A DNA stretch of 49,581 nt from a virus: positions 1 to 49,581 of IMG/VR virus record IMGVR_UViG_3300008106_000012; one strand, 5' to 3'. The notes below the pieces were generated by a model. That model searched no databases. It was not told where the DNA came from and saw only the letters and a list, made by a program, of their open reading frames with translations. Shown one piece after another: positions 1 to 49,581 of this stretch (positions within the stretch are counted from its first letter, which is position 1; each line of letters begins with the position of its first letter). Position numbers and translations under genes: made by a program.

Positions 1-33
1 AACACGCTGTGTGAGGCGCACAGCTTTGGTGCC

Positions 34-231
34 GTGGCACGGGGCGAGTTCCCTCTGATGCCTCGCGGCTTGCTCAAGGCTCTTGTGGACGCCGCCGTGG
101 CCGCAGAGCGCGAGAGGTTGGCGCGTGACGTTGCGGGCCTGCACATGGCGCAGTCGGTCAACAACCAGAACTACCCGAGTGCCTGGCATGACGGCGTGGA
201 CGCCGCGCTGGCGGTGATTCGTGGGGCCTAA
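34..231 (+). CDS. Small hypothetical protein, cassette-like ORF (possibly 5'-partial)
   Basis: A 65-residue ORF begins at GTG 34. The frame is open to the first base of the window, so the gene may start outside it; ATG 58 is an alternative start. The product is Ala/Arg/Glu-rich with an amphipathic helix (AAVAAERERLARDV) and no recognisable family. Its TAA stop (229-231) lies inside the heptamer GCCTAAC, the first core box of an attC-like element. That is the usual geometry of an integron gene cassette, where the reading frame runs into the 5' core of the recombination site. Function is unknown. Confidence 0.5.
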   Translation: MARGEFPLMPRGLLKALVDAAVAAERERLARDVAGLHMAQSVNNQNYPSAWHDGVDAALAVIRGA

Positions 232-310
232 CGTCGAATTGACCGGGCGCCTGTAGTGAGTAGCCGAGGCGCGCCAGCCGTTCGCGCTCCGGTCGAATTT
301 GGTGTTAGGC
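226..310 (+). other. attC-like integron recombination site (candidate)
   Basis: An 85-bp imperfect palindrome is bounded by GCCTAAC (226-232, R'' box) and GTTAGGC (304-310, R' box), exact reverse complements that fit the RYYYAAC / GTTRRRY consensus. Inside them are ATTGACCGG (238-246, L'') and CCGGTCGAAT (289-298, L'). These pair over nine bases with one unpaired extra base, like the extrahelical base of attC. Five-base unpaired spacers (233-237 and 299-303) separate the L and R boxes, and a 42-nt variable loop lies in the middle. The stop codon of the upstream ORF overlaps R''. Architecture is seen directly; recombination activity is inferred. No integron integrase gene lies in the window. 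Confidence 0.6.
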
Positions 311-337
311 CACGCTGTGGCCGTAGCGAGGTGAAGC

Positions 338-547
338 ATGCGAGCAAAAGACTTCTTGGCAGAGTTTGATCCAGAACACTTCCCGTCCACGGTTGGGCCG
401 GAGATCAGCGTTGAGGCGCACGACCCGCCATTCACGCGCACGCAACTTAAACAGATGGCGAGGCAGAACCTGATCGTGTTCAACCGAGAAGACACGCACT
501 ACAGGCTGACGCTGAAGGCAACGAAAGTCGCGGGCCGCGTGGCCTAA
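338..547 (+). CDS. Small hypothetical protein, second cassette-like ORF
   Basis: A 69-residue ORF starts 27 bp after the attC-like element, with a good ribosome binding site (GAGGTGAA) before ATG 338. The product is soluble with mixed charge. The C-terminal half (TRTQLKQMARQNLIVFNR, then Thr/Lys-rich) could be a small fold, but I recognise no family. Its stop codon TAA (545-547) again lies inside GCCTAAC (542-548), as in the preceding ORF, so this is a second cassette-like unit. The rest of a downstream attC is not recognisable, so the cassette appears truncated at its 3' side where phage genes begin. Confidence 0.5.
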   Translation: MRAKDFLAEFDPEHFPSTVGPEISVEAHDPPFTRTQLKQMARQNLIVFNREDTHYRLTLKATKVAGRVA

Positions 548-577
548 CGCGTTTTAGACGAAATCTAGAGGTTTTGT

Positions 578-646
578 ATGCACGACGCACTGTTGATACG
601 GGGGCTGCTTGTAGCCATTTTTCTCATAGAAGGAGCTAGAAAATGA
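578..646 (+). CDS. 22-residue hydrophobic leader peptide (candidate)
   Basis: ATG 578 follows a weak AGAGG site and opens a 22-codon ORF. Its hydrophobic core (LLIRGLLVAIFLIEGA) could span a membrane once. Its TGA stop overlaps the ATG of the next gene (ATGA, 643-646), and that gene's strong AAGGAG site lies inside this ORF, so the two would be translationally coupled. Either a tiny membrane protein or a chance ORF; coupling and hydrophobicity are the only support. Confidence 0.3.
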   Translation: MHDALLIRGLLVAIFLIEGARK

Positions 647-897
647 AACTATCTATCCAAGTTTGTTTTGGGGCGGCGTATTTAGCAGGGGTGGTCATTT
701 GTTTTGGCCCCGCCACCGTAGAATCGGAACGCGCGCAGGCTTTGGTCAGTGCAAAGTGTGCGGTCGATTTCCCCGATGACATCAGCACGAGACGTATCTG
801 CCAAATTCCATCCCCGCCGGCTCTAGCCGGAGGACTCAAAGCGCTTGCTTGGCCGTTTTGGTTGAGTTATATGCTTGCTTTGAAACAAGCAGAATAA
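643..897 (+). CDS. Small membrane protein, early region
   Basis: An 84-residue ORF starts at ATG 643 behind a strong AGAAGGAG site. The N-terminus (SIQVCFGAAYLAGVVICF) looks like a signal anchor or transmembrane helix. A second hydrophobic stretch lies near the C-terminus (ALAWPFWLSYMLAL). Between them is a roughly 45-residue loop with two cysteines (about residues 39 and 53) that could form a disulphide outside the cytoplasm. The gene ends one base before the VRR-NUC start. Function unknown; the early location allows a role in superinfection exclusion or host takeover, but nothing proves it. Confidence 0.6.
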   Translation: MKLSIQVCFGAAYLAGVVICFGPATVESERAQALVSAKCAVDFPDDISTRRICQIPSPPALAGGLKALAWPFWLSYMLALKQAE

Positions 898-898
898 A

Positions 899-1210
899 AT
901 GACCACACCTGAAAGCAAAGTCAAACGTAAGTGCGTAGAGCTTATCACGCGCTATGGTGCGTGGTATTTTTTCCCCGCGCAAAACGGTTACGGTCGTGCT
1001 GGTATACCCGACATCATTATCTGCTACCGAGGCAGGTTTCTTGCAGTAGAATGCAAGGCCGGATATAACAAACCCACCGCTCTGCAAGAGCGCGAAATCA
1101 CCGCTATCCATAAAGCTGGCGGTGCTGCAATGGTGGTCCGCGAAGATACGCTCGATCTACTTGAGCAGTGGTTTAGAGAGACATATGGAAATAATCACCG
1201 CGGACTTTGA
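899..1210 (+). CDS. VRR-NUC domain nuclease
   Basis: A 103-residue single-domain nuclease of the VRR-NUC branch of the PD-(D/E)XK superfamily. The core is visible as GIPDII (residues 35-40, catalytic Asp38), AVECKAG (Glu51-x-Lys53) and a following Gln63 in a helix (TALQEREIT). An early helix carries Glu14. Length fits the stand-alone phage form. Family members are structure-selective or Holliday-junction nucleases in phage DNA metabolism. The 3' end overlaps the start of the DNA polymerase gene by 26 bp, so the two are probably co-translated in the replication operon. Assignment to the family is confident; the substrate is inferred. Confidence 0.88.
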   Translation: MTTPESKVKRKCVELITRYGAWYFFPAQNGYGRAGIPDIIICYRGRFLAVECKAGYNKPTALQEREITAIHKAGGAAMVVREDTLDLLEQWFRETYGNNHRGL

Positions 1211-3059
1211 AACGTACTACGACAAAGAATACAGCCTCACAAAACTAACTACTGAGGCGTATGTACGTGACCCACGATTTGAAGTTATAATGCTCGGGCT
1301 TCGGTGGCCCGATGGCACTACAGAAGTGGTCACTGGCACCCACGCGGACATCAAATATAGACTGGACGCGGTAGACTGGGGTAAGTACGCCGTGCTGTGC
1401 CACAACACGATGTTCGACTCAGCTATCTTCTCGTGGCTCTTTGACGTTAACCCCCGCGCGTGGCTAGACACCCTGTCTATGGCCCGTGCCATGTTCGGTT
1501 CCCGGAACAACTCTCTCGCCATGCTCGCCAAGCGGTACGGCTTCGAGGACAAGGGCACCGAGGTGCAGAACGCGATGGGCAAGCGTAGAGAAGACTTCAC
1601 CCCCGAGGAGTTCAGCCGATACGCAGCCTACTGCCTGCATGACGTTAAGCTTTGCTACGACATGTGGCACACGATGTCCGAGGGCTGGTACAACATCGAG
1701 GAGTTCGACAAGCGGGACAACTACCCCCTGGAGGAGTTGCGGCTCATCGACCGGCATATCAGGATGTTCTCGGAACCTGTGCTGCGGCTGAACAAGGAGA
1801 AGCTGGAAGCGCACCTCGCAGGGGTGATCAAGCGCAAGGAAGAGCTTCTGAGTAAGACAGAGTTCAGTAAGGAGCGGCTATCGTCGAACCCGCAGTTTGC
1901 CGAGGTACTGAAGGAACTGGGTGTCGAGCCACCCATAAAGATCAGCAAGACGACGGGGAAACCGACGTTCGCATTCGCTAAGACCGACCCCGAACTTAAA
2001 GCCCTGCTGGACCATCCTGATGAGCGGGTGCAGACCGCTGTAGCTGCGCGCCTGGGGACCAAAAGCACGCTGGAGGAGACCCGCACGAGTACGTTTATCG
2101 ACATCGTTAAGCGTAATTCAGTACTACCAGTCCCTCTCAAGTATAGCTACGCAAGAACAAAAAGGACGAGCGGCGGCGATAATATTAATCTTCAAAACCT
2201 ACCTGCACGAGGGGGTACAGAACTTAAAGCATGTATTGAAGCCCCGCCTGGGTACGTTCTGGTCGATTCTGATTCGTCCAACATCGAAGCTCGGGTACTG
2301 GCGTGGCTGGCGAGGCAGGACGATCTTGTTGAGGATTTCGCCAACGGAGTCGATGTGTATTGCAAAATGGCGAGTCGTATCTACGGCCGTCCAATTACGA
2401 AGGCTAACAAGAGCGAAAGATTCCTAGGAAAAACAGTGGTCGTCGGGTGCGGTTACCAAACCGGGGCTTTCAAACTACAGGCTACGCTAAAGACCGCAAA
2501 CCCGCCAATGGATCTTGATATTCAAGAGTGCCAGCGGATCATTGACGTTTATCGCATGACTAATAGCCGTATCAAAAATCTGTGGTACGAGGCCGAGCAG
2601 TGCATCGAGTCCATGCACGCCAACAAGACCCGGTGGCTCGGGCGAGAGGGTGTACTGCTCATCGAAGGGAAGAAAGGCGCGCGCCTGCCCAGCGGGTTGT
2701 ACGTCAGCTACCCGCAACTGCACCGGGCACATGACCCGAACCGACAAGTAATGCGGTGGCAGTATAAAGACGACACAGGACTGGTAGATATATACGGCGG
2801 GAAATTGGTTGAGAACTGCACTCAGGCACTCGCCCGTATTATTGTGATGTCGCAATTGCTGCGCATTGCAAAGAAGTACCGTGTGGCCTTGACCGTCCAT
2901 GATAGTATTCTGGCCGTAGTGCGCGAGGCCGAGCTAGGCGAGGCGCGGGCTTACATCGAGTCCTGCATGCGTTGGGTACCTCCCTGGGCAGCGGGGCTGC
3001 CGATCAACTGTGAGTCCAAATGGGGCTATAATTACGGGGAAATGGCTGATGAAGAATGA
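1185..3059 (+). CDS. Family A DNA polymerase with 3'-5' exonuclease
   Basis: Replicative DNA polymerase of the Pol I/T7-like type, 624 residues from ATG 1185. An in-frame ATG at 1122 would start inside the preceding gene and adds residues unlike the family. The exonuclease is a DEDDy type: DFETYYD (Asp7/Glu9), NTMFD (Asp78), YCLHD (Tyr149, Asp153). The polymerase domain shows motif A DSSNIEARV (Asp363), motif B RFLGK...GCGY (Arg412, Lys416, Tyr424) and motif C VHDSI (His572-Asp573). Motif C ends in Ser instead of the usual Glu, a variant of the HDE triad; the metal-binding Asp is kept. It should work with the primase-helicase at 8055. No thioredoxin-type processivity partner is obvious. Confidence 0.95.
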   Translation: MEIITADFETYYDKEYSLTKLTTEAYVRDPRFEVIMLGLRWPDGTTEVVTGTHADIKYRLDAVDWGKYAVLCHNTMFDSAIFSWLFDVNPRAWLDTLSMARAMFGSRNNSLAMLAKRYGFEDKGTEVQNAMGKRREDFTPEEFSRYAAYCLHDVKLCYDMWHTMSEGWYNIEEFDKRDNYPLEELRLIDRHIRMFSEPVLRLNKEKLEAHLAGVIKRKEELLSKTEFSKERLSSNPQFAEVLKELGVEPPIKISKTTGKPTFAFAKTDPELKALLDHPDERVQTAVAARLGTKSTLEETRTSTFIDIVKRNSVLPVPLKYSYARTKRTSGGDNINLQNLPARGGTELKACIEAPPGYVLVDSDSSNIEARVLAWLARQDDLVEDFANGVDVYCKMASRIYGRPITKANKSERFLGKTVVVGCGYQTGAFKLQATLKTANPPMDLDIQECQRIIDVYRMTNSRIKNLWYEAEQCIESMHANKTRWLGREGVLLIEGKKGARLPSGLYVSYPQLHRAHDPNRQVMRWQYKDDTGLVDIYGGKLVENCTQALARIIVMSQLLRIAKKYRVALTVHDSILAVVREAELGEARAYIESCMRWVPPWAAGLPINCESKWGYNYGEMADEE

Positions 3060-3234
3060 CGAGATTGTTGACTACGCAATGCCGCTAATACAGATCGAAA
3101 AGCTTGCGAAAGAGATTCACCATCTTTGTCTGAGTCACGAATATGAAAAAGCGCGGTTGAAGGCCGAGAGCCTTTGTGTCGAAGGGCGGCTGCTCCAGCA
3201 TACTCTTTCGATAATGGAAGAAAATAAGCGATGA
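3049..3234 (+). CDS. Small hypothetical protein downstream of DNA polymerase
   Basis: A 61-residue ORF starting at ATG 3049, overlapping the last 11 bases of the polymerase gene. A longer in-frame start at 3010 would run deeper into the polymerase and is less likely. The product is helical and charged (IEKLAKEIHHLCLSHEYEKA) with no known family. Its end overlaps the next gene by ATGA (3231-3234), so it is translationally coupled on both sides, which argues that it is real. Function unknown. Confidence 0.6.
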   Translation: MKNDEIVDYAMPLIQIEKLAKEIHHLCLSHEYEKARLKAESLCVEGRLLQHTLSIMEENKR

Positions 3235-3902
3235 AAGCGTGGTCGTTTAGTAGCCTAAAAAAGTTTAAGACTTGTCCGAGACAGTATGCAGAGGTAAAAG
3301 TCTTCCGCAACTTTGTGGAGCCCCCGTTCACAGAGGCTACGCTATACGGCACGAGTTTCCACGAAGCAGCCGAGACTTACGTGCGAGACGGCACCCCCCT
3401 GCCTGAGATCTTCGGCTACGTCAAGCCCCACCTCGATGCCCTGCGAAACATCCCTGGGACCAAGCTGTGCGAGCACAAGATGGGCCTGACCAAGGATCTG
3501 CACCCTTGCGCGTTTGACGCGCCTGATGTATGGTGCCGGGGGGTCGTGGACCTCCTGATCGTCAACGAGGACAAAGGCTCCGCCCGGGTCGTGGACTACA
3601 AGACGAACCGGTCTGCCAAATACGCAGACACAGCACAGTTGGAGTTGATGGCCTTGCTGGTCTTCAAACACTTCCCCTCAGTGCGTAGAGTCAAGGGTGG
3701 GCTGCTGTTCGTATTAGCGAACCACTTCAAGCCCGCTGAATACACAGTAGAACGTGAAAAAGTCTACTGGCGGCAATGGATGCAAGATATCCAACGACTG
3801 GAAACCGCAATCCGCACAAACGTATGGAACCCTAATCCGTCGGGGCTTTGCCGTCGCCATTGCGTCGTTACTACCTGTCCCCATAATGGAGCTAATACAT
3901 GA
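3231..3902 (+). CDS. RecB/Cas4-like PD-(D/E)XK nuclease with cysteine cluster
   Basis: A 223-residue exonuclease-type protein. Visible elements are the N-terminal WSFSSLKKFKTCPRQY, GTSFHEAAE (His44), a catalytic Asp in VVDLLI (Asp107), the VDYKT motif (Asp122-x-Lys124) and QLELMALLVF (Gln136). Cys15 together with Cys207, Cys211 and Cys216 near the C-terminus resembles the four-cysteine Fe-S cluster of Cas4/AddB-type nucleases. Family members degrade or resect DNA ends; in a phage replication operon it probably acts in recombination or host DNA breakdown. It begins at the ATGA overlap with the previous gene. The cluster is inferred from cysteine spacing only. Confidence 0.85.
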   Translation: MKAWSFSSLKKFKTCPRQYAEVKVFRNFVEPPFTEATLYGTSFHEAAETYVRDGTPLPEIFGYVKPHLDALRNIPGTKLCEHKMGLTKDLHPCAFDAPDVWCRGVVDLLIVNEDKGSARVVDYKTNRSAKYADTAQLELMALLVFKHFPSVRRVKGGLLFVLANHFKPAEYTVEREKVYWRQWMQDIQRLETAIRTNVWNPNPSGLCRRHCVVTTCPHNGANT

Positions 3903-4093
3903 ACTGGGTCCAGTTGGAATTGGATTTTGGAGATAACGAATGCCTTACGCAAACAAAAAAGACCGTGATCATTCCGCGGAGTACAGAGACTTCCTTGCAA
4001 ATGGTGGGCGGGCTAAGCAGTCGGAAAGACAGCGAGCTAGACGCGCTTGGGATAAAGAGCACGGGCGAGCTTCCCGGGAAGGGAAAGCCCTAG
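3899..4093 (+). CDS. Possible short coupled ORF overlapping the HNH-like gene
   Basis: ATG 3899 overlaps the stop of the nuclease gene (ATGA), and the first residues (MNWVQLELDFGDNE) look protein-like. The remaining 50 codons run in a different frame through the HNH-like gene that starts at 3940, and look like a shadow of it. The most economical reading is a translational bridge that delivers ribosomes to the next start (TTGGAG site upstream of 3940). Real existence as a protein is doubtful. Confidence 0.2.
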   Translation: MNWVQLELDFGDNECLTQTKKTVIIPRSTETSLQMVGGLSSRKDSELDALGIKSTGELPGKGKP

Positions 4094-4206
4094 ACCACAT
4101 CAAGCCCATCAAAGACGGCGGGAAAAGCAAGCCGGGGAATGTCCGGCTTAAGTCTTTTAGCGCCAACAGCGCAAAAAACTACAAGAGCCCGCGAAGCGGG
4201 GCCTGA
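3940..4206 (+). CDS. Small HNH-like phage protein
   Basis: An 88-residue, strongly basic protein. The N-terminal half is Lys/Arg-rich (NKKDRDHSAEYRDF, then KQSERQRARRAW). The C-terminal half contains LDHIKPIKDGGKSKPGNV, with Asp52-His53 followed by a Gly-Gly turn, and Asn67/Asn76/Asn80. This matches the beta-beta-alpha metal (HNH) core of a group of very short phage HNH-like proteins. They usually lack cysteine knuckles, as here. It may nick DNA or only bind it. Start chosen for the TTGGAG site about ten bases upstream. Followed by a 93-bp non-coding stretch with three hairpins. Confidence 0.75.
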   Translation: MPYANKKDRDHSAEYRDFLANGGRAKQSERQRARRAWDKEHGRASREGKALDHIKPIKDGGKSKPGNVRLKSFSANSAKNYKSPRSGA

Positions 4207-4207
4207 T

Positions 4208-4276
4208 ACCGCTTAGAGCGGGTTTAATCCCCAACAAGATTGGGGTCTACGGTTCGGTGAGATCCCCTCACCGAAC
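4208..4276 (+). other. Three consecutive hairpins before the exonuclease gene
   Basis: The 93-bp gap between two early genes holds three hairpins in a row. The first, 4208-4223 (ACCGCT/AGCGGGT), has one mismatch or bulge. The second, 4229-4245, has a perfect 6-bp stem (CCCCAA/TTGGGG). The third, 4252-4276, has a perfect 10-bp stem (GTTCGGTGAG/CTCACCGAAC) and a 5-nt loop. None is followed by a T-tract, so they do not look like intrinsic terminators. An RNA processing site, an mRNA stabiliser or a protein-binding leader would fit. The exonuclease RBS (AGGAGAAG) lies just downstream. Confidence 0.7.
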
Positions 4277-4299
4277 GATCTTGGTATTCAGGAGAAGAA

Positions 4300-4842
4300 A
4301 TGGACAGCGAGCTTAAGCATGTAATGGTTGATCTTGAGACCCTGGGCACAAGACCAGGGGATACGATCCTATCTATCGGCGCAGTGAAATTTAGTGCCGA
4401 AAAAGGGATCACCGAAAAATTCTATGTTGCAATCGACTCGGAGTCCTGTAAAGAAGCCGGATTCCGCGCGCAAAAGAGTACTTTGGAGTGGTGGTCTAAA
4501 CAGTCAGAAGAAGCCAGAACTGCTGCATTTTCTGGTACGCTTAGAATCGACCTCGCGCTCATTAAGTTCGCTATGTGGATGCCTCCGCAAGACGTAGCAG
4601 TGGTTTGGGGCAACGGCGCAAACTTTGATAATGCACTGCTTGCCGCTGCCTACCGTCTCACGAAGATGGATACTCCTTGGCATTTTTGGAACGACCGCTG
4701 CTACCGGACTATCCGGGCCATGTTCGGTACGAAAGAAAAGAAGCAAAACGTAGGGGTACCGCACAACGCTCTTGATGATGCTACGACACAGGCCCTTGAC
4801 CTTATCGAACGCGCGGCGGCTTGTAAGTTTGAGTTGCGTTAA
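4300..4842 (+). CDS. DEDDh 3'-5' exonuclease (RNase T/DnaQ superfamily)
   Basis: A 180-residue single-domain exonuclease. Motif I is VMVDLETLG (Asp11, Glu13), motif II is GNGANFDNALL (Asp110), and motif III is PHNALDDATTQA (His155, Asp160), the DEDDh signature. Length and the WGNGANFD pattern match the phage proteins annotated as 3'-5' exoribonuclease/exonuclease VIII-like. It could trim RNA or DNA 3' ends during replication or nucleotide salvage. A good RBS (AGGAGAAG) precedes ATG 4300. The stop overlaps the helicase start (TAATG), so expression is coupled. Confidence 0.88.
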   Translation: MDSELKHVMVDLETLGTRPGDTILSIGAVKFSAEKGITEKFYVAIDSESCKEAGFRAQKSTLEWWSKQSEEARTAAFSGTLRIDLALIKFAMWMPPQDVAVVWGNGANFDNALLAAAYRLTKMDTPWHFWNDRCYRTIRAMFGTKEKKQNVGVPHNALDDATTQALDLIERAAACKFELR

Positions 4843-6383
4843 TGCAGATAGTAGAGAACAAAGCTTTGCTTCTTAAGTTGCGGCACCCCGAGCGGGTGCT
4901 CGCAACGATCCCCCGTTCCAAACAACTAGCGGATGGCATGGTATTGGTCTATTGGGGCCTAGATGAGTCCCAAGTACTAAAGAACCTAGGCGTCAAGAAG
5001 GTACCATCGCCAATAGAAAAGCACTACAACTGGCCGGGAATATATACGCCATTCGCACACCAGCGGACTACCGCCTCGTTTCTCACGCTCCATCGTAGAG
5101 CGTATTGTTTCAACGACCCGGGCACCGCCAAGACCGCGAGCGTAGCGTGGGCAGCGGACTACTTGTTGCGTACGGGACATGTCAAACGCGTCTTGGTGAT
5201 CTGCCCACTGTCGATTATGAACTCGGCATGGCGCGCTGACCTGTTCAAAACGGTCATGCACCGCAGGGTAGATATTGCTCACGGTAGCAGACAGAAACGT
5301 ACTAAAGTCATACAGTCCGATGCTGAGTTTGTCATCATAAATTTTGATGGCGTCGAAACAGTCCTACCAGACCTGAAAGATAGCGGTTTCGATTTGGTAA
5401 TAATCGACGAAGCCAACGCAGTAAAAACCGCCACCACCAAAAGATGGAGAGCGATCAACTCATTAATTCAGCCGAATACGTGGCTGTGGATGTTGACCGG
5501 CACCCCTGCCTCGCAAAGTCCTACTGACGCTTATGGCCTAGCTAAAATGATGGACCCGGGATCGGTACCATCAAATTTCTATACATTCCGCGATAGAGTG
5601 ATGTATAAACTCACACAGTTTAGGTGGAAACCTAAGACTGATGCAGCCGAAACGATTAACAAAATACTACAGCCAGCGATCAGATTTACGAAAGATGAAT
5701 GCTTAGACCTGCCGGAATTGCTGTATACCACGCGCGAAGCCCCACTCACACCGCAGCAGTCTAAGTACTACAAGCTCCTCAAAGAGCAGTTTATAATGAC
5801 TGCCGCTGGAGAAACCGTAACGTCGGTTAACGCGGCTACTAATCTTAACAAGCTCTTACAGGTAGCTTGCGGGTGCGTGTATACTGACGACGGTAATACC
5901 GTAGTGTTCGACATGACACATCGGTATAATGTTTTACTAGAAGCGATAGAAGAAAGCACACACAAAGTTCTTGTCTTCGTCCCTTTCCGGCACGCAATAG
6001 ACCATCTAGAGAACCAACTGAAAAAAGACGGATATACAGTAGAAGTAGTTCATGGTGGTGTAGCTGCTCATAAACGTACAGAAATATTTAAGGCGTTTCA
6101 GACTGAACCTGATCCACGCATTCTGTTGATTCAGCCCGCCGCTGCTTCGCATGGTGTGACGTTGCACGCGGCCAACACTGTCGTGTGGTGGGGGCCTGTG
6201 ACCTCTAACGAAATCTGGCACCAAGCCAACGCTCGCGTCCACCGGGCGGGCCAGAAAAACCCCTGCTTGGTGGTCAAGCTCTGCGGCTCCCCGGTCGAGC
6301 GTAAGCAGTATGAAGCGCTGGAGTCCAAGACCGCCAGCCTCGATTCGCTTCTGAACCTGTACAAGGAGGTACTTGACGCCTAA
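4842..6383 (+). CDS. SNF2/DEAD-like superfamily 2 helicase
   Basis: A 513-residue SF2 ATPase. Motif I is NDPGTAKT (residues 91-98), a phage variant of the SNF2 GLGKT loop. Motif Ia contains VLVICPLSI. Motif II is IIDEAN (Asp189, Glu190; DEAN in place of DEAH), and motif III is LTGTPAS (about 218-224). The second RecA-like lobe carries KVLVFVPF and motif VI QANARVHRAGQ (about 457-467) with its two arginines. The HRAGQ ending is typical of SNF2-type translocases. Phage members of this group are placed with replication genes and probably remodel DNA or protein-DNA complexes. It begins at a TAATG overlap with the exonuclease gene. Walker A residue Ala96 replaces Gly, so ATPase activity is likely but not certain. 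Confidence 0.92.
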   Translation: MQIVENKALLLKLRHPERVLATIPRSKQLADGMVLVYWGLDESQVLKNLGVKKVPSPIEKHYNWPGIYTPFAHQRTTASFLTLHRRAYCFNDPGTAKTASVAWAADYLLRTGHVKRVLVICPLSIMNSAWRADLFKTVMHRRVDIAHGSRQKRTKVIQSDAEFVIINFDGVETVLPDLKDSGFDLVIIDEANAVKTATTKRWRAINSLIQPNTWLWMLTGTPASQSPTDAYGLAKMMDPGSVPSNFYTFRDRVMYKLTQFRWKPKTDAAETINKILQPAIRFTKDECLDLPELLYTTREAPLTPQQSKYYKLLKEQFIMTAAGETVTSVNAATNLNKLLQVACGCVYTDDGNTVVFDMTHRYNVLLEAIEESTHKVLVFVPFRHAIDHLENQLKKDGYTVEVVHGGVAAHKRTEIFKAFQTEPDPRILLIQPAAASHGVTLHAANTVVWWGPVTSNEIWHQANARVHRAGQKNPCLVVKLCGSPVERKQYEALESKTASLDSLLNLYKEVLDA

Positions 6384-6400
6384 AAGTTTTCATGTAAACT
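6373..6400 (+). promoter_or_regulatory. Candidate sigma70-type promoter
   Basis: TTGACG (6373-6378, five of six to the -35 consensus) and TAAACT (6395-6400, four of six to -10) are separated by 16 bp. They lie at the end of the helicase gene and about 25 bp upstream of the next start, which has a strong AGGAGG site. This would let the ssDNA-binding group be transcribed separately from the polymerase group. Read by eye; one 16-bp-spaced match can arise by chance. Confidence 0.4.
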
Positions 6401-6423
6401 ACGAGCCTGTCTAGGAGGCCCCA

Positions 6424-6831
6424 ATGCAAGAGACGCAAAGCGAACTGCCGCCGACACCAGTACTGGTCAAAGCGTATTTAAAGATGCGAGAAGCACGTAG
6501 TGCTCTGTCGGCAAAATATGAAGAAGAAGATAAGAAGATCAAAGACCAGATGGAAGCGGTAGAGGGATTCCTACTTGAAACCTGCAAGCGCGCGGGGGGT
6601 AACGTCAGTATCCCCGGTGTTGGTGTAGTTATTCGTGGGGTGTCTACCCGCTACTGGACATCTGATTGGGAGGCGATGCATAAGTTTATCGAGGAGAACA
6701 ACGCGCTAGATTTGCTTGAACGGCGCATCGCGCAACGCGCGATGAGTGAATTCCTAAAGTCTAACCCTGACAAGATGCCAAAAGGCATGAACGTCGAGTC
6801 GAAGTACACTGTAACCGTTAGAAGGTCTTAA
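6424..6831 (+). CDS. Conserved phage replication-region protein
   Basis: A 135-residue protein of a type often found next to ssDNA-binding genes in phages. The N-terminal half is a charged coiled-coil-like helix (REARSALSAKYEEEDKKIKDQME). A short beta region follows (GVGVVIRGVSTRYWTSDWEAM), then a helix (LDLLERRIAQRAMSEFL) and a basic tail ending in VESKYTVTVRRS. This order is shared by a family of uncharacterised phage proteins; no enzymatic motif is visible. RBS AGGAGG sits 7 bases from ATG 6424. It lies two bases before the ssDNA-binding candidate and probably works with it. Confidence 0.7.
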   Translation: MQETQSELPPTPVLVKAYLKMREARSALSAKYEEEDKKIKDQMEAVEGFLLETCKRAGGNVSIPGVGVVIRGVSTRYWTSDWEAMHKFIEENNALDLLERRIAQRAMSEFLKSNPDKMPKGMNVESKYTVTVRRS

Positions 6832-6832
6832 T

Positions 6833-7777
6833 ATGTCGTCTGAACTCACCCTGTTTCAATCCGGTAATGTCCTGCCTCCGCATCTGCGTCGTGGGCAACT
6901 GAGCGATCTTACTAAGTCCCTCATGGGGGGCGGGAACAGTAAGCGGATCAGTATTGAGAACAACGTCTTCACCATGATGGTCGGCGGCAAGCCCGTGGCT
7001 GTCAACGAAGACCGCGCAATGAACGTCGTGATTGTTCGCGCTGCCGAGGCCAGCGCCCGCACTTACTACGGGGGGCAGTACGAAAAAGGCGTGAAGACGC
7101 CCCCTGTCTGCTGGTCCAACGATAGCGTCAAACCGCACGAGAACGTCAAGACTCCGCAGCACAAGACCTGCAATGGTTGCCCGCAGGATATCAAGGGCTC
7201 TGGGCAAGGCGAGTCCAAAGCGTGCCGTTATAGCCGGCGTCTGGCTGTGCTGCTTGCATCGGATATGGAGGGCGACATTTTCTCCATGAACATCAACGCT
7301 AGCAGTCTTTTTGCACAAGGCGAAGGGCGTAAGATGGGACTCCAGCAGTATGCGCGGTTCCTTGGCGGGCATGGGATCGAAGTCAACGCGGTTGTCACGG
7401 AGATGCGTTTTGATACTTCGGCGAACATGAAGCTCGTTTTCTCTGCTGTGCGCCCGTTGGAAGAAGCCGAGTGGGCACGGGTCATCGCTCGTATGGACGA
7501 TCAGGCAGCTATCGATGCAGTCACTATGACGGTGGCGGAAATTGATGGCACCCCCGAGGCGTCCGTTGCACCCGCTGCGCCCGCCGAACAGCCTGTGTTC
7601 ATGCAGCCCAAGGCAGCCGCCCAAACGCCCGCAGCGGGCGTTGTGAGGGCCAAGGTGAAGCCGCTCGTCGCCGCAGTAGGTCCTGACGAGCCCACCGTCA
7701 AGGAATCCAAGGCCACCGCTGCACCCGTGAACGTGCAGTCGATCCTGAGCGAGTGGGCCGCCGACTCTGACGATTGA
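6833..7777 (+). CDS. Putative single-stranded DNA-binding protein
   Basis: A 314-residue protein with a conserved N-terminal two thirds and a low-complexity tail. The core holds a cysteine-containing segment (CNGCPQDIKG followed by KACRYSRRLAVLLA, about residues 113-140) that may bind zinc. Residues from about 240 onward are Ala/Pro/Val-rich and disordered. The C-terminus is acidic (EWAADSDD), like the tail by which SSB proteins recruit partners. Position between a helicase and the primase also fits an SSB role. The assignment rests on tail, context and resemblance to phage proteins annotated this way; no OB-fold can be proved by eye. Confidence 0.6.
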   Translation: MSSELTLFQSGNVLPPHLRRGQLSDLTKSLMGGGNSKRISIENNVFTMMVGGKPVAVNEDRAMNVVIVRAAEASARTYYGGQYEKGVKTPPVCWSNDSVKPHENVKTPQHKTCNGCPQDIKGSGQGESKACRYSRRLAVLLASDMEGDIFSMNINASSLFAQGEGRKMGLQQYARFLGGHGIEVNAVVTEMRFDTSANMKLVFSAVRPLEEAEWARVIARMDDQAAIDAVTMTVAEIDGTPEASVAPAAPAEQPVFMQPKAAAQTPAAGVVRAKVKPLVAAVGPDEPTVKESKATAAPVNVQSILSEWAADSDD

Positions 7778-7778
7778 G

Positions 7779-8012
7779 ATGCCGTATTCAGCCAAGATCG
7801 TCAGGCTGAATGCGGAGGCTGACCCCGAACGTCTCGGGGTCTCCTTGGGGCGCTTGTGTATCTCCAGGCAGATTCCTGTGACCCAGGTCTGCCTTGACCT
7901 TGATGTCTGCAAGGCTGCTGTCTATCAGTGGTTCTCGGGCAAACGAGAGGTGGGAAAGCACTTGCGCCTCAAGGTCGCGGCGTACTATCGTTCGCGGCTC
8001 CCCCCGGCTTGA
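7779..8012 (+). CDS. Small helix-turn-helix protein
   Basis: A 77-residue protein whose central part (IPVTQVCLDLDVCKAAVYQWFSGKREVGK) reads as a Cro/XRE-like helix-turn-helix: a positioning helix, turn, and a recognition helix containing AVYQWFSGKR. It starts one base after the stop of the preceding gene. It could be a transcription regulator of the early operon, or a DNA-binding accessory of the primase encoded next. There is no adjacent divergent promoter of the lambda cI/Cro type, so a lysogeny switch is not suggested. Confidence 0.65.
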   Translation: MPYSAKIVRLNAEADPERLGVSLGRLCISRQIPVTQVCLDLDVCKAAVYQWFSGKREVGKHLRLKVAAYYRSRLPPA

Positions 8013-8054
8013 TTGCCTGCCCCGCTGCGCCTGCGCGGCTAACCCCGTGTCGTC

Positions 8055-10883
8055 ATGTCCCAATTGGATTTCCTACAAGGCATTCTCCCAGAAAGGGGAC
8101 GGTACTCTCTTAGATTCGTAAACAGGAAGACCAAGACCGCGTTCAATCGATTTTTTAACAGTCCTTCAGAGATGATGGAAAACATCAAGCAAGGGCTACC
8201 AAAAGATGTTGACGTGTACTACGCAACGGCGGGGTTTGGGTCTGGTACAACTGCCGAAGCTACAAACGCTGTAGCTAAGAGAGAACTATACATAGACGTT
8301 GATTGCGGCGACCGTAAGCCGTACAGCAACAAAACAGAAGCAATGCAGGCTCTAAAAGAGTTCTGCAAAAAGGTAAAACTACCGAAACCAACAATCGTCG
8401 ATTCTGGTAATGGCTACCACGCTCATTGGATATTTACTGATGCGGTGCCGGTCCACCAATGGACTAGAGCAGCCGAGCAATTGAAAGCGCTGTGCAAAGT
8501 AGAAAGATTTAGCGTAGACGGTGGCTGTACTGCGGACGTCGCTCGTGTACTACGCATCCCTGATACGATCAACCAAAAAAATGGCGCACAAGTAGTTCTA
8601 CTGACAGATGTTGCCCATTACAGCTTTGATAAGCTGATCGGTGTCCTCAACAACGTAGCAGTACCGCCTACGCCTGTCGCTACGGTAAACAGACCTAAGC
8701 TAAGTAGTATTACTAAGACACTGGCTGGGTGGGATAACCGGGTTAGTAAATTTGAGACTATCTGGATCAAGTCCATCAAAGGCCAAGGCTGCGCGCAGAT
8801 TGCTGAAGCCATCAAGCATCCAGAGAATGTCACGGAGCCTTGCTGGCGCGGGGTGCTGTCTATCGCCGAACAGTGCGACGACCGCGATTGGGCGATCCAC
8901 GAAGTGTCTAAGGGGCATCCTGACTACAGCCCCGAAGAGACAGAGAGGAAAGCTGCTCTTACGAAGGGCCCCTATACCTGTGAGACGTTTCAGTCTCTAG
9001 ACCGTCCCGAGCTTTGCGTTGGCTGCCCGCATGGAGGGAAGATCACATCACCTATCCAGCTTGGCGCCACCATCGCCCTACAGAGAGTAGAAGAAAAGCC
9101 TTTTGTTGAAGCAGGGGGGAGGCGTTACGACATCCCCGCGTACCCGTGGCCTTACCTTCGCGGTAAGCATGGGGGCGTGTATATGGTCAAACACAAGGAA
9201 AAGTCGGGGGACGACGACAGTGACACACCAGAAGAATACGAACTGGTGTACCCGCACGACCTGTACATCTATAAGCGGATGCGCGACTCGGAGCTGGGGG
9301 ACGTACTGTGGTTGAGGCACCATTTACCGAATGACGGTGTTCGTGACTTCATGATGAGTCAGAAAGAGTTCGCTGCCCCTGAAAAACTTCGGGACAAGCT
9401 GAACGAGCAAGGTGTCACCACCTATAACCAAAAGCAACTACAGCAGCTACAACACTATTTTGCCCGTTCTATTCAGGATTTGCAGCTTTCTACCAAGGCA
9501 GACGCTATACACGCGAGGTTCGGCTGGACAAAGCACAACACATTCATCGCCGGTGATAGGGAGTACACAGACAAGGGTATTAAGTACACTCCAGCAGCGC
9601 GCTCACTTGATAGATATCTAGATTGGTTCAGGCCGAAAGGCACGCTGGAGGGCTGGAAGCGGGTCGTGGATATGTACAACCGCCCTGAGTGTGATCTGCA
9701 CGCCTACGGACTGCTCACTGGGTTTGGCAGTATGTTGATGCATTTCTCGCCGGAGAACGGCGGGGTGTTGAACTACTTCTCTAAGAAGAGTGGCACCGGT
9801 AAAACCACTATTCTAAAAATGATCAACTCCATCTTCGCTAACCCGTCTGCGATGATGAAAGACGCACAAGACACACATCTATCCAAGGTTCATAGAATGG
9901 GGGTTTTGAACGGTATCGCTATGACCCTCGATGAGATGACCAACACAAAGCCAGAGGAAATGTCGGTACTTCTCTACGGCAGTACCCAAGGTCGAGCGCG
10001 GGATCGTATGAAGGCTGGGGAGAACGCTGAGCGGCATAACGACATTACTTGGAAGGGCAACAGCATCTGGTCAAGCAACACAAGTATTGAAGACAGGCTC
10101 GGAATAATCAAGTTCGATCCGCAAGGGGAGATGGCCCGTGTTATTGAGATCCATCTTCGGACACCCGTTCCTGATGACGTTCTCGGTGCGCAGAAAGTAT
10201 TTAACCAGCTTGAGGACAACTACGGACACGCAGGGCCACTGTTCATATCGTTCGTAGTCTCGAACATTGAGTATGTACAGCGAGTATGGGAGGAGACTCG
10301 CGATTGGGTCTATCTGGAGCACACGTGGACTCAGACAGAACGGTATAAGCTGAACCAAGTGGTTTGCGCGCTGGCGGCGGGCGTGATAACTAACACTTTG
10401 GAACTGACTTCTTTCAACATATCGAGAATCGCCGCGCACATTCTTGCAGTTGTCAAAAAATCTGGCGCAGATATGCAGTCGCAGTCTACTAGGGCTGTCG
10501 AGACTTTTGCTGCGTTCATCAACAACAACATCAACAACATGCTGACTATCGACTCTAAACAGCGCAGCAACGGGTTGCAGAACGAGCCGTATATGAAGCC
10601 TAAAGGCAGGTTGGTGGTGCGGTACGAGCCGGACACTAAGACCCTGTTTATTGTCCAGAAAGACTTTACGCGTTGGTGCGCGGATAACTACATCAACGCC
10701 AAAGAAATCCGCGTTCTCTTTAACGAAGAGACCGGACGCGAAGTTGAGCTAATCAAAAAGCGTATGGGGGCAGGGTGGGACACCGACTTTGGTCCAGTCA
10801 GTGTGTACTGCATTAAAGATGCCGCCCAAGTGCTCGGGCTAACAGACGATGCTACAGCCGCCAGTAGTACAGAAACCGCTTAA
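8055..10883 (+). CDS. AEP primase fused to superfamily 3-like helicase
   Basis: A 942-residue bifunctional replication protein. The N-terminal archaeo-eukaryotic primase domain shows YIDVDCGD (about residues 78-85, catalytic acid pair), SGNGYHAHW (about 116-124) and RVLRIPDTIN (about 164-173). A PriCT-like region follows, with a cysteine motif (CETFQSLDRPELCVGCPHGG, about 308-327) that may bind zinc. The C-terminal ATPase has Walker A KKSGTGKTT (about 577-585) and a Walker B-like MTLDEMT (about 622-628). The product would prime and unwind DNA for the family A polymerase, so no DnaG- or DnaB-type gene is needed. The upstream RBS is poor, and a short out-of-frame gap separates it from the HTH gene. 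Confidence 0.9.
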   Translation: MSQLDFLQGILPERGRYSLRFVNRKTKTAFNRFFNSPSEMMENIKQGLPKDVDVYYATAGFGSGTTAEATNAVAKRELYIDVDCGDRKPYSNKTEAMQALKEFCKKVKLPKPTIVDSGNGYHAHWIFTDAVPVHQWTRAAEQLKALCKVERFSVDGGCTADVARVLRIPDTINQKNGAQVVLLTDVAHYSFDKLIGVLNNVAVPPTPVATVNRPKLSSITKTLAGWDNRVSKFETIWIKSIKGQGCAQIAEAIKHPENVTEPCWRGVLSIAEQCDDRDWAIHEVSKGHPDYSPEETERKAALTKGPYTCETFQSLDRPELCVGCPHGGKITSPIQLGATIALQRVEEKPFVEAGGRRYDIPAYPWPYLRGKHGGVYMVKHKEKSGDDDSDTPEEYELVYPHDLYIYKRMRDSELGDVLWLRHHLPNDGVRDFMMSQKEFAAPEKLRDKLNEQGVTTYNQKQLQQLQHYFARSIQDLQLSTKADAIHARFGWTKHNTFIAGDREYTDKGIKYTPAARSLDRYLDWFRPKGTLEGWKRVVDMYNRPECDLHAYGLLTGFGSMLMHFSPENGGVLNYFSKKSGTGKTTILKMINSIFANPSAMMKDAQDTHLSKVHRMGVLNGIAMTLDEMTNTKPEEMSVLLYGSTQGRARDRMKAGENAERHNDITWKGNSIWSSNTSIEDRLGIIKFDPQGEMARVIEIHLRTPVPDDVLGAQKVFNQLEDNYGHAGPLFISFVVSNIEYVQRVWEETRDWVYLEHTWTQTERYKLNQVVCALAAGVITNTLELTSFNISRIAAHILAVVKKSGADMQSQSTRAVETFAAFINNNINNMLTIDSKQRSNGLQNEPYMKPKGRLVVRYEPDTKTLFIVQKDFTRWCADNYINAKEIRVLFNEETGREVELIKKRMGAGWDTDFGPVSVYCIKDAAQVLGLTDDATAASSTETA

Positions 10884-11073
10884 AATAAGCGGTGTTAACT
10901 ATCGAGTGCCAGATAATATGGCGGTAAACGATAGTTTTTTCTTGCCTACTTTGACACCAAAAAAAGCTTTCACCGCAGTTTCCCGGTACTACTCTAAAAA
11001 GAAATACAGGATGACTTACGTCGAAAGAATCGAGTCCGGGATGCTTGGCATCCGAGTCTGGCGCGTTGTATGA
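10849..11073 (+). CDS. Small conserved phage protein at end of early operon
   Basis: A 74-residue ORF that overlaps the primase gene by 35 bases if ATG 10849 is used. ATG 10918 (51 residues) and GTG 10906 are alternatives. The pattern NDSFFLPTLTPKKAFTAVSRYY ... GIRVWRVV resembles short phage proteins that begin near a V-x-DSFF segment and end in an RVWR-type strand, and the conserved-looking part starts upstream of 10918, favouring a longer form. Function is unknown. It is the last gene before the early terminator. Confidence 0.6.
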   Translation: MLQPPVVQKPLKISGVNYRVPDNMAVNDSFFLPTLTPKKAFTAVSRYYSKKKYRMTYVERIESGMLGIRVWRVV

Positions 11074-11118
11074 TCGGCCCCGCTGGCGGTGCAGTTGCCA
11101 GCGTTTCTCCTCCTATTC

Positions 11119-11157
11119 GCCCCGGGTTACGGCTGCTGTCCGGCCCGGGGCTTTTTT
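11119..11157 (+). terminator. Intrinsic terminator of the early operon
   Basis: GCCCCGGG (11119-11126) pairs with CCCGGGGC (11144-11151) and is followed at once by six T residues (11152-11157). This GC-rich stem ends the rightward early transcripts. The late leftward gene stops at 11156, so the convergent operons meet at this hairpin and the stem may also stop leftward transcription. Confidence 0.88.
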
Positions 11158-14100
11158 ACGAGGACGGGGCCGCCAGCCCCAGTTGGATGCTCCGCGCCTC
11201 CCGGCGCAACTGCCAAACCTGACGAGCGATGTCGTTCTGCTCCGCCCGCAAGTCATCGATGAGCTTGCGGCGCTCCTCGGGGCTGAGCGAGGTGTCTCGG
11301 TTGATGGCCTGCGTCGATTCGTTCATCACGCGGATGGTTTCCATCAAAGACTGAACCTGCGGCCGGATCGAATACATGCCGATGTTATCCAGAAGGAACG
11401 CCTCGGCTTCTTCGGGCTTAGTCTTGAGCATACGGTTGTATGTCCCGTAGACTTGCGCAGTCCGCTTTTCTAGGTCGTAAATCTCATCCATGAATCGCGT
11501 ACCTACTGGGTCTTTCATCACAGCGCTTACGCCAGTGATTTGCGACCCGATTTGCTGATGAAGCGGGCGGTCTGTACGGTTCGGATAAAGCAGTGCGTCA
11601 CTGACAGACAGCGCGAGCCCCATTGAAGTGCCAAAAAGTCCTCGCAGCGCGTTCTCCAATTTGATCGGAGAGATGGCGAAGGTCTCCATACCAGTTGCGT
11701 TGGCTGCGTCTTCGAGCAAGCTACCGACTGCCTTCATACTCTCGGACGTGCCGGTACCGTAGCGTTCAAACGGACGCAGAGCAAGCTGAGACTGACTCTC
11801 TAGCGGCCGACCAAGGAAGAACGAGTAGTTGATCAAGTTCTCCACAAGCGGCCGAATACCTTGGGCCATCAAATTCGGAGACGAGAAAACATCAACCCCG
11901 CGCTTTGTCAACTCTTTTAGCACATCAATAGCGGCGCGCTCGTCTTCAGTACCCTGGTACTTATAATACCGCAGAACTCGTTCGGGGATCGCTTTGAAAA
12001 AGAACGCAAGTTCCGCCGGGATGGGGATGGCGGGGGTGAACCCGAGCGCCTTGCCGTAAGGTAGCACCCAGTTGGTATCCCGCACGTGGTCAGGGAGTTT
12101 TTCGTATTCCTCGTCGTCTGACATCAACAACGCATAAGCCGTGCCCATAGCAGTCAGCACCATCATGCGCTTGTAGAACATGCTCCGTGCGGTGCCCGTT
12201 TTCTTACCTACAAGCCCGCCAGCGGCAGCAGACGCCAGCTTGTCCATGCCTTGCGCATAGGCGTTGAAGAAGGGGATGACGCTGATCATCATGTTCATCA
12301 TGCGCGATGATCCACGACGGCTGAAGTTGATGATCTCTCGCGCTGCGGACTCGGCTTGCGCCGTATCGCCAGTTTCCGTCAGTACTTGGTCGTAGATCGC
12401 TTTACGCACGGCGAGGTCAGACGCTTTGGCACCAGCCTCCATCACACGCAGGATGGCACTGCCAAGCCCTTCCTTTTCCGCACCTGACTCTTTCAGAATA
12501 TCTTTAAGATTGGTGTGCTGAGTGATGTCGTATGTACCAACAATACCGAGGTTTTCTAGTTCTCGGATACCAGAGGTTTTCTGGTTGCGAAGTTCGCTAG
12601 GCCACAGCTTAAGAAAGTTCGACAGTACGTTCTTAACAAGCGTTTTATTGTCCTTGACTCCAGCGTAGGTATAGGCACGGACCACATCGTCGAAAATCTG
12701 CTTGATAGCAAACGGCGGCATCGAAGTCACGCCCGCGCGGAGTAGGCGCGTGGCCTGCGAAAGCCCCTTGATGATGTTGGACAGTTGGGGGTCAGCAAGA
12801 CTAAAAGTGACCAGATGCGCCGGGTCGGGTACGTAGAACCTAACCTTCTGCCCGTCTTCGTAGACATCGACCATGCCACCTGGGGAGTCCGTAGCGGGGG
12901 GCTGTTCACGGCGTTGGGCAGCGCCGAGCAGTTCCATGTCCCCCAGGGCACGTCTAGCCGCTTCGTTCTTCATCGCCTCCTTGGTAGCCCAATCCATGAA
13001 CCCGGAGAAGTTTTCGACGACCGACGTGGACTTCCGCTTGCTACCTTCTAGCTGCCTGAGCTTCCTGAGTGCGGCAACGCCACGGTTGGCCCCCCGAGTC
13101 GCCTGTGTCCATTGGTTTTCGTACTCACCGATGCGCTCAAATGGGATATAGGCTAGGTTATCTTTGTAGTCTTGCGCTTGCTCTTTACTGATACGACTAG
13201 TTTCCACCAGCATATCTAGCATATTAAACCGGACAGTATCAAGATCGGACAGAACACCTTTGATGAAGTCGTCTTGTTGGAACGCCGTCTCCGCCCTATC
13301 GATCTGTTCGTCGGTAAGGTACAACTCTACGATGCCTTCACGGAGCGTTTTCGCTTTGTCTGCCTTCCCGGCGTCATCTAGGGCTTGTGCTTGTTGCTCA
13401 ATTTCACGGTTTTTTTGGCGCAAGTAAAATTCGCGGTGTCCGTACAGAATATTGTCAATCGTATTACGGTAGTCCTCATAGGTCTTGCCCTCTGCTTTAG
13501 CGGCATCGGCAATACGATTAAGTACCCCAGAATAGCTGACAAAACGCCCGTCTGCGTCTTTTAGCTCCGTGGCAACGATAAGTCCGTCTTCTCGGCTAAG
13601 TCCGCCTTCAATCTGCGCAGCTTTGCTTATACGAAGCGCATCAAGGGCGCGCGAGAGTAGCACCATCGGGTTCAGTCGCCCGCTAGCAGTGCGGATTTGC
13701 CCGCCATAGGCGTTGACAAACCAATCCTCCATAGGGGCCAGAGAATCCACCAACTTTTCGCGGATACGAAGAGGTACACGGCCTTCTAGTTGCTTGCCGA
13801 TTTTCTGGACCACACCACGCTGTTTGCGCCCACCAATGGCGTCGAGTTCCTTGGCGGTAGCTTCGGCCTCGGGGGTGATGGTCGTACGGAACCGCGTAGC
13901 CCCTTCGCCGGTCGTCGACCCCAGCCCAGCTTGGAGCGCATCGCGGATGAACTTCTCCTGCTCGTTCAGCCCCATCGTGCGAATGGCACGGGCGAGCTGC
14001 GGCATACCCAGACGGTCAGCGACTCTGGCGAGGAAGCCCCCGACCTGCCGGACCAACGTGGGATTGAGATCGGTCTGCTCCGCCACCTCGGCAAGCGACT

Positions 14101-17020
14101 CTTTGACTGCCAACACCCGAGCGTCTTGCGGGCTGAGATTCTTTGTATCCTGTTTACCTGCGTCTGACGCAAGATAAGCGTCAGCCATCGCACGAATGTC
14201 CGCGCTTTGGCTATAGAACCTGTTCATCGTCGCCCGGTATTCAGCTTCGGGCAAGAGGCTCTTCAGTCCCTTGTGAAACAGTTCATGGAAGACAGTCTTC
14301 TGTCCTTCGAGCCCCTTGGCGATGCCGCTGCGGAAGAGATAGATACCCCCCTTGATAGTCGCACCAGCACGAGACCCAGGTTTCTGCTTAGCGTCTACAT
14401 CAGTTACATCATCGAGGATAGTGACGTCAACCTTACCGCCGAGCATCTTCCCGATGTCGGTAACGACTTTCTCAAGCTCCGTATGTGACGCACGGTTGGT
14501 GACCACAGGGCTCTGCGGGATGGTGCGATATTCGATATCTTCGTCACTCAACCGACGCGTCTTGTCCTCTGTTTCGACTTCTTCTGCCTCAACACCCTCT
14601 TCAGCAACGCGGTCGGTCTCAGTCTGCTCCGCCGCAGTCTCTTCCTCTGCACGGACAACACGATAGGCACGGTCGAGCGCCGACTGCATGCCTTTACGAT
14701 CTGCCTTGGTACGTGCAGCAATCTCAGCGTTGAGCTTCTTGATGACCTCTAGGTTGCCGCCACGCTTTGGGTCGTAGTTCGACGCACGGGCGTAGATCTC
14801 AGCAATCTGCTTGTTGTCGAGCCCTGTGAAGTCGAGCTTCCCGTCAGAAGTCAGCGCACCGCGCAGAAACCCAGCGGCTTTTCCGGGCTGGTTCTTCTTC
14901 GGCGCTTCGTACAGCACACCGCGTTTGGGCTGTACATCAGTGAGTCCTGTACCTGACTCAGATACGTTCTTATCGATACCGACTTTATCAGTCTGCCCAG
15001 CGTGGAATCGACTGATAACATCAGCCGTAATACCCATCGCCTCTGCGGCACGCCGTACGTTGGCACCAGAGCTACGGTTGAGTCCTACCAGTTCCGCCGC
15101 CTCATCGGATGAGTACGTGGTAGGAAGGTAGTCACCGTCCTTATCCACACCGATGTAGTTCAGCATCGCCTCGTACATCTTGGGCGCGGCACGGGCTTTG
15201 GTCAGGTTCTCACGTACAGCAGCAAGGTCAATCGTGGGTCGTGCGCCGATAGACCCGACAACACCAGAAGCCCCCATTTTCTCAAGCCGCGCCGCGAGAT
15301 CACCCTCTTCCTTGGGTGCCAACGCGTCAAGCTGCGCTTGCAACTCATCGTACTTGGCACGGGCGGGTGACTTCTTAGCCGGAGGCTTGCCGTTCTTCTG
15401 GCGCAGTGCGTCCATCTGCGCCCTGATGCCGTCAATCTGCTTCTGGAAAGCCGCGCCCATCACAGTGGGGGGTGCTTCTTCCGCTCGCAGTTCTGCGCGG
15501 TACACCTCTGCTTGCTCCTCGGTCAGGAGCCCGGTGTTCACTGCCCGGTCAATGTCTTCCTCGGTGTACTCGGGGGTGACAGGTGTGGGCTTGGGAGCCG
15601 GTGCGGCTGCTACTGCACCGGGCTCTGCTCCTTCTCCAGCAGCAGGCTCTCCAACATCCGCGACAGAAGGAACCACTCCAGTTGGTTCAGTGACTTCAAC
15701 CCCTCCGGGGGCGGCTCCTGCACCGGGCTCGCCAGCCACTGCAACGCCTGCTCCACTTGATGGTTCGACAGTTCCTGTAGCACTTGTGGTCTCCGTTGGT
15801 GCCGGGGGGGCCGCTTCGGCGGCAGGGGGCGTGGGGGTTTCAGCAGCAGGGGGAGCGAAGCGTTCTTTGAACTCTGTCAGTTTCGCCCGCGATTCCTCGC
15901 TACCATTCCCCCGGGTGAGGTACTTCTCGATGTCTGCCAGCACCGCATCACGCTGCGCGGGGTCGTTCATATCCTTACCGAGCAGGCGGCGATAGATAGG
16001 CTGACGTTTCGCAATACCCAGCGCCTCGATCTCAGCAGGCTGCATACCGCCAGCGGGAGGCTCCCCGGACTTCCTAACCACGGGCTCTTCGACGGGCGGT
16101 GCGGGGGCCTCCACCGCAGGGGGCGTGGGCTCTTCGGCAGGCGGTGCAGGGGGCGCAGCGGCGGCTTTCGCAGTCGCCTCACGTTCGGCGCGCTCGATTG
16201 GGCTTTCCTCAGGCGCAGTCCTCGCAGCGCGTGCGCGCCGCCCCAAGGCAAGGTCCATCAGCCCCTGCACAATCGCACCAGTGGCCCCGCCGTAGGCGGC
16301 CTGTTCACCCAGACCCTCGATCAGTTCCTGCTCGGGCTTGTAGACACCCTTGGCGATGAGATTCTGAGCGAAACCTGACGCGGCTTCCTGTGCGGCTTCC
16401 TCCCCACCAGCAACAAGTGCCCGTTTAACCAACTGGACGCCCTGAGCTTTTGCAGACTCAGGAATACGGGACAAGATACGGAAAGGCGCAAAAACCTCCA
16501 TCGCACCGGGGATGACGCCCAGCGCCGTGGCTGTGCTTCTCTGTTCGGTAGTCGCGCCTTCCTTCTCAGCGCGCACGCGCGCCTCCCCCGCACCGGCACC
16601 AACACCAAGACCGACTGCGCCGACCTTACCCGCCAGCCCGAGAGGCCCCGCTGCAAGAAACGGGGCCGTGGAACCAATGGCTTCGCCCAGCTTGCGGCCT
16701 ACGGCCTCTTCATACCCCGGCGCAGCAGCAAACGGGGCTTTGGCAGTACCCGCGATGCTGGCGATCTTTTCCCGAGCAGCTTTCTCAGTCTGTTCTGACA
16801 GTAGCGCAGACGCACCAGTTGCGGCGCTTTCAATCAGTCCGACTGCTCCCGGGACCAATCCCTTGAACAGCTCTTTTGCTTCGCCAAGGACAGTAGTTTC
16901 GGGGGTGGGCGGTTTATACAAACCAGCGGCAAGGATTCGCCGCTTCGCTTCCTGCGGTGTTACCTCGTCAGGAATATTCTGGACAAGCGTACCGTCAGGC
17001 AAACGGATAGCGTAAGCCAT
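11156..17020 (-). CDS. Giant polyvalent internal virion protein with zincin and LPD38-like regions
   Basis: A 1954-residue protein, the largest in the window. It begins with IRLPDGTLVQNIPDEVTPQEA, a short fold common at the start of phage internal or tail proteins. A Gly/Ala-rich, membrane-active-looking part follows (about 50-260), then a long Pro/Ala linker (about 270-500). HELFH at 912-916 with downstream Glu974/Glu978 (VKESLAEVAE) is a gluzincin-type metallopeptidase signature. Near 1630-1655 the segment DEEYEKLPDHVRDTNWVLPYG resembles the LPD38 region of phage polyvalent proteins. Such proteins are packaged in the head and injected with the DNA. The gene is last in the leftward late operon. 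The protease assignment is by motif; injection is inferred. Confidence 0.82.
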   Translation of the reverse strand: MAYAIRLPDGTLVQNIPDEVTPQEAKRRILAAGLYKPPTPETTVLGEAKELFKGLVPGAVGLIESAATGASALLSEQTEKAAREKIASIAGTAKAPFAAAPGYEEAVGRKLGEAIGSTAPFLAAGPLGLAGKVGAVGLGVGAGAGEARVRAEKEGATTEQRSTATALGVIPGAMEVFAPFRILSRIPESAKAQGVQLVKRALVAGGEEAAQEAASGFAQNLIAKGVYKPEQELIEGLGEQAAYGGATGAIVQGLMDLALGRRARAARTAPEESPIERAEREATAKAAAAPPAPPAEEPTPPAVEAPAPPVEEPVVRKSGEPPAGGMQPAEIEALGIAKRQPIYRRLLGKDMNDPAQRDAVLADIEKYLTRGNGSEESRAKLTEFKERFAPPAAETPTPPAAEAAPPAPTETTSATGTVEPSSGAGVAVAGEPGAGAAPGGVEVTEPTGVVPSVADVGEPAAGEGAEPGAVAAAPAPKPTPVTPEYTEEDIDRAVNTGLLTEEQAEVYRAELRAEEAPPTVMGAAFQKQIDGIRAQMDALRQKNGKPPAKKSPARAKYDELQAQLDALAPKEEGDLAARLEKMGASGVVGSIGARPTIDLAAVRENLTKARAAPKMYEAMLNYIGVDKDGDYLPTTYSSDEAAELVGLNRSSGANVRRAAEAMGITADVISRFHAGQTDKVGIDKNVSESGTGLTDVQPKRGVLYEAPKKNQPGKAAGFLRGALTSDGKLDFTGLDNKQIAEIYARASNYDPKRGGNLEVIKKLNAEIAARTKADRKGMQSALDRAYRVVRAEEETAAEQTETDRVAEEGVEAEEVETEDKTRRLSDEDIEYRTIPQSPVVTNRASHTELEKVVTDIGKMLGGKVDVTILDDVTDVDAKQKPGSRAGATIKGGIYLFRSGIAKGLEGQKTVFHELFHKGLKSLLPEAEYRATMNRFYSQSADIRAMADAYLASDAGKQDTKNLSPQDARVLAVKESLAEVAEQTDLNPTLVRQVGGFLARVADRLGMPQLARAIRTMGLNEQEKFIRDALQAGLGSTTGEGATRFRTTITPEAEATAKELDAIGGRKQRGVVQKIGKQLEGRVPLRIREKLVDSLAPMEDWFVNAYGGQIRTASGRLNPMVLLSRALDALRISKAAQIEGGLSREDGLIVATELKDADGRFVSYSGVLNRIADAAKAEGKTYEDYRNTIDNILYGHREFYLRQKNREIEQQAQALDDAGKADKAKTLREGIVELYLTDEQIDRAETAFQQDDFIKGVLSDLDTVRFNMLDMLVETSRISKEQAQDYKDNLAYIPFERIGEYENQWTQATRGANRGVAALRKLRQLEGSKRKSTSVVENFSGFMDWATKEAMKNEAARRALGDMELLGAAQRREQPPATDSPGGMVDVYEDGQKVRFYVPDPAHLVTFSLADPQLSNIIKGLSQATRLLRAGVTSMPPFAIKQIFDDVVRAYTYAGVKDNKTLVKNVLSNFLKLWPSELRNQKTSGIRELENLGIVGTYDITQHTNLKDILKESGAEKEGLGSAILRVMEAGAKASDLAVRKAIYDQVLTETGDTAQAESAAREIINFSRRGSSRMMNMMISVIPFFNAYAQGMDKLASAAAGGLVGKKTGTARSMFYKRMMVLTAMGTAYALLMSDDEEYEKLPDHVRDTNWVLPYGKALGFTPAIPIPAELAFFFKAIPERVLRYYKYQGTEDERAAIDVLKELTKRGVDVFSSPNLMAQGIRPLVENLINYSFFLGRPLESQSQLALRPFERYGTGTSESMKAVGSLLEDAANATGMETFAISPIKLENALRGLFGTSMGLALSVSDALLYPNRTDRPLHQQIGSQITGVSAVMKDPVGTRFMDEIYDLEKRTAQVYGTYNRMLKTKPEEAEAFLLDNIGMYSIRPQVQSLMETIRVMNESTQAINRDTSLSPEERRKLIDDLRAEQNDIARQVWQLRREARSIQLGLAAPSS

Positions 17021-17021
17021 A

Positions 17022-18650
17022 TCACTTAATGCTTGAGAAATCGATAACGCGCCCTGGAGGCGGGGCAGCTACAGCAGGTTGGCGACCTTCGGCAGCGGCC
17101 AGCATTTGCTCAAATTGCGCTTGGACAAGCCGGTCGATAAAGGCTTGGCGGTCAAACGGTACTTTGCTCTTGATCGCTTCTTGTTGTGCCCTTGCTAGGC
17201 GCACGTTGGTTTGCGGATCTTGCCTGACATTATCCACCGCCTTCTCAAGGAGTACCGCCCGCTGGTTTGGATTCAGTGTTGCGGGGGCAGTCGCACCACT
17301 ACCACGCGCTTGGGCGCTGACCATCTGCGCTCGGGCGGACATCTCATCAGCCGCAACTTTGCGCTCATCGAGAAGGTTTTTGAAGGCTTGCTGCTCGCGG
17401 CTGTAGCGAAGCTCATTCATCACCCGCTTAAGTTCTGCGAGCTTGGCCGTGGCTGCCTGCGCTGCTGCAACGTCGCCGGTCTTCAGAGCGTTCTGACGGA
17501 CGAGTTCCTGCATCTGCATCTGTTCGATGAGATTAGTCTCCGTACGCTCAGCGGCCTTGACCTGCATAAACTCTTTACGCGCCGCTTCCCGTCTTGCTTC
17601 TTGCTCGCCTAGAGCGCCAGCAATCCCGCCAGCGATAGAGCCGGCCACTTTGCCTTTACGCTTATCGATCCCAGCAGCCATCTTAAGGAGGTCTTGCGCG
17701 CCGATGCCACGAGACATGACCTGTCCAAGTCGCTCCTCTCCTTCTTTCAGCGCCTCCGCACTACGCCCTTTCCGAGCCTCAATCTGCTCCGCTGCAAGTC
17801 GTTGGATACGCTCTCTTTCGGCCAGAAGCTCTGTGGGGACAACACCTTGCGTACGAATCGCGTCAGCGATTTGCTTCTCGATGTCCACCAAAGCGTCAGT
17901 GAGCGGAGAAGTCGTCGGCTTTCTGGGTGCGGCGGGGGCGGGGATCCCAGAACCGCCGCGGGCGGCGGGAGCAGTGGGGGTAGGGGGAGGTACTTCAGAC
18001 TGATACGGCTTCGCCAAGTCCATAGCAAACAACATCTTTGCGATGTCGTCCTGTTTCACGGGGGCGGACGAGGGGAAACCCGTGGATGAAAACCCCAACG
18101 ACGCTTTTGGTTTGCCTGTACCAAGCGCATCCTCAAGCCAGCGGTTAAGGCGTGCGATGCCTGAGTCCGAAGGTATTTTACGTTCAAGCATCTGGAAACC
18201 CGCGCTCTTCAGAAGCTCATTCTCTTCGGCCGTTCGCGCCGCAGGGCCTTTACGGAGAATTGCTTCAATGGTCGGGTCGCCGCCACCACTCAAAGACACA
18301 ACCCCACCTTCAGCCATCTGGCGCGTACCCATAAGCTGCTGCGCGACCGTGGGCTGGTTAGCCTGAGCCATAGCCATTTGGCCTTGCGCCGCCTCGGCCA
18401 TGTTCTCGCGCTGCATGACTTTACCTAGCGCACCAAGAATAAGCGCCGGGGGCAACTTGGGGCCCGCGTTGTTCATGACTTGCATAAACAACTGCCGCAG
18501 TGCGTTGCTATCCATCTGCATCAACGATGGCGTCTGCGGCGAGGCGGTCTGCGTCGTCTGAACAGGGGTGGGTGTGGGCATAGCCGCCTGCCCCGGGGCC
18601 ATCTGCGGTTGCGGTTGCGGTTGCGGTTGCGGTTGCGGTTGCGACACCAT
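17022..18650 (-). CDS. Internal/virion protein with QP repeat N-terminus
   Basis: A 542-residue protein; ATG 18650 overlaps the upstream stop (TGATG), and a GTG three bases earlier is less likely. The N-terminus is a Gln-Pro tract encoded by a hexanucleotide repeat, then a Gln/Met/Ala-rich part. MAEGGVVSLSGGG (about residues 112-124) is a motif often seen in short-tailed phage internal proteins. The C-terminal half is charged and helical (EQEARREAARKEFMQVKAAE and onward), likely coiled coil. It is placed between two other internal-protein candidates and upstream of the giant protein. Likely part of an injected or core complex; no enzymatic motif seen. Confidence 0.65.
   Translation of the reverse strand: MVSQPQPQPQPQPQPQMAPGQAAMPTPTPVQTTQTASPQTPSLMQMDSNALRQLFMQVMNNAGPKLPPALILGALGKVMQRENMAEAAQGQMAMAQANQPTVAQQLMGTRQMAEGGVVSLSGGGDPTIEAILRKGPAARTAEENELLKSAGFQMLERKIPSDSGIARLNRWLEDALGTGKPKASLGFSSTGFPSSAPVKQDDIAKMLFAMDLAKPYQSEVPPPTPTAPAARGGSGIPAPAAPRKPTTSPLTDALVDIEKQIADAIRTQGVVPTELLAERERIQRLAAEQIEARKGRSAEALKEGEERLGQVMSRGIGAQDLLKMAAGIDKRKGKVAGSIAGGIAGALGEQEARREAARKEFMQVKAAERTETNLIEQMQMQELVRQNALKTGDVAAAQAATAKLAELKRVMNELRYSREQQAFKNLLDERKVAADEMSARAQMVSAQARGSGATAPATLNPNQRAVLLEKAVDNVRQDPQTNVRLARAQQEAIKSKVPFDRQAFIDRLVQAQFEQMLAAAEGRQPAVAAPPPGRVIDFSSIK
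18605..18640 (-). repeat. Hexanucleotide tandem repeat encoding Gln-Pro
   Basis: Six perfect copies of GCGGTT (as read on the + strand) plus a partial seventh. On the coding strand this gives alternating Gln-Pro at the start of the 542-aa virion protein. As a multiple of three, copy changes keep the frame, so length variation among isolates would be tolerated. Confidence 0.9.
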
Positions 18651-19597
18651 CACTTACCCTCAGTCAGAAGCTTGTACAGCGCCAGTCCTGTCAGTCCGCC
18701 CTGCGTCATAGTCCCAAATGTGGAATCGCCGGCTTGGTAGGGTTGTTGCGTCGCCAGGGGGAGCCCTTGCAGAAGGCTCTGCATGAACGTAGTTTGTTGA
18801 TACGGGTACTTAAGCGATTCTTGGAACTGCTGGTAGCCGAAATCGAGCGGTTCCTGCTCGATCTGGCGCTGTTCCTTGCCGGCGAGCCGCTGCTCTTGCA
18901 GTGCTTGAAGTCCCTGTCCGAACTGGCTTTGGCCGAGGGTGCCGAGCGTCTGCGCACCTTGTAGTTGCCCCGTCAAGCCGCGGATACCGAGATCCCCCTC
19001 CTTAAGCCGCTGTTCAACCGCACGGTCGTACGCTGACTGGAGCCCCTTGGCCTGGATGTCGCCAATCTGTTCGTTGAGATTGCGTTGGCGCTCCGCCTCC
19101 ATAATAGCCTGCCGCGAACCGCCATAGGCCCCAGCTTGCGTGAGTCGCGCCTGTTCTGCGGTACGTCCAATGTCTGCTTGTCGCCGTGCTTCCCTCGCTT
19201 GAATGTCCACTACATTCTGCATGTAGGGGCTCATGTATTCCGACACGGAGCCGACCTTGTACGGCAGCAACCCCTGTAGGCCAGTAAGCGCCTGCTGTGT
19301 AGCCGTGATGCCTGCGCCGGTTGCTTGGCTGGGCCCCAAGCTACCGAGGCCTGTGAATGCCTGCTGCTGAAGCGGCGATGTGCCGGCGAACCGCTGCCCG
19401 GTGAACTCTTGGAACGGCAGATTGGCCAGCCCCTCGCCCCTACCGAGCAGGTTGTAGATGTAGCTGGCGAAATTGGGCGCGAGGGTGGACTGCGACGAGT
19501 TGATCGGCGTCGTTTGCGCGCCCCCGAGCGGGGTGGACTGTGTAGCCTGCGTAGTGACCGGCAGGCTGGTGGGCATCTCAGGCGCTGCGGTGATCAT
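18650..19597 (-). CDS. Internal virion/DNA-ejection-type protein
   Basis: A 315-residue, Gln/Ala/Gly-rich protein. It contains SEYMSPYMQNVVDIQAREARRQ (about residues 118-138, split by short gaps) and QAGAYGGSRQAIMEAERQRN (about 153-172). This pair of motifs recurs in internal or tail proteins of marine and freshwater short-tailed phages. A C-terminal hydrophobic helix (MTQGGLTGLALYKLL) could insert in a membrane. It starts at an ATGA overlap with the preceding gene after a GGGAAGG site. Probably one of the ejected proteins that form a conduit through the envelope; role by analogy. Confidence 0.65.
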   Translation of the reverse strand: MITAAPEMPTSLPVTTQATQSTPLGGAQTTPINSSQSTLAPNFASYIYNLLGRGEGLANLPFQEFTGQRFAGTSPLQQQAFTGLGSLGPSQATGAGITATQQALTGLQGLLPYKVGSVSEYMSPYMQNVVDIQAREARRQADIGRTAEQARLTQAGAYGGSRQAIMEAERQRNLNEQIGDIQAKGLQSAYDRAVEQRLKEGDLGIRGLTGQLQGAQTLGTLGQSQFGQGLQALQEQRLAGKEQRQIEQEPLDFGYQQFQESLKYPYQQTTFMQSLLQGLPLATQQPYQAGDSTFGTMTQGGLTGLALYKLLTEGK

Positions 19598-20394
19598 GCG
19601 GCCTTCCCTTCAAGATGTTTCATCAGGGCGTAGAGGCCCTTGGTGTCGCGGCCGGGGGGGACGTACGCTTCGCCGTTTGACACCCGTGCCGGAGTTTGCC
19701 CACGAGGGCCATGAATGACCGCAGGCGTCAGGTCGCGCCGACCAGTAGGGTCGGGAGGACCGCCGATCATACGCGCGCCCGGGAGAATTCGCTTGATGCC
19801 CCCCGCGCCACCCGCGCCATCTACTGCTTTTTTGGTCATCACAAACCCCCCATCCTGCATAGGAAAGGGGGAGACGGAGCCGCCATACGCGTAGGCATTC
19901 ATGATACCGCCATCAGCCGCGTAACGAGCAATAGGGCCGTACTTGCCCTGTTCGATTGTGCGAGTAATTGGTTTTGCCCCTGCGTACGCCGCACCTACAC
20001 CACCCCCTTGAGCGGGGGCCTTGTCGAACTTATTCGCCAGCAATGCACCTAGGATCCCCATCAGTCCGCCAGGAGACACCGCGGCATTCGCTACCTGTTG
20101 TCCACCACTCTTGAGACTACCGAAGAGTTTGGAGAGTAGGTTAGTGTTGGTGTTAACTAGTGGAAGGCTTTCTGCGTTAGGGCCGATCCCGCCCAACGGG
20201 GATTCGCCGCTTTGGGCGGTCTCTTGCTGCCGCAAAAACTTCATCCACTCGTTGTCTTGCGGTACGGCGCCGCCCTCGTCCCCGCTACTCGGCAAAAAAT
20301 AGCTGGCGCCAAAGTCTTCGTTATACGGAGACAGTGTGGTATCGAAGTCGTACCCGATCGCCCCCGGTTCAAAATAGTCGAAAAAACTATCCAT
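19594..20394 (-). CDS. Virion-associated protein with glycine-rich C-terminal region
   Basis: 266 residues from ATG 20394, chosen because AGAGG lies five bases upstream; a longer in-frame start at 20442 lacks a site. The N-terminus is acidic and aromatic (DSFFDYFEPGAIGYDFD). A hydrophobic Gly-rich helix (GGLMGILGALLANKF, about residues 105-120) follows, then Gly-rich loops. The segment ARVSNGEAYVPPG near the end resembles the S-x-GE-(Y/F)-V-x-P motif common in phage internal structural proteins. Shares 8 bases with the upstream gene. Likely an internal or tail component; family not identified further. Confidence 0.6.
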   Translation of the reverse strand: MDSFFDYFEPGAIGYDFDTTLSPYNEDFGASYFLPSSGDEGGAVPQDNEWMKFLRQQETAQSGESPLGGIGPNAESLPLVNTNTNLLSKLFGSLKSGGQQVANAAVSPGGLMGILGALLANKFDKAPAQGGGVGAAYAGAKPITRTIEQGKYGPIARYAADGGIMNAYAYGGSVSPFPMQDGGFVMTKKAVDGAGGAGGIKRILPGARMIGGPPDPTGRRDLTPAVIHGPRGQTPARVSNGEAYVPPGRDTKGLYALMKHLEGKAA

Positions 20395-21682
20395 ACCGAC
20401 CTCTAAGAAGCTGGCTTGTATCTTCGTTTCGGTTGCGGTCAAAGACGCTGCCGAACGGCGAACGCGCGTTGATTTGCGCTACCTCGTACTCTGGGGCCGG
20501 GGCGCTACGCGCGGGCTGTCCGAGCAGACTCATCAGGGCAAGCGGCGCAAATGCGTCGTCCGTGGCACGTGCCTGGGTCAGAGCTTCGGGGGGCGTGGAC
20601 GACATGGGTAGGCGAGTTTTTCTCCCAGCCACAGTATCCGCGATTCGTCCAACTTGAGCAAGTGCGTTGTCAGGCCCACCGAAGCCGCGAACCAGCCCCA
20701 GGATGTCCGAAGGTCGCGCCTGCTGTCCTCCAGCCAGCCTTACGCCCAGCGAAGCCAGACCCTTAGGGATCCCCAAGTTGTCGGTCAAGCCCGCTGTGAG
20801 TTGGTTCAGCGCGGACCCCTTAAGGACCTCGCCGAGATCGAAGTCTCTCCCCGACAACAAGGAGCGAAGGCCCGACTGCGCAACATCTGTAGTGGCACGG
20901 TTGAATAGTGACCCAACGCCCTCTCTAGGAATAATGTCAGAAATAGCCGATGAGATCGTGGGCATCACGCCGCCCGTGACCCCACCAGTTACCGCACTCT
21001 TCAGAATGTCATCTAGACCACCACCGCGAAGTAGCGTGCCGATAGCACTATTAGCCGCACCCGCGCCCGCAGCGCCGAGTAGCCCGCCACCAAAAGTGGT
21101 TGACGAGAGTCCGGGCAGGCCGCCAGCGAACGTAGCAATCTGCGCAGCGACCGGAAGCATCTCCTTGAATAGTGTGTCACGGAACTGCTTTGAACTAGAC
21201 TGCTGCCGTGACGCTGTTGGCGTGCCGAGTAGTACGGCGTCGCCTTGTGGGTTGACGCGGTAAAAAGCCTCTTGAGTATCGTATTTATGTTTGCCTGGCT
21301 GTTGCAGCGTAGTTTTAAAGAGTCTGTCACCCCCCAAAGCCGTACGTTGGGCTTCAGAGAGCTGGCTGGTGATGTCGTCTGATTGATTGTATTTAGACTG
21401 GAGCCCGAGTGACTTCAGCGACTCCCAATCTGGGGCCCAACTCCGAAATTGCCCAGTGGGGCGCCCCCAGGTGAAGTTCTCTCCACCGTACTCGGACCCC
21501 CCGACAGACACTGCGTTCGGCGCGAATCCGGCCGCAATGGCGCGCTGTTGGTCAACTCGCCGACCCTCGTCCGTATCAACGTAGAACTGAGATAGTTCAT
21601 CCTGGGATACCGGAGTGAAAACCTCGTCTACCCCGCGAAACTTCAGGTTTCTAATCCCGGCGTAAGGGTCGTTTTTATTCAT
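20387..21682 (-). CDS. Virion structural/internal protein (hypothetical)
   Basis: 431 residues from ATG 21682, which overlaps the upstream stop as ATGA; a TTG twelve bases earlier is not needed. The first 150 residues look globular (PYAGIRNLKFRGVDEVFTP ... APDWESLKSLGL). The centre is a hydrophobic Gly/Ala-rich stretch (FGGGLLGAAGAGAANSAIG, about 195-215) with SAVTGGVTGGVMP-type segments that could be membrane-active. The C-terminus is disordered. Position in the row of internal-protein genes suggests a component ejected with the DNA. No family recognised. Confidence 0.55.
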   Translation of the reverse strand: MNKNDPYAGIRNLKFRGVDEVFTPVSQDELSQFYVDTDEGRRVDQQRAIAAGFAPNAVSVGGSEYGGENFTWGRPTGQFRSWAPDWESLKSLGLQSKYNQSDDITSQLSEAQRTALGGDRLFKTTLQQPGKHKYDTQEAFYRVNPQGDAVLLGTPTASRQQSSSKQFRDTLFKEMLPVAAQIATFAGGLPGLSSTTFGGGLLGAAGAGAANSAIGTLLRGGGLDDILKSAVTGGVTGGVMPTISSAISDIIPREGVGSLFNRATTDVAQSGLRSLLSGRDFDLGEVLKGSALNQLTAGLTDNLGIPKGLASLGVRLAGGQQARPSDILGLVRGFGGPDNALAQVGRIADTVAGRKTRLPMSSTPPEALTQARATDDAFAPLALMSLLGQPARSAPAPEYEVAQINARSPFGSVFDRNRNEDTSQLLRGRYG

Positions 21683-22713
21683 GTCAGATCCCAAAACGAC
21701 ATGCTTGCAATCGCAGTTTGCGTGCCACTTAATGTACGCGCAGCAACAGTATAGATGTCGCTAGTGCCGACGATCGTGGCGCCGAGTTGTAGATCCCAAT
21801 TATAGTCCCCGCCACCAGACGACATGCCTTGGGATAAAAAAGAGGATAGAACATACTGCGATTCGATAATAGTCCCGCCAGTAAAAGACGTAGCACTAAT
21901 ATCTCGCTGCACATTATTAGAGTCCGTCGCCCCCCAAGCTGCGCCCGTGAGTGTAGGATTCTTTACTAGTACAATCTCGAATGTAGTTGCCGCCCCCGCT
22001 GTAGGAAGAACTGCGTAACTATCAGGAACCACAACCGCCCCGGTGCGGCCGGAAGCAAGACGAATAGACACTAGCGGAACGAACGTAGTGCTTATAGATG
22101 CATTGGCCGCCGTCATACGTGCGACAAACGTAGCCACCTTCTTTTCGTAGCCGCCTTCAGAAATAACCGTAGAGCAGATTTGCTTCAGTGTAGCTGCGGC
22201 TGCGACAGCCCCGGTGTTAGTCACTTCATAACGCACCGGCAGGATCGCCGTCGTCATATAGACCGTTGTGAGGTTGTTGGCGTTGTTAAACGTGTGGCAG
22301 ATAACGGGCTGCCCATCGATCACGAACCCAACCCGGACGGAACCTACGCCCAGCCACTCGAAGTCCATCCAGAGGATCTGGGCCTTTGTAAGGTCGAGCG
22401 TCAGTGTGGACGCGCCGGTACCGTTGAGCCTATCACCGTTCCAGTCAGTTTGCGCCACACGCGTATCGACTGCGGCACCGGAGACGAACGTACGGCGGAC
22501 AATGTAGACCGTAGCGCCGTCCCGCTCAAGAAACACGCCGTTTTCTGCGTTAAAGTAACCAACGCGCATCCGCATGTTCGTCTGGGGCGGACCCATGACA
22601 AACGTGTTCATCCCCATCAAGCCCTTACCGGGTTTGTAGGCAAATGAGCGGTAGCTTTTGAGAGTCAAACAGGGTGTACGGCTGGCTAATACGCGTACGA
22701 CCAAACGCATCAA
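21679..22713 (-). CDS. Tail/appendage beta-protein, downstream part of a split gene
   Basis: A 344-codon frame whose best in-frame initiators (TTG 22713, ATG 22710) lie inside the preceding gene and lack a clear RBS. Protein-like sequence starts near SYRSFAYKPGKGLMGMNTF. After that it matches a family of phage tail-associated beta proteins with VGYFNAENGVFLERDGATV, ILWMDFEWLGVGSVRVGFV and LPVRYEVTNTG. In that family an AFGR-R-S-P-TLFDS segment precedes this part in the same chain; here it lies in the +1-shifted frame of the 92-aa ORF upstream. So this is probably the main body of one protein split by a frameshift or deletion near 22655. Confidence 0.7.
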   Translation of the reverse strand: MMRLVVRVLASRTPCLTLKSYRSFAYKPGKGLMGMNTFVMGPPQTNMRMRVGYFNAENGVFLERDGATVYIVRRTFVSGAAVDTRVAQTDWNGDRLNGTGASTLTLDLTKAQILWMDFEWLGVGSVRVGFVIDGQPVICHTFNNANNLTTVYMTTAILPVRYEVTNTGAVAAAATLKQICSTVISEGGYEKKVATFVARMTAANASISTTFVPLVSIRLASGRTGAVVVPDSYAVLPTAGAATTFEIVLVKNPTLTGAAWGATDSNNVQRDISATSFTGGTIIESQYVLSSFLSQGMSSGGGDYNWDLQLGATIVGTSDIYTVAARTLSGTQTAIASMSFWDLT

Positions 22714-22903
22714 GTGCGGTCCCGAAAAAACGGACGTTTACGGGTTGAGCAGCCAAGATATTCGCCAGAAGTTCGTCAAGCTGGTTGAAGTACAAACGCA
22801 GGACATTCAGCAGGTTGTCCATGTACGTCTGCGTGTACGTCGGCCCCGGCTTTGGCAGTGCGGGGGCGCGAAAGCGCTTTACGAGATTGCTCCATACAGA
22901 CAT
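22625..22903 (-). CDS. Tail/appendage protein, upstream part of a split gene
   Basis: A 92-codon ORF starting at the TGATG overlap with the gp10-like gene. Residues 28-60 (MDNLLNVLRLYFNQLDELLANI) are a helix typical of the N-terminus of this phage protein family. NVRFFGTALDAFGRTRISQP then leads into TLFDSQK. Beyond that point the sequence (LPLICLQTR, stop) is unlike the family, and the continuation is found in the other frame (SYRSFAYKPGKG). Reading the two ORFs together with a +1 shift at about 22655-22660 (CAAAAG on the coding strand) would restore one roughly 420-residue protein. Confidence 0.7.
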   Translation of the reverse strand: MSVWSNLVKRFRAPALPKPGPTYTQTYMDNLLNVLRLYFNQLDELLANILAAQPVNVRFFGTALDAFGRTRISQPYTLFDSQKLPLICLQTR

Positions 22904-24756
22904 CAGGATTTCCTGCCGTCAGAACGAATATCGATTCTAGGCGCGCCAAGCTGCCAATGGGTACCGAGCGAGTCTGACTGCACCTTAAATGCCATTTGTC
23001 GCCCGCGCACGCGCACGTTAATCTGTCCCGTGAACTGCTCCACCGGGACTGTGGCCGATCGGACAATAGCGCCCGAGTCAGCGCCGCCAACAGATGGCGG
23101 TACGTTATATCCCGAACCAGAATTCTGCAACGGCAGGAGTGTCATCGTCACAGACGGATTTTGCGCATCTGAGCCATCAAACTTTACGTCTGGCAGTACG
23201 CGCCAGATGAACCCAAAGTTGTGCCCGTCTTCAATATCGAACTCAGCGGATGTAATGTACGCAGTGACTGGTTGGGCGGTTGGGCCTTCAGCGTCATTCA
23301 CTCCCAGTTCATGATACACCAATACGTTTGAATACGTAGCGGCTATCGGGTAAGTACTAACAAGGCTATCGTCAATCCAGGCCGTTCTTGCCATACGGCC
23401 GTAGTACCAAGCTTGTTCTAGGTAATTGTAAACAACGTAACGATCAATTGTAGTAGACCCCGCAGAACAATAGAACCACCAGACCTCGTTGAATTCCTCT
23501 ACACTACCAGCGAACACTTGTTGTGCTTCGTTAAAATTAAAATCTCCGAACACATACTGGCGGACATCGCAAGTAAGTGTGTTCAATCGGCCGTCATAGA
23601 CATAAAACTTCTCTTCACCCATCCAATACGCAGTACCGGCCGCCACCATTACCGCTCTATCACTGACGATAGAGATGTTGTCTCCCAGAATCTGAGAGCC
23701 CCAAACAACAGGGGGGCCTAGATACTGCAAAGAATACAACGCAATATCTGTCCACACAAGGATTTCTTGTCGGACTTGGAGTACGGCGCTAATCTTAGAA
23801 CCACGAGAAAGACGTAAACTCCCGGCTTGGTTCGTCGCTGCTGGGGTCCAATTAACCGCAGTCTCTTGGTCAGACCACCGAATCAGCATCGGATCGATAG
23901 ACGTATTACCGTAATCGTTACAGCCAAAAACTAGAACAAACCTGGACGCGTCTGACACAATCATGTGATTGTGGAGCGTAGGTACATCAGATGCTCCTGG
24001 CAGGCTTGTAAGTGCGGCGCCGCGCGTACTGGGTCCGGTTGTGTTATTCCAGTAGTACAGGGCCCCGCCTTTCGGCCCGTAGAGTAGGTCAAACCCGAAG
24101 TTCTGGTTGTTCCAAATACGGATCTGCGTTGTCCCCATCGCGCCTTGGCCCCAAGTCCCTTGGCCCCATCCTCCCGCCCCCCATCCGACCAATGGCAGTT
24201 GCGTGGCTGCGCCAATATTGATTTGGTACGCTGCGGAAACAGCCGCGCCGCCACCTGAACCGGCGGCGACATTAGAACCAAAATCGATCGTGTACGTATT
24301 CGCGTCTGTAACAGAGACGACCTGATACTCGCCAACAATCGTCGCGCCACTGAATGCTGTCGCCCCACTATACGTAACAAAATCCCCAGCAACAGCCCCG
24401 TGTGTGGGGGCGTTTACTGAGATAGTGCTTGTGCCGTTTGCGGTGAATGGGTTGTTTGGAAGTGTAGTCGTGACACGCAGGGGTGTAATGTCGTAATACG
24501 TTCCGCCCGAAGAAATGTAATACTTCAGGTGGGTGCCGACGCCAAGATACAACGCCCCGGCTGACGCCGCCCACGGCCAGAGAGACCGCGCAACACCAAG
24601 GTAGGTATTGTTTGAGATACGTGCCCAGCCGCCGATCTTCTCAGGTGTTCCTTGGCGGAAACGGACTTTTTCGCAGTCATACCACTTCCCTTCCGCAAGA
24701 TATCTAGTATTCTCGCGGTTAATCCCAGGCTTAAACCTAATCGTCTTAAGCGGCAT
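22903..24756 (-). CDS. gp10-like packaged-DNA stabilisation / tail hub protein
   Basis: A 617-residue protein. The N-terminus (RFKPGINRENTRYLAEGKW followed by DCEKVRFRQGTPEKIGGW) is a hallmark of the P22 gp10-like tail accessory family of short-tailed phages. These proteins plug the portal after packaging and join the tail needle or fibres. The middle is a Thr/Gly-rich beta domain (about 110-180) and a beta-propeller-like series follows (IRWSDQETAVNWTP, YWMGEEKFYVYDGR). Length is somewhat greater than P22 gp10, mainly because of the Thr/Gly-rich insertion. The neighbouring gp4-like connector at 29612 supports the assignment. Confidence 0.82.
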   Translation of the reverse strand: MPLKTIRFKPGINRENTRYLAEGKWYDCEKVRFRQGTPEKIGGWARISNNTYLGVARSLWPWAASAGALYLGVGTHLKYYISSGGTYYDITPLRVTTTLPNNPFTANGTSTISVNAPTHGAVAGDFVTYSGATAFSGATIVGEYQVVSVTDANTYTIDFGSNVAAGSGGGAAVSAAYQINIGAATQLPLVGWGAGGWGQGTWGQGAMGTTQIRIWNNQNFGFDLLYGPKGGALYYWNNTTGPSTRGAALTSLPGASDVPTLHNHMIVSDASRFVLVFGCNDYGNTSIDPMLIRWSDQETAVNWTPAATNQAGSLRLSRGSKISAVLQVRQEILVWTDIALYSLQYLGPPVVWGSQILGDNISIVSDRAVMVAAGTAYWMGEEKFYVYDGRLNTLTCDVRQYVFGDFNFNEAQQVFAGSVEEFNEVWWFYCSAGSTTIDRYVVYNYLEQAWYYGRMARTAWIDDSLVSTYPIAATYSNVLVYHELGVNDAEGPTAQPVTAYITSAEFDIEDGHNFGFIWRVLPDVKFDGSDAQNPSVTMTLLPLQNSGSGYNVPPSVGGADSGAIVRSATVPVEQFTGQINVRVRGRQMAFKVQSDSLGTHWQLGAPRIDIRSDGRKS

Positions 24757-24758
24757 GA

Positions 24759-25097
24759 CTACACATTTCGTTCAAAATGCGGTACATCGACGAGCGACCT
24801 AAAATTGCCGCCCCAACGATTCTTAGGGTGAAGCGTCTCCCAATACGAGCCTAGAGGGGCGATTGTGTTCTTGTCCCAGACCAACTTACCGTCTTTGAAG
24901 AAGTTAAGATCGATTGCAAGACGCCTGAGATGGTTGCTGTTCATCGTCTTTGAACGACCTGCCTTTACATGGATCTGCTGCTGCTCAAGCGTGCGGTACA
25001 ACTCCCCGCCTGTGATCGTCCAGCCCTGTGAAGTAGCATATTGGATCAGGCGGCACACATCGAGCAGGAACGCTGCTTGTTCTGGCACAAGGCTCAT
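24759..25097 (-). CDS. Endolysin, M15 family L,D-/D,D-peptidase
   Basis: A 112-residue single-domain zinc peptidase of the M15 (VanY/T5 endolysin-like) type. Metal ligands are visible as SNHLRRLAIDLN (His56, Asp63) and DVPHFE (His107), with the aromatic WETLHPKNRWGGNF signature between them. It cleaves peptide cross-links of peptidoglycan for host lysis. There is no signal peptide, so export should depend on a holin. It starts at an ATGA overlap with the upstream membrane protein gene, forming a compact lysis cassette (25908 to 24759). Confidence 0.9.
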   Translation of the reverse strand: MSLVPEQAAFLLDVCRLIQYATSQGWTITGGELYRTLEQQQIHVKAGRSKTMNSNHLRRLAIDLNFFKDGKLVWDKNTIAPLGSYWETLHPKNRWGGNFRSLVDVPHFERNV

Positions 25098-25639
25098 TGC
25101 TTGTCCCCCGCAACCTTAGACACAACATCCTCAAGTACCTGCCCCTTAGTTGCACTGCCGCGACTAGAGCCGTAGAAGAAGTTCATGATGGTAGCGATCA
25201 ATGTGCCCAACAAGAAACCAAGAATTGTGTCAGCAAAACGTACATTCGCTTCGGGGATCTCCGCAAACGTGATAAATCCGATGTAGAGAACCGCTGCGAC
25301 ACTCCAGAAGATCGCGAGGTAGTAGATGAAGCGCTTTGCAAACAAATCGTTCTGCGCCAGAGCGGCTTTCTGTAGATCTCGCGCATTTTGTACATCTTCA
25401 AGATACGCAAGCTCCAGCGTCGCTTTAAGCTTATCGTCTTCCTGCCGAAGCCTGATAAGCTCCTCCTCGTGATCCATCTCATACTGACGAAGCTTCAGTA
25501 CATCTTCTGACGACAACGGTTGATCGAGGCTGACGCCCGTCTTCTGTTCGACCCACTCTTTGCCTTTAACGAGCGCAGCATTACTAAGAAGACTGAGCCC
25601 TTGGGCCAGTAGTGGGGCAAGAAATGCAGGAAGTGGCAT
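25094..25639 (-). CDS. Holin-like membrane protein with cytoplasmic coiled coil
   Basis: A 181-residue protein. A hydrophobic N-terminus (LPAFLAPLLAQGLSLLSNAAL) is followed by a charged, helical middle (LRQYEMDHEEELIRLRQEDDK, about residues 50-72). Two transmembrane helices follow (FIYYLAIFWSVAAVLYIGFI, about 103-122, and DTILGFLLGTLIATIMNFFY, about 136-155), and the tail is polar. This layout fits the three-transmembrane/HP1-like holin group, which makes the inner-membrane lesions that release endolysin. It is directly upstream of the endolysin. The holin assignment is by topology and context. Confidence 0.75.
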   Translation of the reverse strand: MPLPAFLAPLLAQGLSLLSNAALVKGKEWVEQKTGVSLDQPLSSEDVLKLRQYEMDHEEELIRLRQEDDKLKATLELAYLEDVQNARDLQKAALAQNDLFAKRFIYYLAIFWSVAAVLYIGFITFAEIPEANVRFADTILGFLLGTLIATIMNFFYGSSRGSATKGQVLEDVVSKVAGDKQ

Positions 25640-25659
25640 AGCTCAATAAACCGTAGTTA

Positions 25660-25908
25660 TCAAAAAATAGAGGAGATTTGTTGCCGGAGAGACGGAAACA
25701 GTACTACGCCCCCCCCTGCAAGCGTCCATCCGATATCCGCCAAGGTCGCCTCACCGCCGTAGATTTTGTTGTATACCTCCCTTCCAACTGCGACGACTAC
25801 ACATACAATTATCGCTGCTACAACGCTGAACAAAGCTACCAGGGAAGTGACTGCGGCGCCATAAATAAAATGGTTCGCTTTGTCTTGTGGAAAAATTGGA
25901 AGCTTCAT
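25660..25908 (-). CDS. Small membrane protein of the lysis cassette
   Basis: An 82-residue protein starting MKLPIFPQDKANHFIYGAAV, with a long hydrophobic helix (LVALFSVVAAIIVCVVVAVG, about residues 22-41), the segment GREVYNKIYGG and a second hydrophobic stretch (DIGWTLAGGGVVLF). The order KANHF-TM-GREVYN-ADIGWTLAGG is common in short phage membrane proteins placed beside endolysins. Likely an auxiliary holin or antiholin. Its start overlaps the upstream tail-protein stop. Confidence 0.7.
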   Translation of the reverse strand: MKLPIFPQDKANHFIYGAAVTSLVALFSVVAAIIVCVVVAVGREVYNKIYGGEATLADIGWTLAGGGVVLFPSLRQQISSIF

Positions 25909-27137
25909 TATGCCACCCTGTAAGTACCAGAGATAATCACGTCTTTAGTGCCCGCGCTAGGGTTTAGCAGCGCCCCATTGGAAGCGCCAGAACTTTCTAC
26001 GACCAGGGCGATATTCGCCGTCCCGCCACTAACGTATGCCTTAACCACGCCTGTCCACGTGAAACTCGCATTACCTAGGTAGTTAACACTGACACTTACT
26101 GGTGTATTGACCCCAGCGGCCGTGAACGGGAGACTAGCCACGGTGATACCGGCGCCGTTTGTCCCGCCAGTCCAGTTAAGCGTGATATTGAAGTGGACTA
26201 CGTTCCCGATCCGTGTATAAGAGCCTGACTGTGTAGTGTATGTTGGTGTGCCGATACCCGTGAGCGTTGGGGTGAACGTGCCCTCTTCGTACCAATCAAG
26301 AACAGTAGGCGACGTATTAGCTGCGTTATTGAGTGCAACGCCACCACCAGTGTTACCGGCTGCTAGCTGGAGAAGTCCAGTCGGAGACAAAACAAGACGC
26401 TGCGCCGCTGCGCTTGTGTCGTAGATTGCAAGATTGCTATTTGAGTCAATGCCGAGCTGGTACGTAATACCAGTCTGACTAGACGCCGCTATGGTGACCC
26501 CATATCCCGCCGCTCCGGTGTTGATATGTAACTTGGTTGCGGGCGAACTCGTCCCAATCCCAAGGTTCCCGCTGGAGTCCAGCCGCACGCCCTCCGTCCC
26601 GCCTGCGCTCCAGGCCAGCGTATTGGCGGCCGGCCAGAACATTCCCGTATCGGTGTCTCCTACGAAGGAGTACGAAGGCAGCGCCGCTGTGCCCGAACCA
26701 GCGACAACACTGGTGAACACCCCTACCCCGCTCGCGTAGCCTAGCTTGACGAAATCGGACCCATTCCACACAACTAGCGCACGTTCCCCACTATCAACAG
26801 TAACACCTGCTGTAGGGCCTGACCCAACAAGCTTTACAGAAAACCCGCCCGTAGTATTATTTACGACAATGTACGTCTTTGATTGCGCCGGGGCGGTAAT
26901 TGTTCTTTGCGCCGTACGCGCGCCCGTGCAGAGCAATACAGCCTGCCGCGCTTGGTTGCTAGCACCCGTGTTAGTCGTTAGCGTAACATCTGCATCAGTA
27001 TTTAACGTTGTAGTGCCAGCTACAGCGCTTTCAACCAAAGACGTAATGGAGTTGTTAACCGTATCGCCCCAGGTGCCCGACAATTCGCCTGTAGCAGGTA
27101 GCGCGAGACCGAGCAGGGGGGTGAAACTAGTAGGCAT
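25908..27137 (-). CDS. Tail fibre/appendage protein
   Basis: A 409-residue Thr/Gly/Ser-rich beta protein. The N-terminus (FTPLLGLALPATGELSGTWG) is typical of phage tail fibres that attach by a short anchor. The central SSGNLGIGTSSPATKLHI repeat-type segment (about residues 188-208) is common to trimeric fibre proteins, often just before an S74 chaperone. Here no chaperone follows; the C-terminal 130 residues (EEGTFTPTLTGIGTPTY ... GNVVHFNITLNW) form a beta domain that is probably the receptor-binding head. Likely binds the host surface. Confidence 0.7.
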   Translation of the reverse strand: MPTSFTPLLGLALPATGELSGTWGDTVNNSITSLVESAVAGTTTLNTDADVTLTTNTGASNQARQAVLLCTGARTAQRTITAPAQSKTYIVVNNTTGGFSVKLVGSGPTAGVTVDSGERALVVWNGSDFVKLGYASGVGVFTSVVAGSGTAALPSYSFVGDTDTGMFWPAANTLAWSAGGTEGVRLDSSGNLGIGTSSPATKLHINTGAAGYGVTIAASSQTGITYQLGIDSNSNLAIYDTSAAAQRLVLSPTGLLQLAAGNTGGGVALNNAANTSPTVLDWYEEGTFTPTLTGIGTPTYTTQSGSYTRIGNVVHFNITLNWTGGTNGAGITVASLPFTAAGVNTPVSVSVNYLGNASFTWTGVVKAYVSGGTANIALVVESSGASNGALLNPSAGTKDVIISGTYRVA

Positions 27138-27145
27138 GACTGTCC

Positions 27146-27562
27146 TTACTGGAAGCGGATAATCGCCGTAGAAGAAGTATTCGCTGGAATGGGTACAACA
27201 AAAGTACCAGAGGCGGTCTTGTCCGCGCCAAAATCTAGCACCGCAATTGCTCGATTGGCTTTGCTGGCGTTATAAATCAACGCGCCTCGGCAGACAAAAT
27301 TTACACCTGCCCACGTTGGGTTATCAAAAGATAGACAGGCGGCCCCGTTATTTAGAGTGAGAGTGACACCAGAAAGCACAACGCCACCAGCAGTGTAGCC
27401 CGCAGCAGTGACTTCGTTAGCACTGGCGTATGTCGTTGTAGTGGGGTTAAGCGAGGCATTGGCGGTGTAAAGTGCAAACTTGAGTGTATCTGTTGGAAAG
27501 TCGTGGATCGCCTGCCAAGACTCTAGCTTGAACGACGAAACAAGTCCTTGGATGATAGGCAT
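27146..27562 (-). CDS. Virion structural protein (conserved hypothetical)
   Basis: A 138-residue protein. KLESWQAIHDFPTDTLKFALYTANASLNPTT-type sequence at residues 12-42 is typical of a phage structural family of about this length. The second half (RGALIYNASKANRAIAVLDFG) is a beta-rich domain. It begins at a TGATG overlap with the adaptor gene upstream. The 35306-35671 product shares the same style (LTNTAPVAANSVLADI, then RYVVLYDD). Role in head-tail joining or decoration is unknown. Confidence 0.65.
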   Translation of the reverse strand: MPIIQGLVSSFKLESWQAIHDFPTDTLKFALYTANASLNPTTTTYASANEVTAAGYTAGGVVLSGVTLTLNNGAACLSFDNPTWAGVNFVCRGALIYNASKANRAIAVLDFGADKTASGTFVVPIPANTSSTAIIRFQ

Positions 27563-28221
27563 CAGGTCACCCCAGAGCGTGTCTGGCCGGAGCGGTATGC
27601 GTCGCGGCGGTTCCGCCCGTCACCGAGTTCCTTAACGAGCATCAACGACTCTTGGAACTGCTTCTCATACATGGCGACAATATCGGGCTCTTGCTTCATG
27701 GCACGGGCAGCTTCGACCATCACTCCGTTGAATAGTACAGACTCGAAGTTGTTACCCAACCAAGAAGTGCCTGTAGTCGCAACCGTGATGCTTTCGGGGT
27801 ACGCCGCGTAATTGAGTGCCGTATCGTAGCCAAGCTGGGGCGCAGGCCCAACTACTGCTACTTGCACCAATGGGTTGCTCACGGTGCCAGCAAGCGCGTA
27901 GTACTTGGGAACGCCTGAGAACACAGGACTTGGGTATGCTTCCTGAATAAAGTTGACATCTTTATTCAGCATGTACGCGTATTCGCCTGTTGGCAGAACC
28001 ACCGCAAAACTATACGACGACAAAAAATCTGTAGGTAGATTGATCGTCTGAACACCAACGTTAAACGTCAGCGTCGCCGTCTTACGAAGCGTAGGAAGCT
28101 GGACTACACTATAGACTTTTTGCTCGGCAAGCCGAGTCATAGTAGCAAAGTCTACTGCCGAAAATGTATTCTCGGTGTAGTATGATACCGCAGCTTGAAG
28201 CTGCGTATACGTCATCGGCAT
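27562..28221 (-). CDS. Head-tail adaptor-type protein
   Basis: A 219-residue protein. The beginning MTYTQLQAAVSYYTENTFSA leads to MTRLAEQKVYSVVQLPTLRK and a beta region (INLPTDFLSSYSFAVVLPTGEY), ending in helices (NGVMVEAARAMKQEPDIVAMYEKQ). This is the order of the phage adaptor family that docks under the portal (helical N-terminus, beta middle, long C-terminal helices). Sits a few genes from the gp4-like connector. Assignment by overall pattern. Confidence 0.7.
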   Translation of the reverse strand: MPMTYTQLQAAVSYYTENTFSAVDFATMTRLAEQKVYSVVQLPTLRKTATLTFNVGVQTINLPTDFLSSYSFAVVLPTGEYAYMLNKDVNFIQEAYPSPVFSGVPKYYALAGTVSNPLVQVAVVGPAPQLGYDTALNYAAYPESITVATTGTSWLGNNFESVLFNGVMVEAARAMKQEPDIVAMYEKQFQESLMLVKELGDGRNRRDAYRSGQTRSGVT

Positions 28222-28224
28222 AGA

Positions 28225-28407
28225 TCACCCCATCGGGCCGCGCGACATCTTGCCTTTCGTAGCCGCGCCTGTACCTCGCATCTGCACGCCCGAAGTCTTG
28301 GCGCCGCCGTACGGCTTGGCCCGCTCGTTCGCGACAGAGACATTCAGCGTCTCGATGCCTGGAGCCGTTTGGCCGGCTGCTGGGGCCTTGGTAGTTTTGG
28401 TCTTCAT
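28225..28407 (-). CDS. Short basic phage protein
   Basis: A 60-residue basic, disordered protein ending in GVQMRGTGAATKGKMSRGPMG. A C-terminal RGTGAATKG-x-x-x-RGP motif is seen in a group of tiny late-operon proteins of short-tailed phages. It starts two bases after the stop of the 50-aa gene upstream. Function unknown; small Lys/Gly-rich proteins of this cluster may bind DNA or line the capsid interior, but that is speculation. Confidence 0.6.
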   Translation of the reverse strand: MKTKTTKAPAAGQTAPGIETLNVSVANERAKPYGGAKTSGVQMRGTGAATKGKMSRGPMG

Positions 28408-28408
28408 C

Positions 28409-28561
28409 TCAGCGGCCTTTCTGGTTCATGGCACGCGCCATGTTACGGCCGAGGCGCTTGTAATCGTCGGTCGTAGGCCCGCCCTTCTTAAACGAAGGGG
28501 TCTTGCCAGGGTGCATCCGCTTCTCGTGCTTACGGACAGCTTTTTCAGGGGTTGTAGCCAT
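28409..28561 (-). CDS. Short basic phage protein, 50 residues
   Basis: A 50-codon ORF that begins MATTPEKAVRKHEKRMHPGK and ends in NMARAMNQKGR. A strong AGGAGAT ribosome binding site stands just upstream of ATG 28561, and the downstream gene begins two bases after its TGA. The pattern PEKAVRKHE-RMHPGK-PSFKKGGPT-D-YKRLGRN recurs in late operons of related phages, which supports a real gene. The product is strongly basic and probably disordered; role unknown. Confidence 0.75.
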   Translation of the reverse strand: MATTPEKAVRKHEKRMHPGKTPSFKKGGPTTDDYKRLGRNMARAMNQKGR

Positions 28562-28570
28562 AAAAATCTC

Positions 28571-28954
28571 CTAGAAGGTCACTGTACCAAGAACACCTTG
28601 TCCAAGCAAGGCGTTGGGGACGACGGAGCCCAGAACTGCGTTGGGGCCGCCTACGGGGGCCCAGCCCCACTGAGTAACACGACTGCCTTCGCCAGGGAAC
28701 CCGGAAACGCCCGTACCGGAAGCAACCCATGTGTTCGTATCAGGGCGCGGGTCGCGAATCGCTTGAGGATCCGCGACGGGATACATGCCGAGTTGCAGTT
28801 GCGGCTGATCGGGCACCCAGCACTGCGGGCACGCGCGAATCTGTGTCTGCTTTGTCTTGACGGTAAGATTCTTCAGCTTCTTCAGGTTGAAACGGAACCC
28901 ACAAACGTCGCAAAACCCAAACGCTTTAGCGCCATTAGCAAAGCGATTTGCCAT
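28571..28954 (-). CDS. Zinc-ribbon virion-associated protein
   Basis: A 127-residue protein with two CxxC knuckles: CDVCG (Cys15, Cys18) and CPQCW (Cys42, Cys45), 23 residues apart, forming a zinc ribbon at the N-terminus. The rest is Gly/Pro/Val-rich and looks extended (GTGVSGFPGEGSRVTQWGW). Proteins of this shape recur among the small genes between connector and capsid genes in similar phages. May bind DNA or another virion protein; no enzymatic motif. Confidence 0.7.
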   Translation of the reverse strand: MANRFANGAKAFGFCDVCGFRFNLKKLKNLTVKTKQTQIRACPQCWVPDQPQLQLGMYPVADPQAIRDPRPDTNTWVASGTGVSGFPGEGSRVTQWGWAPVGGPNAVLGSVVPNALLGQGVLGTVTF

Positions 28955-28957
28955 GCT

Positions 28958-29608
28958 TTAGTTCCTTCTCAACTCGGCAGCGGCTGAAATGTTTGTGGTG
29001 CTACCGGGGTTGTTTGCATTCCAAGTATATCCAGTGAAACTACTTAGAACGCCGTTAGAATCAAAAATTTCATATGTAGAACCGCCCCAGGTAGTGGGTT
29101 TAGTAGTTCTCTTCACCATCCCGGGGGTATCACTGGGCCCTAGCACGACCGGATTCTGATTATTTGTCCCCAGAATACCGATAACCCACGAACCACTGCC
29201 GACAAATGCAGCAAGATTCGGCCAGTTACGTGGGTTAGTCCCCCCTAGTGTTTCTGATCCTTGCCCAAACGATCCCGGGGTTACTTGCGCCCCACGATAT
29301 ATACAGACTAAAGGCGGCATCGCACCGCCAACAGCCGCCGCAAGACTTGTAATACTATTACTTGTATCGGCAATAGCTGAAAGTCGCGCGCCACCAATAA
29401 TTGATCCGTTACTAGTGCATAGCGTAGTGTATCCCGCTCTTAAATTTGGAACAACGCCTGCACTACCAACATCAAGCGTAACAATTATATCTCCCGCATT
29501 ATGCGCTGGTACGATCGTAGGCAAGGTAACATTATCATCAGGCGCCCCCACTCCGACAAAACTTATCCGCACCCCAGTGCCGAAAAATGCAGGGCCTACA
29601 GTGAACAT
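28958..29608 (-). CDS. Virion structural beta-protein (hypothetical)
   Basis: A 216-residue Gly/Ser/Thr-rich protein with a predicted beta fold. The stretch GAPDDNVTLPTIVPAHNAGDIIV at the start and GSGSWVIGILGTNNQNPVVLG later resemble phage proteins of about 220 residues that are often annotated as hypothetical structural or receptor-associated. It lacks Lys almost entirely in the first half. The site between a connector gene and a zinc-ribbon gene suggests a virion component. No function can be assigned. Confidence 0.55.
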   Translation of the reverse strand: MFTVGPAFFGTGVRISFVGVGAPDDNVTLPTIVPAHNAGDIIVTLDVGSAGVVPNLRAGYTTLCTSNGSIIGGARLSAIADTSNSITSLAAAVGGAMPPLVCIYRGAQVTPGSFGQGSETLGGTNPRNWPNLAAFVGSGSWVIGILGTNNQNPVVLGPSDTPGMVKRTTKPTTWGGSTYEIFDSNGVLSSFTGYTWNANNPGSTTNISAAAELRRN

Positions 29609-29611
29609 GAG

Positions 29612-30340
29612 TCACCCAATAAACATCTGCCTTGGGACCAGCCGGATAGCGCTCTTGTCGCGGTCTTCAGTGCTCGCCAAGTCCCACGCCTCGTCATACT
29701 GTTGTTTGAGAATCGGCAGGCGTTCAGCCGCGCCAGGAATCTTCAGCGCTAGGTAGTAGGCAAGCCCCGCGACGAGCGCGTTCAGGAACCGGAACGGGAC
29801 ATCCTGCGTGTTGGCCCCGCCAGACCCAGCATCATCGATACGGCGAAGCCGCCAATAGACGAAAGTGTACGTCTGAGAACTATCCGGCACCGGCCACACA
29901 GTGAACTTCGGCGCAGCTTGTTGTCGGTCAATGTAAACCTGGATCGGTCGCGCTTGTTGCAGCTTGTTCGGGATGGACGAGTACGTAGAAACACTGATAC
30001 GCGTAATGGTGAGGTCCGTCTGTGTAGAGGCGTTGCCTGCGCCCGTACGAATAACATGCTCCATCAAGTCTACAGTGTCAACTGGAAGCGTATACGTAGC
30101 AGTGCCGGCCGTCAATACTTGCGACCCCTGCTCAACGGTCCATAGATTAATGCCTCGATTCGCCCAATCTGCGAACAACAGATTCATCGACCGCCGCGCC
30201 GTACGCAGGTCGTAACCTGTGCGAAGCTCACTGCCGCAGCGCTCAAACGCTTCCTCAACAATCTCGCTAAGGTCTGGGTTAAATAACGCAGCGTTAGATA
30301 CGTTATTTACTGGTGTTACATTGTTATTTAGAACAGTCAT
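29612..30340 (-). CDS. gp4-like head-tail connector protein
   Basis: A 242-residue protein. The segment EIVEEAFERCGSELRTGYDL followed by ARRSMNLLFADWANRGINLW (residues 26-68 region) is the signature of the P22 gp4-like head-completion family that binds below the portal. A beta strand part follows (GTATYTLPVDTVDLMEHVI) and then C-terminal helices (RFLNALVAGLAYYLALKIPG) with AERLPILKQQYDEAW. In P22 the protein also has lytic activity; that is not claimed here. Works with the gp10-like protein at 22903. Confidence 0.8.
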   Translation of the reverse strand: MTVLNNNVTPVNNVSNAALFNPDLSEIVEEAFERCGSELRTGYDLRTARRSMNLLFADWANRGINLWTVEQGSQVLTAGTATYTLPVDTVDLMEHVIRTGAGNASTQTDLTITRISVSTYSSIPNKLQQARPIQVYIDRQQAAPKFTVWPVPDSSQTYTFVYWRLRRIDDAGSGGANTQDVPFRFLNALVAGLAYYLALKIPGAAERLPILKQQYDEAWDLASTEDRDKSAIRLVPRQMFIG

Positions 30341-30349
30341 AGTACCAGC

Positions 30350-31141
30350 CTACTTGACATCGTTTTGCATAACGCAGACAAGAATGTCTTGTGCCAGATT
30401 GTATTGACAAGACATGAAATCAAGCGCATTAGCCGCAGTAGTTAGTGATGGGGCCACGCCCCCAGGCCATTTAAACTTTGAGCCGTAAGTTAGCGTGCGG
30501 CCCCCAGTGGCGTCTTGTTTGATCCAGATGTTATACACCGCCCCATCCGTGAGGTTGCTGGGGTTCGCCAGCGTACGGTTGCCGGCCAGGGTCACAATGA
30601 AACTGTTCCCCAGCGAGCCATTCAACAGAATCGACGCCTGATCGGTGAGCGAGACAAACGGCGAGTACGCTACGCGTGGAAACCGCGAACCCGTGCTACC
30701 AAGTTCGGCCACAGTGAGCCCCGCGCTATCCTGCGCCAGAATCGCGCCTGAACCCTTCGGACGCAGCGCCAAGCCGATGCTGGCGTCCCCGCCAAGCGCG
30801 CTAACAACTGCGGGCTGTAGGGTGCTACCGCCAAGCACATTGAGGTAGTTGACCGAGCCAGTAGCAAGTGATACAGAATCCGCCGGGTCAAAAAGAACCG
30901 TTCCAGGCTTGTTTTCGGAGCTATAGTTTGTAGCTTCAATAGTAAGGGTGTAAGTACCGTTTGCCGCATAAAAAGCATATTCACCGTCACCATTAGTAGT
31001 GAGCGGGTTAGCGGTCAGCGTTACACCATTGTCGCTATAGATAGTCGCTAGGTTAGACGTACTACCGACGTATACAGAAACCGAAGCGCCCGCGATAGCG
31101 TTACCGCTGCGGTCTTGAACAACGTCGAAGTATCGCTGCAT
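30350..31141 (-). CDS. Tail/virion protein with Ig-like N-terminal domain
   Basis: A 263-residue protein. Residues 1-75 (RYFDVVQDRSGNAIAGASVS, then GDGEYAFYAANGTYTLTIEA) form a carboxypeptidase-regulatory-like or Ig-like beta sandwich often seen in phage tail and capsid decoration proteins. The rest is a second beta domain with SIGLALRPKGSGAILAQDS and AGNRTLANPSNLTDGAVYNI, a pattern of tail fibre/tailspike attachments. Probably an exposed virion appendage; receptor or partner unknown. Confidence 0.68.
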   Translation of the reverse strand: MQRYFDVVQDRSGNAIAGASVSVYVGSTSNLATIYSDNGVTLTANPLTTNGDGEYAFYAANGTYTLTIEATNYSSENKPGTVLFDPADSVSLATGSVNYLNVLGGSTLQPAVVSALGGDASIGLALRPKGSGAILAQDSAGLTVAELGSTGSRFPRVAYSPFVSLTDQASILLNGSLGNSFIVTLAGNRTLANPSNLTDGAVYNIWIKQDATGGRTLTYGSKFKWPGGVAPSLTTAANALDFMSCQYNLAQDILVCVMQNDVK

Positions 31142-31142
31142 A

Positions 31143-31328
31143 TTACTTCCTCGGACCTTTTACAGTTTTTGCGGACCGTTTGAAGGCTTGGGGCGTAGGA
31201 GCGCCGGGAGCGCCGGGCGGGCGCATTTTTTCGCCTGATCCAGCGGCAATACGCTGCCGCTTGGCGTGGATGTTTGCGTACAGCCCGCCACCTTTAGCAA
31301 ACTTGAGGTCTTCACGAATCGCCCCCAT
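31143..31328 (-). CDS. Short basic phage protein (GAIREDLKFAKGGG type)
   Basis: 61 residues from ATG 31328; a longer in-frame start at 31382 would run through the end of the upstream gene and adds unrelated sequence. The product, MGAIREDLKFAKGGGLYANI and onward to a Lys/Pro-rich tail, belongs to a recurring type of tiny late-operon proteins with KGGG and GEKMR motifs. Basic and probably disordered. It forms one of a run of short Lys/Gly-rich genes between 28225 and 32476. Function unknown. Confidence 0.65.
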   Translation of the reverse strand: MGAIREDLKFAKGGGLYANIHAKRQRIAAGSGEKMRPPGAPGAPTPQAFKRSAKTVKGPRK

Positions 31329-31342
31329 GCCACGTGAGCTTC

Positions 31343-31702
31343 TCAACGCATCGTCCCCTTGGTCTTGCCCCGCTGAGCACAACCATCGCCGCGAACCTTC
31401 CCGCCTTTGGCGAACCCCATGCTTTCTTCGGCTTCGCGCATACGGCGCCTAGTGGTTATCTCCGGCTTAATGATTTCGCGAGGATCGACACGCTTCGGCT
31501 TATACCCCGTTTCCGACGTAGGACGGGGGGCAGCATGGGGGGCAGGGCTGGGAGCAGGGGGCTCCGGTGCCTGTTGGCCCCGCGGGGCGCGATAGGGCCT
31601 AGTACGCGTATTGAGCGCGTCCAACAGCGCCTTGCGCTTCTTTGGGTCGTCCGTGTCCCGGATACGCCGAAGTTCGGCGTCAGTCTGAGCATCCATAGCC
31701 AT
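31343..31702 (-). CDS. Basic phage protein (GFAKGGKVRGDG type)
   Basis: A 119-residue protein. The N-terminal half is charged and helical (AELRRIRDTDDPKKRKALLD), the middle is Pro-rich, and the C-terminus ends in GFAKGGKVRGDGCAQRGKTK, a tail shared by many small late-operon proteins of similar phages. An AGGAG site overlaps ATG 31702; because spacing fits the second in-frame ATG (31696) better, the true start may be six bases in. Role unknown. Confidence 0.65.
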   Translation of the reverse strand: MAMDAQTDAELRRIRDTDDPKKRKALLDALNTRTRPYRAPRGQQAPEPPAPSPAPHAAPRPTSETGYKPKRVDPREIIKPEITTRRRMREAEESMGFAKGGKVRGDGCAQRGKTKGTMR

Positions 31703-31705
31703 CTC

Positions 31706-32044
31706 CTAGCAAGTACCGCCGTACTTCATCTTCACGACGCTGCCCTTGGTCTTGCCCTTAGCCTCGATGCCGCCGCCCTTAGCGTACTTAGCAGTACCGC
31801 CCTTTTTCATGCCGGCTTCCTTCTTCTCATGGGCGATCATTGACTTAGGCGCACCCTTCTTTTTCATGAAGGCAAGCTCCTGTTTGACCATCTTCTTAGA
31901 TTCCACATCAGTCTCCTTAACGGGCCCGCCGTCGTTATGGGCCTTAGGCCCGACAAATTTCTTGGCTACGCTAGGCGGGACATTCGTTTTGCCCGCCAAA
32001 GACGCATACATAAACCGGCGCTGCTTTTCAGACTTGGCCGGCAT
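31706..32044 (-). CDS. Basic phage protein (AKSEKQRRFMYA type)
   Basis: A 112-residue protein starting MPAKSEKQRRFMYASLAGK, a motif of short bacterial and phage proteins of the DUF3008-like type. The remainder is very Lys/Gly-rich, with KKGG, YAKGGG and KGKTKGSVV segments. The repeated KGG/KGKTKG endings match the neighbouring gene (31343), so these may be diverged duplicates or share a binding partner. ATG 32044 overlaps the TAA of the holin-like ORF upstream (TAATG). Confidence 0.65.
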   Translation of the reverse strand: MPAKSEKQRRFMYASLAGKTNVPPSVAKKFVGPKAHNDGGPVKETDVESKKMVKQELAFMKKKGAPKSMIAHEKKEAGMKKGGTAKYAKGGGIEAKGKTKGSVVKMKYGGTC

Positions 32045-32220
32045 TACTTCCTCTTAAACCAACCTTGGACCGTATCGGTTTCCCAAATACGTATTCCTGT
32101 CCAAATGACGGTAAAGAGTGCTGCAACAGATGGCAAAAAATCCACGAGAGCACCAACGACAGTTACGATAGATGCCAAGTCTACCAGTTGTTTTGTGTGC
32201 TCAGAAAGCTCATGTTTCAT
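32044..32220 (-). CDS. 58-residue holin-like membrane protein
   Basis: A short ORF starting at ATG 32220 and ending in TAA overlapping the next start. After MKHELSEHTKQLVDLASIVT there are two hydrophobic segments (LASIVTVVGALVDFLP and SVAALFTVIWTGIRIW) joined by a tight turn, followed by a basic tail (GWFKRK). This hairpin topology, length and the LSEHTKQLVDLAS start match a type of small phage membrane protein annotated as holin. It lies away from the endolysin cassette, so two holin-like loci exist. Role by topology only. Confidence 0.68.
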   Translation of the reverse strand: MKHELSEHTKQLVDLASIVTVVGALVDFLPSVAALFTVIWTGIRIWETDTVQGWFKRK

Positions 32221-32221
32221 G

Positions 32222-32476
32222 TTAGCAGTTCCAAGCCCTAAGAGATTTATTGATACGCGAGTTAGGATCTTTCGCTGTCTTCTCCGAAGTCAACTTCTTT
32301 TTCATCCCTGTCATTCTTGCGCAAAAAGAATCTCTTCTTGGGCCGCCCTCAGGCTGCGGCGCTTTAAGTCCTGGTTTACCGGGGTTAGCGCGGTTATAAG
32401 ACGCACGGCCTTTGGCGCTTAGGCCCCCCTTTTCGCTTTTGCCCTCTTTTCTCTGCCACGCCGGAGACTTAGCCAT
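32222..32476 (-). CDS. Basic phage protein (SPAWQRKEGK type)
   Basis: 84 residues from ATG 32476, which overlaps the upstream stop (TGATG); a TTG one codon earlier is less likely. A GAAGGA site precedes it. MAKSPAWQRKEGKSEKGGLS leads to AKGRASYNRANPG, then ARRDSFCARMTGMKKKLT-like sequence and a C-terminal INKSLRAWNC. This is a well-conserved short phage protein type found in the same late-operon cluster in other phages; its function is not known. Lys/Arg content suggests nucleic acid or capsid contact. Confidence 0.7.
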   Translation of the reverse strand: MAKSPAWQRKEGKSEKGGLSAKGRASYNRANPGKPGLKAPQPEGGPRRDSFCARMTGMKKKLTSEKTAKDPNSRINKSLRAWNC

Positions 32477-33198
32477 CAAGATGTCCTTCTTTGAACTGGG
32501 AAAGGGGGTTCAGTAACACCATCAAAGGGGAACGCCTGATTGACCTGCGGGCCGCTGACACCGATTACTTCGATTACTGGTGGAGGTCCGCCACTGTAGA
32601 TAAGCGTTGCGTTGTTACCAAAATATACGTACGTCGCCCCAATCGGTCTGATTACCCGGTTATACGGGAAATTAGCGTTATTACCTGTGTAGCCGTATGT
32701 TACGCCATCTGCGACAAGCACCCGGCCAAGCAAAAGATTTGCGTTGTCGCCCGAATAACTATATGTCGCTCCGTCTGCTACAAGAGTAAACCCGCCAACC
32801 GGAGTGTATACAAGATCGGCGTTATCGCCGGAGTAGCTGTACGTTGCTCCGTCTGCTGCAAGCGTGTATGCACCGGCTGGAGTGTAGATTAGATCGGCGT
32901 TATCGCCGGAGTAACTATATGTCGCGCCATCGGCAATAAGTATGCGGTTAAGACGAAGATCCGCGTTATTGCCGGAGTAGCTGTACGTCGCGCCGTCTGC
33001 TACAAGAACTCGGTTATACTGGAGGTTAGCGTTATTGCCGGAATAGCTGTACGTCGCGCCGTCTGCTACAAGAGTAAACCCGCCAACTGGGGTATAGACA
33101 AGATCGGCGTTGTTTCCTGAGTAGCTGTATACCGCCCCTTCTGCTACGAGTGTGTAGGAGCCCGCCGCGCCCTGCTGCGAAAGCAGTGTTGTGAGCAC
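32476..33198 (-). CDS. Tandem-repeat virion protein (ADGATYSYSGNNADL repeats)
   Basis: A 240-residue protein starting at GTG 33198 after a good AAGGAG site. About 190 residues consist of eight tandem units of 22 or 26 residues, with the core ADGATYSYSGNNADL followed by a variable strand (VYTPVGGFTL or QYNRVL). The two unit lengths alternate irregularly. The pattern suggests a beta-solenoid or stacked beta hairpins. Phage minor structural proteins with G-S-Y-x-x-T/S-G repeats are known; this fits that class. The C-terminus (PPPVIEVIGVSGPQVNQAFP) is a non-repeat tail. Possibly an extended fibre or decoration; role inferred. Confidence 0.7.
   Translation of the reverse strand: MLTTLLSQQGAAGSYTLVAEGAVYSYSGNNADLVYTPVGGFTLVADGATYSYSGNNANLQYNRVLVADGATYSYSGNNADLRLNRILIADGATYSYSGDNADLIYTPAGAYTLAADGATYSYSGDNADLVYTPVGGFTLVADGATYSYSGDNANLLLGRVLVADGVTYGYTGNNANFPYNRVIRPIGATYVYFGNNATLIYSGGPPPVIEVIGVSGPQVNQAFPFDGVTEPPFPVQRRTS
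32620..33180 (-). repeat. Tandem DNA repeats, 66/78-bp units
   Basis: The gene above contains eight imperfect direct repeats whose conserved part on the + strand reads GTAGCTGTACGTCGCGCCGT with few changes. Units are 66 or 78 bp, matching 22 or 26 codons, so copy changes keep the frame. The array is a likely site of recombination or copy-number variation between isolates. Confidence 0.8.
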
Positions 33199-33246
33199 CT
33201 ACCACTCCTTGTCGGGGCTACGTCAAGCGAACAAGATCAGAGACAG

Positions 33247-34857
33247 TTATACAAGGACCACGAGTTCCTGACAAACGGCAGAAAGGTGCGATTGAAGCAG
33301 AATCACGTCGTAAGTGTCCGTGCCATCAATTGCGCAGTACGCCGCCATCCGGCCGCCGAGAGTAGCTCCGCCGACCTGGATAAAGTCAGTGTTGGTGTAG
33401 GGACTGAATACCCGGTTCTGAACGTCGAACCGGAAGAACTGGTTCGCCGCGGACGCCACATAAGCGTTGACATAGAACATCCGGCCTTCGTTCTCGAAGG
33501 GGGCGTAACACCCCGTCGAGCCCGTGCCGATAGTCGTGGTGTTGCCGTCATAGGCAATCGCGCCAGTCCAGGTGCCGGTAATCGACCCGGCAATATCCAG
33601 CAGGTCAAGCGTTACTACTGCGCCGCCACGGAAGAAGTAGTTGAAGCTATGCCGGGCGTTGCGCGCCGGATCAGGCTGGATACCGAAGGACGGAGCCCAC
33701 ATGCAGCCCGCACCGTTTGCAGCGGGGGCCGTGCCAAAGTAGGTCGCGGACCAAGCGTTGGAGGCGATGCTGTTTGTGCCGTTATTCACGGTCGCATCGC
33801 TGTAGTTCCACGTGTAGGTCGTGGTGTTGGCCGTGGTCCGCAAAACCATCAGGTTCGGCAACTCGATCACATACTTGGCCGAAGCCGAAGGCTGAGTCGT
33901 CCACGCCGTACCGAGGGTATAAACCGGCGAGGCTCCTGCCGTGTGCGAGGCGATAATGCGCCGCTGACCCACCGCCGCCGGGGTGGTCGTATCCTGGACA
34001 ACGCGGATTTGGAAATTTCGATACTCGTTGGCCGCAACCACTGCATCCCCGCCGGTCGCCTGCCCGGTCAAGGTCGACGCGCCAGCAGCCGTGGCGGTCA
34101 GCGAGGTCAGGCCCGTATCGTAGGTGAACGAGCCTTTGACCATACCCTCTCCGGGCTTCATGTCGAAGGGCGTGTACTGCTCGTCGAGAACGAGGATGCT
34201 GGAGTCAGTGGAAAGGGCGGCGGGAAGGTTGGTAATTGACAGGCCGGTGGATAGAGTGTTCGACGCGACCTCGAAGGACCGCCATGCGTTGGACGCCAGT
34301 GTGCCGGAACTCAGCATGAACAGGCGGCCGGACAGGATTTCGTAGCGAGCGCCGGTCGCGGGCGTGAAGGTGAAAGCCGCCTCAACGGTGATGGTCGGGG
34401 TCGTGCCCGCCGTGTTGCCGACGATCCAGCGCTCTTCGACCTTGCCTGCCGTGGTGTCGGTGATGCGGAGCTTGAAACCCTTGTCGCCCGAGCCGCCACG
34501 ATTGGCGAGCATGTTGAGGCCGACCGCCGTCGGGAAGACCGTCGAGATAACCACCGAAGTCGTGGTCGCACCCGCCGCAATCGTGCCGACAAGACCGAAA
34601 GACGGGGCAAAAGCTGACGTGGAGCCTGCGCCGAACGTGCCCGCCAGAGCGGGCGAGGTCATCGCCTGCCACGCCTTGGTGACGATGTTGTAGCGGTTCA
34701 GAACTGTGGCTGACAGTAGATTGTAGGTGAATGGGTTGCGGCTCAAGTCCGAGCGCAAGTCCGATGCCATAGATGCCGCCGCCCCATGCGCGTTCGGGCT
34801 TGGGTTGACCTGCCGCCAGACGAGTTGGTCGATGACCTTCTTGAAGGTGTTGGGCAT
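33247..34857 (-). CDS. Large virion structural protein (unidentified)
   Basis: A 536-residue Thr/Ala/Gly-rich beta protein. The N-terminus (MPNTFKKVIDQLVWRQVNPS, then AASMASDLRSDLSRNPFTY) suggests a short helical anchor. Repeated strand-rich stretches follow (ATTTSVVISTVFPTAV, SASAKYVIELPNLMVL, GEGMVKGSFTYDTGL). Many phages of this type encode a similar abundant structural protein downstream of the capsid gene. Two domains look internally similar (about 100-180 and 260-340). Codon use is GC-richer than its neighbours. Exact role is not known. Confidence 0.6.
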   Translation of the reverse strand: MPNTFKKVIDQLVWRQVNPSPNAHGAAASMASDLRSDLSRNPFTYNLLSATVLNRYNIVTKAWQAMTSPALAGTFGAGSTSAFAPSFGLVGTIAAGATTTSVVISTVFPTAVGLNMLANRGGSGDKGFKLRITDTTAGKVEERWIVGNTAGTTPTITVEAAFTFTPATGARYEILSGRLFMLSSGTLASNAWRSFEVASNTLSTGLSITNLPAALSTDSSILVLDEQYTPFDMKPGEGMVKGSFTYDTGLTSLTATAAGASTLTGQATGGDAVVAANEYRNFQIRVVQDTTTPAAVGQRRIIASHTAGASPVYTLGTAWTTQPSASAKYVIELPNLMVLRTTANTTTYTWNYSDATVNNGTNSIASNAWSATYFGTAPAANGAGCMWAPSFGIQPDPARNARHSFNYFFRGGAVVTLDLLDIAGSITGTWTGAIAYDGNTTTIGTGSTGCYAPFENEGRMFYVNAYVASAANQFFRFDVQNRVFSPYTNTDFIQVGGATLGGRMAAYCAIDGTDTYDVILLQSHLSAVCQELVVLV

Positions 34858-34864
34858 GTAATCC

Positions 34865-35296
34865 TCAAGTGATCCGAGCGCGGACGCATTGCGCCCAAGC
34901 CGTGCGGTTGGTGTCGAAAATCTGCATCTGCGCCGAGTAACCGCCGATAGCCGCGATATTGCCCAGCGAACTGACAGTGGTTACGGTACTGACAGTGGTT
35001 ACGGTACTGACTGTGGTGACGGTCGTAACTGTGCCGCTCTCAACCACCACTGTGCCCCGCTGCCTGCCCAGCGACTTGTCGTAGCCCAGCGGGGCCATGA
35101 GCATCTGGAGGATGCGCAGAAGCAGGTTGCCGGAATTGCCGTCCGACACCGGCACTGGGCTATCAACACTGGCAGGGGTCGGAACCCCTGCAACCAGCGA
35201 TTCAATAACTGTTTTCTGGTGGTGGAGGCCCCCATCAAGATCAGTCGCTACACTCGCACCTGTGCCAGGTGTATAGCCAAGTGAAGAAGCGCTCAT
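34865..35296 (-). CDS. Virion protein with TVTTVS repeats
   Basis: A 143-residue protein. An N-terminal segment (YTPGTGASVATDLDGGLHHQ) is followed by a helical part (LLRILQMLMAPLGYDKSLGR), then a low-complexity stretch VVVESGTVTTVTTVSTVTTV (about residues 84-103), then a conserved end (GGYSAQMQIFDTNRTAWAQC). The TVTTVS array is common in small structural proteins of these phages and can form a beta-strand stack. It has an AGGGA-type RBS. Probable minor virion component. Confidence 0.62.
   Translation of the reverse strand: MSASSLGYTPGTGASVATDLDGGLHHQKTVIESLVAGVPTPASVDSPVPVSDGNSGNLLLRILQMLMAPLGYDKSLGRQRGTVVVESGTVTTVTTVSTVTTVSTVTTVSSLGNIAAIGGYSAQMQIFDTNRTAWAQCVRARIT
34971..35024 (-). repeat. 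18-bp tandem repeat encoding TVTTVS
   Basis: Two identical copies of CTGACAGTGGTTACGGTA (34971-34988 and 34989-35006, + strand reading) are followed by a diverged third (35007-35024) and a partial fourth. Each unit encodes six residues in the gene above, so expansions stay in frame. Confidence 0.85.
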
Positions 35297-35305
35297 TCCC
35301 TATCC

Positions 35306-35671
35306 TTAGCTCAATGTAATCACCGCACCAGTGAAGTCTACAGTGAACGTCTCACCGTTCGCCATCGTAATAGACGATCCGTAGTCCCACCACCCCGCCA
35401 ACGGCTTGTTTGGGGAAGTAGGCGTATCGTCGTAAAGAACGACATAACGAAACGGGCCCACCGAGCCCGAAGCAGTCATCACAAGATCCGCCAGCACCAA
35501 CGTATACGTACCGCCTGTCTGAGAAGAGCTTGTAGTAGTCACGTTACGGGACGACAGATTCGTGTAGCTAATCTGCGTGATGTCGGCCAACACGCTGTTA
35601 GCCGCCACCGGAGCCGTGTTAGTCAGTGCAATTATGAACTGATCAGTGCCGAGGTTCGCCACCTCGACCAT
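35306..35671 (-). CDS. Virion structural protein; true start probably non-AUG upstream
   Basis: A 121-residue frame from ATG 35671. The protein family starts earlier, at a segment like VVFNKFNAWAEN. In this window the matching codons lie upstream and in frame at 35707 to 35672, preceded by GCG, AGG and ATT (35716-35714). No ATG, GTG or TTG is available between the in-frame boundary and that segment; a GGGGGA purine run abuts the ATT. Thus translation may begin at ATT, or at the internal ATG with loss of the family N-terminus. The middle (LTNTAPVAANSVLADITQIS) and RYVVLYDD are family features. Function: unknown structural protein. Confidence 0.6.
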   Translation of the reverse strand: MVEVANLGTDQFIIALTNTAPVAANSVLADITQISYTNLSSRNVTTTSSSQTGGTYTLVLADLVMTASGSVGPFRYVVLYDDTPTSPNKPLAGWWDYGSSITMANGETFTVDFTGAVITLS

Positions 35672-35721
35672 GTTCTCGGCCCACGCATTGAATTTGTTGA
35701 AGACGACCGCCCTAATTCCCC

Positions 35722-36303
35722 CTACTTGATCCCAAGTGCGGCAGTGACCGAGGCGATAGCGGCGACTTTTTGCGAAAGATCCTGCTCGCGCTGCTCAATG
35801 GAAGCGCGGTCCCGTTCAAGCTGTTCCTGAGCAGCCTTCAACTGCGCCTCGCGCTCATTGAGTGCTGCGGTCTGAAGCTGCGCTTTAGTCAGCATATTCT
35901 CCGCAGTCTTCTCTTTGAGCGCTGCGGCCGACTGCGCAGCCAGCGCTACCGTCTTGAGGCGGGATGCATCCTCCTGAGCCGCGGTAGTCACAATCTCAAC
36001 CTTACTCTCCGCAGCCTTGAGCATACGCTCAACGCTTTGCTCAGCGTCCTTGAGCAGCCGGGACGACTCTTCCGCGGCATCCGCCAAAGTCTTTTTGGCC
36101 TCGGCAAGCTGGCGCGTAGCGTTCTTCAGCATCTCTTCCGCGGTCTCCGCCTTGCGAATGCGCGTCCACGCCTCGGTTGCGTCCAACGTAGCCTTCTGTA
36201 GCAGCCCCAGACGCTCCTGAAACTTGGTAGGGTCCGCCAAAATGGCAAGATTCTCCAAGACAGAATCGCTACTACCACCAGTAATACTGACGCCACTACT
36301 CAT
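35722..36303 (-). CDS. Coiled-coil virion-associated protein
   Basis: A 193-residue protein. After a Ser/Gly-rich start (SSGVSITGGSSDSVLENLAI) almost the whole chain is one long Ala/Glu/Lys heptad-type helix (about residues 35-180), for example AAEESSRLLKDAEQSVERML. No trypsin-like or membrane features. Such rods act as scaffolds or connectors between virion parts, and this gene lies between two small structural genes downstream of the capsid. Name and partner unknown. Confidence 0.65.
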   Translation of the reverse strand: MSSGVSITGGSSDSVLENLAILADPTKFQERLGLLQKATLDATEAWTRIRKAETAEEMLKNATRQLAEAKKTLADAAEESSRLLKDAEQSVERMLKAAESKVEIVTTAAQEDASRLKTVALAAQSAAALKEKTAENMLTKAQLQTAALNEREAQLKAAQEQLERDRASIEQREQDLSQKVAAIASVTAALGIK

Positions 36304-36632
36304 TGCTTGATCCCCGCTTGGAGAACAACAAGCCGAACAATGCCGGTACTAGCCGCAACACGAATACGTAACGCCTGAATAGGAAAGGCGTAGTTGCCGT
36401 CCCTATTCTGGTTCACGATGTTAGCGAGGCTAGCGTGGGGGAACCACGTAGCTGTTGCAGGGCTGAAGCCGGGCGCAAAAATGTTGTCGAACGTGTGTTC
36501 TACCGTGTATGTCGGCGTACCGGAGACAACGATTGCGCCAAGACCGATGTTGAATGGCGTAACGTGCAGGTTGGGCACGTAGAGCGTTGAACTGCTCGTG
36601 TCCGACGCAGTTAGGTAGGCTGGCTGTGCCAT
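36300..36632 (-). CDS. Small virion structural protein (hypothetical)
   Basis: A 110-residue beta-rich protein, for example TPFNIGLGAIVVSGTPTYTV and FPIQALRIRVAASTGIVRLV. It has a strong AAGGAGATAAA site before ATG 36632 and overlaps the next gene's start by ATGA. Similar 110-160-residue proteins with a final LRI/VRV strand pair lie beside capsid genes in related phages; the next gene upstream (36668) shares its style (DTQLWVRYAVGVAAGVGRAV). Probably a minor capsid or decoration protein. Not identified further. Confidence 0.6.
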   Translation of the reverse strand: MAQPAYLTASDTSSSTLYVPNLHVTPFNIGLGAIVVSGTPTYTVEHTFDNIFAPGFSPATATWFPHASLANIVNQNRDGNYAFPIQALRIRVAASTGIVRLVVLQAGIKQ

Positions 36633-36667
36633 TTTATCTCCTTACAGAGCGGAAACAAAAGGCTTAC

Positions 36668-37156
36668 TTAGACTTCAAAAGTCGTAGGAGCCGCCGCACC
36701 ATTAGAAGCACGCTGAACGTACTGGACGTTAATGACCGCGCGGCCAACACCAGCCGCGACACCAACCGCGTAACGTACCCAGAGCTGAGTGTCAGCGTTG
36801 GTCGGCAGCGTAGCCCAGTTGAGCATGTTGGCGATTGCCGTCGTGGGGAAACGTCCGCCGCCAGTAGTGGCGGTGGCCGGGAAAAACTGAGCGCCACCGG
36901 CCGCGTTGCCGACAGAGATCGTGGCCGTCGACGAGCCACCAGGGACCACGATCTGATCGACCGTGATGTTGATGATCTGCGCGCCAGCAGGGAGGTTCCC
37001 GAAGCGAAGATCGACGTTGCCGACGCCCGCAGTGACGACGCCCGTGTCAACAGACTGCGAGAGAACCACGAGGCCGGTGTTGCGGCCTTCGGCCACCGTA
37101 CCCAAGCGCTGCGTGCCCGAACGGATAGGCCCAGAGAAGGTAGAGAAACCCATCAT
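36668..37156 (-). CDS. Virion structural protein downstream of capsid (hypothetical)
   Basis: A 162-residue beta-rich protein, beginning MMGFSTFSGPIRSGTQR. A Gly/Val/Asp-rich middle (GNVDLRFGNLPAGAQIINIT) is a likely beta sandwich. Strong expression is suggested by its own upstream promoter candidate at 37234-37262 and a GAGGAC site. Two in-frame ATGs begin the ORF; either may be used. Candidate head decoration or minor capsid protein, not proven. Confidence 0.6.
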   Translation of the reverse strand: MMGFSTFSGPIRSGTQRLGTVAEGRNTGLVVLSQSVDTGVVTAGVGNVDLRFGNLPAGAQIINITVDQIVVPGGSSTATISVGNAAGGAQFFPATATTGGGRFPTTAIANMLNWATLPTNADTQLWVRYAVGVAAGVGRAVINVQYVQRASNGAAAPTTFEV

Positions 37157-37169
37157 TTGTCCTCAGTTG

Positions 37170-37213
37170 CGCACGCCGCCTTGAGGAGAGTCTGCCGGGG
37201 CAGTCGGCGTGCG
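37170..37213 (-). other. Nested hairpin upstream of 36668-37156 gene
   Basis: CGCACGCCG (37170-37178) pairs with CGGCGTGCG (37205-37213), and inside it CTGCC/GGCAG (37192-37203) forms a second small stem. It would lie in the 5' leader of the transcript from the candidate promoter at 37234-37262. No T-tract follows, so it may stabilise the mRNA or mark a cleavage site rather than end transcription. Confidence 0.55.
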
Positions 37214-37233
37214 GGGTGGACCCCGGTGCGAGA

Positions 37234-37262
37234 GTTATAGCACAGGGGGCGGGGAAGGGCAA
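37234..37262 (-). promoter_or_regulatory. Candidate sigma70-type promoter, leftward
   Basis: On the minus strand TTGCCC (37262-37257) and TATAAC (37239-37234) are separated by exactly 17 bp. The -10 matches five of six consensus bases and the -35 matches four. The -10 box overlaps the stop codon of the HNH gene. It could supply transcripts to the downstream structural genes past the capsid terminator. Confidence 0.5.
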
Positions 37263-37882
37263 GGGGGTGTGTAGCGAAAAGCCAAAGCGTCTTCTTCGGG
37301 AGGCAGGCTGTTGGACTTACGGGCATTCTCTGCCCGCGTGGTCACCCGCAGATTCCACGGAACATGCAGCCCGCAGACAACATCTGACTGCAACGGGTAT
37401 ATGTGATCAACAACGTATGGCTCGCCTGTTGTGCGGCTCATAACGATGGCTATCTGGTATAGCGCACGTATTTCTGCTTTTTGTTTTTTAGTCAGCCAAG
37501 TTGGTGTTGCCATACGGTGTTTACGCCGCCTGGCTTTGGTGAGTGCGTATGTGTAAAGTGTGTTTTGCTCTGCCCACTTTTTGCGATACCGCTGTTTTTC
37601 TGAATCGGGCCGCGCTAAAGCACGCGCTACTACAGCATCTTTGTTAGATTCATAGTAACGCCGTTTAGCTTCCTGCCCTGCTTCAGAGCGGTTGTATTCT
37701 GCAAAATACGCAGCGCGGGTTTGTAGCCCCGCCTTCCACGCATCACGCAAACATTCAATGCAAGCGCCCTTTGTTTTTCGCGGCGCTATGTGCCCGTATT
37801 TGCATGGTTTGCCCGTGAAGTAGTACTTAGTCCCTGTCGCTTGCGCGTCTGCGCGGGTCTTTGGCATCCGGGTCGTGTCCAT
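37235..37882 (-). CDS. HNH homing-type endonuclease (between capsid and next structural gene)
   Basis: A 215-residue, basic endonuclease. The N-terminus has GKPCKYGHIAPRKTKGACIE (Cys27, His31, Cys41, Cys44), a zinc knuckle common to free-standing phage HNH proteins. Long basic helices follow. The catalytic part is VVDHIYPLQSDVVCGLHVPW and NLRV with a downstream RKSN, the HNH metal-binding core. It is related to the gene at 41260. ATG 37867 is an alternative start. Its promoter candidate lies at 37911-37939, just past the capsid terminator. No intron boundaries are evident, so it is read as a free-standing homing endonuclease. Confidence 0.88.
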   Translation of the reverse strand: MDTTRMPKTRADAQATGTKYYFTGKPCKYGHIAPRKTKGACIECLRDAWKAGLQTRAAYFAEYNRSEAGQEAKRRYYESNKDAVVARALARPDSEKQRYRKKWAEQNTLYTYALTKARRRKHRMATPTWLTKKQKAEIRALYQIAIVMSRTTGEPYVVDHIYPLQSDVVCGLHVPWNLRVTTRAENARKSNSLPPEEDALAFRYTPPCPSPPPVL

Positions 37883-37910
37883 AGCCGCCCTAGTGAGTTA
37901 CGATACGGGT

Positions 37911-37939
37911 AATCTAGCGGGTCCCGCACAAGAAGTCAA
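37911..37939 (-). promoter_or_regulatory. Candidate sigma70-type promoter for the HNH gene
   Basis: On the minus strand TTGACT (37939-37934, five of six) and TAGATT (37916-37911, four of six) are separated by 17 bp. They lie between the capsid terminator (37946-37974) and the HNH start, so the HNH gene appears to carry its own promoter. Confidence 0.6.
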
Positions 37940-37945
37940 CAGGCA

Positions 37946-37974
37946 AAGAAAAAGGGCCCCGAAGGACCCTTTTG
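37946..37974 (-). terminator. Intrinsic terminator after the major capsid gene
   Basis: On the minus strand AAAAGGGTCC pairs with GGGCCCTTTTT across a TTCG tetraloop, and the stem is followed by a T-rich run (TTTTTCTTT). This is a classic intrinsic terminator just downstream of the capsid gene (end 37996). It would raise capsid mRNA relative to later genes. Opposite-strand T content is poor, so leftward use is favoured. Confidence 0.8.
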
Positions 37975-37995
37975 TGGGGGTAAACCCGTATAAGA

Positions 37996-38907
37996 TCAGG
38001 ACGAACCGGGCGATCCGAACACGCCCAACGGATCGCTGACCCCGAACGAATACCTCTCACGCGCCTTATAGCGGTTATTCCCAGTGTCAAAATCTTGGTC
38101 CATACCAGTAGACATCGACACGCGAACGAAGTGCTTCATGCCGTTTGGCACGTCGGTCTTGAGGAACCAAGTGTTGGTGTCGGTCAGGAAGTGGTTGACC
38201 GTGTACCCTTCGGGGATGGAGCCGTTGTTCTTCAGCGCGTTGATGTCGTTGTCCGTGGTACCGACCCGCAGAGAGGTCTCCAGAAGTCGGGTAGCCACGA
38301 ACATCAGCGCAGGCGGAACAATCAGCTTACGCGGCTTGGCCGCGATCAGCAGGCCCTTCTCATCCGTCCAGCCAGCAATCTGAATGACCGCCGCCTCAAG
38401 CGAAGTCTCGTTGAGGTCCGCCGCCGTAGCCGGCCGGTTAGAGTTGGTACCCCCGCTGGTCAGCGGATGCGCGGTCGAAAACAACGGCTGGCCGTCGCCG
38501 TAAACGGTGGCGCTAGAGAAGCCGTTGTTCAGGATCGAAGCCGCCTTGACCTGCTTGGTGTACGCCATTGCACGGGCAAGAGCCTTGGTGTACCGGCTGG
38601 AGAGACTGTCGTACAGGTTGTCTTCCATCGCCTCCTCGGTGATGGAGAAACCCATAGCGATGGTCTCGTGGTTGTAACGAGCGGTCCACGCTTCTTGAGC
38701 ATTTTGGTACTCAAGCGCTTGACCTTCGTTCTTCACCGGGGCGGCACTGAAACCAGCAAGCTTGGTTTCTTCCTCAAAACTACGATCCGAAGACTCGGTT
38801 TCGTAGATTTCCTTGTGCTCTTCGCCGTAGCGCGCGTACTCCAGACCGAACAGCGCGTTCAGTCCAGGGAGCAGTTCCTTGAGTAGTTGGGCACGAGAAA
38901 TTGCCAT
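37996..38907 (-). CDS. Major capsid protein
   Basis: A 303-residue protein, the best candidate for the major head subunit. The start is ISRAQLLKELLPGLNALFGL, then YARYGEEHKEIYETESSDRS, followed by the middle GQPLFSTAHPLTSGGTNSN and KPRKLIVPPALMFVATRLLE, features of HK97-fold phage coat proteins. The C-terminus (YSFGVSDPLGVFGS) is also typical. A strong TAAGGAG site precedes ATG 38907, and an intrinsic terminator follows the gene, both consistent with very high expression. Located after scaffold and small head genes, as expected for the order portal-scaffold-capsid. Confidence 0.85.
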   Translation of the reverse strand: MAISRAQLLKELLPGLNALFGLEYARYGEEHKEIYETESSDRSFEEETKLAGFSAAPVKNEGQALEYQNAQEAWTARYNHETIAMGFSITEEAMEDNLYDSLSSRYTKALARAMAYTKQVKAASILNNGFSSATVYGDGQPLFSTAHPLTSGGTNSNRPATAADLNETSLEAAVIQIAGWTDEKGLLIAAKPRKLIVPPALMFVATRLLETSLRVGTTDNDINALKNNGSIPEGYTVNHFLTDTNTWFLKTDVPNGMKHFVRVSMSTGMDQDFDTGNNRYKARERYSFGVSDPLGVFGSPGSS

Positions 38908-38919
38908 GATTTATGCTCC

Positions 38920-39846
38920 TTAGACGCCCGCAGCCAACAGATAGCTGTGGAAACCGAAGTTCCAGCCCACGATGACTTCCGGGTAGCCCACGAAAGTAAC
39001 CGAGGTGCCGCTAGCCGCCGTGACGTTGGCGCTGACCGTGATGGTCGAAGTGCCCGTAACCACGCCCGTAACCGTGAGGTTAGAGCCCGGCGAACCGGCC
39101 GTAGTACCAGACACACCAGCGATGATGCACTGCATGCCCGGCTGAAGCCCGGCAGTAGACGCCACCGTAAAGGTCGTGCCACCGGCAGGCGAGGACGTCA
39201 GGTTGGTCGTGACCGTCACCGCCGTATCCGGAACAAGCTGAATCACGCGCAGGCAGGGCGAAGTGCCCGCACCCGTACCGACAGTCTGCCGAATATTGCC
39301 CGCGACCGAAGAGGCCACGGTCGGGTTGCCGCCAGAGACACCCATCAGCGAGTTACCACTGATAGAGCTACCAGCGTTACCTGCGACGAGGAACGCGTTG
39401 GAGCCGACGAACGACGGCGACATGTAGCCGATGTTCGTGCTCGTATTGGCTTGGGTGTTAGCCGTGCCTTGGTTCTGAGCAACCACAACCGACCGGAACA
39501 CCGCGTTGGGGTCATCCACAACGTAAGCGACCGCATCGGGGGCGTTCGTGCCCGCAGGCCAGAACTCGTTGCGAAGCTTACCGAAAAGCGGGCCGCTCGT
39601 AGCCGTGTACTCGGCACCGAGAAACACGCCAACAATATCGCCTGCCGTTGCGGCGGAGCGGGTATTGGCGTTGTACGGGGTGATTACCGTGTTACCGTTA
39701 GAAATACCGACCACATCACCATAGAACATGCCGGTGTTGTAGCCTTGACCAATCGGGATCATCCGGGTAGAACCTGCAAACGGAATACCTCCGCGCAGAT
39801 TCACCGGCTGTAGCCCGTAAGGAGCATCAATGATAGGATACGGCAT
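38920..39846 (-). CDS. Head structural/decoration protein
   Basis: A 308-residue protein starting IIDAPYGLQPVNLRGGIPFA, a start shared by head-associated proteins placed directly before the capsid gene in related phages. A strong TTAGGAGG site precedes ATG 39846. Its second half (about 205-290) is Thr/Gly/Val-rich and looks like an inserted Ig-like domain (GTTFTVASTAGLQPGMQCII, then STITVSANVTAASGTSV). The final segment (GYPEVIVGWNFGFHSYLLAA) returns to the family. Probable capsid-stabilising or decoration protein. Confidence 0.65.
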   Translation of the reverse strand: MPYPIIDAPYGLQPVNLRGGIPFAGSTRMIPIGQGYNTGMFYGDVVGISNGNTVITPYNANTRSAATAGDIVGVFLGAEYTATSGPLFGKLRNEFWPAGTNAPDAVAYVVDDPNAVFRSVVVAQNQGTANTQANTSTNIGYMSPSFVGSNAFLVAGNAGSSISGNSLMGVSGGNPTVASSVAGNIRQTVGTGAGTSPCLRVIQLVPDTAVTVTTNLTSSPAGGTTFTVASTAGLQPGMQCIIAGVSGTTAGSPGSNLTVTGVVTGTSTITVSANVTAASGTSVTFVGYPEVIVGWNFGFHSYLLAAGV

Positions 39847-39855
39847 TTAAGCCTC

Positions 39856-40317
39856 CTAAGAGTTAGAACCGCGCCCGAACTTAACCTCAGTACGACGCTC
39901 TCTAAACAGCGGCGCACGGGAGTCATTCTGGCGCATGAAGTGATTGTCAACGCTTTCCATCTGGTTCTCGGCTTGCTGCCGGTAGTAGGTGTCGCGTTGT
40001 TCCATGAATTCGACAGGGGTCTTGCAGAGAAGCAGTCCGCCAATCTCAATGCTGTCTGGGAAACGATTGGAGCTAGTACCCAGAAGCTGGATTTCAGGGT
40101 GTTCTGAAGCCTTCACGGGCTCCCACCCCTCTTGGAACTTACCGGAAACATTGCTCGGATCACCAGCCCCCAGCGTACTGATGCGGATCCAACGGAATGC
40201 GTACCCAGGCTCAGGCTTGGGGTCCGGAAGCATCTGCGGAGGCATCCACTTCTTGGGCCGTTCGGTCTTTGCACGAGTATCGAATTCTCGCGGGACTCGG
40301 GTTGGTTGTTCAGGCAT
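39856..40317 (-). CDS. Conserved head-assembly-region protein
   Basis: A 153-residue charged protein. PPQMLPDPKPEPGYAFRWIR and KFQEGWEPVKASEHPEIQ are typical of a short phage protein family always encoded between scaffold and capsid genes. The C-terminal portion is helical and basic, with MEQRDTYYRQQAENQMESVD. ATG 40317 overlaps the end of the scaffold gene by 8 bases. Likely involved in head assembly; biochemical function unknown. Confidence 0.7.
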   Translation of the reverse strand: MPEQPTRVPREFDTRAKTERPKKWMPPQMLPDPKPEPGYAFRWIRISTLGAGDPSNVSGKFQEGWEPVKASEHPEIQLLGTSSNRFPDSIEIGGLLLCKTPVEFMEQRDTYYRQQAENQMESVDNHFMRQNDSRAPLFRERRTEVKFGRGSNS

Positions 40318-41251
40318 TTTGCTTCCTCATCTCATCTGCTACCGCGCGGGCGTACTGCTCATTCGTCAGTCCCAGCCGCTTGGCAATGTTGACTTGCGAT
40401 TGCGTCAGCACGATCTTTTTAGGCGCTGTGCTGCGCGATACGGGCGCGACGACACTAGGTTTCTTTGCAGACCTGTCTTCCTGGGGTTTAAATGCACCAG
40501 GGAAAGTCTCACGCATTTCCTTGTCGATCCTTTTGTAATACTCTTCAGAGCCTACACGTACGCCTGATTCCGCAAGTTCTTGGTGGACCTCCAGCGCTAC
40601 TGCGGTCATCCTACGGTTGGTCCCAAACCACGAATTTGACTTTTGCCACGCAAGTGCGTCTGGGTCGGGGGTGACGGTCGCAGGCTGCGGTCGGCCTTGC
40701 GCTTCGGGTTGTACCACACTTTCTTCAGGTGGCGCAAGAGTCTTGATAGTGTTGAACCGCTCCGCCCGGATCTTGGCCGCCGTGAGTTCTTCTTGCGCGG
40801 CAACAAACGCGTCAGTATCGCCCGCCTCATGCGCCGCCTTAAGTTTCTGCTTGGCCTGTTCTACCTCGGTGGCGGCGACCTTTTTGGCCTGCTCCAGCAT
40901 GACCTGCTGACCCTGCCCGAGGCTGCCCTGGAGTTTCTTGTTCTCCTCAACCAACGACTGCGCAAGGCGGATCGCCTCCTCCTTCTCACGCTGCGCCGCC
41001 TCCTTCGCCCGACGCTCCTCGTGGTAGCCCTTGGAGAAGTGTTTGATGCGCGTGCGGACACTCTCGGTGTACTTTTCTAGCTCCTCGTCAGTGACCTCAT
41101 TCGGAGGGTCAACCATTGGCGCGCGGTCACGATCTGCCTCAGGCGTGTCGTCTACGACTTCAATTTCAGACCCAGCCCCGCCTTCGACCTCGATTTCAAG
41201 GGCCTCGGGCTTACCATCCGTCGTCTCATCGGGGAATTGAAACTTGTCCAT
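40310..41251 (-). CDS. Scaffolding protein
   Basis: A 313-residue, strongly acidic then helical protein. The N-terminus is disordered and Glu/Asp-rich. Coiled-coil helices lie at about 70-175 (EERRAKEAAQREKEEAIRLA, then EENKKLQGSLGQGQQ). A Pro-rich linker follows, and the C-terminus ends in basic helices (LGLTNEQYARAVADEMRKQN) that in scaffold proteins bind the coat. Position between portal/GroES-like genes and the capsid gene agrees. A GTAAGGAG site precedes ATG 41251. Confidence 0.75.
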   Translation of the reverse strand: MDKFQFPDETTDGKPEALEIEVEGGAGSEIEVVDDTPEADRDRAPMVDPPNEVTDEELEKYTESVRTRIKHFSKGYHEERRAKEAAQREKEEAIRLAQSLVEENKKLQGSLGQGQQVMLEQAKKVAATEVEQAKQKLKAAHEAGDTDAFVAAQEELTAAKIRAERFNTIKTLAPPEESVVQPEAQGRPQPATVTPDPDALAWQKSNSWFGTNRRMTAVALEVHQELAESGVRVGSEEYYKRIDKEMRETFPGAFKPQEDRSAKKPSVVAPVSRSTAPKKIVLTQSQVNIAKRLGLTNEQYARAVADEMRKQNA

Positions 41252-41259
41252 GTTACTCC

Positions 41260-41820
41260 TTACGCAGTGGCTCCTGCCACGAACTTGTTGCTTTTGCTCC
41301 TGTTCACAGAGCGTGGCAACACTTGAAGATTGGCTGGTACATGGAGCCCACTTACGGTTTTACCGTTTAGCGGTACGATGTGATCCACCTCGAAACCAGG
41401 GAAAATACGACAAAAATCGTACAAACCTTGGATTTCTACCCGTTCGGCCAGCGATAGCCGTTTTTCCGCTTCGCGGATTTTTCCCGTACGTCTGCGCACG
41501 CGAGCAATGTCTTCCGCAGAATTTTTTGCGTACCAAGCGCGTCTAAGCTGAAGTAGATGCGCATGATTTGCTGCGGCCCACTCGCGCATTCGTGCGTTGT
41601 AGTATTCCCGTTTTTTCTTCTGCGAAGCCACTGAACGGGCACTACAAAGCTCTTTGTTTGCCTCGCGGTATTTTGCAGAGACGGCTTTGCGGTTAGGGTT
41701 GTTGCGCTGGTACTCCAGTTTGCACTGCTTGCAATGGTGTTGGTAGCCGTCTTTGGTTTTGCTATTTAAGTTAAACAAAACAAACGGCTTTTCTTGTTTG
41801 CATTTTGTACAGGTCTTCAT
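41260..41820 (-). CDS. HNH homing-type endonuclease (between GroES-like and scaffold genes)
   Basis: A 186-residue basic endonuclease. The N-terminal zinc knuckle has MKTCTKCKQEKP and HHCKQCK (Cys4, Cys7, Cys30, Cys33). The long basic middle is followed by the catalytic core FEVDHIVPLNGKTVSGLHVP and ANLQVLP with RSKSN, an HNH motif close to that of the gene at 37235. It starts at an ATGA overlap with the GroES-like gene stop. Probably a free-standing homing endonuclease that spreads into phages lacking it. No flanking intron features are seen. Confidence 0.88.
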   Translation of the reverse strand: MKTCTKCKQEKPFVLFNLNSKTKDGYQHHCKQCKLEYQRNNPNRKAVSAKYREANKELCSARSVASQKKKREYYNARMREWAAANHAHLLQLRRAWYAKNSAEDIARVRRRTGKIREAEKRLSLAERVEIQGLYDFCRIFPGFEVDHIVPLNGKTVSGLHVPANLQVLPRSVNRSKSNKFVAGATA

Positions 41821-42218
41821 GCCCGCTTAATCCCCCGCGGATCCTGCACGGTTGCTTCGACAGAGTCGTCGTTAATCAGGCGCATTTCAGCGCCGTGAAT
41901 CTTGATCCTAGTGCCCGTATTTGGGCGAACTAGAACAAAATCCCCCACCTTGCACGACGGCCCATGCGGGAACCGCGTTTTGTCGGCGTACGCGTCTGGG
42001 CCCATCTTGATCACAAACAGCACGGGGCTCAGCACTTCTTCGTAGTGCATAGTCTGGCCGGCTTTGACCAGACCGCTCTCGTACTCCTCCTCGGCCTTCG
42101 GTAGTACACAAAGAAGGTGGTACGTCGCTGGATCAGGAATCTGCCGCGCTTTTTCTTCCGCGGTATCTGGCAGCACCGTAGTGCTCTCTCCGTCTGATAG
42201 AAGCAAATTATTCGTCAT
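41817..42218 (-). CDS. GroES-like co-chaperonin
   Basis: 133 residues from ATG 42218 (a 48-residue longer frame lies over the upstream gene and is not family-like). The core PATYHLLCVLPKAEEEYESG with EVLSPVLFVIKMG, CKVGDFVLVRPNTGTRIKIH and RLINDDSVEATVQDP follows the GroES-type beta barrel pattern of phage-encoded homologues. Such proteins can replace host GroES and change the GroEL cage for capsid folding. Placement right after the portal and before the scaffold gene fits a head-assembly role. The mobile loop is not obvious. Confidence 0.75.
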   Translation of the reverse strand: MTNNLLLSDGESTTVLPDTAEEKARQIPDPATYHLLCVLPKAEEEYESGLVKAGQTMHYEEVLSPVLFVIKMGPDAYADKTRFPHGPSCKVGDFVLVRPNTGTRIKIHGAEMRLINDDSVEATVQDPRGIKRA

Positions 42219-42399
42219 CTTGAAGTTTCCGCACGAGGTCGCTGAAATGGGTATGCGCGAATGAAAGACCTCGGATTTCCCCGCACATTTGTCGATACTC
42301 TGCGTAGTCTTTTGCCGCACCTGTAATAAGAGCCTGCGTAAGAGCATTTTGTCGCTCCTCAAGCTCTCGAAACGTGTGCTTCATTGCGTCTTCGGCCAT
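42208..42399 (-). CDS. Small conserved helical protein after portal
   Basis: 63 residues from ATG 42399 (overlaps the portal stop as TGATG; a GTG one codon earlier is the alternative). The sequence AEDAMKHTFRELEERQNALT and GAAKDYAEYRQMCGEIRGLS is a recurrent pattern of tiny phage proteins encoded next to the portal. It is entirely helical with a conserved Cys. An AAGGAGAAG site lies inside the portal's 3' end. Overlaps the GroES-like start by 11 bases. Function unknown. Confidence 0.65.
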   Translation of the reverse strand: MAEDAMKHTFRELEERQNALTQALITGAAKDYAEYRQMCGEIRGLSFAHTHFSDLVRKLQDDE

Positions 42400-44822
42400 C
42401 ACTTCTCCTTAGGCTGCGAACGCGCCGCGCGCTGCTCCGCCTGTTGCTGTAGCTTGAGCCGGTGCATCTGATCTTTGTGTGTCATTTCCTGCCGCGCTCT
42501 CGCGCCCTTGAGCACGATCTCTTGTTGCGCCGCGACGGCCTTGGCCTGCGGGTTGTCTTTCCGGATCTTGGCCGCTTCCAACGCAAGCTTGCCCCTAGCG
42601 ATCTCGAAGTCGCGCAAGCTGTCTTGATCCTTACGGTCGCTGTCACGTTCCTTCAGTTCAAGCTCCTTGGCCTGTAGCTGCAAGGTGGGGTCTTGCGCCT
42701 GCTGCTGCGCCTGCTGCTGGGCCATCGCCGCACGGTTCTGGATCATCGTCTGCTGCGCCGCAGCAGCAATCAGCGGTGCCAGTGCCTTCTCGTCCTCAGG
42801 CGCAAGCGGCGACTCGTTCTCGTCGTCCAGCGGGGGCAGCGGGGCGCCCAGCGCCATCTCCACTTGGGCCCGGTATGCAAAGGCCGTGTGCTCGGCAATG
42901 TGCGCCATCAGCGCGGCCATCATCTGCTGCGCCTGTGGGTTCTGCCCCAACGTAGCCGCGATGTTGGGGTCTTGCATGAACGACTGGTGCGCCATCAGGT
43001 GCGCTTGGTGGTCTTGGTACGCGAACGCCTTAATAGGCCTGCCCATGAGCACGCTCATGTTCTCCGTTATCGGATCGCGTGGCTTCTGGTCGGCATCGAC
43101 CGGAACCAGTTTGGCCGCGTTCTTGATCCCCAACACCTCCAGCATCTGTCGGTGCAACTGCGGAAGATCGTAAATCTGCGGAGCCCCTTGCGCAAGCTGC
43201 AACGCAGCTTGGTACTGCATGATCCGCTGCGACATTGTTGCCGCGTTAGGATCAGAGACAGGGATGATCTCTACTACGTCATAGTCAGCCTGTTTGGCAC
43301 GCGGGGTCGCGTTCTCGGGCGTGTATTCGTAGTCATCCGGCGCGAAGTCGCGGATGACCGCCTTGAGCAGCCGGAACTCCATCCGGAGGCTCGCATGCGC
43401 GCGGGCCTGTACCGCACTCATGGTTTTCAACTGGCGCTCCAGCAGGGCCAGCGTGGTGCCCACGGGCGCCTGGGCGGACATGTCGGAGACCTTGAGGTCT
43501 GCGATGGCTGCCAGCCGCCTGCCCTCCTCCGTGATGCGCTCCAGCAGCGCCGCAAGCACCTGGGAGGGCTCCTTGTACGGCAGGGGCATGATGTTGTCAC
43601 GCACCGAACCACTGGGCACATCAACGTCGCGGAACTCCCCCGGTGCGATGGGAGTGTCATCCCCTTTGATCCGCAGGCCGCGGGTCTTGAGCCCCCCGGG
43701 CAGGTTGGCGAGCGAGCCGGCGTCCACAAGCTGGCGGATGAGCGACGTACCCGCGCGGGCGTAGCCACCGATGAGGTGGATGAATCCAAGGCCGTATGCA
43801 CCGAACCCCGGCACGAACGTGTACTGTACGAAGTGCTGCCGCTTCTGCCGCTTAGGGTCGTTCTCCTCCCAGTTGCGCCGCACCGCCAGCACCTTCTGCG
43901 TGCTCCGGTCGATAGTCACGACGTATGGCAGCGCAAGCCCTCGGTCATCTTCTTTCAGGTCCCAATCAACGTGCACCTCCAGCAACTGGTACCGCTCATC
44001 GTCGTTGAGTGAGTAGCCTTGCTCTTCCGCCTTTTTCTTCTCGATGTCGGAGAAGATGCGCGTGGGCTCCCCCAGATCGGCCTCTACGTAGAACCCCGCA
44101 GCCTGTAGCCGCTTGATGTCGTTCTTGGTCTTACGCATGATGTGCGTGACCCGCTCGGCGGTGTAGATGTCCGACGCCCCGTACGGAATGATCAGGTCTT
44201 CTGCCGGCACGAACGGCGCAGCCGGCAGCTCCGTGTTCGGGTCAGGGTAGATTTTCTTGAACGCCGACCCAGCAAGCCCCAACGAGTACAGCAGTCGCTC
44301 ATGCTCGGAGCGGTACGACACCATACGCTCGGTCAGCATGTAGTTCATGTCGTCGCGCACGCGCGCCGCGGCCTCCTCCTTCAGCTTGTCGATTGCGCCA
44401 ATGATCTGCGTCTTGACCGGCCCTTGCGCCGGGAACGTCTCGATGATCATCTCGCTCTGAAACCGCACTGCCGCTTCGGTCAGCAGGGGGGAGAACACCC
44501 CACAAGCACCGGACCAGGGCTCGGTGCGCTCCTCGTACTTCATCCCCAGCACTTCCAAGCCGGCGATGTACATCTCCGCCCATTCTTTGCGGGAGTTGAT
44601 GTCGGAATCGACCAACCCGACAAGCTCACTTGCAAGTTCTTCGAGCACAGAATCATCAAGTGTTTCCGCAAGATTGGCGCTGAACTCTTCGGGGAGTCCT
44701 TCGGCTTCAGCTTCAAGCGTGACTTCAGCACCCGCAGGTTCTTCTAAGGCAACCTCGACCTCGATCGCCGGTTCGTCAGAAAGCGCCAGCGCGTCTTGCG
44801 GCATCAGATTCTTGTCAATCAT
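42399..44822 (-). CDS. Portal protein
   Basis: An 807-residue protein of P22-like portal size. The N-terminus is acidic and disordered, then SELVGLVDSDINSRKEWAEM, SEMIIETFPAQGPVKTQIIG and PFVPAEDLIIPYGASDIYTA, with FVPGFGAYGLGFIHLIGGYA in the core; these are standard portal features. The C-terminal 180 residues are Gln/Ala-rich helices (QQQAQQQAQDPTLQLQAKEL and onward), resembling the barrel extension inside the head. It sits directly after TerL and before the scaffold, the usual order. A TAAGGAAA site precedes ATG 44822. Confidence 0.9.
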   Translation of the reverse strand: MIDKNLMPQDALALSDEPAIEVEVALEEPAGAEVTLEAEAEGLPEEFSANLAETLDDSVLEELASELVGLVDSDINSRKEWAEMYIAGLEVLGMKYEERTEPWSGACGVFSPLLTEAAVRFQSEMIIETFPAQGPVKTQIIGAIDKLKEEAAARVRDDMNYMLTERMVSYRSEHERLLYSLGLAGSAFKKIYPDPNTELPAAPFVPAEDLIIPYGASDIYTAERVTHIMRKTKNDIKRLQAAGFYVEADLGEPTRIFSDIEKKKAEEQGYSLNDDERYQLLEVHVDWDLKEDDRGLALPYVVTIDRSTQKVLAVRRNWEENDPKRQKRQHFVQYTFVPGFGAYGLGFIHLIGGYARAGTSLIRQLVDAGSLANLPGGLKTRGLRIKGDDTPIAPGEFRDVDVPSGSVRDNIMPLPYKEPSQVLAALLERITEEGRRLAAIADLKVSDMSAQAPVGTTLALLERQLKTMSAVQARAHASLRMEFRLLKAVIRDFAPDDYEYTPENATPRAKQADYDVVEIIPVSDPNAATMSQRIMQYQAALQLAQGAPQIYDLPQLHRQMLEVLGIKNAAKLVPVDADQKPRDPITENMSVLMGRPIKAFAYQDHQAHLMAHQSFMQDPNIAATLGQNPQAQQMMAALMAHIAEHTAFAYRAQVEMALGAPLPPLDDENESPLAPEDEKALAPLIAAAAQQTMIQNRAAMAQQQAQQQAQDPTLQLQAKELELKERDSDRKDQDSLRDFEIARGKLALEAAKIRKDNPQAKAVAAQQEIVLKGARARQEMTHKDQMHRLKLQQQAEQRAARSQPKEK

Positions 44823-44831
44823 GGTGTTTCC

Positions 44832-47366
44832 TTAGTAATACGCCGCTCTGCGGGGCCGATTTAGGTATTCGGGATCGCGGTAGTCAGATGGGAGGGTTAT
44901 GAACCCGCCTTGACGGTAGCGGGATAGGGCCATCGACAAACAATCGACTAAATCGTCATGCGTCCCGTATGGAAAGGCAACTGACTGCTCAATCACTTCT
45001 TCAGCCCAACGGCGGCCTTCTGGGTACCAGACCATGCCAGAGCGAATAATATCAGCAACGGCGTTCAAACGAGCAATTTTATCCCCAGTACCCCTATTAG
45101 GCGTGAACTCTTGCACTGGGATGCCCATACGGCGCAGTTCTTGGTATAACGGAATGCCGCTAGACTTTTTTTCCACAATAAACGCGTCAGGCTCCCACTC
45201 TTTCCACTCTTGAATCGCCAAATCTTTGAGTTCTGGGAACTCTACGCGGACGTTTATGGCGTTTAAAAGTATGATATGCGGGTTTCCGTCAGTAAGTTCG
45301 TCGTCAGAAAAGACACCAAAAGTCAGTATAGCAGTGTAGTCGGCGCGATTTGTCTTCTCAGCCGCTGCATCGAGCGCCATTATAACGTACTCGCACTTGG
45401 GGGGATCTTCTTTCTTCCACGAGCGCCACCAGTCGCGCTGGATGATGGCACCTTGCTCCCCCGTGGGATTCTGCATGTACTGTGCGTTCCACTGGAACGC
45501 CGGCATCGACGCCTTTGTACGTGCAAGGGCCTCTAAATCAAACTTCTCAGGCCACAACGCCTTTTCAACCACCCTCTCTTCGCCTTCAGAAGTAGTTGTT
45601 TTGGTCGTAATTATGGCTGGGAACTCGAAAATCTTGTATTGATCTGCTTTGGGGTTGTTTGCCCCGTCCTTAATTAGGTGCCCAATTAGATCCGACTCAT
45701 GCCATCGTGTATTATGGCTGATCACCCCGTTTGCAATGAAGTTTTCCGTGCCTTCTACCTGAATATCAAACACTTCTTCATACGCGTCCGAAGTGATCTC
45801 TACGATAACGTCACTTGTGAGTTCGTATGTACTCAATGGCGCGAAGTAGTGTCTCTTCGGTGTTGTCTTTACTGACGATGAGGTTACAGTTGTTGCAGAG
45901 AAGTGCCCGAACTGATCCCTTGCTGTGGCAATGGTCGACCCCCAATTTTCCATGCCAATTCGACGGGACGTTGTCTGGTCCTGGGGGACGTAAACAGATA
46001 GCGCATTTACCGTCTTGCTTCTCAAGAAGTTTATTGTACTCCTCAAGACTGATACCATACCGGTGCTTGAGGTGGGCATCGCGGTTTTTTTCTGCGCTGC
46101 GTTTGCGGTTCCCCAACGCCCACATGTGTTTATTGTAGTGAGATTGGCACATGCCCTTTGAATGGGCTGGTTCAGAACAGCCTTCTGCACTGCATGCAAC
46201 GCCACGCCATTTGCCCCAGTGATCCGATCTAGGAACCACCTTAGCTTCTCGGCGATCTTTGTGATAGTGGTATTTGCACTTTCCGAGTGCGTACGCCGGT
46301 TCAGTGCATTCTTCTGCACTGCACTTAGGCCGCCCAAGAGCTTCTGCACCAGCAGTGAAAACACGCTGCCGTTTTGGAGATAGTTCAAGGGGGTTTGTGG
46401 GGTTTTCGACACCCCGATCAATCGTGAACCCACCTTCAGGTTTTTTACCTTCGTCCATTCCAGCTTCCCTTCGGTTTGCGCCAGAAGCGGGTGCTTCCAG
46501 TTCGCCCGAAGGATTCTACCTGAGGTCGTCTTGATTGTAAAGATGCGATCAATGCCTTGTGAGGTCCAGTTCAAGACCTTAGCGGGCACTAACTGACTTC
46601 CATTGTGGCTCGCCACCACATCGCCGGGGCGCACATCCCGCAGCGGTTTTTCATTTCCGTCGCCCATAAGAACCGGAGTGTCCCCAGTCATGCAGTGGAC
46701 CACCGCAATTCGCCCCCCTGACATGAGGCGCGTACGGGCACCAAAAGCAAACCACTGATACGCCTTCTCTAGCTCGTCAAAATTGCCCGACAGCAGGTCT
46801 TGTTCCGAATGCGGGTCGTCCACCAACAGGAGGTCGGCACCGCGCCCCGCCAAAGCTGCGCCCACTCCGCATGCGTAGAACTCGCCCCCGTAACTGGTTG
46901 ACCATCTACCCGCACTTTTTGAGTCGGCAGCGAGCGTGACCCCCGGAAAAATACTAGCATAACGCGGATCTGCGATGATATTTCGCACCTTCCGGCCAAA
47001 GTCTACCGCCAAGTCGCCAGTATGCGACACCATTAGGACTTTTTTGTCTGGAAAACGCCCCAGAAACCAAGCGGGGAAAAGAGTACTAATTAGGTGCGAT
47101 TTACCATGTCTCGGGGGTATGGATACTGCAATACGGTCTTCGGTACCAAAAGCTACCTGAGTTAAAAGCTCTGCTAGTTTTTTATGGTGTGGAGCTACGA
47201 TATACGTAGGATCCATGTGCTTACAGAACTCAATAAGACTAGTTTGGCACAGTTTTGCGCTATTACGACGCTCTAGTTCTTCAATAATCGCTACGATCTG
47301 GGCCTGTTCTTCCGGAGAAAACTGGCTGATGTTGGCAGCCAGGGCTTCCAACTCCATCTGGTCCAT
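44832..47366 (-). CDS. terL: Terminase large subunit with intein and embedded endonuclease gene
   Basis: 844-residue precursor; the extein sum is 516 residues, normal for TerL. The ATPase has Walker A PPRHGKS (84-90) and Walker B LLLVDDPHS (Asp183-Asp184). The nuclease domain has IMALDAAAEKTNRADYTA and HDDLVDCLS (His803-Asp804-Asp805). Residues 225-552 are an intein: CMTGDTPVLM starts it and GVISHN ends it, followed by Thr553. Removal joins AVVH to TRWHESDLIG, the conserved coupling motif of terminases, so splicing is needed for function. The middle of the intein is overlapped in another frame by a separate gene (45811-46458). TerL cuts and packages genome DNA with TerS. Confidence 0.95.
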   Translation of the reverse strand: MDQMELEALAANISQFSPEEQAQIVAIIEELERRNSAKLCQTSLIEFCKHMDPTYIVAPHHKKLAELLTQVAFGTEDRIAVSIPPRHGKSHLISTLFPAWFLGRFPDKKVLMVSHTGDLAVDFGRKVRNIIADPRYASIFPGVTLAADSKSAGRWSTSYGGEFYACGVGAALAGRGADLLLVDDPHSEQDLLSGNFDELEKAYQWFAFGARTRLMSGGRIAVVHCMTGDTPVLMGDGNEKPLRDVRPGDVVASHNGSQLVPAKVLNWTSQGIDRIFTIKTTSGRILRANWKHPLLAQTEGKLEWTKVKNLKVGSRLIGVSKTPQTPLNYLQNGSVFSLLVQKLLGGLSAVQKNALNRRTHSESANTTITKIAEKLRWFLDRITGANGVALHAVQKAVLNQPIQRACANLTTINTCGRWGTANAAQKKTAMPTSSTGMVSVLRSTINFLRSKTVNALSVYVPQDQTTSRRIGMENWGSTIATARDQFGHFSATTVTSSSVKTTPKRHYFAPLSTYELTSDVIVEITSDAYEEVFDIQVEGTENFIANGVISHNTRWHESDLIGHLIKDGANNPKADQYKIFEFPAIITTKTTTSEGEERVVEKALWPEKFDLEALARTKASMPAFQWNAQYMQNPTGEQGAIIQRDWWRSWKKEDPPKCEYVIMALDAAAEKTNRADYTAILTFGVFSDDELTDGNPHIILLNAINVRVEFPELKDLAIQEWKEWEPDAFIVEKKSSGIPLYQELRRMGIPVQEFTPNRGTGDKIARLNAVADIIRSGMVWYPEGRRWAEEVIEQSVAFPYGTHDDLVDCLSMALSRYRQGGFITLPSDYRDPEYLNRPRRAAYY
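45711..46694 (-). mobile_element. Intein in TerL (328 residues) with out-of-frame endonuclease gene inside
   Basis: The intein begins at Cys225 (codon 46694-46692) and ends at Asn552 (codon 45713-45711), 984 bp. Block A is CMTGDTPVLMGDG; block B-like is GRILRANWKHPLL, with Asn-x-x-His where Thr-x-x-His is usual. Blocks F/G are EEVFDIQVEGTENFIANGVI and SHN+Thr. The +1 residue is Thr, acceptable for splicing. The Hint-type splicing halves are about residues 225-330 and 520-552. The stretch between, about 200 residues, is Ser/Thr/Asn-rich with no LAGLIDADG or HNH motif in this frame. Instead the endonuclease gene occupies it in the other frame. Excision is expected but not shown. Confidence 0.92.
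45811..46458 (-). CDS. Endonuclease VII-like homing endonuclease, nested out of frame within the TerL intein
   Basis: A 215-residue ORF on the same strand as terL but two bases out of its frame, wholly inside the intein. Two identical-layout zinc motifs come first: C46-x4-C51-x9-C61-x2-H64 and C89-x4-C94-x9-C104-x2-H107. A helical linker (RYGISLEEYNKLLEKQDG) follows, then an endonuclease VII/treble-clef HNH core: CAIC (152-155), LGVDHCH (Asp175-His178), GSVRALLCNNCN (Cys188, Cys191). ATG 46458 has a purine run (AAGGGAAG) upstream, within codons of the intein. It probably cuts intein-less terL alleles. It ends in its own TGA before intein block F, so it is not a fused domain. Function by motif and location. 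Confidence 0.9.
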   Translation of the reverse strand: MDEGKKPEGGFTIDRGVENPTNPLELSPKRQRVFTAGAEALGRPKCSAEECTEPAYALGKCKYHYHKDRREAKVVPRSDHWGKWRGVACSAEGCSEPAHSKGMCQSHYNKHMWALGNRKRSAEKNRDAHLKHRYGISLEEYNKLLEKQDGKCAICLRPPGPDNVPSNWHGKLGVDHCHSKGSVRALLCNNCNLIVSKDNTEETLLRAIEYIRTHK

Positions 47367-47368
47367 AT

Positions 47369-47986
47369 TTAGCCACCCAAAATCTGCCGCACATCTGGGA
47401 TTTTGTCCGGCTGAAGCTGAGTGTTCTTGATAGTAGGCATCAGAATTTTCGCATCTTCTACGTTTTGCTTATCTACCAATTTACGGATCTTATCTCGCAA
47501 AGATTCTTCGAGTTCTACTGTAGAGCGATTATTAACAGTGATCTCGGTACGGTCGGTAAACAGCCCGACGTTACTAATCTTGCCAAGCAGTTCCAGCGCC
47601 TTCATACGAATGCGCGCGTCCATATTTTCGGACTCTACAATCAACTTATTAGTTACAAAATTGCGCAGACGCCTAGCGTCCCGCACTATTTCCATGTCGT
47701 AGGCGGACAGGATTTGCTCGACGTATAGGGCACCTTCAGGCGTACTCATGGCTGATGCTGCTTCTGCCGTTACGATATCTTTACCTTCGGCAGCTTTACG
47801 AAGAGCGTTGTGGGCGATAGTTTGCACAAACTCGATGTTCGGTTGGTCTTCGCAGCCCTCCGCCTGAAGAAGTAGGGCCGCGTTACAGGCAGCCTTGGCC
47901 CGCCTGCGTAGCTCTTCGTATGTGAGCGTTGGCAGAGGGGCTCGGGTCGGCAGGGGGACGAACGATTCGGCGTTGCAATCGATCAT
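47369..47986 (-). CDS. Terminase small subunit (candidate)
   Basis: 205 residues from ATG 47986, which has GAGGTG close upstream; ATG 47995 is an alternative. A much longer in-frame extension (to 48271) runs through repeat-containing non-coding DNA and is rejected. The protein is mostly helical (TYEELRRRAKAACNAALLLQ, SAYDMEIVRDARRLRNFVTN), with a helical segment MKALELLGKISNVGLF and the end RKLVDKQNVEDAKILMPTIK. Position one base ahead of terL (stop 47369, start 47366) and size fit TerS, which recognises viral DNA. No DNA-binding motif is certain. Confidence 0.7.
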   Translation of the reverse strand: MIDCNAESFVPLPTRAPLPTLTYEELRRRAKAACNAALLLQAEGCEDQPNIEFVQTIAHNALRKAAEGKDIVTAEAASAMSTPEGALYVEQILSAYDMEIVRDARRLRNFVTNKLIVESENMDARIRMKALELLGKISNVGLFTDRTEITVNNRSTVELEESLRDKIRKLVDKQNVEDAKILMPTIKNTQLQPDKIPDVRQILGG

Positions 47987-48403
47987 GCACCTCATCCTAT
48001 ACGGAATTTTTATGCCCTGCAAGGGGGATTTTGGGACTCCTCCCCCGGGGGGTTCTGTATTTAAGGGGGGTGGGGCTGGTTGTGCGTAGTTTATTTTTGT
48101 TCGCCCTGCCGTTGTTGGTTTTGTTTGCGCGCCCCGCCGTATGTTCCGCTTGCTAGTTTTAGTTGCGCCCCGCCGTATGTTCCGCTTGCTAGTTTTAGTT
48201 GCGCCGTTTTGCGCGTGGGGATCGTTCGGCAAAATCTCAGCGCGAAGCGCGACGCCGGAGTCCCAACGCATACAAGGGGGGCGGGGGCGGGGTGGGTTAA
48301 CCGCTGGATAACTAGAAAAACACGCGTTTCCCTAGAGTGTAGATGTACGACACACCTACACGGTACCGGACCGAATCCGGTGCGACACTAACGGAGATAT
48401 ACC
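47987..48403 (+). promoter_or_regulatory. Divergent intergenic control region
   Basis: A 417-bp gap between the leftward packaging operon and the rightward gene at 48404. It holds a 36-bp tandem duplication (48129-48200), a GGTTAACC box joined to GCTGGATAAC (48295-48312), runs of G on the + strand, and a stem-loop just before the rightward start (ACCGGA 48365-48370 with TCCGGT 48376-48381). Late and early promoters should lie here, but I find no convincing sigma70 match. No gene of its own is supported. Confidence 0.55.
48129..48200 (+). repeat. 36-bp tandem duplication upstream of the terminase operon
   Basis: Two adjacent, identical 36-bp units (48129-48164 and 48165-48200), each starting GCGCCCCGCCGTATGTTCCG and ending in TAGTTTTAGTT, with the first five bases of a third copy at 48201-48205. 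They lie in non-coding DNA, between the terminase start and the rightward gene. No spacers separate them, so this is not a CRISPR array. Confidence 0.9.
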
Positions 48404-48946
48404 ATGTCGCAGAAGTTCAACGCCACCCCGATTGTCGAAGGTATCGCCACGCTTGCCGCGGCCGGGACTTCCTTGGTTGCAACCATCATCGAACAACGCG
48501 AAACCGCGGGGGATAACTACGACCCCGATGCCGCCGTCGCTGCCGTTGCAGAAGGGATCGCGGCTCTTGTCAACGATGGCAAGATGGACGCCGCATCGGC
48601 AAAGGTGAAACTCTCAAACGTCCGGCGGATGCTGGAATGTGATCTTGGTATCTTGGTTGACGCGGCGGCGGAAAGCGGCGGCGGGATCAATGCCACGGTC
48701 ACCCTAATCCGCAAATCCACCGGGCCAAAGCCCGGGGCGGGAGCCGGGCGCCCGAAGGGTAGGCCTGAAGCGAAGTCCGAAGCGAAGCCCGAAGCCCTGC
48801 CGAATGTTGACAATGCTTGGATGCTGGCACTGGAGGCGATGCGGGCGAAGGTACCGAGCCGGAAAGCTTGGCCCTCCGAGGATATCGTCGCATTCCAAGA
48901 GAGCGCCGCACGCATGCTCGCGCTGCTCAAGCGTAACGCGAAGTAG
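48404..48946 (+). CDS. Rightward gene with AT-hook-like motif, function unknown
   Basis: A 180-residue protein. The N-terminal 100 residues are helical (EGIATLAAAGTSLVATIIEQ, VAEGIAALVNDGKMDAASAK). A disordered, basic linker holds KPGAGAGRPKGRPEAKSEAK (about 109-128), where GRPKGRP resembles an AT-hook that grips the minor groove of AT-rich DNA. A helical tail follows (KAWPSEDIVAFQESAARMLALL). The leader GGAGATATACC before ATG 48404 is very close to a highly efficient phage leader type. Its own terminator follows at 48966. The AT-rich palindrome at 49227 lies about 280 bp downstream and could be its target; this is inference. Family not recognised. Confidence 0.7.
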   Translation: MSQKFNATPIVEGIATLAAAGTSLVATIIEQRETAGDNYDPDAAVAAVAEGIAALVNDGKMDAASAKVKLSNVRRMLECDLGILVDAAAESGGGINATVTLIRKSTGPKPGAGAGRPKGRPEAKSEAKPEALPNVDNAWMLALEAMRAKVPSRKAWPSEDIVAFQESAARMLALLKRNAK

Positions 48947-48965
48947 TCTTGGCCCGCAGCCCCGC

Positions 48966-48991
48966 AGCCCCGCGCTGCGGGGCTTTTTTTT
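48966..48991 (+). terminator. Intrinsic terminator of the rightward gene
   Basis: AGCCCCGC (48966-48973) and GCGGGGCT (48977-48984) form an 8-bp stem with a GCT loop, followed by a run of eight T (48984-48991). It ends the 48404-48946 transcript. Confidence 0.9.
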
Positions 48992-49031
48992 GCGCCCGGT
49001 CGGGACCGGGTGTCAAGAGCACGCGAGCGGC

Positions 49032-49145
49032 ACGCCAGCACGCAAGCGCAGCGCGCATAGGGGGCGGTTAACCAGCAGTTAACCAGTCGGCGACGCCAGC
49101 ACGCAAGCGCAGCGCGCATAGGGGGCGGTTAACCAGCAGTTAACC
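49032..49145 (+). repeat. Direct repeats, 53-bp units with GTTAACC boxes
   Basis: Two identical 53-bp units, 49032-49084 and 49093-49145, separated by AGTCGGCG. Each begins ACGCCAGCACGCAAGCGCAG and ends in GGTTAACCAGCAGTTAACC, so each has one palindromic GGTTAACC and one GTTAACC. The second is followed by GATGGATAAC. The motif GTTAACCGMTGGATAAC also occurs at 48296-48312, upstream of the rightward gene. Confidence 0.92.
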
Positions 49146-49226
49146 GATGGATAACCCGGGCACCGTGACACCCGATCCCCAAGCAGGGCGGGCAGGGCGG
49201 GGCAAGTCGGGCAGCCCCGTTCCAAA

Positions 49227-49411
49227 CGTTCCGTTTTCGTTCTTGATATATTATATAGGTTTAAAAATAGATAGAAACCCTAAGTGAGGTATATAAAACC
49301 AGGCTCTAAGGGTGATCCGTAGAAACCCGTAAGGGGCGACTTTATATAGGACACTTAGGGTTTCTACCAGTTTTAAAGTCTATATATAATTCCGAGAACG
49401 GTAACGGAACG
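49227..49411. repeat. Long imperfect palindrome (~185 bp) at the right end
   Basis: Left arm 49227-49286 and right arm 49352-49411, 60 nt each, are imperfect inverted repeats. Their inner 15 bases are perfect: TAGAAACCCTAAGTG (49272-49286) and CACTTAGGGTTTCTA (49352-49366). Outer parts share CGTTCCGTT and TTTAAAA. The 65-nt centre is itself roughly symmetrical (TATATAAA 49291-49298, TTTATATA 49341-49348) and holds another TAGAAACCCGTAAG copy from 49319. It could form a cruciform or a structured RNA. Confidence 0.8.
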
Positions 49412-49581
49412 GCCAATAAAAAGCCGGAACAAATCGAAAATCGTATAAGAAACGGAGCAGGACCCCGACCCTTACACCCGAGATTATTTCACTAAAAAAG
49501 TTTCCGTCCCTCAGGTAGCACCTACACAAAGCTACAGCGGTATATACATTCACCTTTTCCAAAAATGCGCAACGGTCTTAG

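Follow-up and report, generated by a model that had tools for sequence, protein, structure and literature searches.

A putative homing endonuclease gene nested out of frame in a continuous phage terminase intein and its relatives: a likely class of two-frame inteins

We analyzed a stretch of viral DNA of 49,581 nucleotides from IMG/VR (the window) and found that its terminase gene, terL, is interrupted at the ATPase C-motif by an element that is very probably a mobile intein, in which the homing endonuclease is a complete gene in the -1 frame, located between the two halves of the splicing domain, separately translated and proposed to spread the element. Comparison with relatives revealed both reading frames, the start site, signatures of selection, exact empty sites and horizontal movement. 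The proposal in a preliminary description of this DNA, that an independently translated endonuclease is double-coded within a continuous intein, was supported by these comparative data on frames, start and selection.

In agreement with that description, the 215-residue ORF lies wholly inside the TerL intein, on the same strand and two bases out of frame (offset +2, i.e., -1, relative to TerL and the intein). It starts at intein nucleotide 237 and terminates at a stop of its own, before block F and 100 bases short of the intein end, and the purine-rich site mentioned earlier was found as GAAGGG. The ORF also has an ATG of its own, as had been stated, with the refinement that this ATG takes its last two bases from the codon of a Trp that is invariant in the splicing domain. 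The features of the locus are as follows.

44832..47366, minus strand: terL ORF with in-frame intein, 844 aa (Pfam Terminase_6C, Terminase_6N and Intein_splicing)
46695..47366, minus strand: TerL N-extein, ending in GGRIAVVH, the ATPase C-motif
45711..46694, minus strand: intein, 328 residues, from Cys1 to SHN, followed by +1 Thr (splicing residues)
46404..46694, minus strand: N-terminal splicing (Hint) part, intein residues 1-97 (AlphaFold pLDDT 92-98; PDB matches to mini-inteins)
45840..46403, minus strand: linker in the intein frame (residues 98-285), sharing its DNA with the endonuclease gene and predicted to be disordered (pLDDT ~40-60, higher at the edges)
45711..45839, minus strand: C-terminal splicing part, blocks F and G (PLSTYELTSDVIVEI...VEGTENFIANGVISHN; pLDDT ~97)
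44832..45710, minus strand: TerL C-extein, starting with TRWHESDL
45811..46458, minus strand: nested out-of-frame endonuclease gene, 215 aa, Endonuclease VII-type HNH (Pfam; phrog_2914 endonuclease VII, E 2.9e-27)
46456..46458, minus strand: start codon (ATG) of the endonuclease; its A is the third base of intein codon Glu79, and its TG belongs to the codon of the invariant Trp80
46467..46472, minus strand: Shine-Dalgarno-like purine-rich GAAGGG, 8 bases upstream of the nested ATG (from the sequence)
46440..46446, minus strand: canonical -1 slippery heptamer (A_AAA_AAC) in the phase of TerL, without conservation in relatives
45823..46074, minus strand: Endonuclease VII/HNH catalytic domain, endonuclease residues 129-212 (Pfam; conserved motifs)
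46132..46323, minus strand: two putative Cys/His zinc-knuckle-like repeats, endonuclease residues ~46-109 (from conserved Cys/His)

Pfam detected Endonuclease_7 (PF02945, E 1e-17) in one frame, and Intein_splicing (2e-15) and Terminase_6C in the other. Assignment to the endonuclease family was also supported by DH and CxxC motifs that are invariant or nearly so, and the first zinc-knuckle-like repeat weakly matched Zf_WRKY19 (Pfam). Two other contigs (L001, L002) carry the nested gene at 100% identity. In addition, a 36-base sequence (CCCCGCCGTATGTTCCGCTTGCTAGTTTTAGTTGCG) occurs twice in direct head-to-tail arrangement at window positions 48132-48203, near the start of an ORF (47369-48271) upstream of terL.

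The layout proved to be general. Ten diverse contigs with the layout of the window were already found in a first scan; profile scans of viral contigs and bacterial genomes, together with phage records, yielded 188 loci with both splicing halves and the endonuclease. In 187 of these, the endonuclease was at offset +2 in an unbroken intein frame, and in none was it fused in frame; thus, the canonical fusion between blocks B and F was not observed in this intein family, and the frame reported in the preliminary description is conserved in relatives. The sole exception (L076) has a single indel that breaks both frames. Removal of redundancy at 97% identity left 119 distinct inteins. Carriers include uncultured phages, prophages and isolated Mycobacterium and Gordonia phages. 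These counts favor copies that kept the endonuclease and underrepresent endonuclease-free ones, as relatives were ranked by the full window intein or endonuclease; matches without endonuclease in the genome collection (L203 onward), mostly other chromosomal inteins, were left out. Endonuclease VII relatives that are free-standing rather than nested were also detected (L013-L024). One longer intein of 353 residues (L146:2172-3230) seems to contain a nested endonuclease with an extra zinc-knuckle-like repeat. The records of isolated phages that we examined (NC_012027, NC_028934, NC_055762, NC_055777, PP947710, MH976506 and KP027207) give one terminase CDS over the region and no gene feature for the nested endonuclease. 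A note in the Vincenzo record mentions a homing endonuclease in the intein.

Absence of stops in the intein frame is difficult to attribute to chance. When the window endonuclease was recoded with phage codon usage, approximately 4.7 stops were expected in this frame, and none of 300 synonymous recodings was stop-free (P below about 0.003). The odds of roughly 3 in 100,000 given previously for this one sequence were too generous once real codon use was considered. Over 117 non-redundant relatives, the intein frame contained no stops versus 414 expected; the third frame contained slightly more stops than expected (1590 versus 1437).

Judged by substitution rates, the endonuclease is under purifying selection (omega 0.145, 0.124-0.168, 31 independent pairs), with a value similar to that of the splicing domain (0.169). 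The raw NN/NS of the overlapped intein frame, 0.635, was suggestive of protein-level selection on the linker until fake-frame controls were examined: a fake overlapping frame in the N-splicing domain gave 0.659 and one in TerL gave 0.813, and no amino-acid-level constraint on the overlapped segment was detected against these frames. Because divergence of the linker equals that of a fake overlapping frame, it is best described, from rates and structural models, as a tolerated disordered linker and not a second functional domain, with its frame selected just for absence of stops. The earlier suggestion that the intein frame is selected therefore holds for lack of stops and not for amino acid constraint; the comparison of rates in both frames, also suggested earlier, separated a constrained endonuclease from a linker that behaves like a fake frame.

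Structure prediction is consistent with this division. In AlphaFold models of the intein, Hint residues 1-97 and ~285-328 had pLDDT of 92-98 and the overlapped linker ~40-60; the endonuclease domains, modeled in their own frame, mostly had 87-98. The first 34 endonuclease residues were predicted to be disordered, and part of this segment overlaps intein residues 80-97, which are still structured. The Hint and nuclease folds would then share DNA but hardly constraint. Foldseek matched the intein to the NpuDnaB and Mtu RecA mini-inteins (TMt up to 0.86), confirming a Hint fold; top matches of the nuclease, Hpy99I and T4 EndoVII, were weak (E 0.02-0.04).

Residues expected for class 1 cis-splicing were present: C1, H68, H327 and N328 are invariant in 47 relatives, followed by a +1 Thr. 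For a homologue, the TerL6-f intein of phage Chandler, ready splicing in E. coli has been reported from a construct that included 7-10 native flanking residues (Kelley 2016; PMC5050341). This intein, in Chandler gp6, has the same site and the same nested gene as the window element. According to the main text of that study, endonuclease activity was assayed just for two LAGLIDADG inteins, and the out-of-frame endonuclease of the Chandler intein is not mentioned there; the nested gene apparently went unnoticed.

The start of the endonuclease appears to be shaped by selection for internal initiation. Of the 119 inteins, 116 have it at the Trp80 codon (intein nucleotide 237 or 240); in the other three, the automatic procedure chose an upstream Trp or displaced the start of the intein itself. 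In each case, a wobble base supplies the first nucleotide, and the next codon, that of the invariant Trp, supplies TG; the resulting starts are 99 ATG, 19 GTG, 1 TTG and no CTG. The wobble base before Trp80 was A in 100 of 119 sequences, compared with 47 expected from codon usage. Similarly, the Gly76 codon was GGA in 75 of 115 sequences, whereas GGA made up 3-31% at seven further conserved Gly positions in these inteins. This GGA is mostly followed by G to give a Shine-Dalgarno-like GGAG; GGAG or GGGG is conserved at this position, mostly with 7 bases from GGNG to the start. The GAAGGG of the window is weaker than the common GGAG. Since these choices are silent for the intein and the control Gly codons share its phylogeny, wobble preferences at the start and the Shine-Dalgarno-like site provide evidence of selection for internal initiation. 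Relatives share ancestry, and significance values (Z-scores) are therefore indicative and make the evidence look more independent than it is; shared ancestry is controlled for in the matched Gly columns.

Distribution of the element also points to mobility. Empty sites joined exactly at the splice site were found in the phage pairs Phlyer/Daisy, Angelicage/Brandonk123 and Vincenzo/Zemanar. Among Mycobacterium phages, Phlyer and Chandler carry the element and Daisy lacks it, with flanking terL 99.5% identical; the Gordonia phage Angelicage has it and Brandonk123 is empty; and the Vincenzo/Zemanar pair shows an exact empty site at lower identity. Two loci (L074, L087) with exteins only 35% identical share a splicing domain at 90% and an endonuclease at 86%, which is best read as movement between divergent terminases. 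Conversely, in the Gordonia phages Angelicage and Nordenberg (L027, L028), the compared terminase extein segments are identical and the endonucleases 48% identical, a pattern indicating independent invasions of one site. We also found a natural mini-intein of ~148 residues at the C-motif site (L201:2788-3232), with an endonuclease remnant (GQWGKWKNKV) in the other frame, evidently produced by an internal deletion without loss of the intein frame; upstream of it lies the end of another intein. In a further copy (L199:2501-3316), the intein frame is open and the nested endonuclease is broken by a premature stop, consistent with decay. Taken together, the empty sites, transfer and these two derivatives match the gain-and-decay behavior of homing elements.

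Several other explanations were considered. Metagenomic contigs carry indels, and two compensating ones could mask an ordinary in-frame endonuclease domain; indeed, the apparent in-frame case, L076, was due to a single indel. However, the offset was present in 119 non-redundant lineages and in finished genomes of the cultured phages Phlyer, Vincenzo, Angelicage and Chandler. Because it is identical in lineages down to ~40% identity and in these finished genomes, the paired indels that the preliminary description had wished to exclude by resequencing were excluded by comparison, and we assign practically no weight to an assembly artefact. Another explanation starts from the fact that free-standing Endonuclease VII genes are common in phages: such a gene might have invaded and destroyed terL, leaving an open terL frame by accident. 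The intact Hint fold and splice residues, the absence of stops in 117 relatives and experimental splicing of the Chandler homologue refute this for the family and make it extremely improbable.

The -1 offset would also fit programmed ribosomal frameshifting, which would append the endonuclease to TerL-N-intein and require no internal initiation, and the window indeed contains A_AAA_AAC in the right phase, 12 bases past the start of the nested ATG. However, a canonical heptamer was found between -45 and +60 around the start in just 10 of 118 relatives, at scattered positions, and a conserved in-phase slippery site was thus not detected among them; by contrast, the start codon and Shine-Dalgarno-like site are conserved in wobble positions. 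Frameshifting was rejected as a general mode, and we consider it very unlikely. As for function, Endonuclease VII proper is a resolvase, and the nested nuclease could serve the host phage, either as a DNA-packaging HNH partner of terminase or in exclusion of co-infecting phages, rather than spread of the intein. HNH proteins have been described to aid terminases in other phages (cited in PMC11855218). However, the element is absent altogether from near-identical phages, identical terminases hold versions that are 48% identical, and both the deletion derivative and the stop-broken copy occur in nature, all of which render service to the phage an unlikely main role. Attack on the terL of rivals is possible as an added effect beside intein spread.

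A second intein of this kind was identified at a different site. In L006 (positions 1704-2711), another TerL intein, at a Walker B-like site, contains a nested gene (1999-2628) in the +1 frame, whose product is an HNH endonuclease (phrog_3377, E 1.9e-47, PHROGs). Pfam gave no match for this pair, whereas PHROGs did. The nested HNH also occurs in L245/L246, L247 (62%) and L251 (53%), and a strong Shine-Dalgarno sequence, ACAAGGAG, precedes the nested ATG in L006, L245 and L247. Relatives of this HNH beyond L251 are mostly free-standing. In L245 and L246, TerL has the Walker B-like intein and an empty C-motif site. Because site, nuclease and offset all differ, the out-of-frame architecture would appear to have arisen at least twice.

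In the mechanism that we propose, one mRNA would give two products. Ribosomes from the terL start would make the TerL-intein precursor, from which the Hint domain would excise itself together with the long disordered linker; ribosomes from the internal GGAG-ATG would make a free Endonuclease VII-type HNH nuclease. This nuclease would cut intein-free terL at the C-motif, and the whole unit would be copied in. From comparative data, we infer that the nuclease is expressed during infection, cleaves specifically and supports homing. More broadly, these elements probably represent a recurrent and overlooked class of two-frame inteins, continuous and cis-splicing, in which what reads as a disordered linker is the gene of an independently translated homing endonuclease seen in another frame. 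The class would have arisen at least in an Endonuclease VII type (TerL C-motif, frame -1) and an HNH phrog_3377 type (Walker B-like site, frame +1), and inteins considered endonuclease-free that have long featureless linkers may hide more.

In such elements, splicing and homing, the two halves of the textbook mobile intein, would be encoded by the same DNA as separate proteins, with separately tunable levels and no folding compromise. The dataset also provides more than 100 non-redundant pairs of long same-strand overlapping genes with one frame constrained just to stay open, which should be useful for studies on overlapping-gene origins. Moreover, it changes the reading of the laboratory-studied Chandler TerL intein, of which the near-identical Daisy has an intein-free terL, and reveals an annotation gap in isolated-phage records. 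In the literature searched, which had no preprints and few subscription papers, no report of an intein with an endonuclease in another frame turned up; the search for such elements returned just the ShiLan domain and a genome announcement of the same kind. The TerL element works like a mobile intein but does not follow the in-frame fusion of that family, a design that is apparently unreported.

Several known systems share parts of this design. Where a split intein has a free-standing endonuclease gene lying between its halves, splicing and the endonuclease likewise belong to separate proteins; the TerL intein, however, is a single cis-splicing unit that overlaps the endonuclease gene. An endonuclease ORF nested in the splicing element and out of phase with the host gene also occurs in group I introns, but RNA-level splicing needs no open frame, whereas protein-level splicing forces double coding. 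Canonical mobile inteins, such as TerL1-b and TerL1-c of mycobacteriophages (PMC5050341), likewise have a Hint domain, a site in a TerL ATPase motif and presence/absence polymorphism; their LAGLIDADG endonuclease is within the spliced-out protein, whereas the endonuclease of the window element is of the Endonuclease VII/HNH kind and forms a protein of its own, encoded in another frame. TerL6-f, described there for Chandler and other B3/B4 phages, is the same element as that in the window. The ShiLan domain of phage DNA methylases, an actively homing insertion with an out-of-frame HNH (Arsenault, Gosselin, Gogarten 2025, PMC11855218), resembles the TerL element in that the insertion is open in the host frame and the HNH endonuclease is out of frame. 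However, ShiLan lacks a splicing domain and is presumed to remain part of the methylase, whereas the carrier in TerL is a bona fide intein by its Intein_splicing profile and Hint fold; and while no ribosome-binding site was found for ShiLan and a leaderless start was proposed, the TerL element has a conserved Shine-Dalgarno-like site.
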